Source: a virus
IMG/VR virus record: IMGVR_UViG_3300034062_006264
Location: 1 to 21,096 of that record
Direction: 5' to 3' (one strand)
DNA length: 21,096 bases
Shown: positions 1 to 21,096 of the stretch, one piece after another
Layout: the number at the start of each line of letters is the position of its first letter
Numbering within the stretch: the stretch's first letter is position 1
Notes under the pieces: model-generated
What the model saw: only the letters and a program-made list of their open reading frames with translations
What the model was told of the DNA's origin: nothing
Databases searched by the model: none
Translations under genes and position numbers: made by a program

Positions 1-1048
1 TGATCGCCAGGCGTTTCTTGCCGCGGTAGTTCACTTCTTCGACGGCTTCGGGCAGCACCTTCTTGACGTCTTGGGCGAGGAATCCGACATGCTTGGCTCC
101 GGGCTCCCCGCTCCCTGCTCCCTGCTCCTTGTATTTGAACTCGTAGGCCGTGAGCCCGAGCACCTTACCGGCCGAGCCGAGAGGTTTGATGTCCTTCTTC
201 ATGCGCTTGTCCGAGAAGATTGACGAACCGATGTTGCCGATCATGTTCATCATCCCGGCCTGGCGCATCGCGCCCGCCTGCATGTTCGCGCCTTGCACCG
301 CCGCGTTGTTGTTCTGCCAGGAGTTAAACATCCCGGCCTGCATATTCCGGTTGAAGGATTCGACGTTGCCCGCTTGGTTCACGGCATTGTTGAACGTGTT
401 GCCGATCAGCTGCGTGCCTTGTCCCATGGTCGCTTGGCCCAGGCCGAAGGCCGGGTTGAGTCCGCGGGCGAAGGGATCGAGGGCGCCGTAGCCTTCGGCC
501 AGGGTGATCCGGCGGCCGCGGCGGGCCAGGTCGAGCTGGTTGGCGCCGAGGGCGAATTGACGCCGCTGGTCGAGACGCTGCTGCGACATGGCATCTCGGT
601 TGAGAATCTCCGCGGCCGACGATCCGGCGCTGGTGCCGAGACCGCGGGCGGCGAAGGCGCCGCGGGCGGATTGCTGCGCCGCACGTTCCTGCTCCGGCGA
701 GAGAGAACGTCCGAGCATCAGCTCCTCTTGAGCCTGACGCTGGATCTCCGCCTCGATGGCGCTGGGGGCGCTGGCCGCTTGCAGCTCCTGGTCCATCACG
801 CCACGCGTTCGGGCGAGGTATTCATTGTCCAACTCCCCGGCCACCTGACGGGCCGTGCCGAGTTGCATGGCCGTCATCTTGGGATACAGACGCTGGAGCG
901 AACGCTCCTGCTCCTGCATCTGTTGAATGGCCGACCGCGTCGCCGCGGCATACATCCGGTCGTAGTCGATTGGTGCCGGCGCCGGGGGCTGCGCGACATT
1001 GTAAGTCGTGCCTCCTCCGCCACCGCCGAAAAGTCCTCCACCTCCCAT
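1..1048 (-). CDS. Virion protein with C-terminal S74 intramolecular chaperone domain (partial, 3' end missing)
   Basis: The reading frame is open from an ATG at 1048 to the left edge, giving 349 codons without a stop. The N-terminus is glycine-rich, followed by a long Gln/Ala/Arg-rich, probably helical region (about residues 30-180) and an Asn/Met/Gln-rich linker (about 200-275). From residue 279 it matches the S74 (endosialidase-type) chaperone domain: SDKRMKKDI, then AYEFKYK, then HVGFLAQDVKKVLPEAVEE. In this family the domain promotes trimerisation of tail fibres and cleaves itself off at a Ser; Ser279 is the expected position. The start has a strong GGAGG lying inside the last codons of the upstream gene, whose stop is one base away. 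The long helical part is unusual for a simple fibre and could be an internal or connector protein carrying S74. A heptamer tandem repeat is embedded in the S74 loop (residues about 307-318). Confidence 0.9.
   Translation of the reverse strand, partial: MGGGGLFGGGGGGTTYNVAQPPAPAPIDYDRMYAAATRSAIQQMQEQERSLQRLYPKMTAMQLGTARQVAGELDNEYLARTRGVMDQELQAASAPSAIEAEIQRQAQEELMLGRSLSPEQERAAQQSARGAFAARGLGTSAGSSAAEILNRDAMSQQRLDQRRQFALGANQLDLARRGRRITLAEGYGALDPFARGLNPAFGLGQATMGQGTQLIGNTFNNAVNQAGNVESFNRNMQAGMFNSWQNNNAAVQGANMQAGAMRQAGMMNMIGNIGSSIFSDKRMKKDIKPLGSAGKVLGLTAYEFKYKEQGAGSGEPGAKHVGFLAQDVKKVLPEAVEEVNYRGKKRLAI
103..130. repeat. Four tandem heptamers (GCTCCCT type) inside the S74 coding sequence
   Basis: Four consecutive 7-bp units (gctcccc, gctccct, gctccct, gctcctt) lie in the coding region. 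On the minus strand they encode a Lys/Glu/Gln/Gly/Ala/Ser-rich loop between the conserved YEFKYK and HVGFLAQD strands of S74. The reading frame continues normally on both sides, so the insertion is tolerated. It has the same style as the intergenic heptamer arrays elsewhere in the window. Confidence 0.75.
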
Positions 1049-1049
1049 A

Positions 1050-1400
1050 TTATTGTCCTCCTACTTTCTTCATTAGTTTCTCCCAGGAATATACCCGAGG
1101 TTCAAAGCTCCCCCGCCGGCACCATGCCGCGAATTGCTGCGGGCGTGTCGCCACGCGCATAAACTCCCTAACAGGGTTTGCATGGCCAACAGCAGCAGCC
1201 AAGCGAACGAACCAGCAGTTAGGCTCGCCGCTTTCAAATTGCTGCTCCTCCGCGTTCCATCGCACCTCCGAGGCCAGCAGAAAAACTTCCGGCGTGGCGT
1301 GAACTAATCCATGCGAAAGGTGCCACCCAAGCAGCTCCTCGAATGTTGCTGTTGAGTCGTTCTCCTCCTGCCATTGTTTTGCCTTTTGCCATGGCGTCAT
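1050..1400 (-). CDS. Conserved-looking 116-aa phage protein, unknown function
   Basis: I do not recognise a named family. The protein is compact and rich in Trp and aromatics, starts MTPWQKAKQWQEEN, and has no signal peptide or membrane segment. Its start overlaps the stop of the preceding gene by 4 bases (ATGA), and its own stop sits one base before the S74 gene start, with that gene's Shine-Dalgarno inside its final codons. This tight coupling between two tail genes suggests a tail-associated role, for example a fibre assembly helper, but that is inference only. The composition (one strongly amphipathic N-terminal helix, several Trp and Cys) argues for a real folded protein. Confidence 0.8.
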   Translation of the reverse strand: MTPWQKAKQWQEENDSTATFEELLGWHLSHGLVHATPEVFLLASEVRWNAEEQQFESGEPNCWFVRLAAAVGHANPVREFMRVATRPQQFAAWCRRGSFEPRVYSWEKLMKKVGGQ

Positions 1401-2077
1401 GCCTTGATTTCTGTTAGCTTCATCCAGCTAATCAGCGTCCCGCCGAACAAATCGCCTCCGACGCCAGATCCGTTGACATAAAAGCCGCTGCCGCCGGACA
1501 CATAGCCTCCTCGCAATCTGTAGGTTGTTGAGGATGTCGTTGAAGGCGAGTCGTAGAATGCAACATGGCACTGACCGCCGTATGATGACGGGAAAGAGTG
1601 GAATGCCGTGGCAATAGCATTGGCCGACGATCCGCGAAACAACGCAAAAATGATCGTTCCGGCATTGGCCTGTGTTCCGGTAATCGTAGCCTCTACCAAG
1701 ACTTTGTTTGTCGCTGAAGACGGTGCGATTGAGGCCGTTAAAATTTCTTCGCCTTCGCTGCTTTGGGGAATTGTGTTGTCGTAGGGAACCAAGTTTGCCA
1801 ACGACTGCACGGTTGATTTGCTGGAAACCACTGTTTGCAGCGACATGCCGTTTTGCATCTTTGCCGCAACCACCGCGCCGTCCGCAATCCGCGCAATCGG
1901 CAACGTGCCGGTCGTGAGTTTGGCCGCGTCGATGCCGCTGGCGAGCTTGACGTTGGTGACTTCACCGTCAATAAGCGTAGCCGTCACGGCCGGAGCGGCC
2001 GCCAGATTCATCTTCGCCGGGGTCACAATCTCCCCGCTGCTCCAAGTATATCCCGGTGTTACTGTAACTGTTGCCAT
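1397..2077 (-). CDS. Fibre-like virion protein with receptor-binding-type C-terminus
   Basis: The 226-aa protein has an N-terminal segment with repeated Ala/Asp/Gly/Val-rich short strands (VTNVKLASGIDAAKLTTGTL, IADGAVVAAKM), the pattern of triple-stranded phage fibre shafts. The C-terminal half (about residues 95-226) is beta-rich and Ser/Thr/Gly-rich, ending GGTLISWMKLTEIKA, like jelly-roll or TNF-like receptor-binding tips. The N-terminus (MATVTVTPGYTWSSGEIVTPAKMN) is close in style to that of the next upstream protein (MAQLTKGQTFAGGETVTADKLN), so both probably use a similar attachment motif. It starts one base after the TAA of the upstream gene; a G-rich stretch in that gene's last codons may act as ribosome binding site. 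Exact role (main or accessory fibre) is not visible. Confidence 0.8.
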   Translation of the reverse strand: MATVTVTPGYTWSSGEIVTPAKMNLAAAPAVTATLIDGEVTNVKLASGIDAAKLTTGTLPIARIADGAVVAAKMQNGMSLQTVVSSKSTVQSLANLVPYDNTIPQSSEGEEILTASIAPSSATNKVLVEATITGTQANAGTIIFALFRGSSANAIATAFHSFPSSYGGQCHVAFYDSPSTTSSTTYRLRGGYVSGGSGFYVNGSGVGGDLFGGTLISWMKLTEIKA

Positions 2078-2078
2078 A

Positions 2079-2708
2079 TTATGCCGCCCCCTTGATGAGT
2101 CCGAGGTTGACCAGCGCCGTGCGAATTTCGTTCAGCAGCGTGTGCAGCTCGGTGAAGTTGTTGTTGATGTCGGCGTCTGCGCCAGAGCCGCTAACCGCTG
2201 ACAGCGTGCCATCCGCCGTGCCGCCGGTGCTGTTGGTTAGTGCCGCCTGGTCGGCGCCGGCGGGTTGGACGACGGGCGTGGCGTTGTAGAACGCCAGCTT
2301 TTGCCCGACCGCCGTGCCGATCTTGGTTCCGGTGCCTGTCGCCAGAATTACGTTAAATGTGTCGTTGATGGTAAGGTTGCCGCCCAGCGTCGTTGCGCCC
2401 GCGCCCAGTGTGCCAGTCGTCACGACGTTCTGGCTGCCGAAGTTCGGCGTCACTTTGGTTCCAGCAATAGCCGCCGAAGCATTCACGTCGGCGTTGACGA
2501 TGGTGCCGTCCACGATGTTTGCCGACGCCACGGTGATCGCCGTGGGCAAGGCGCCGGTCGCCAGCTTACTCAGGGCGATGGCCGCCGAGGCGGACACATC
2601 AGCGTCCACGATGTTGGCGATGGTTGCGTTATCGACAAGGTTGTTGAGCTTGTCGGCCGTCACGGTTTCCCCGCCGGCGAAGGTCTGTCCTTTTGTGAGT
2701 TGAGCCAT
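2079..2708 (-). CDS. Fibre-like virion protein, Ala/Thr/Gly repeat shaft
   Basis: The 209-aa protein begins MAQLTKGQTFAGGETVTADKLN, a typical short virion-attachment leader, then has repeated shaft-like units (IANIVDADVSASAAIALSKL; IVDGTIVNADVNASAAIAGTKV), a Gly/Thr-rich beta stretch with LGGNLTIND, and a C-terminal helix (NNNFTELHTLLNEIRTALVNLGL). Such repeats are common in trimeric phage fibres and collar proteins. The helical C-terminus lacks an obvious receptor-binding tip, so it may connect to another fibre chain, possibly the 226-aa protein encoded just downstream. No Shine-Dalgarno is evident; the gene starts 5 bases after the stop of the nozzle-like gene, so translation is probably coupled. 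Confidence 0.8.
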   Translation of the reverse strand: MAQLTKGQTFAGGETVTADKLNNLVDNATIANIVDADVSASAAIALSKLATGALPTAITVASANIVDGTIVNADVNASAAIAGTKVTPNFGSQNVVTTGTLGAGATTLGGNLTINDTFNVILATGTGTKIGTAVGQKLAFYNATPVVQPAGADQAALTNSTGGTADGTLSAVSGSGADADINNNFTELHTLLNEIRTALVNLGLIKGAA

Positions 2709-2713
2709 AATGA

Positions 2714-4729
2714 TTAAGCGACGTTTCTGGTCTCAGTCTGCGGCGAACCTTCAACGGTCGCTTCGATGGAGACATTGCGGATTTCCGGCCGATTGGCCGT
2801 GGTTAGAAATTCCAGCTCGCAGTAATGCGCTTTTTGGCGGATCGGCTGCTTGAGCGTGTAGTCTTCGGCGAGGCCCGACGTGTTCGTCTGGCCCGGCACC
2901 AGCGTGATTTCTTTGTCGGGGTTGACCATCTGCGCCTTGATCGTGATGGAGCCGGTGTCCGGCAGCACCACGTCGGCCAAGCTGCGGACGTAGCGTTTGG
3001 TGTGCATGCTGCCAAAGCCATAGCGCCGCGTGCGAATGCGCCCCGGCACCACATCGAAGTAATCCTCGCTCACCGTGCTATCGGCCGGATCGTCGCCCCG
3101 TTCGATGTCTTCGAGCAGGAACAGCTTGCCCGCCCGGCTCGCCGCGTAGACACGACGGTCGCCGGTGTGGCGGGACACCAGCAGGTTGTCCACGCCGAAG
3201 CCGTAGTAGTCGATGGTCTCCCACTGTTGGTTGAGCGCCGAGTAGATGAAGAGGGCGTTGTTGTTGTCCGCCCCATCGACCGGCGCCGCCAGCCAATAGC
3301 GATTGTCGTGCCAGAGGCCCACGGCATTCTCGGCCACGGCCTTGGGAATGCGGGCAATCTGGTCGCTGATCGGGTCCGACAACGGCAGCGTGTCGCCGCG
3401 CAATTTGAGGTCGAGCCTCGCATCCAGCCGGTAGATACCCGCGTCTGAGAGGAAATAAACATACTGCCCTGCCGTCTGGATGGTCCGCCGCGCTGCGCAG
3501 CCGATCTCATCGGTGAGGAGTTCAAGTTTGCTGATCGGCGTGTCCACCGAGAAGGCGCTGCCGTCTGTGCTGGCAAACTGATTGACCTGCGCCAGCCAGA
3601 TCGAGTTGCGCATGAAGACCAAGAACGATCCCTCCACCCACGGATGCACCGCCACGATGTAGTCATTGCTTCCTTGGTTTGCCCGGAAGCTGGCCCAGAA
3701 CGGATCGTATAAATCTGGGCTTAAAATATCGGAGAGCATCACCTGGTCGCGGCCGTCCGGCAGCACCAGCCGGTTGTTGGCATAGGTCGCCCAAGGCACC
3801 GAGCGCATGCGGCGGAAGGTTGGCCCTTCGGCCGGAATCCCCGCTGGCGCTTTGATGAATGACCCCTGCGGGTTGCCGTCCCAATACAGCGGAGCCTTGA
3901 CCCGACGCACCGTGCGTCCGGTCAGCGTGGCATCCGACGCCGTGCCGCTCGGCACCGTCAGGGTAAAGGTGTTGGCGGTCGGCGTCGTGACGATGTCGTA
4001 TTCTTGGCCATCGAAGGCCGCCACGCTCGATCCCTCCAGTCGCACCCGCTGTCCGGACAGGTAGCCATGCGCCGTCACATTCACGGTCGCCGTCGTGCCC
4101 ACCACCGAGATTCCACCGCTGGTCAGCGACTTCTCACGGAACGCCTCCACGCTCAGGCTGGCCTCGCGCAGCAGATAAAGCCGGTCAAACGCCTGCACCA
4201 TGCTGACCTTGTCGGTCGGGTCGATGGTTTCGTCCGAGGGATAGCCAATGCTCGCCGCGTAGCTGATCGCTTGGACCACGTTGCCGTCTTGGTCGAGGAT
4301 CGGGTTGCCTGCCTGATCGGTCAGCGCCGTGAGGAAAGGATCTTGGTAGACATAAGCCTCCGCGGCGCCCGCCAACACGATCACCTCCTCATTGTCCCAA
4401 CCCGGCGAGCGGTAGACATAGCTCGTAAAAATCCCCCCCTCGTAGCTGGCCAGCAGCAGCAGGCCACCGGGGTTGATCGTCAGCGTGAAATCCAAATCCA
4501 CCGGCAGCGTCGGCTCAAAGTTGAACGGCAACGTCAGCGGAAACGAGGATGGCAGGATGTCGTCCGCCAACCGCCGCGCACCCTTCCGCGTCTTGGCCGT
4601 GCCGCGGTCGAGGCGCATGTTCTCCGAGAGCTGCAACATGCCCGCTGGCAAAGCCACCGGATTCAGCCGGCTGGCAAAGCCGACGAACCCTGCGTCTCCG
4701 TCGCGGACTGTTGGACTTTCGAGTGGCAT
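2714..4729 (-). CDS. Large tail protein, probable nozzle / tail stabilisation protein
   Basis: This 671-aa protein starts MPLESPTVRDGDAGFVGFAS; I chose the ATG at 4729 because it overlaps the previous stop (TAATG), has GGAG about 10 bases upstream, and the frame reads as a typical phage N-terminus from there. The sequence continues SRLNPVALPAGMLQLSENMRLDRGTAKTRKGARRL (given here in two joined motifs: an N-terminal arm, then 'NMRLDRG..KTRKGARR'), followed by repeated blade-like beta motifs (WATYANNRLVL, YVYFLSDAGIYRL, NRYWLAAPVDG, RRVYAASRAGKLFLL). Such beta-propeller-like proteins form the distal tail nozzle of short-tailed phages (T7 gp12 and P22 gp10 type). There are no transmembrane segments. 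It sits between the tailspike and fibre genes as expected. The name is by analogy; similarity to a defined family needs a profile search. Confidence 0.75.
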   Translation of the reverse strand: MPLESPTVRDGDAGFVGFASRLNPVALPAGMLQLSENMRLDRGTAKTRKGARRLADDILPSSFPLTLPFNFEPTLPVDLDFTLTINPGGLLLLASYEGGIFTSYVYRSPGWDNEEVIVLAGAAEAYVYQDPFLTALTDQAGNPILDQDGNVVQAISYAASIGYPSDETIDPTDKVSMVQAFDRLYLLREASLSVEAFREKSLTSGGISVVGTTATVNVTAHGYLSGQRVRLEGSSVAAFDGQEYDIVTTPTANTFTLTVPSGTASDATLTGRTVRRVKAPLYWDGNPQGSFIKAPAGIPAEGPTFRRMRSVPWATYANNRLVLPDGRDQVMLSDILSPDLYDPFWASFRANQGSNDYIVAVHPWVEGSFLVFMRNSIWLAQVNQFASTDGSAFSVDTPISKLELLTDEIGCAARRTIQTAGQYVYFLSDAGIYRLDARLDLKLRGDTLPLSDPISDQIARIPKAVAENAVGLWHDNRYWLAAPVDGADNNNALFIYSALNQQWETIDYYGFGVDNLLVSRHTGDRRVYAASRAGKLFLLEDIERGDDPADSTVSEDYFDVVPGRIRTRRYGFGSMHTKRYVRSLADVVLPDTGSITIKAQMVNPDKEITLVPGQTNTSGLAEDYTLKQPIRQKAHYCELEFLTTANRPEIRNVSIEATVEGSPQTETRNVA

Positions 4730-4911
4730 TAGGCGGATTCTCCAAGCCACGCCAGCCAAGCAGCGTGCTCTTCTTCGATTATGGCAGCGTAATCCGGCTG
4801 CGTTCCACTCGCCTCATATTTGGCGCGGTCATACGACACGGTGCGCGTTGCGCCGTTATGAGAAAAGCTGGAGACAACGTGTGTTTCAGTTGTTTGGGTG
4901 CTGTCGATCAT
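4729..4911 (-). CDS. Small 60-aa protein between tailspike and nozzle genes
   Basis: I do not recognise this protein. It has a Thr/Ser-rich N-terminal half (MIDSTQTTETHVVSSFSHNG), a short strand-like segment (ATRTVSYDRAKYEA) and an acidic, Trp-containing C-terminal helix (IIEEEHAAWLAWLGE). Its ATG overlaps the tailspike stop by 4 bases (ATGA) and its TAA overlaps the next ATG (TAATG), which is strong evidence that it is translated as part of the operon. Position suggests a tail assembly chaperone or adaptor for the tailspike, by analogy with small genes following fibre genes in other phages; this is inference. Confidence 0.75.
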   Translation of the reverse strand: MIDSTQTTETHVVSSFSHNGATRTVSYDRAKYEASGTQPDYAAIIEEEHAAWLAWLGESA

Positions 4912-6650
4912 GTTGCGTAGTATGGAATTTTGCGGCTGGTTCCGTTGAGGCTGACCACCAAAAAGCCCACTGGATTGGCCGGTAAAGTTTGCGCCCCAGC
5001 CGTTGCTGCTGTGGCAGTGGTTGCATTGGCCAGCGTCAAGTCGCCGTCAACATGCAGCTTGCTCGTTGGGTTCACACCGATGCCGACGTTGCCGTTAGAC
5101 TTGACGCGCAGGCGTTCTATATCGGCGGTAACACCTCCTCCGCTGCACAAAGTTACAGCAAGAGCGCCAGAACTGCCTTCGGCAACAAACTTTACGGAGG
5201 AGCTTATAGTGTTTGGGGTGCTTGCGTCGTTTTGCCTGCACGCAACTGAAGCGGCTATTTCTCCGTCAGAAAGCGACGTATCAGCATTGTGCAGCACAAA
5301 TGCCCTTGTGGTGGTTGCATTGTTAATGCGTGTCACCCATTCCCCAGCAACTTCGTCGTGGTATTGTATATAGCGCGTGTCGGTATTTGTGACATTGCCC
5401 ACCATTCTTGTGTTAGTGCATGAGGTAAATGTAATGGGCGTTGTGCTTGCGCTCATAATTGTATTGCCAGCTACCATCACATCAGCAGAGTCTCGAATAT
5501 CCACACTTGCGCCGGTGTGGCCTTCAGCGATTACGCAGTTGTTTTGAAATGTGATGCCGGTTCCATAGCTTCTGACCGACATAAGGCTTGCTGAAACCGT
5601 TGCGCCAATGCCAGATATTGTGTTACCGACAACTTTGATGTTATTGCCGATTTGGGGGCTGTCTAAAAATACCGCAATCTGCGCGTGATACAGACACCGA
5701 TCAAAAGTGTTTCCACTAAATAGAAGATTAGATCCTGATGTTGCATCAATAACTCGCTGAAGCGTGGGCAAGGACGATGGCAGGTTGTTCGTAAAGTAGT
5801 TATTTGCAACTGTAACACCGTTGGCTGCAATTTTTACCGCCCTTCGGTTCCACGATTTGACTACGTTGTTGGCAATGACGCACGGAAGAGTCAGCGGCGA
5901 TGCGCTTGTTCCGCCAGCAACAACGATTGCGTCGCCCTCCTCGCCTTCAACAGTGTCGATGCTGTTGCCAGTAATAAATACGGTGCTGTTGCAATTCTGA
6001 TTCGTCTGCACAAGCACTGCCCGCTGCATGCCGGTGCCATTGCCGCCAACTCCATCCCCAACGCCCTGCAAATTGCAAATGATATTATTAGAGACAAGCG
6101 CCGTCGTGTCTCGACCGTCGAAATTCAGATGAACGCCAACGCCCTGCCATGTCGTCTTGCCGTCCAGATTGGATATTCTACATCCGGTGATAACGGGATT
6201 GTCGGCGGTTACGTAGATGGCCGTTCCGATGTTGAGTTTACCGTCGAAATGCAACGAGACGGTCGTGTTGTTTCCGGTAATGCCCAGCGCCCGCTTGACT
6301 TGGCTCGTCGCGGTTATGATTCCTTCGCCATAGATTCGGCGGTTGGCCACGCTGCTTGTGATGGCCGGATCGCCTGTCACGCCATCGTTTGCAATGCGAT
6401 ACGAGCCGGTGGGAAAGTAGATGGAGGTTGCTGTAGAATTTAACGCTGCTTGAATCGCCGCCGTGTCATCCGCCACACCATCGCCAACCGCACCGAAGTC
6501 CTTTACGTTGACCGTGCCGTTGATGGCGTTCAGCCCCTTTGCCAACTCGGCGCCGGTGGCGCGCTTGGTGATGCCGCCTTGCTGGATAATGAATTCGTCG
6601 GCGGCGTTGACGGTGGTGGCGTCGGTTAGTTGAGGGATGGTTTTGGCCAT
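4908..6650 (-). CDS. Tailspike with pectate-lyase-superfamily beta-helix (probable surface-glycan depolymerase)
   Basis: The 580-aa protein begins with a short virion-attachment leader (MAKTIPQLTDATTVNAADEF) and then the hallmark of the pectate lyase 3 / parallel beta-helix superfamily, VNVKDFGAVGDGVADDT at about residues 47-63, followed by AAIQAAL and a long run of Asn-rich helix rungs (repeated ISNN, VGNTI, VANNYF patterns to about residue 430). A C-terminal module (about 513-580) contains VGIGVNPTSKLHVDGDL, a motif common next to fibre tips, and ends GTSRKIPYYAT. Such spikes bind and often cleave host capsule or O-antigen. Catalytic residues cannot be assigned by eye. It lies directly after the lysis cassette and overlaps the next gene by 4 bases. 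No Shine-Dalgarno is evident before its ATG. Confidence 0.9.
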   Translation of the reverse strand: MAKTIPQLTDATTVNAADEFIIQQGGITKRATGAELAKGLNAINGTVNVKDFGAVGDGVADDTAAIQAALNSTATSIYFPTGSYRIANDGVTGDPAITSSVANRRIYGEGIITATSQVKRALGITGNNTTVSLHFDGKLNIGTAIYVTADNPVITGCRISNLDGKTTWQGVGVHLNFDGRDTTALVSNNIICNLQGVGDGVGGNGTGMQRAVLVQTNQNCNSTVFITGNSIDTVEGEEGDAIVVAGGTSASPLTLPCVIANNVVKSWNRRAVKIAANGVTVANNYFTNNLPSSLPTLQRVIDATSGSNLLFSGNTFDRCLYHAQIAVFLDSPQIGNNIKVVGNTISGIGATVSASLMSVRSYGTGITFQNNCVIAEGHTGASVDIRDSADVMVAGNTIMSASTTPITFTSCTNTRMVGNVTNTDTRYIQYHDEVAGEWVTRINNATTTRAFVLHNADTSLSDGEIAASVACRQNDASTPNTISSSVKFVAEGSSGALAVTLCSGGGVTADIERLRVKSNGNVGIGVNPTSKLHVDGDLTLANATTATAATAGAQTLPANPVGFLVVSLNGTSRKIPYYAT

Positions 6651-6669
6651 AGGATTAAGAGGTGACGAG

Positions 6670-7266
6670 TTAGGAGATGTCCTTTCGCGGATGGGTCAGG
6701 ACGTAGCTGACGGTTTTTGCGTTGTTGCGGCGCATTTCGCTGGTGACCAGGGCGTAGAAGCTGTCGTATTGGCTACCGCGCAAGCCGTAGCGTCCGGGGA
6801 GCGTTTGACACCCTTCGGAAGATGTAGACCGCGGGAACGTGGTGACGCCGCCTCCGGCGGCATGGATGTTTATTCCGAACCATCCGGTTTCTTCGTCGTT
6901 GCCGCGCAGGACGGTGACGGGTCCGGCTTGCACCAGAGCGGGATACGGATTGCCACGACTGATGCCGTGGCGTCCGAGTTTGTAGCGGTAGACGCCGGGC
7001 TTGAGCTGGGCCATGGGCTTGCCTGCCTTGGCGTTCCATCCGAGACGCGATGGGTCCACGTTTGCGTTGAAGGCCGCATGGACGTTTGGCGAGATCAAGA
7101 TGATCGCGTCATCAAAAAGTCCGGTATCGTTCTTCCCTTTCGCCCCCATCGAGTCCCGGTAGTAACCCCTGATGCCGACCAAGCACACCGGATCGCTGAC
7201 GTTGGCCGCTTTGAGCTGGGCCAGCGTCTGATCGCGTTTCTGCTGTGGTCGGTTTTTCGGGATCAC
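6670..7266 (-). CDS. Cell-wall-active enzyme candidate (His/Cys, L,D-transpeptidase-like), probable endolysin
   Basis: The 198-aa protein contains GINIHAAGGG (His135) followed by STSSEGCQTLP (Cys153). An IHxGG...SxGCQ arrangement is seen in small phage proteins related to L,D-transpeptidase (YkuD-like) folds, where the Cys acts as nucleophile and the His as its partner. No lysozyme, amidase or chitinase motif is present, so this is the best lysin candidate in the window. It has no signal peptide. It follows two small membrane proteins and a lipoprotein, a typical lysis-cassette context. Translation starts with GTG at 7266, overlapping the lipoprotein stop (GTGA). Whether it cleaves or modifies peptidoglycan cannot be told from sequence. 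Confidence 0.65.
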   Translation of the reverse strand: MIPKNRPQQKRDQTLAQLKAANVSDPVCLVGIRGYYRDSMGAKGKNDTGLFDDAIILISPNVHAAFNANVDPSRLGWNAKAGKPMAQLKPGVYRYKLGRHGISRGNPYPALVQAGPVTVLRGNDEETGWFGINIHAAGGGVTTFPRSTSSEGCQTLPGRYGLRGSQYDSFYALVTSEMRRNNAKTVSYVLTHPRKDIS

Positions 7267-7418
7267 TTGGTCGGAGGCTTTACCGTTTTGGCGTCGAAGG
7301 TGACGGTGGCCTGTTGCTTAATGAAGTCGTAGCCGAGCGTGACGCAGCCGGTGGCGAGCAGGGCGAAGGCGGCCAAGAGGATGGCCGCCGCGATCCATTT
7401 GATTGCCATGGTGCGCAT
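7263..7418 (-). CDS. Small lipoprotein in lysis cassette (possible outer-membrane spanin subunit)
   Basis: The protein has 51 residues from the ATG at 7418 (or 48 from 7409). It has a charged start, a hydrophobic core (IAAAILLAAFALLA) and a lipobox LATGC with Cys25, so signal peptidase II cleavage would leave a 27-residue lipoprotein ending TFDAKTVKPPTK. Size and location between a holin-like gene and the lysin fit an Rz1-like o-spanin, but an inner-membrane partner with a long coiled coil is not obvious and the mature part is not very proline-rich. No Shine-Dalgarno is visible, so translation is likely coupled to the gene just upstream, which ends 11 bases before. Confidence 0.7.
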   Translation of the reverse strand: MRTMAIKWIAAAILLAAFALLATGCVTLGYDFIKQQATVTFDAKTVKPPTK

Positions 7419-7429
7419 GTCGTCGGAGT

Positions 7430-7603
7430 TCAGAGTCGGGCGGTGCCGTCTTTGGCGACAATTAAGCCCCATCCGGCGAGTAGGCTTGCGCCGACGAGGC
7501 CGAGGTCGGGGATGGTGCCGTTGGCCAAGAACTCGCGGCCAGCGGTCGAGAGTGAGGCGATGATTGTGAGAACCCCTAAGAGGCTCGTTTTCCAGTTACG
7601 CAT
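7430..7603 (-). CDS. Small holin-like membrane protein (57 aa)
   Basis: Translation from the ATG at 7603 gives MRNWKTSLLGVLTIIASLST, then a short hydrophilic hinge (AGREFLANGTIPD), then a second hydrophobic stretch (LGLVGASLLAGWGLIVA) and a basic tail KDGTARL. Two short helices with a hinge, a basic N-terminus and a total length under 60 residues match a widespread type of small phage holin-like protein that reads M(K/R)NWKT.LLGVL at its start. A strong TAAGGAG lies about 9 bases upstream of the start. It sits just before the lipoprotein and lysin genes. Holin function is inferred from topology and context. Confidence 0.75.
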   Translation of the reverse strand: MRNWKTSLLGVLTIIASLSTAGREFLANGTIPDLGLVGASLLAGWGLIVAKDGTARL

Positions 7604-7617
7604 GGTTTTGTTTCTCC

Positions 7618-7812
7618 TTATGATTTCCGGCGGTAGTCCCGGATGACTGAAAGTAGAGTGACGACGCCGATGGCCAGGCCGATGCCCAGGCCGGCGACGC
7701 GCAGGTAGACTTCGAGGGTCTGCATGAAGGACACGGCGACGGTGCCGGTGGTGGCGACTGTGCCGAGCAGTCCCCTCTCCAATGTGCTAAGTGTGGAATG
7801 CTCGGCGCTCAT
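7618..7812 (-). CDS. Small membrane protein, second holin/antiholin candidate (64 aa)
   Basis: The sequence starts MSAEHSTLSTLERGLLGTVA, with hydrophobic segments at about residues 14-30 (LLGTVATTGTVAVSFMQ, moderately hydrophobic) and 38-56 (VAGLGIGLAIGVVTLLSVI), ending in a basic DYRRKS tail. Such proteins occur beside holins in phage lysis cassettes. It starts 2 bases after the stop of the 85-aa gene and ends 14 bases before the 57-aa holin-like gene. A pair of adjacent small membrane proteins suggests a holin/antiholin or a two-component holin, but the sequence cannot say which is which. Confidence 0.7.
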   Translation of the reverse strand: MSAEHSTLSTLERGLLGTVATTGTVAVSFMQTLEVYLRVAGLGIGLAIGVVTLLSVIRDYRRKS

Positions 7813-7814
7813 GG

Positions 7815-8072
7815 CTATTTGCGGTAAGCAATCACGCTGCCGGCGTGGAGTTTGATGGCGGTGAAGATGCCGTCGATCGTGGTGCCGGACGGGATGGCGG
7901 TGGCGCTGCCACTGGTCAGGTTGGCGATGCCGGTGCTGTTGCCGGTGAGGACTTCGAATTTGGTGGCGTTGTCCAGGCTGTCGATGCTGACGAATTCGCC
8001 GGTCACTTGGGTCGTGTTGGCGATGAGGACGCTGCCGTTCTGGCGGTTGGTTGTTCTTACGTTTGCGTTCAT
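7815..8072 (-). CDS. Small beta-rich protein (85 aa), unknown function
   Basis: I do not recognise a named family. The protein is Thr/Ser/Asn/Ile-rich, with short alternating strands (SVLIANTTQVTGEFVSI, ATKFEVLTGNSTGI) and a C-terminal segment GIFTAIKLHAGSVIAYRK. It has no membrane segment or signal peptide. The pattern suits a small virion surface or decoration protein. It is followed within 2 bases by the first lysis-cassette gene. The ATG at 8072 is preceded by heptamer-like sequence rather than by a Shine-Dalgarno. Confidence 0.7.
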   Translation of the reverse strand: MNANVRTTNRQNGSVLIANTTQVTGEFVSIDSLDNATKFEVLTGNSTGIANLTSGSATAIPSGTTIDGIFTAIKLHAGSVIAYRK

Positions 8073-8084
8073 AGATTGATTAGG

Positions 8085-8194
8085 GATGAGACTTGAGTTT
8101 GAGACTTGAGTGAGAGGCAGTTGATCGGTGGTTAAGCGGCAAGATGCCGCTTCTACTTTTCTACTCAGGTTTCACGTTTCAGGTTTCAGCTTTC
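8085..8194. repeat. Two tandem-repeat arrays flanking a REP-like hairpin in the adaptor/85-aa gene gap
   Basis: The 129-bp gap between the adaptor gene and the 85-aa gene holds two different arrays: GAGACTTGAGTTTGAGACTT-type repeats at about 8086-8116, and GGTTTCACGTTTCAGGTTTC-type repeats at about 8167-8194. A GTAG-headed hairpin lies between them (annotated separately). No gene is seen in this gap. Confidence 0.7.
8134..8156 (-). repeat. REP-like element 1: GTAG plus hairpin
   Basis: On the minus strand GTAG is followed after a one-base step by a perfect 8-bp stem (AAGCGGCA) with a 3-base loop (TCT). The GTAG tetranucleotide 5' of a hairpin is the signature of REP elements recognised by RAYT (REP-associated tyrosine) transposases. 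The hairpin has no U-tract on the transcribed strand, so it is a weak candidate for an intrinsic terminator. Confidence 0.65.
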
Positions 8195-8201
8195 CTTTCT
8201 G

Positions 8202-8822
8202 TTAGTAATGTCCGATCCGGGCGGACCAGGCTTGGGGTTGGTTTTGTTGGAAGTAAAATTTGTCGCGCTCGGTCACTAGTTCGTTCATGGCTTTTTCTTC
8301 CATGAGGGTTGATTTCGTGAGCTGGCCGTCTTCTTCGAGAAGCGAGGCCGTGAGGTAGTAGCCGACGGCTTTGCTTAGGACCGCCGGGACGGTCGCGGTG
8401 AGGTTGCTCGTGGTGTAGGTGTCGGGGCGGAGGCGGTATCTCACCCAGGCGGTGGTGGGGATGTCGGTGTCGTCCGGGAAGCGGATGCTGTCGCCGAGGA
8501 GGCTGTATTGGAGTTCGCGGGGTGAGGCGGTTTTGTTCGGGTTGTCCCGAGTGATGGCAAAGACTTCGCCCATCGGGGTCTCGCCGCCGCCTTGGTCGTA
8601 GTCGATTCTGAAGCCGTTCGTTTCGTCGCCCTGGATGGTGCGCTCCTCGATGCGGCAAAGCTCGGGCCAATCCGCCCAGGTCCAGCATTGCTCGATGGCG
8701 TCGTTCGCCGCGGCGACGAGCATGGTCTGCGCACCGGAGGGAATATTTGCCAACGCAGAGGCGTCGTTGCCGACTCTCTGCCAGGCGCGTAACAAAATGC
8801 TTTGTAGGGTGACAGTTCTCAC
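8202..8822 (-). CDS. Head-tail adaptor, P22 gp4 / T7 gp11-like
   Basis: The 206-aa protein has a helical N-terminus (LQSILLRAWQRVGNDA), a conserved-looking NDAIEQCWTWADWPEL helix that matches the usual pattern of podovirus adaptor proteins, a beta-hairpin middle region, and a C-terminal helical segment (LSKAVGYYLTASLLEEDGQL, then EEKAMNELVTERDKFYFQQN). Adaptors of this type form a dodecameric ring beneath the portal. Translation appears to start with GTG at 8822, directly after a CCTTAGTG repeat that also overlaps the preceding stop. I see no Shine-Dalgarno. Assignment rests on length, helix pattern and the presence of portal and nozzle genes. Confidence 0.75.
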   Translation of the reverse strand: MRTVTLQSILLRAWQRVGNDASALANIPSGAQTMLVAAANDAIEQCWTWADWPELCRIEERTIQGDETNGFRIDYDQGGGETPMGEVFAITRDNPNKTASPRELQYSLLGDSIRFPDDTDIPTTAWVRYRLRPDTYTTSNLTATVPAVLSKAVGYYLTASLLEEDGQLTKSTLMEEKAMNELVTERDKFYFQQNQPQAWSARIGHY

Positions 8823-8827
8823 GGGGA

Positions 8828-8843
8828 CACTAAGGCACTAAGG
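8828..8843. repeat. Tandem CCTTAGTG octamer, two copies, providing a stop codon
   Basis: Minus-strand sequence CCTTAGTGCCTTAGTG lies at the junction of the 130-aa gene and the adaptor gene. The stop codon TAG of the 130-aa gene lies within the first unit (CCT TAG TG). The second unit and the following bases occupy the place of a ribosome binding site for the adaptor GTG start. Confidence 0.7.
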
Positions 8844-9230
8844 GGCTGCAACGGGTTCGGGGAGCGGGGTGATGGTGACGGTGTCGCCGGACCAGACCCA
8901 TTCGCGGGTGCGGGTTTCGGGGGCGCGGACGCTGCTGCCGCCGGCGGCGAGGATCTGGTTGATGCCGGTGGCGCTGCTGACGTAGAGGGTGAGGAGTTGT
9001 TCGCTTTGCTGTTCACCGAGGCGTTCGAGGACGGACTTGAGCGTGGCGTCGTCGAGGCCGAAGATTTTGGCGTGCAGGGTGGAGAGGCTTTGCGCGTAGA
9101 GTTCGCCGTAGTAGCGGCTGGCGGCGGCGGCGCGGTCGATGTCGCTGATGGCGCGTTCGGCGGGGGTGACGGGGATGAGTTGCGCGTGGGCGCTGGCGGT
9201 GGCGAGGAGGAGGATGAGGAGATGTTTCAT
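8838..9230 (-). CDS. Secreted 130-aa protein with Sec signal peptide, within the head-tail operon
   Basis: From the ATG at 9230 the protein begins MKHLLILLLATASAHAQLIP, a short classical signal peptide with an AHA|Q cleavage site after residue 16. The mature part is largely helical (RAISDIDRAAAASRYYGELY; LDDATLKSVLERLGEQQSEQ), then Ala/Gly-rich, ending with a short strand region (TREWVWSGDTVTITPLPE). A longer in-frame start at 9308 exists, but the TAATG overlap with the preceding stop and the perfect signal peptide favour 9230. I do not know the family. A periplasmic protein among virion genes could act in superinfection exclusion, lysis or envelope passage; none of these is shown by the sequence. 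Confidence 0.8.
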   Translation of the reverse strand: MKHLLILLLATASAHAQLIPVTPAERAISDIDRAAAASRYYGELYAQSLSTLHAKIFGLDDATLKSVLERLGEQQSEQLLTLYVSSATGINQILAAGGSSVRAPETRTREWVWSGDTVTITPLPEPVAAP

Positions 9231-10405
9231 TAGTTTAGTTTTTCGGCGTGAAGCCATGAATTTGTTCCGAGAGAGACGGGTTGGTTGGTGTTCTGACCCG
9301 GCCACCAACGGAAATAGAGCGTGGCGGCGTTGGTGCCGGTTTGTAAGACCATGCTTCCGCCGACAATGCGGTCCATGTTGGTGCGAAACTCCAAGGTTTG
9401 CCCGCCGCCATCACCGCGAACGGCGGTGCTTTGCCCTGAGCTGGTTTCCCAGCCAACTGCGCGAAGACCGTCGCGGAACTGGTATGTTCCGTTGCGCTGG
9501 AGGTTGGTAATAAATGTCGCTGTCGCCGCCAGCGTGTAGCCCCAGCTAAGCGTGTTGGTCGCCACTTGAATGTTAAGGTTCCACGTCACGCGATAAGTGG
9601 TGTTTGCCGCAAGCGAAAGGCTGGCGTTGGTGTCGTCGTTGACCGCAAAGTTCCAGTCGTTGTTGGTCCAGTTTGATCGGGACGTTGCGCTCATGATGCG
9701 CGAAAACTGCGTGCGGCTTTCCACGAACGATGATCCGCCCGCGCCGTCTGCGGTGAGCAAGGCGCCATTCGCAGCGGCGGCGCTGGGCGGGTTGCCTGCG
9801 GTGAGGGCGCCGTTGGTGCCGATGATGGCGGTGCGGGAGTTGGCGTTGGTGAGCGGGGTGAAGCGGAGGTTGTTGCTCCAGACGAGCGTGTTGGTGCGGC
9901 GGGTGACGATGTTGCCGTTCGTGTCGGTGACGAGGCCGATGTTTTGCGCCATGGCCGAGCTGGCCATGAGGGCGGCGAGGACGATGGCGGAGAGGGCAAA
10001 GGCTACCGAGCGGACGACGCTGTCGGTGCCGGTGACTTTGAAGGTGAGCGTTTCGTTGTCGGTGATTTCTACTTGCATGCTGCGGGTTGGGGCGCCGTCG
10101 TCGTAGATGACGAATGCGGCGTCTGACATGACATCGTGGAAGCTGGTGTCGGTGAGCTGGTAGTCGTTGTCGCGGGAAGCGCCGACGATGGCCTTGCGCA
10201 CATACACGCCAGCCTGTTTGTAAGAGCTGAAGGGCCAGGTGCCGGAATTGGAGCGGACGAGCCAGCGGCTATCGAGGGCCGCCGTGCCGTCGAGCGGGAG
10301 GTCGGCATAGGTTGCCACTTCGCCTGCGAAGAAGGCAGAGCCGCCTCCGCCTCCAGACCCCTTGAGGTCGAAGTTGCCGGTAAACGGATTGAAGGCGAAG
10401 CCCAT
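9230..10405 (-). CDS. Fibre-like virion protein with internal signal-peptide-like segment (391 aa)
   Basis: The N-terminus MGFAFNPFTGNFDLKG plus a Gly run is a typical virion-attachment leader, followed by an about 100-residue domain (YADLPLDGTAALDSRWLVR ... DTSFHDVMSDAAFVIYDDG) and a strand segment TLTFKVTGTDSVVRS. At residues 134-154 there is VAFALSAIVLAALMASSAMA|Q, a hydrophobic stretch with an AxA cleavage-type motif. The rest (about 155-391) is Asn/Thr/Ser-rich, starts NIGLVTDTNGNIVTRRTNTL, and ends in a beta-rich tip with SWLHAEKLN. It looks like an in-frame fusion of a fibre N-terminus to a formerly secreted protein. No in-frame start codon lies just before the hydrophobic segment. There is no Shine-Dalgarno at 10405; AATCTCC-type repeat sequence precedes it. 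Confidence 0.75.
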   Translation of the reverse strand: MGFAFNPFTGNFDLKGSGGGGGSAFFAGEVATYADLPLDGTAALDSRWLVRSNSGTWPFSSYKQAGVYVRKAIVGASRDNDYQLTDTSFHDVMSDAAFVIYDDGAPTRSMQVEITDNETLTFKVTGTDSVVRSVAFALSAIVLAALMASSAMAQNIGLVTDTNGNIVTRRTNTLVWSNNLRFTPLTNANSRTAIIGTNGALTAGNPPSAAAANGALLTADGAGGSSFVESRTQFSRIMSATSRSNWTNNDWNFAVNDDTNASLSLAANTTYRVTWNLNIQVATNTLSWGYTLAATATFITNLQRNGTYQFRDGLRAVGWETSSGQSTAVRGDGGGQTLEFRTNMDRIVGGSMVLQTGTNAATLYFRWWPGQNTNQPVSLGTNSWLHAEKLN

Positions 10406-10426
10406 TACAAATTAGAAATTGGAGAT

Positions 10427-10636
10427 TTAAGAGCGGACGACGGTGGCGATGCGGGCGTCGTCCGAGGACGGCGTGCCGCCGACATAGGTGAACGTCAACG
10501 TGGCGACGGTGTTGGTTCCCTCTTTGTAGACGACGCTGGAAAGGTTGTTCGTGGTCGAGACGTAGCTCAGCTCAACGGTCGTATGCTGCGGGATGTTCAG
10601 TCCGGGAATGTTTCTGACTTGGACGTTGGGGTTCAC
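10427..10636 (-). CDS. Small 69-aa protein downstream of portal
   Basis: I do not recognise this protein. It is a short beta-rich polypeptide (TTVELSYVSTTNNLSSVVYK, then NTVATLTFTYVGGT) ending DDARIATVVRS, with no membrane segment. It starts with GTG at 10636, right after a heptamer array, and lacks a Shine-Dalgarno. It ends 21 bases before the 391-aa fibre-like gene. The sequence VVYKEGTNTVATLTFTYVGG resembles short virion proteins that sit next to fibre proteins, so a structural role is plausible. Amino acid composition and the absence of a better frame support it as real. Confidence 0.6.
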   Translation of the reverse strand: MNPNVQVRNIPGLNIPQHTTVELSYVSTTNNLSSVVYKEGTNTVATLTFTYVGGTPSSDDARIATVVRS

Positions 10637-10672
10637 AGGAGAGTTGAGAGTTGAGGGATGAGAGTTGAGGGA
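10637..10672. repeat. GAGTTGAG-type tandem repeat downstream of portal; left member of a direct-repeat pair
   Basis: The 36-bp gap between portal stop and the 69-aa gene consists almost wholly of degenerate GAGTTGAG / GGGATGA units. Bases 10650-10669 (gttgagggatgagagttgag) are identical to 13269-13288 on the other side of the portal + 142-aa genes. Confidence 0.8.
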
Positions 10673-12826
10673 TTAGGCGGCGGCGGGGGCCGTGGCGCCG
10701 CGGGCGGCGAAGGCTCCGCCCATGGATTGCGGCTGGGACGCGAGCGCGGGGACGGCGCCGGTTCTCCCGATCTGGGCGTTTTGGATTTGGGTCATTTGGA
10801 AGTTCAGGGCTTGGGCTCGGGCGTCGACCATCCCTTTGTAGATTTCGTCGCCGGCGTAGCGTTGCTGGAGCTGGGGGTTGGCCTGGATCGCGCTTTGGAG
10901 GACTTGCAATCTCAGCTGGGGGTTGACGCCTTGTTCGGGTAATGGGGGCTCGATGCCGGCGCTGATCTTCGTTAGGGCGAGTTGTTCGTCTTCGGCTTCT
11001 TGGGCGGTGGCGACGTCTTGGCTGCGGACGATCATGGACGCCAGGCTGGGGTCTACGGCCCCGACGATGAAGTTGACTAACCCGGCGCGATCAATAACGC
11101 CGGCGACGTCGAGGGGGACGGCGACTTTGGCGATATACTCGAGCTTTTTGCCGAGGACTTCGGCGTCCAAATCGCGGACGTCGAATTCGGCGACTAGGTC
11201 GTAGCGGCCTTGGATCTGCTCGCGGCTGACTTGGAACGGGGCGGGCATGGCGCCGGCGACTCGGGCGATCTCGGTGTCGCTGACGTATTGCTGCATCAGG
11301 GCGAAGGCTTGGGCGATGACGGCTTTGCTACTGCGGAGCCAGCGGTCGACCATGGTTTGCTGGGTCAACATGGTGAGCGGCTGCGGGACGCTGGCGCTGA
11401 AGCGGCCGAAATATTCGTCGACGTCGCGGCGGGTGGCGGCTTCGATCTCGATGGTGCCGCTGTCGAATCGCGGGGGGTCCATCCATCCGAATTCGTTGGG
11501 GCGTCTTTCCGGGATCTGGGCGCCGGGGCCGAAGATGAGGTTTAGTTTGCCGCGGTTCGCGGGGACGCGCACGGGGGGGAGGACGGCGACGGCGGCGCGG
11601 TCGCTGCGGAAGTCGCGCTGGGTCTTGATCTCATACTGCTGGCTCTCGAGGAGCTCGGGGACGCCGCGGGATTCGAGGAGGTTGCGGGAGATGCGTTCGC
11701 GGGCGAATTCGACGAAGGGGTAGTCGCCGTGGCTATACGGGAGGAGTTCGCTGACGGCGACTTCGTCGGCGACGGATTCGTGCAGGACGGTGTAGTGGAC
11801 GCGGGTGGTTTGGTCCTTGTTGAATTGCTTCTGGTAGTAGTGCCAGAGCTCGATCATCTCGCGCTCGGTTTCGAGGTTGATGATTTCTTGCCGGTAGTAA
11901 TTCCTGATCGGGCGGCGGTAGGCGCCTTTGTGGCGGAGGGCTTGTTCGACGAAGTCTTCGCTATACCCGTCGGTGACGATGCGTTCGCGCAGTTCGGTCT
12001 CGGTGACCATTTCGCGCCAGGTGACGTAGCGTGCGCGTTGGAGGTCGGAGGTTTGAGGGGGAAAGTAGATGTCTTCCCAGGGCTCGAGGGCGACGAATTC
12101 GGGGCGGTTCTCGAAGAGGTAGGGATTTTCGTAGGTGCAGGCGCCGGTATTGCGGAGGTCGCGGACGCAGCTGAGCTTGCCGGCCGCCGGGCCGATGAGG
12201 TCGGCGAGCATTTGCTTGGCGTCTTCTTCCTGGAGCGGGTCCATGATGCTCTCGAGGAGGATCTGGATCATGGGGTCGCCGGTCTCGGCGAGCATGGCGG
12301 CGAGCTGGTCGAGGGTGATGGTCTTGGATTCGGTGCGGGTGGTGCGGCGCCAGAATACCCCCATCACGGCGAGGCCGTATTGTTCCTGCATTTGCGCGAG
12401 GAGTTCGACTTCGCGGCGTAAATCATCGGCGCAGTGTTGGAAGAGCATCCATTTCAACGCGGTCTCGGCGCTGACTTTGGCCGCGTAGTCGCTGGACTCG
12501 ATGGGTTGAAGTTGGATTTTGCTGCGGAAGAAGGCGTTCGTTAAGAGGGCGACGTTCTCGTTGCAGATTTGGTCGGCGAGGCGGACGCGGGCGTCGCTGG
12601 CGCCTTCCCAGGGGAAGGCTTGCTTGGCCAGGGCGGAGGAATGTTTGCGTCCGTCGGGGGATTGGCCGGACCAGATGGCGTGGCGGACTTCGTAGTTGCG
12701 TTGCTTTTTGTCGAGGTAGCCGCCGACGTCGGACTCGGCCTCCTGGATGTTGAGGAGGAAGCCGCGGATGTCTTCCGCGGAGGGCTTACCTAATGTCGCC
12801 TCATAATTGTAGCCGGAGGAGTCCAT
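10673..12826 (-). CDS. Portal protein
   Basis: This 717-aa protein is the longest in the window. An N-terminal region of helical and charged segments carries QAFPWEGASDARVRLADQIC at about residues 68-88, a motif typical of portal proteins of podovirus-like phages (PFxG-x-SD-x-R-x-x-x-D). A long mixed alpha/beta wing (about 170-400), a leg and stem region, and a C-terminal Gln/Ala-rich helical barrel and tail (QLRLQVLQSAIQANPQLQQR; QSMGGAFAARGATAPAAA) follow. The portal forms the dodecameric ring at the packaging vertex and docks the terminase. Its ATG overlaps the stop of the 142-aa gene (TGATG). There is no Shine-Dalgarno; CAGGTCT-type heptamers precede the start. Its position downstream of the capsid gene is unusual. 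The family name is inferred from size and motif. Confidence 0.85.
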   Translation of the reverse strand: MDSSGYNYEATLGKPSAEDIRGFLLNIQEAESDVGGYLDKKQRNYEVRHAIWSGQSPDGRKHSSALAKQAFPWEGASDARVRLADQICNENVALLTNAFFRSKIQLQPIESSDYAAKVSAETALKWMLFQHCADDLRREVELLAQMQEQYGLAVMGVFWRRTTRTESKTITLDQLAAMLAETGDPMIQILLESIMDPLQEEDAKQMLADLIGPAAGKLSCVRDLRNTGACTYENPYLFENRPEFVALEPWEDIYFPPQTSDLQRARYVTWREMVTETELRERIVTDGYSEDFVEQALRHKGAYRRPIRNYYRQEIINLETEREMIELWHYYQKQFNKDQTTRVHYTVLHESVADEVAVSELLPYSHGDYPFVEFARERISRNLLESRGVPELLESQQYEIKTQRDFRSDRAAVAVLPPVRVPANRGKLNLIFGPGAQIPERRPNEFGWMDPPRFDSGTIEIEAATRRDVDEYFGRFSASVPQPLTMLTQQTMVDRWLRSSKAVIAQAFALMQQYVSDTEIARVAGAMPAPFQVSREQIQGRYDLVAEFDVRDLDAEVLGKKLEYIAKVAVPLDVAGVIDRAGLVNFIVGAVDPSLASMIVRSQDVATAQEAEDEQLALTKISAGIEPPLPEQGVNPQLRLQVLQSAIQANPQLQQRYAGDEIYKGMVDARAQALNFQMTQIQNAQIGRTGAVPALASQPQSMGGAFAARGATAPAAA

Positions 12827-13254
12827 CAGAGGGCGGAGACCGGAGACCTGAGACCTGAGTCAGACTCGGAATCGGAGATTGGAGATTGGAGATTTGAGAT
12901 GTCAGACGGGCAGATGCCGGTGTTTTCGCTGGGGTTGAAATCCATGCCGGCGAAGCTGACTTGCGTCTTGGCGCTGGTGGATTCGACGCGGCACTCGGGG
13001 TTGTCGCGGAGGAGGGACTTGAGCCAGTCTTTGTCTCTGGTGATGCCGGGGTTGCGGCGTTCCCAGTCGATGAAGGCGAAGGCGTCTATTGAGGCCACGT
13101 GCTGGCCTACTCCTTCGATGTGGGCGTGCTCGAGGCGGGCGTTGGCCTCGGCGATGCGTAGCTGCCGGGCCCGGGCGTTGACGGCTTGGGCGTAGAAGCC
13201 GCGCTGTAACTCCTCTTTGACGAGGGAGCCGAGTTCGGTATCTAGATCAAGCAT
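12826..13254 (-). CDS. 142-aa protein preceding portal, C-terminus encoded by repeat DNA
   Basis: The N-terminal 110 residues are helical and charged (MLDLDTELGSLVKEELQRGF, then QAVNARARQLRIAEANARLE, and FAFIDWERRNPGITRDKDWL), ending in a segment with MDFNPSENTG. I do not recognise the family; a small conserved gene next to a portal is common. The last about 25 residues (ISNLQSPISDSESDSGLRS) are translated from tandem ATCTCCA / CAGGTCT heptamers, so this tail is probably a late, low-value addition. The stop overlaps the portal ATG. The ATG at 13254 is preceded by heptamers instead of a Shine-Dalgarno. Confidence 0.75.
   Translation of the reverse strand: MLDLDTELGSLVKEELQRGFYAQAVNARARQLRIAEANARLEHAHIEGVGQHVASIDAFAFIDWERRNPGITRDKDWLKSLLRDNPECRVESTSAKTQVSFAGMDFNPSENTGICPSDISNLQSPISDSESDSGLRSPVSAL
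12834..12897. repeat. Heptamer repeats (GAGACCT and GGAGATT types) in the 3' end of the 142-aa gene
   Basis: Two different families abut: GAGACCTGAGACCTGAG near 12838-12856 and GGAGATTGGAGATTGGAGAT near 12871-12892. Both are within the coding sequence of the 142-aa protein and directly upstream of the portal start. Confidence 0.75.
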
Positions 13255-13255
13255 G

Positions 13256-13290
13256 GGAGGAGTTGAGGGTTGAGGGATGAGAGTTGAGTG
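13256..13290. repeat. GAGTTGAG-type tandem repeat upstream of the 142-aa gene; right member of a direct-repeat pair
   Basis: Degenerate GAGTTGAGGGTTGAGGGATG units fill the space in front of the 142-aa start codon. Bases 13269-13288 are identical to 10650-10669, so the two arrays bracket the portal + 142-aa block in the same orientation. Confidence 0.8.
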
Positions 13291-13299
13291 AGACGGAAA

Positions 13300-13327
13300 C
13301 GGCCGACGCCGGGGACGGCGCCGCTAC
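13300..13327 (-). repeat. REP-like element 2: GTAG plus hairpin
   Basis: On the minus strand GTAG is followed at once by an 8-bp stem (CGGCGCCG / CGGCGTCG, one G-T pair) with a 4-base loop. Same orientation and layout as the other GTAG hairpins in the window. Confidence 0.6.
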
Positions 13328-13345
13328 AAATTGGAGATGAAGAAA

Positions 13346-13439
13346 CACGCTTTTGCTCCCCTGGGAATTTTCCCTGAATCCCACCATGAGTTGTTGCCGA
13401 GTTGGCGACATGAACCCAGGGGAGCAAAGTGCGTGCTAC
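13346..13439 (-). repeat. Long GTAG-headed inverted repeat downstream of the decoration gene
   Basis: On the minus strand GTAG (13439-13436) is followed by an arm at 13435-13415 that pairs with 13365-13346. The CCCAGGGGAGCAAA core is perfect, with one or two mismatches near the base of the stem. The 49-base loop holds two small hairpins (around GGAAAATTCC and GTCGCC/GGCAAC). The downstream arm is followed by TTTCTTC, so the structure could also act as a transcription terminator after the capsid genes. It begins 4 bases after the TAA of the 149-aa gene. Together with 13255-13345, this explains the 190-bp gap; no gene is seen there. Confidence 0.65.
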
Positions 13440-13443
13440 CTCA

Positions 13444-13893
13444 TTAGCTGAGGCTGTCGAGCTGGGCGACTTCGAGGAAGATGTGGATCTCCCCTTTGTC
13501 GAGCTCGAGCAGGTCGTAGCTCGCCATGGAGGCGAACTTGGCGACAACCGCGGTCGCGGCAACGTAGGCGTGAGGCGTGGTCGAGGCGTGGGCCTTGGCC
13601 AGAATCTCAGTGCCGTTCACGTTGATCTGCTGCGACGTGATGAAGCGGTCGTCGTCGGTGGCGTCGCCAACGATGACGGTGTTGCTGTTGTAGGCCGAGG
13701 TGCCGACCAGCTCGAAGGGAACCTTCAAGTAGGTGGCGGCACTTTTCACGACGCTGTTGGCCGGCAGGGTGATCAAGGTGATGTCCTGCGCGGTGTTGTC
13801 AGCCGAGGTCGTCAGATCGGTGTGGTCGATGACGAAACGGTAGTTGAATCCACGAGGACTCTCGTGGAGTGAGCGGAATGCGTTGGTTGTCAT
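13444..13893 (-). CDS. Probable capsid decoration / head-associated protein
   Basis: The 149-aa beta-rich protein directly follows the major capsid gene (18-base gap). It has the pattern seen in small virion proteins found after capsid genes: FVIDHTDLTTSADNTAQDIT, LPANSVVKSAATYLKVPFEL, SNTVIVGDATDDDRFI, and a C-terminal YDLLELDKGEIHIFLEVAQL. No membrane or signal sequences are present. A good Shine-Dalgarno (AAGGAAA, about 8 bases before the ATG) is present, as expected for a highly expressed virion gene. Function as decoration protein is inferred from position and fold type; a head-completion or fibre role is possible. Confidence 0.75.
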   Translation of the reverse strand: MTTNAFRSLHESPRGFNYRFVIDHTDLTTSADNTAQDITLITLPANSVVKSAATYLKVPFELVGTSAYNSNTVIVGDATDDDRFITSQQINVNGTEILAKAHASTTPHAYVAATAVVAKFASMASYDLLELDKGEIHIFLEVAQLDSLS

Positions 13894-13911
13894 AATAGTG
13901 ATTTCCTTCGA

Positions 13912-14925
13912 TTAATCCGCGGTGCTGGCGATCTTGCCGTGAACCAAGGGGTTATCAACTTGGAGCGCAGCGATCGTGTCCACGATGCCACGGGGGCCTC
14001 CACCGGCGTCGTCCAAGGGCATGTAGCGCGGACGGCGGTTGTAGCGGATGCTGACGCCGTCCATGTCGAGCAGGTAGCCGCGGCGCAGCTGGGAAGCTGT
14101 GACTTGGTCTTTAGCCAGAAATAGGGACGGTGTGAGGGCCAAGTCGCCGAAGTCGCCAGAAAACAGATCGACCTTTGCCGTGTAGCTGAGGTCGGCGGAA
14201 TCCTGGTTGAAGAGGCGGACGGTGGCACCGGTGTTGGTGCTGCCGAACTGGACCTGTTGGAAGCCGGTGAAGCGGCGTTTCAGCGTGGGTCCGCACAAGA
14301 GCGTGTAGCTCTTGTTCTTGCCGCACTGTTCGTAGAGCGACTGGAGCAGCGCCTGGATGGTGCCATCCGTGATGCTGTTGGTCGCGGTCGTGGTGATGGA
14401 GGCAGCGGGTGTGCGGTAGGCAGCGGGAACGGCCGTGGCCGAATCACTCTGCGCACTGTTGCTGATCCAGGAACCGAGGCCACGGGTGCGATACGGCGTG
14501 GTGCCGGATTGCTCGGTGGAGTCTTGGTCGGAGCAGAACACGGACTCGAGGTCGCGTGCGAGTTCCTGCAAGGAGCGGGTCACGCTACGAGCCATCTCGC
14601 GCTTGCGTCCGATGCCTGCGACATCACTGACGCTTTCCGCGAGATCATCGACTTTCGGAAGTCTCCAGAGCTTTTGGATGCGGCCGTAGAGGCGGGCGCG
14701 GTTGGCAGCTTGGTTGGAGAACGTGGTTGCGTCCTGGTTGGAGAGCACGCCGGTGAGGACGGGCTCGTTCATTGCGTCGACGAGCCAGCTGAAAAGCGGG
14801 TTGGTCGGGTCTTTGGATTTTTTGGCCATGGAGAGCAGCGGTGTGCTCTTTTGGTCCGCAACCGCGATGAGGTCCGCGAGATCCTCGCGTGCGCCCACCT
14901 GGTTGGTAATGAGAAGTTCAGCCAT
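13912..14925 (-). CDS. Major capsid protein (HK97-fold, SU10-like type)
   Basis: The 337-aa protein starts MAELLITNQVGAREDLADLI, has a middle region with KKSKDPTNPLFSWLVDAMNE and an E-loop-like stretch, then an A-domain-like part (LLCGPTLKRRFTGFQ; RGYLLDMDGVSIRYNRRPRY) and ends IVDTIAALQVDNPLVHGKIA. The pattern RGYLLDxDxVxxRY plus 'ALQVDNPLxHGKI' is typical of the SU10 / DUF5309 group of capsid proteins. It directly follows a scaffold gene and precedes a decoration gene. The leader lacks a Shine-Dalgarno (AACCAACTACA before ATG), which is surprising for the most abundant virion protein. No internal protease gene is seen nearby, so maturation by a delta domain is not evident. Confidence 0.88.
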   Translation of the reverse strand: MAELLITNQVGAREDLADLIAVADQKSTPLLSMAKKSKDPTNPLFSWLVDAMNEPVLTGVLSNQDATTFSNQAANRARLYGRIQKLWRLPKVDDLAESVSDVAGIGRKREMARSVTRSLQELARDLESVFCSDQDSTEQSGTTPYRTRGLGSWISNSAQSDSATAVPAAYRTPAASITTTATNSITDGTIQALLQSLYEQCGKNKSYTLLCGPTLKRRFTGFQQVQFGSTNTGATVRLFNQDSADLSYTAKVDLFSGDFGDLALTPSLFLAKDQVTASQLRRGYLLDMDGVSIRYNRRPRYMPLDDAGGGPRGIVDTIAALQVDNPLVHGKIASTAD

Positions 14926-14973
14926 TGTAGTTGGTTTTCTAAATGTTGGTTTGGAATCTTGGTTGGAAGTGCA

Positions 14974-16023
14974 TCACACGATGCTTTCCATGAATGCTTC
15001 GAGGGCGTTGCGATCGCCTCGGGCCTTGAGCGCGGTGTCGGCCTTTTGCCGCAGGGCCGCGCTCGATGATGCAGATACTTTGGGACTGGCGCTCGGAGTC
15101 GGGGTTTTCGGCACCTTGTCGGTGGCCGCCGCTTTCGTCGCCGGTGCTTTCTTGGTCTTGTCGGCGGATGCTCGCTTTTGCATCTGCTCGACACGTGCCA
15201 TGCGCAGTTGTTGTCCCGCAAACGCGTCGCCTACGATGAGTTCCCAATTCGGGAAGCTGACGATGGTCGGATATTGCTTGAGCGTGGCCTGGAGGAATTG
15301 ATGGGCGCTGGTCCCGTTCTGGAAGAATTCGGGATAGAACGCTTTGGCTTCCGGGAGCGTTTGCTCGCGGACGCGGATGTATTCCTGCTGGCGTGGGCCG
15401 GCTTTGACCAGGGCTCGGGCGTTGGCGCGGATTTGTTTGACGGCTTCGGAGTCGTAATACTTCTCCTCGCCGGCAACCGTTACCGTGCCGCCGTCGCGGT
15501 GGTCGTCGGTCCAATCAAGGACCGCTTGGGCCTTTGCAATCTCCGCCTCGAGGGCGGCTGCGTCTGTGAAAGAACTGAGCGGATTGGCGGGGTCCTGGAT
15601 GATGACCGGTGGCTTGGCGTCGGCGGCGGCTTTCGCGGCCTCGAGCTGGGCCTTGAGATCGTCGAGCTGCTCGAGGGCTTCGCGCTTTTGGGCGGTGAGC
15701 TTGTCGATGCGTTGCTGAACCTTGGTCGGAGCTTCGGGCTCTTCGGCCTTGGCTTCCTCGTCGGTCCCCTCGCCTTCCTCGTCGGATGGCTCGGCGTCGG
15801 TCTCGTCGGTTTTTTCTTCGGTGTCCCCGGCGTCTTCGGCGGCTGGCTCGGAGTCTGGCTCTTCGTCGGCGGCGTCGGTTCCGCTGGTTTCTGCGTCTGG
15901 CTCGGGCGTTGCGTTGGTCGGCTTGGCGAACTGGACGCCGAGATGTTCGGCGATGTCTGCGAAGTCGATGTCGGTGACGTCCGGACCGTTATTTTGCACC
16001 TTGTCGGTGGTGTCTGTTGCCAT
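14974..16023 (-). CDS. Capsid scaffolding protein
   Basis: From the ATG at 16023 the product has 349 residues; an in-frame TTG five codons upstream is less likely. The layout is classical for scaffolds: an N-terminal region, a very acidic low-complexity part (about residues 41-98, rich in Glu/Asp/Ala/Thr), a coiled coil (about 101-137, VQQRIDKLTAQKREALEQL), a middle domain (ANPLSSFTDAAALEAEIAKA; DGGTVTVAGEEKYYDSEAVK; YPTIVSFPNWELIVGDAFAG) and a Lys/Ala/Pro-rich basic C-terminus (about 275-325) ending in a helix (RNALEAFMESIV) that would bind the capsid protein. It lies immediately upstream of the major capsid gene. No protease motif is visible. Confidence 0.88.
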   Translation of the reverse strand: MATDTTDKVQNNGPDVTDIDFADIAEHLGVQFAKPTNATPEPDAETSGTDAADEEPDSEPAAEDAGDTEEKTDETDAEPSDEEGEGTDEEAKAEEPEAPTKVQQRIDKLTAQKREALEQLDDLKAQLEAAKAAADAKPPVIIQDPANPLSSFTDAAALEAEIAKAQAVLDWTDDHRDGGTVTVAGEEKYYDSEAVKQIRANARALVKAGPRQQEYIRVREQTLPEAKAFYPEFFQNGTSAHQFLQATLKQYPTIVSFPNWELIVGDAFAGQQLRMARVEQMQKRASADKTKKAPATKAAATDKVPKTPTPSASPKVSASSSAALRQKADTALKARGDRNALEAFMESIV

Positions 16024-16154
16024 GGTTATTGGGTCCAAGTCCCGGCAGCATTGATTGCGTGCGCCGTAGATGACGCGCCGCTTGCGTGGCCAATGCAGAA
16101 TGCCGTTCGCATGCAGGGGGAATTACGGCGTGCGCGGGGAGATTGCAAAGGGGT

Positions 16155-16194
16155 GCAGTCACAAAGCACCGCAATGCACTGCAAAGCACTGCAA
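16155..16194 (-). repeat. Decamer array B (TTGCRGTGCT), four units
   Basis: On the minus strand the units are TTGCAGTGCT, TTGCAGTGCA, TTGCGGTGCT and a degenerate TTGTGACTGC. The array has the same structure as array A at 18026-18065, and the two enclose the phosphoesterase gene block. No open reading frame of convincing quality crosses it. Confidence 0.75.
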
Positions 16195-16196
16195 AT

Positions 16197-16215
16197 TGTG
16201 CCGCGAAGCGGCACA
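16197..16215 (-). other. Perfect short hairpin (8-bp stem, 3-base loop)
   Basis: On the minus strand TGTGCCGC pairs with GCGGCACA around a TTC loop. The stem is strong, but the following ATTTGC is not a U-tract, so terminator function is weakly supported. Confidence 0.5.
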
Positions 16216-16244
16216 GTTGGCAGTTGGCAGTTGGCAGTTGGCAG
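16214..16244. repeat. Heptamer array CAGTTGG, four full copies plus a partial
   Basis: Four perfect CAGTTGG units followed by CAG, with no sequence divergence between copies. This array is the most regular in the window, suggesting recent expansion. Confidence 0.85.
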
Positions 16245-16252
16245 CAAAGGGC

Positions 16253-16272
16253 GGTCGCCGCGGCGACCCTAC
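16253..16272 (-). repeat. REP-like element 3: GTAG plus perfect 16-bp palindrome; carries a stop codon
   Basis: On the minus strand GTAG is followed by GGTCGCCGCGGCGACC, a perfect palindrome. The TAG of GTAG is the stop codon of the 51-aa membrane protein (TCC CGG TAG). Confidence 0.7.
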
Positions 16273-16424
16273 CGGGAGCCGTAGATGGTGATGTACAAGA
16301 AGCCGATGTTGCCGAGGGTGTAGCCGGTGAAGGCGATGCCCATCCCGACCTGGCCTTCGCGGAAGAAGCCGATCGCCGTCAATACGTAGCAGATGGTGCA
16401 GATGAGGAGCGGGGTGAATGTCAT
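16269..16424 (-). CDS. Small membrane protein with two hydrophobic segments (51 aa)
   Basis: Translation from the ATG at 16424 gives MTFTPLLICTICYVLTAIGF, a hydrophilic turn (FREGQVGMG) and a second hydrophobic stretch (IAFTGYTLGNIGFLYITIYG) ending SR. The start overlaps the stop of the HExxH gene by 4 bases (ATGA), which supports real translation. Small phage membrane proteins of this design (a first helix starting with PLL, a turn with REGQ..M, then FxGYxLxNIGF) recur near head genes, but their role is not known to me. The stop codon is provided by a REP-like element. A holin-like or superinfection role is possible but unsupported. Confidence 0.75.
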   Translation of the reverse strand: MTFTPLLICTICYVLTAIGFFREGQVGMGIAFTGYTLGNIGFLYITIYGSR

Positions 16425-16696
16425 AGCCGGTAGCCTAACGTGGTCAGGATCGTGGTTAGCTCGCGGCTTCTTTGGTCGATGACTTCTTCGGCCATGTCGG
16501 GGAAGGCGGCGTGGAGGAATTCGTGGAGTTCGACTCTGAGGCGTTTGCGGCCGACTAGGCGGCGGTCGATCAGGATGCGGTGGCCGGAGCTGTTGTCGCC
16601 GGGCTCAGGGGTGAAGGCGTAGCCGTCGGCTTTGCCTTTCAAACGGACGTATTTCCAGGGCCATGACCGGCTGGCGATGCGGAAGCGGTGCTGCAT
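16421..16696 (-). CDS. HExxH-motif protein, putative small zinc metalloprotease (91 aa)
   Basis: The protein reads MQHRFRIASRSWPWKYVRLK, then KADGYAFTPEPGD, then RILIDRRLVGRKRLRVEL, and then HEFLHA at residues 58-63, followed by a helix (MAEEVIDQRSRELTTILTTL). The HExxH zinc-binding motif lies in a helix that follows a strand with ILID, which fits a minimal zincin-like peptidase or a SprT-like remnant; phages often carry such small HExxH proteins near the head genes. A third zinc ligand (for example Asp67, Glu70, Glu71 or Asp74 in the next helix) is plausible but not certain. No signal peptide. The start codon follows a REP-like element and has no Shine-Dalgarno. Confidence 0.75.
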   Translation of the reverse strand: MQHRFRIASRSWPWKYVRLKGKADGYAFTPEPGDNSSGHRILIDRRLVGRKRLRVELHEFLHAAFPDMAEEVIDQRSRELTTILTTLGYRL

Positions 16697-16706
16697 GGCG
16701 GCGGGC

Positions 16707-16731
16707 GGACGGCTGGGCCAGCCGTCCCTAC
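16707..16731 (-). repeat. REP-like element 4: GTAG plus 10-bp stem; carries a stop codon
   Basis: On the minus strand GTAG leads directly into a perfect 10-bp stem (GGACGGCTGG / CCAGCCGTCC) with a single central base. The TAG is the stop codon of the winged-helix gene (CCC CGG TAG). The element occupies the gap to the HExxH gene and leaves no Shine-Dalgarno there. Confidence 0.7.
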
Positions 16732-17003
16732 CGGGGGGTGAGGCGGTAGTGAGGGACTTTGCGGGCGACTTGCTCGAGCTGGATGGTGAAGTCTTGGCGT
16801 TCGGCTTGGCCGGTCTTGACCATTTTGCGGATGCGTTGGCTGATGGTGACGGGGGCTTTGCCTACTTCCGCGGCCAGATCGGCGACGGTGAACCAGCCGG
16901 GGGGGACGACGTCGAGATCGACCTTGGGCTGGGTGAGTTGCTGGCAAAAGTTGGTCAGCGAGGATTCGATCTGCTCGGCGGTGATCTTCGACTTTTTGCT
17001 CAT
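16728..17003 (-). CDS. Winged-helix/HTH DNA-binding-like protein (91 aa)
   Basis: From the ATG at 17003 the product starts MSKKSKITAEQIESSLTNFC. The central part (about residues 38-72) reads WFTVADLAAEVGKAPVTISQ then RIRKMVKTGQAERQ, which is a good helix-turn-helix: a first helix (VADLAAEVG), turn, and recognition helix (TISQRIRKMVKTG), followed by beta wing (RKVPHYRLTPR). It could bind DNA as a regulator, or serve as a small packaging protein. The ATG overlaps the phosphoesterase stop (ATGA). A longer in-frame frame upstream is an overlap shadow of the phosphoesterase and is not used. The last residue pair and stop lie in a REP-like element. Confidence 0.75.
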   Translation of the reverse strand: MSKKSKITAEQIESSLTNFCQQLTQPKVDLDVVPPGWFTVADLAAEVGKAPVTISQRIRKMVKTGQAERQDFTIQLEQVARKVPHYRLTPR

Positions 17004-17821
17004 AGATGGGTCACTTTGGGCGCCGGGGGGTTGTAGAAGATGTGATGCGGGCTTGGGAGGGCGCCTTGGGGTTTGCCGCGCCAGTCGAGGATCAAGAGGC
17101 TGGGACGCGGGATGCTGTCGGGGACGACTTTGTGGCCGTGGCGGGTCAAGAATTGCCAGCCGCCGGTGACGCCGATCATGCCGCTGCCGTCGCTGTAGAC
17201 GCCGCCGCAATGGCGGTGTCCGCGGAGATAGACCTGAGCAACCGGGTGGCCGGCGCGGACGGAGTTGAGGCGGGCGTTGCCGAGGGTGATCGAAAGGGCG
17301 CTGGCTTCGAGGTAGGCGCGAGAGGTGGCGCCGATGTGGTGGGTGGCGTCGATGGCGCAGCCGTGGATGTTGATGAGCCACTTCTCGCGGGCGACTTCGT
17401 CGCGGGCGCCGATGAGCCTGGCGAGGTAGCTCTCGACATCGTGAGTATGACATTCGGTGCCTTTGGTGATGAAGGTGGCGGCGGCTTTGGAGGTGAGCGG
17501 CTTTAAGGCTTCGGCGGCCATGGCGCAGTGGTTTTCGATTAAGCTGGCAACGACTTCGGGGCTGCGGTGGTGGATGCCTTCGGTGGCGTCGCCGTTGACC
17601 AGGACGGCGTAGGGGTCGGGGCCGGCGATGGTGGCGACTTGGCTGAGGGCGTTTTGCCAACACTCCCACAACCAACGCTGATGGTGGTTCTTGCCGAAAT
17701 TGATGGTGTTGCCAGCGAGGTTCTCGCTGTCGGGCGGCATGAGGCCGACGGTGCTGCCGCAGTGCAGATCGGAGCAGACGACGAGGATCGACGGCTTTTT
17801 GTCGGCTTTCTTCTTGGGCAT
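17000..17821 (-). CDS. Calcineurin-like metallophosphoesterase
   Basis: The 273-aa protein shows the metallophosphoesterase motifs in order: SDLHCG (Asp18, His20), VNGDATEG (Asp78), KGTECHT (residues 120-126, in place of GNH), a His pair at 161-162, and RGHRHCGG (201-204, GHxH). These ligate a di-metal centre that hydrolyses phosphate esters or phosphodiesters. Substitution of GTECHT for GNHD/E alters one canonical ligand segment, so activity and metal set may differ from the family norm. Its stop overlaps the winged-helix start. Phages carry such enzymes for nucleic-acid or nucleotide processing, but the substrate is not visible. No good Shine-Dalgarno precedes the ATG. Confidence 0.85.
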   Translation of the reverse strand: MPKKKADKKPSILVVCSDLHCGSTVGLMPPDSENLAGNTINFGKNHHQRWLWECWQNALSQVATIAGPDPYAVLVNGDATEGIHHRSPEVVASLIENHCAMAAEALKPLTSKAAATFITKGTECHTHDVESYLARLIGARDEVAREKWLINIHGCAIDATHHIGATSRAYLEASALSITLGNARLNSVRAGHPVAQVYLRGHRHCGGVYSDGSGMIGVTGGWQFLTRHGHKVVPDSIPRPSLLILDWRGKPQGALPSPHHIFYNPPAPKVTHL

Positions 17822-17825
17822 GCGG

Positions 17826-17981
17826 TTAGTTTGGGGAAGGCGCAGTGGGTTGAATGTGACCGCTTACCTGCGCGATTTCCCGGTGCATGAAGTAAGGAGC
17901 GGGGCCGTCCGTGGAATAGATCCGGAGAGCAGTGGCGACGCCATGCTTTGACTTGTTTTTGACGCGTTGCCTTTGATCCAT
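17826..17981 (-). CDS. Possible small gene or remnant, 51 aa, winged-helix-like start
   Basis: From an ATG at 17981 the frame reads MDQRQRVKNKSKHGVATALR, then IYSTDGPAPYFMHREIAQVS and GHIQPTAPSPN. The segment ALRIYSTDGPAP..MHREIAQVSG resembles the first part of a winged-helix domain but stops early. Codon use is like that of neighbouring genes. The frame extends upstream into decamer repeats, which is why I start at 17981. No Shine-Dalgarno is visible. Its stop is 4 bases before the phosphoesterase ATG, so it could serve mainly to couple that gene. It may be a truncated gene. Confidence 0.35.
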   Translation of the reverse strand: MDQRQRVKNKSKHGVATALRIYSTDGPAPYFMHREIAQVSGHIQPTAPSPN

Positions 17982-18025
17982 GCGGGGGGAGCAATGCGGG
18001 GGCGGCTGATGAATTGCGAGTCGTT

Positions 18026-18065
18026 GCGACAGCAAAGCACTGCAATCCACCGCAAAGCACCGCAA
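18026..18065 (-). repeat. Decamer array A (TTGCRGTGCT), four units
   Basis: On the minus strand the units are TTGCGGTGCT, TTGCGGTGGA, TTGCAGTGCT and a degenerate TTGCTGTCGC. It begins directly after the TAA of the 94-aa gene and is nearly the same as array B at 16155-16194. Confidence 0.75.
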
Positions 18066-18350
18066 TTAGAGCCCTTGCGGTGAGGCAATAGCGTCGGCGC
18101 GGCGGGCGGCGAGGTCTTCCTTGAGGGAAAGGATGGCGTCCATGCCGCCGGCAGTGTGGGCGAGAAGGCTCGGCTGCTGCGCGGTTTGCGGGGCGCGGAC
18201 GATTGCCTGGGCATCACCGATATGCTCGTCGATCACGGACATAATGGCCGCCCAAAGAGGCGTGCTCTCCGGGACGGCCAAGGCGCCCCGTTTTTCTTTA
18301 TCGGTCAACGTAGGGACGTCGATGCGGATTTTGCGGGTGAACCAGCTCAT
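18066..18350 (-). CDS. 94-aa protein of unknown function
   Basis: I do not recognise this protein by name. It starts MSWFTRKIRIDVPTLTDKEK, has a central helix with LWAAIMSVIDEHIGDAQAIV, and a helical C-terminal half (AGGMDAILSLKEDLAARRAD). It is soluble and without signal sequence. The helical, charged C-terminus and location between the terminase block and the accessory block would suit a small scaffold-like or packaging-associated protein. The ATG overlaps the stop of the 44-aa gene by 4 bases, and the TAA is followed immediately by the decamer array. Confidence 0.7.
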   Translation of the reverse strand: MSWFTRKIRIDVPTLTDKEKRGALAVPESTPLWAAIMSVIDEHIGDAQAIVRAPQTAQQPSLLAHTAGGMDAILSLKEDLAARRADAIASPQGL

Positions 18351-18481
18351 TTTGCTTTGAAGCCTGCGCGTTTGTTTTTCATCTGAGAGTAGACCTTCGG
18401 GGCGATCGTGCTCTTCGATTTCGGCCGGCTGGTGCCGGCGGCCTTGCGGCGGTTGATGTTGGCATACAGTCCTTGTTTCAT
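18347..18481 (-). CDS. Tiny basic protein, 44 aa (GLYANI-type phage protein)
   Basis: Translation from the ATG at 18481 reads MKQGLYANINRRKAAGTSRP, then KSKSTIAPKVYSQMKNKRAG and FKAK. Tiny basic proteins beginning with (K)GLYANI are a recurrent feature of podovirus-like phages, where they lie near terminase genes; their role is unknown. There is a near-perfect AAAGGAG about 8 bases before the ATG. The longer in-frame frame upstream overlaps the 80-aa gene and is a shadow. The stop overlaps the next start (ATGA). The high content of Lys/Arg suggests binding to DNA or RNA. Confidence 0.75.
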   Translation of the reverse strand: MKQGLYANINRRKAAGTSRPKSKSTIAPKVYSQMKNKRAGFKAK

Positions 18482-18495
18482 GTGTTTTCTCCTTT

Positions 18496-18738
18496 CTACC
18501 ATTTGACTTTGTCGGCCCAATACGCGGCGGACATCTTGCCTTTGGCGATGTTCTTGGCGTGGCGGGCTTTGAATGATTTGTTCCGGGCGGTCCCGGCCGG
18601 TGATCCCTTCACGCCTTGTTGGCCGAAGCGGATGATTTTCTCGACGCCACCGGAGCAGGCTTTGACCACGTGCGACTTGGTCGCGTGGCCGGGCGTGCGC
18701 TTGGGCGCGTTGCATTTCATGGATGATTTTCCGATCAT
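18496..18738 (-). CDS. Basic 80-aa protein, conserved podophage type (KCN..KRTPGH..KSHVVKA)
   Basis: The protein reads MKCNAPKRTPGHATKSHVVK, then ACSGGVEKIIRFGQQGVKGS, then RNKSFKARHAKNIAKGKMSA and AYWADKVKW. I recognise this as a widely shared small phage protein without known function; homologues usually start at the MKCN methionine, so the real start may be 18720 (74 aa), where GGAAA lies about 9 bases upstream, rather than 18738. Two cysteines, two histidines and a high positive charge suggest nucleic-acid binding, perhaps with a metal. It is followed 14 bases later by the 44-aa gene. Confidence 0.8.
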   Translation of the reverse strand: MIGKSSMKCNAPKRTPGHATKSHVVKACSGGVEKIIRFGQQGVKGSPAGTARNKSFKARHAKNIAKGKMSAAYWADKVKW

Positions 18739-18753
18739 AGATTTAGAAGAAGT

Positions 18754-18780
18754 GGCGAGTGACTTGTGACGAGTGACGAG
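18754..18780. repeat. GTGACGA-type tandem repeat; left member of a direct-repeat pair
   Basis: Degenerate GTGACTT / GTGACGA heptamers lie between the 63-aa and 80-aa genes. Bases 18759-18778 (gtgacttgtgacgagtgacg) are identical to 20711-20730. Confidence 0.8.
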
Positions 18781-18789
18781 ATCCAGAGG

Positions 18790-18981
18790 TCATGGCGTGG
18801 GTTCGGGGAGGCCGAACGCTTGCAGGACGTCGATGCGTCGAAAGCGGCGGTATTTGATGCCTTTGAGCCGGACGGGTTTGAGCAGTCCGGTTTTGAGGTA
18901 TTTGCGGTAGGTGTTGACGTCGTCTGGATCGAGCCCGAGCAGATCCATGACGTCGCGGCGTTTAAGGATTTGTTTCTTCAT
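18790..18981 (-). CDS. Small helix-turn-helix protein (MerR/excisionase-like, 63 aa)
   Basis: The protein reads MKKQILKRRDVMDLLGLDPD, then DVNTYRKYLKTGLLKPVRLK and GIKYRRFRRIDVLQAFGL. The layout (K-R-x-DVxxLLG, tyrosine-containing second helix, G-L-L-K-P, then a wing with RRFRRxDV) is that of the MerR-type/excisionase-like HTH 17 domain. Such proteins act as excisionases, regulators or, rarely, as terminase small subunits. It lies 17 bases after the large terminase, so a role in packaging (DNA recognition) or in regulation is possible; no other terminase small subunit is seen in the window. No Shine-Dalgarno before its ATG. Confidence 0.75.
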   Translation of the reverse strand: MKKQILKRRDVMDLLGLDPDDVNTYRKYLKTGLLKPVRLKGIKYRRFRRIDVLQAFGLPEPTP

Positions 18982-18998
18982 TGTTTGGTTTGGGGAAA

Positions 18999-20696
18999 TT
19001 AGTAGGAGCCCAGGGGCTCGAAGCTAAGGTCTGTGTTGTCGTGGTAGCTGGCGCCGCTGAGGACTAAGTATCTCAGGACGTCGATGGCGTCTTTTGTTCC
19101 GGAGGTTTTGGGGCCCGTCCCCGTGTATTGGCTGAGGGCGAAGATGAGGTTTTTGCAGTTGCTGGTGACATACAGGGTCGGTTGGTTGAGGGCGCCGATG
19201 GGTTGGCTGTCGTCGTATGACAGCCAGTTGATAATCATGGTGACGCCTTCGGCGATGCCGTCGCCGGGGGCGGCGGTGAAGTGGAGGCCGATCTCGCTGC
19301 ATTCTTCGATCAAGGTTGTCGCGCCTTCCCTGGCGACGGTGGCGGCGTTGCCATACCGGCTGTCCATGATGCGCTCGAAGATGACGAAGTCTTCGGCGTC
19401 GCGGGCGTGGCGGGTTTCGATGTTTTCGATCTCGAGTTTGTAGTGGCTTAACCCGAAGCCGAAGCTGCGCTGGGCGTCGCCGGCGATGCCGTCGGGGTTG
19501 TTGCCGCCGGGGACGGCCCAGGGTCCGGGGAGGCCGACGCCGGGGACTTCGCGGACTTGGCTGGGCCATTCGTCATAAACGAAGCAGCGGCCGGCGGCGT
19601 CGAAGCGGGCCCAGATCATGAACCAGTTGCGGCCGGAGCACGGGTCGACGACCTGGTAGTTGACGCCTTTTTTCGGCACGCGGTCGGGGGGGATGACGTG
19701 GATGTTCGTATTGAAGTTGACGAACATGTTGGCGGCCTTTTTCGTGGGGACGCCGTAGGCTCGCATGAGGATGCGGTCTTTGGGGGACTTGATGAGTTCG
19801 GTCTTCATCGCGTCGTAGTTGCCGAAGGGGTTGTCGGCAGTGTGGAAGTAGACGACGCGGGCGGTGGGCTTGGCGCATTGCTGGACGCGGGGGACGCGGA
19901 TGGGGCGGCCTTTGATGTCGAGGACGAGCTCGGCTTCGGTATCTTCGAGGGTGATGGCGCCGGCGAGGTATTCGGCGACGGTGTCGGTGTAGCCGAGGAC
20001 GGGCGTGAAGCCGACGGCGAGCTCGCCGTTGCGGGTGATGAGGCGGAAGCGGAGGGCTTCGATCCACTCGGGACTGACGAGTTCGTCGGCCCAGCAGTAG
20101 GTTAATTCGGCACCTTCTACGGCTTTGACGTCCATGGAGTAAAATTTGAACCAGCACTGGCTGCCGTTCGGGAGGACGAAGGAGTTTTCGGTGAATCCGC
20201 CTTTCTGCGAGTAGGTGATGTTCGTGACGACGCCTTTGCGGAGTTTGCCGGAGGCGGCGGGTTTCCATTCGGCGGGCAGGTATTCCCAGATGTAGGGTTG
20301 CTGGTTCTGGATGCTGGAGGCTTCGGTGGATTGCAGGCACCAGACTTTGGCGCCGGGGGTATTGACCAGGATCTGCACGGCGCGGCGGGCGAGGTAGCGG
20401 GATTTGCTGGCGCGGTTGCCGCCGAGGATGAGGAGCTCGGTGACGCCTTTGGGGAATTGCTCGCGGAGTTCGGCGAATTGGCGGTCGGCCGTGGACCAAA
20501 CGGGCAGGACGGCGCCGTAGCGGTAAGGATCTTCGATCTCGAGACGGATGCGCTCTTCGAAAAGTTTGTGGAATTCGACGAGCTGATCCGGGGTCATGCG
20601 GCGGACGCCGTCGTCGAAGCGGACGAGGACGTTGCCGGCGGGGTCGCGGCCGAGGATGGACGGCGCCTTATGAATTTGGTGCTGGGTGAAAATCAT
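18999..20696 (-). CDS. Terminase large subunit (ATPase-nuclease)
   Basis: The 565-aa protein shows a Walker A-like motif LILGGNRASKS at about residues 89-99, a Walker B-like segment LTYCWADEL at 198-206 (Asp204, Glu205) and, in the C-terminal nuclease half, an RNase H-like first strand YQVVDPCSGRNWFMIW with Asp351, followed by VYDEW around 374-378. Length is in the normal range. It drives ATP-dependent packaging of DNA into the procapsid and cuts the concatemer. The upstream 112-aa gene is 51 bases away, across a tandem-repeat region; Shine-Dalgarno is not evident at the ATG at 20696 (GTCAGGCGCCTT). The portal partner lies about 6 kb downstream instead of next to it. Confidence 0.92.
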   Translation of the reverse strand: MIFTQHQIHKAPSILGRDPAGNVLVRFDDGVRRMTPDQLVEFHKLFEERIRLEIEDPYRYGAVLPVWSTADRQFAELREQFPKGVTELLILGGNRASKSRYLARRAVQILVNTPGAKVWCLQSTEASSIQNQQPYIWEYLPAEWKPAASGKLRKGVVTNITYSQKGGFTENSFVLPNGSQCWFKFYSMDVKAVEGAELTYCWADELVSPEWIEALRFRLITRNGELAVGFTPVLGYTDTVAEYLAGAITLEDTEAELVLDIKGRPIRVPRVQQCAKPTARVVYFHTADNPFGNYDAMKTELIKSPKDRILMRAYGVPTKKAANMFVNFNTNIHVIPPDRVPKKGVNYQVVDPCSGRNWFMIWARFDAAGRCFVYDEWPSQVREVPGVGLPGPWAVPGGNNPDGIAGDAQRSFGFGLSHYKLEIENIETRHARDAEDFVIFERIMDSRYGNAATVAREGATTLIEECSEIGLHFTAAPGDGIAEGVTMIINWLSYDDSQPIGALNQPTLYVTSNCKNLIFALSQYTGTGPKTSGTKDAIDVLRYLVLSGASYHDNTDLSFEPLGSY

Positions 20697-20704
20697 AAGG
20701 CGCC

Positions 20705-20735
20705 TGACGTGTGACTTGTGACGAGTGACGTGTTC
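20705..20735. repeat. GTGACGA-type tandem repeat; right member of a direct-repeat pair
   Basis: Bases 20711-20730 (gtgacttgtgacgagtgacg) repeat 18759-18778 exactly, in the same orientation. The two copies enclose the terminase and HTH genes (about 1.95 kb). The array occupies the space where a Shine-Dalgarno for the terminase would lie. Confidence 0.8.
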
Positions 20736-20747
20736 AGATGGCTGAGG

Positions 20748-21086
20748 TCACTTGGTTTTTGTTGCGCCCCACTGCTGCGGCGTCCATTTTCCGACAGTTC
20801 GCAGGAATGCCTTGGCTCGCTGTTTTGCTGATGCGTGAATGCAGCGAAACTGCAAGCTGGGCATTAGGCCCGTTTCCTTGCCAACGATAGCGACCAAGTG
20901 CGTGTCGTATACGGCTTGCCTGTCTTCTGGAATACGCATCTCGGCTTTGTGCATAGCGTTGAGATCGTTGCAATAGTTTGGAACTTCTGTCTGCCCATAC
21001 ATTAGCTTTCCACCCTCATTGACGATTTCGGTGTCCGTCCACCCACACGCTTGCGCGATGGCGATGTTGATTTCTGCGCTGGTCAT
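20748..21086 (-). CDS. Phage ABA-sandwich-domain-like protein (112 aa)
   Basis: The protein reads MTSAEINIAIAQACGWTDTE, then VPNYCNDLNAMHKAEMRI and ends in a helical, basic part (ASAKQRAKAFLRTVGKW). The combination of an N-terminal 'I.IA.ACGW' helix with 'VPNYxxDLNAMHxAE' is characteristic of the small phage ABA-sandwich proteins found across many phages, of unknown function. A perfect AGGAGG lies 4 bases before the ATG at 21086. It is probably co-transcribed with the terminase. The region upstream (21087-21096) holds only this ribosome binding site. Confidence 0.8.
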   Translation of the reverse strand: MTSAEINIAIAQACGWTDTEIVNEGGKLMYGQTEVPNYCNDLNAMHKAEMRIPEDRQAVYDTHLVAIVGKETGLMPSLQFRCIHASAKQRAKAFLRTVGKWTPQQWGATKTK

Positions 21087-21096
21087 TTCGCCTCCT

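Follow-up and report, generated by a model that had tools for sequence, protein, structure and literature searches.

GTAG-headed REP palindromes at gene ends in an SU10-capsid phage lineage

Two hairpins in a viral contig assembled from a metagenome begin directly behind the stop codons of small genes and carry GTAG at their heads, raising the question of whether REP elements of the kind mobilised by RAYT transposases in bacteria have entered phage gene ends, and whether they now determine where the encoded proteins stop. The window, meaning the whole 21,096-nt stretch analysed here (IMG/VR record IMGVR_UViG_3300034062_006264, positions 1 to 21,096), encodes a major capsid protein of SU10 type (PF17236; 13912-14925, minus strand), so the contig is a phage fragment; its GC content is 60%, and no phage isolates close to it were found. 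The genes concerned all lie on the minus strand: a conserved 273-aa phage protein (17000-17821), a 91-aa gene (p1, 16728-17003), a downstream 91-aa gene (16421-16696) and a gene for a putative 51-aa membrane protein (16269-16424). The first 91-aa gene and the 51-aa gene are real, homologues of both being present in many IMG/VR contigs. The product of p1 gave no Pfam or PHROG match, and its description as a winged-helix protein comes from the original prediction.

Examination of the two hairpins confirmed the predicted layout of GTAG plus palindrome on the minus strand, with the TAG serving as the stop codon of the gene before it and CGG in front at both places. REP copy A (16705-16736, minus strand) consists of the head CCCCGGTAG, the palindrome GGACGGCTGGCCCAGCCGTCC and a terminal GC, with GTAG at 16731-16728 followed by a hairpin at 16727-16707 that has a perfect 10-bp stem and a 1-nt DNA loop. 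The 91-aa gene ends CTC ACC CCC CGG TAG, its final CCC CGG TAG (Pro-Arg-stop, TAG at 16730-16728) being contributed by the repeat, and the hairpin GGACGGCTGGCCCAGCCGTCC starts at the very next base. REP copy B (16253-16272, minus strand) comprises GTAG at 16272-16269 and GGTCGCCGCGGCGACC, a perfect 8+8 palindrome at 16268-16253; the 51-aa gene ends TAC GGC TCC CGG TAG, with its stop at 16271-16269 and GGTCGCCGCGGCGACC immediately after. Two further minus-strand copies belonging to other families had been overlooked: copy C (8134-8156), an intergenic GTAG plus AAGCGGCATCTTGCCGCTT whose palindrome is also present in L011, L015 and L208, and copy D (13304-13327), a degenerate GTAG plus CGGCGCCGTCCCCGGCGTCG with one stem mismatch, the intact form of which occurs in L005, L031, L193, L194 and Chthoniobacterales genomes. 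All four copies are headed by GTAG and measure 20-25 nt. With an arm of at least 8 and at most one mismatch, the window contains five GTAG hairpins, whereas 30 block-shuffled windows average 0.43 and have at most 3; four of the five look genuine and the fifth (17195-17219, plus strand) is probably due to chance. RNA folding of 49-nt pieces gave z values of -1.2 and -0.7, ordinary for such GC-rich DNA, so the significance of the hairpins comes from their recurrence, head motif and stem covariation. A and B are genuine REPs of the GTAG superfamily, a sort of repeat that abounds in aquatic Verrucomicrobia.

The recurrence was assessed in 48 IMG/VR loci fetched through similarity to the 273-aa protein, the repeats playing no part in their selection. 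A REP population is common to about 30 related phage contigs, and pattern searches recovered further copies in other viral contigs. GTAG is easily the commonest tetramer heading hairpins of at least 8 bp in the phage loci (26 of 209 views, the runner-up reaching 7). The palindromes fall into at least seven types, and one phage often carries several of them; densities per 10 kb are 1.8-3.9 in five near-relative contigs, 2.4 in the window and 0.6 in the near relative G028; the distant relatives L040-L048 contain no GTAG REPs in 79 kb. The consensus of the main family is CCCCG-GTAG-GGNCNGCTGGCCCAGCNGNCC-GC, its head and tail derived from 46 phage copies. Both variable stem pairs are fully paired in 38 of the 40 copies counted, across four stem types, demonstrating covariation. 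The base preceding GTAG is G in all 46 phage copies and the next base outward is C in 42, indicating that the CGG ahead of TAG is mostly the repeat itself, as the head CCCCGGTAG. The repeat GGCGGG[G/A]CCTCCGG[A/G]CCCGCC was observed in L001, L013, L014, L026, L031 and L247, with a G-A mismatch in the stem of both variants; in this it resembles the REPs with a bulge that belong to some RAYT groups. G416 has two copies of it and G135 one.

The left and right flanks of the REP sites were followed through the phage relatives, and sites with matched flanks in close relatives were found to be empty, filled or occupied by another palindrome. The same site is occupied, between phage genes, in at least 10 independent contigs, which derive from different metagenomes. 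Where the 91-aa gene ends, L031 (RLIKS-TAG-TCCGCC-ATG) and L021 (RLLKK-TAA) lack the repeat, as do L020, L022-L025 and L028-L030, which stop with TGA, while some other relatives have GGACGGCT... and others GGCGGGGCCTCCGGACCCGCC; in L019 the homologue has its own TGA and a REP lies about 10 nt downstream. Alleles of this gene that are 97-99% identical show three different ends (RLKK-TGA in L015, RLKQG-TAG-REP in L001, RLTPR-TAG-REP in the window). The 51-aa gene is followed by GGTCGCCGCGGCGACC in the window, L003, L004 and L187, by GGACGGCTGGCCCAGCCGTCC in L005, L014 and L018, and by the palindrome GGCGGGGCCTCCGGACCCGCC in L026. At another phage site with the same adjoining bases, GGTCCGCT... 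is present in L005 and GGACGGCT... in L014, L171 and L187, and a further site holds GGACCGCT... but GGACGGCT... in L193. These palindrome differences between relatives are exchanges at fixed places. Two p1 alleles only 66-68% identical (16728-17003 in the window; L003, L004, L008, L009) were also seen to share the TPR-TAG-REP end, from which it follows that gene bodies recombine ahead of a conserved repeat. Near the site designated S3, L031 and L026 contain a GTAGGGCGGGACCTCCGGGCCCGCC repeat that apparently lies in frame within coding sequence (..QVGRDLRARR..).

The same comparison bears on the protein ends. Repeat-free homologues of the 91-aa protein finish with RLLKK-TGA, RLIKS-TAG or RLLKK-TAA, against RLTPR-TAG with the REP, and the small membrane protein reads WQVSR-TGA without the repeat (100% identity) against WQVSR-TAG with it. 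L245 and L247 share a 47-aa version without a single residue difference, whose gene ends GTC TCC CGC TGA in L245 and GTA AGC AGG TAG plus REP in L247, and the C-terminal SR of the small membrane protein family is kept with or without a REP. Since the stop of the repeat-free homologues falls within one codon of the same position, the repeats replace the final codons together with the stop but do not determine length, and the proposal that REPs define the C-termini of these proteins was rejected. What does change is the spacing: the gap from the stop of the 91-aa gene to the next start codon is 31 nt with REP A, against 6-7 nt in the repeat-free L031 and L021, and REP A also places a strong hairpin in that gap.

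Stop supply by GTAG REPs was already published in 2013 (PMC3733652), and its frequency was evaluated here in loci of the PVC group. Of 263 PVC-locus REPs, 24 have a TAG that ends a gene; among the 162 with a same-strand upstream gene, the stop precedes the element in 136 and coincides with the TAG in 24, a mainly extragenic or gene-end location that the phages share. This first tally, sharply peaked at distance 0 (24/162), suggested a strong rule, which was abandoned after a frame-controlled test that used codon scoring and the elements that genes run into. The in-frame count exceeded those of the other two frames only modestly in the PVC loci (19 versus 8 and 9), with 10 versus 9 versus 0 in phages and 8 versus 5 versus 5 in a smaller Chthoniobacterales sample. 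Given this modest excess, stop supply is regarded as a recurrent by-product, and selection for it is not claimed. Raw open-frame lengths were unbiased, a measure that carries no information when the DNA is GC-rich.

The source of the repeats was sought among bacteria. The pattern CGGTAGGGACGGCT..AGCCGTCC matched chiefly genomes of Verrucomicrobia, Lentisphaerae and Kiritimatiellae, and GGTAGGGACGGCT..AGCCGTCC was present in all 24 genomes selected for carrying the pattern, at up to 41 copies, with none for a reversed control; Y1 transposase matches occurred in 23 of these 24 pattern-selected genomes. The exact phage forms are rarer in bacteria than the general pattern. Across 388 Verrucomicrobiota genomes, the GGCCC-loop family gave one match, the GGCGGGGCCTCC type two and GTAGCGGCGGACTATGTCCG none. 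TGTAGCGGCG[C/G]CGTCCCCG[C/G]CGCCG, the CGGCGSCG type, was found in 6 of 147 genomes from the order of G006 (Chthoniobacterales VE1), against none of 142 from the order of G008 (an Akkermansiaceae MAG). Five of those six Chthoniobacterales genomes contain the GGCCC-loop family, with 14 copies in MAG G430, whose stem types GGACGGCT, GGTCCGCT and GGACCGCT are those of the phages. G430 yielded at least eight palindromes that match phage ones exactly, among them GGACGGCT, GGTCCGCT and GGACCGCT (..GGCCC..) and CGGCGCCGTCCCCGGCGCCG, with subsets in G431 and G581; in the samples from G430 and G581, GTAG also predominates as the hairpin head. No exact copy of the B palindrome GGTCGCCGCGGCGACC turned up in 16 PVC genomes, and the Chthoniobacterales stretches that were sampled contained none of the B, C and GGCGGGGCCTCC palindromes, which leaves some phage REPs untraced. 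Aquatic Chthoniobacterales (Verrucomicrobiota) are most likely the hosts of these phages, a link for which the shared repeats are the evidence.

RAYT genes were detected on the bacterial side. In the Chthoniobacterales G581 (L281) and G555 (L282), a RAYT (NF047646, 102-105 bits) is set among GTAG REPs of the CGGCG class. The G581 gene (105 bits) ends CTT TTG TAG CGGCGGTCTATGACCGCCG, its own stop being the REP's TAG, and the 432-aa gene next to it likewise takes its stop from the TAG of another REP (the GTAGs lie at 1354-1357 and 1906-1909 of L281). In L282, an inverted GTAG pair precedes the RAYT, which ends in a degenerate GTAG REP (1345-1348). The exact REP A palindrome adjoins a RAYT in the Kiritimatiellae MAG L257, among four other GTAG REPs; no RAYT adjoining the B or C palindromes was found. 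The best-matching MAGs G430 and G431, which may be incomplete, gave no RAYT match. In the phages, 20 records, several of them fragments, contained no Y1_Tnp match, and a transposase acting on them would thus have to be supplied by the host.

Together, these results favour, with a probability of about three in four, a reading in which GTAG REPs of the host's kind form a small, multi-family population in an SU10-capsid phage lineage, having been copied in by a host RAYT. The prediction that host-type REPs entered phage gene ends is accordingly supported by their recurrence, the site polymorphism and the identical copies in Chthoniobacterales, some with a RAYT among GTAG REPs. During infection, a host RAYT, a single-strand Y1 transposase recognising GTAG plus hairpin, would copy a REP of about 30 nt into phage DNA, and copies landing at gene junctions would be tolerated. 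Where the head falls in frame at the last codon of a gene, TAG would become the stop with little or no alteration of the protein. Palindromes at an occupied site may later be exchanged, through re-insertion or through recombination with other REPs. By analogy with E. coli REPs, a strong hairpin right after the stop would probably slow termination and loosen coupling to the next gene as a side effect. Phages did not invent these REPs; the phage appears to carry them and is possibly their vector.

A RAYT acting in trans is the most likely route into the phages, and recombination is its main rival. Homologous recombination with REP-bearing host DNA or with DNA of a co-infecting phage, followed by spread through phage recombination, would need no RAYT acting on phage DNA, and although we rate it as less likely, it accounts for several observations: the phages are mosaic, 66-68% identical p1 alleles share one TPR-TAG-REP end while 97-99% identical alleles carry three, the short common heads permit micro-homology exchange, and the phage records are without RAYT. 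None of the sites compared offered a datable clean insertion with the same bases to its left and right, and no transposition event into a phage was seen. Recombination alone would not easily seed the many unrelated phage sites at which seven or more palindrome types stand with no host flanks beside them.

A regulatory origin, in which the hairpins are the phages' own terminators or mRNA-stability hairpins after stop codons and merely resemble REPs, would suit the gene-end position, the prevailing gene orientation and the covarying stems. It is nevertheless improbable, because identical sequences with head and loop occur throughout bacterial genomes, copies stand at differing sites among relatives and apparently inside genes in L031 and L026, and no Rfam family matched. 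An intrinsic terminator, taken as a GC-rich hairpin plus a T run, was rejected for both A and B: neither appeared in a terminator-like scan, and in place of a T run they are followed by GCCCGCC and GCCCTTT. Coincidence in DNA of 60% GC, or chimeric host-phage assembly, conceivable where all contigs are metagenomic, would have to produce five hairpins where 0.43 are expected and fill one site between phage genes in at least 10 independent contigs, and is very improbable.

As in the GTAG superfamily described by Di Nocera, De Gregorio and Rocco in 2013 (PMC3733652), which includes the PVC group and is very rich in Opitutus terrae, a short perfect palindrome has GTAG at one of its ends and several families coexist per genome; that work concerns bacterial chromosomes and nowhere mentions phages, whereas the population described here resides in phage genomes. 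Group 2 and 3 TnpA-REP proteins recognise GTAG plus hairpin in vitro (PMC8266576), and the REP-bordered RAYTs of L281, L282 and L257 correspond to the REPtron arrangement (Nunvar 2010, PMC2817692; PMC8266576). Unlike REPtrons, the phage contigs hold REPs without a RAYT, so that mobilisation would be in trans, and in Chthoniobacterales no particular RAYT could be assigned to the GGCCC-loop family. According to the work cited in PMC12306157, REPs of E. coli stall ribosomes and lower translation when they lie within 15 nt of a stop codon; the hairpins here likewise lie directly 3' of the stop, but the stop codon belongs to the element itself (distance 0), and any effect on translation would be by analogy with the cases cited there. 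The kind of element and its supply of stops are known, while a phage-resident, polymorphic REP population with palindromes matching those of a single candidate host clade looks unreported in a limited literature search.

REPs are among the commonest bacterial repeats, and their persistence is modelled on the assumption that inheritance is almost purely vertical. REPINs, which like these repeats are non-autonomous and RAYT-dependent, are treated as vertically inherited populations for which replicative horizontal transfer is regarded as unlikely (PMC8049555; PMC3116915), and a phage-borne population, in contrast to this model, bears directly on horizontal transfer. A phage lineage carrying the palindromes of its likely hosts makes horizontal REP movement testable and offers a plausible route for it. 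Phages may even serve as REP vectors, receiving insertions from host RAYTs in trans, holding at their gene junctions a population denser than that of the sampled hosts and delivering it to new hosts; this extension is tentative, falling somewhat short of even odds, and if true it would establish a horizontal route contrary to current models. Because the same Chthoniobacterales genomes are indicated by several palindromes independently of one another, shared REPs also constitute a host-prediction signal for uncultured phages, and fixed sites whose palindrome changes between close relatives provide a natural record of REP turnover.

Other repeats were noted in the intergenic zones of the window. 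Degenerate tandem arrays with a unit of about 7 nt (GTTGAGG/GATGAGA, GCAGTTG, GACGAGTGACTTGT) occupy 10641-10695, 13260-13314, 16222-16246, 18753-18783 and 20705-20735, with the versions TCAAATCTCCAAT, TCGTCACTCGTCAC and GACCAAGAGACTAAG at the same places in relatives. A 41-nt repeat (CAAAGCACTGCAATCCACCGCAAAGCACCGCAATTAGAGCC-like, 83% identical) is present in two intergenic regions, at 16162-16202 and 18033-18073.
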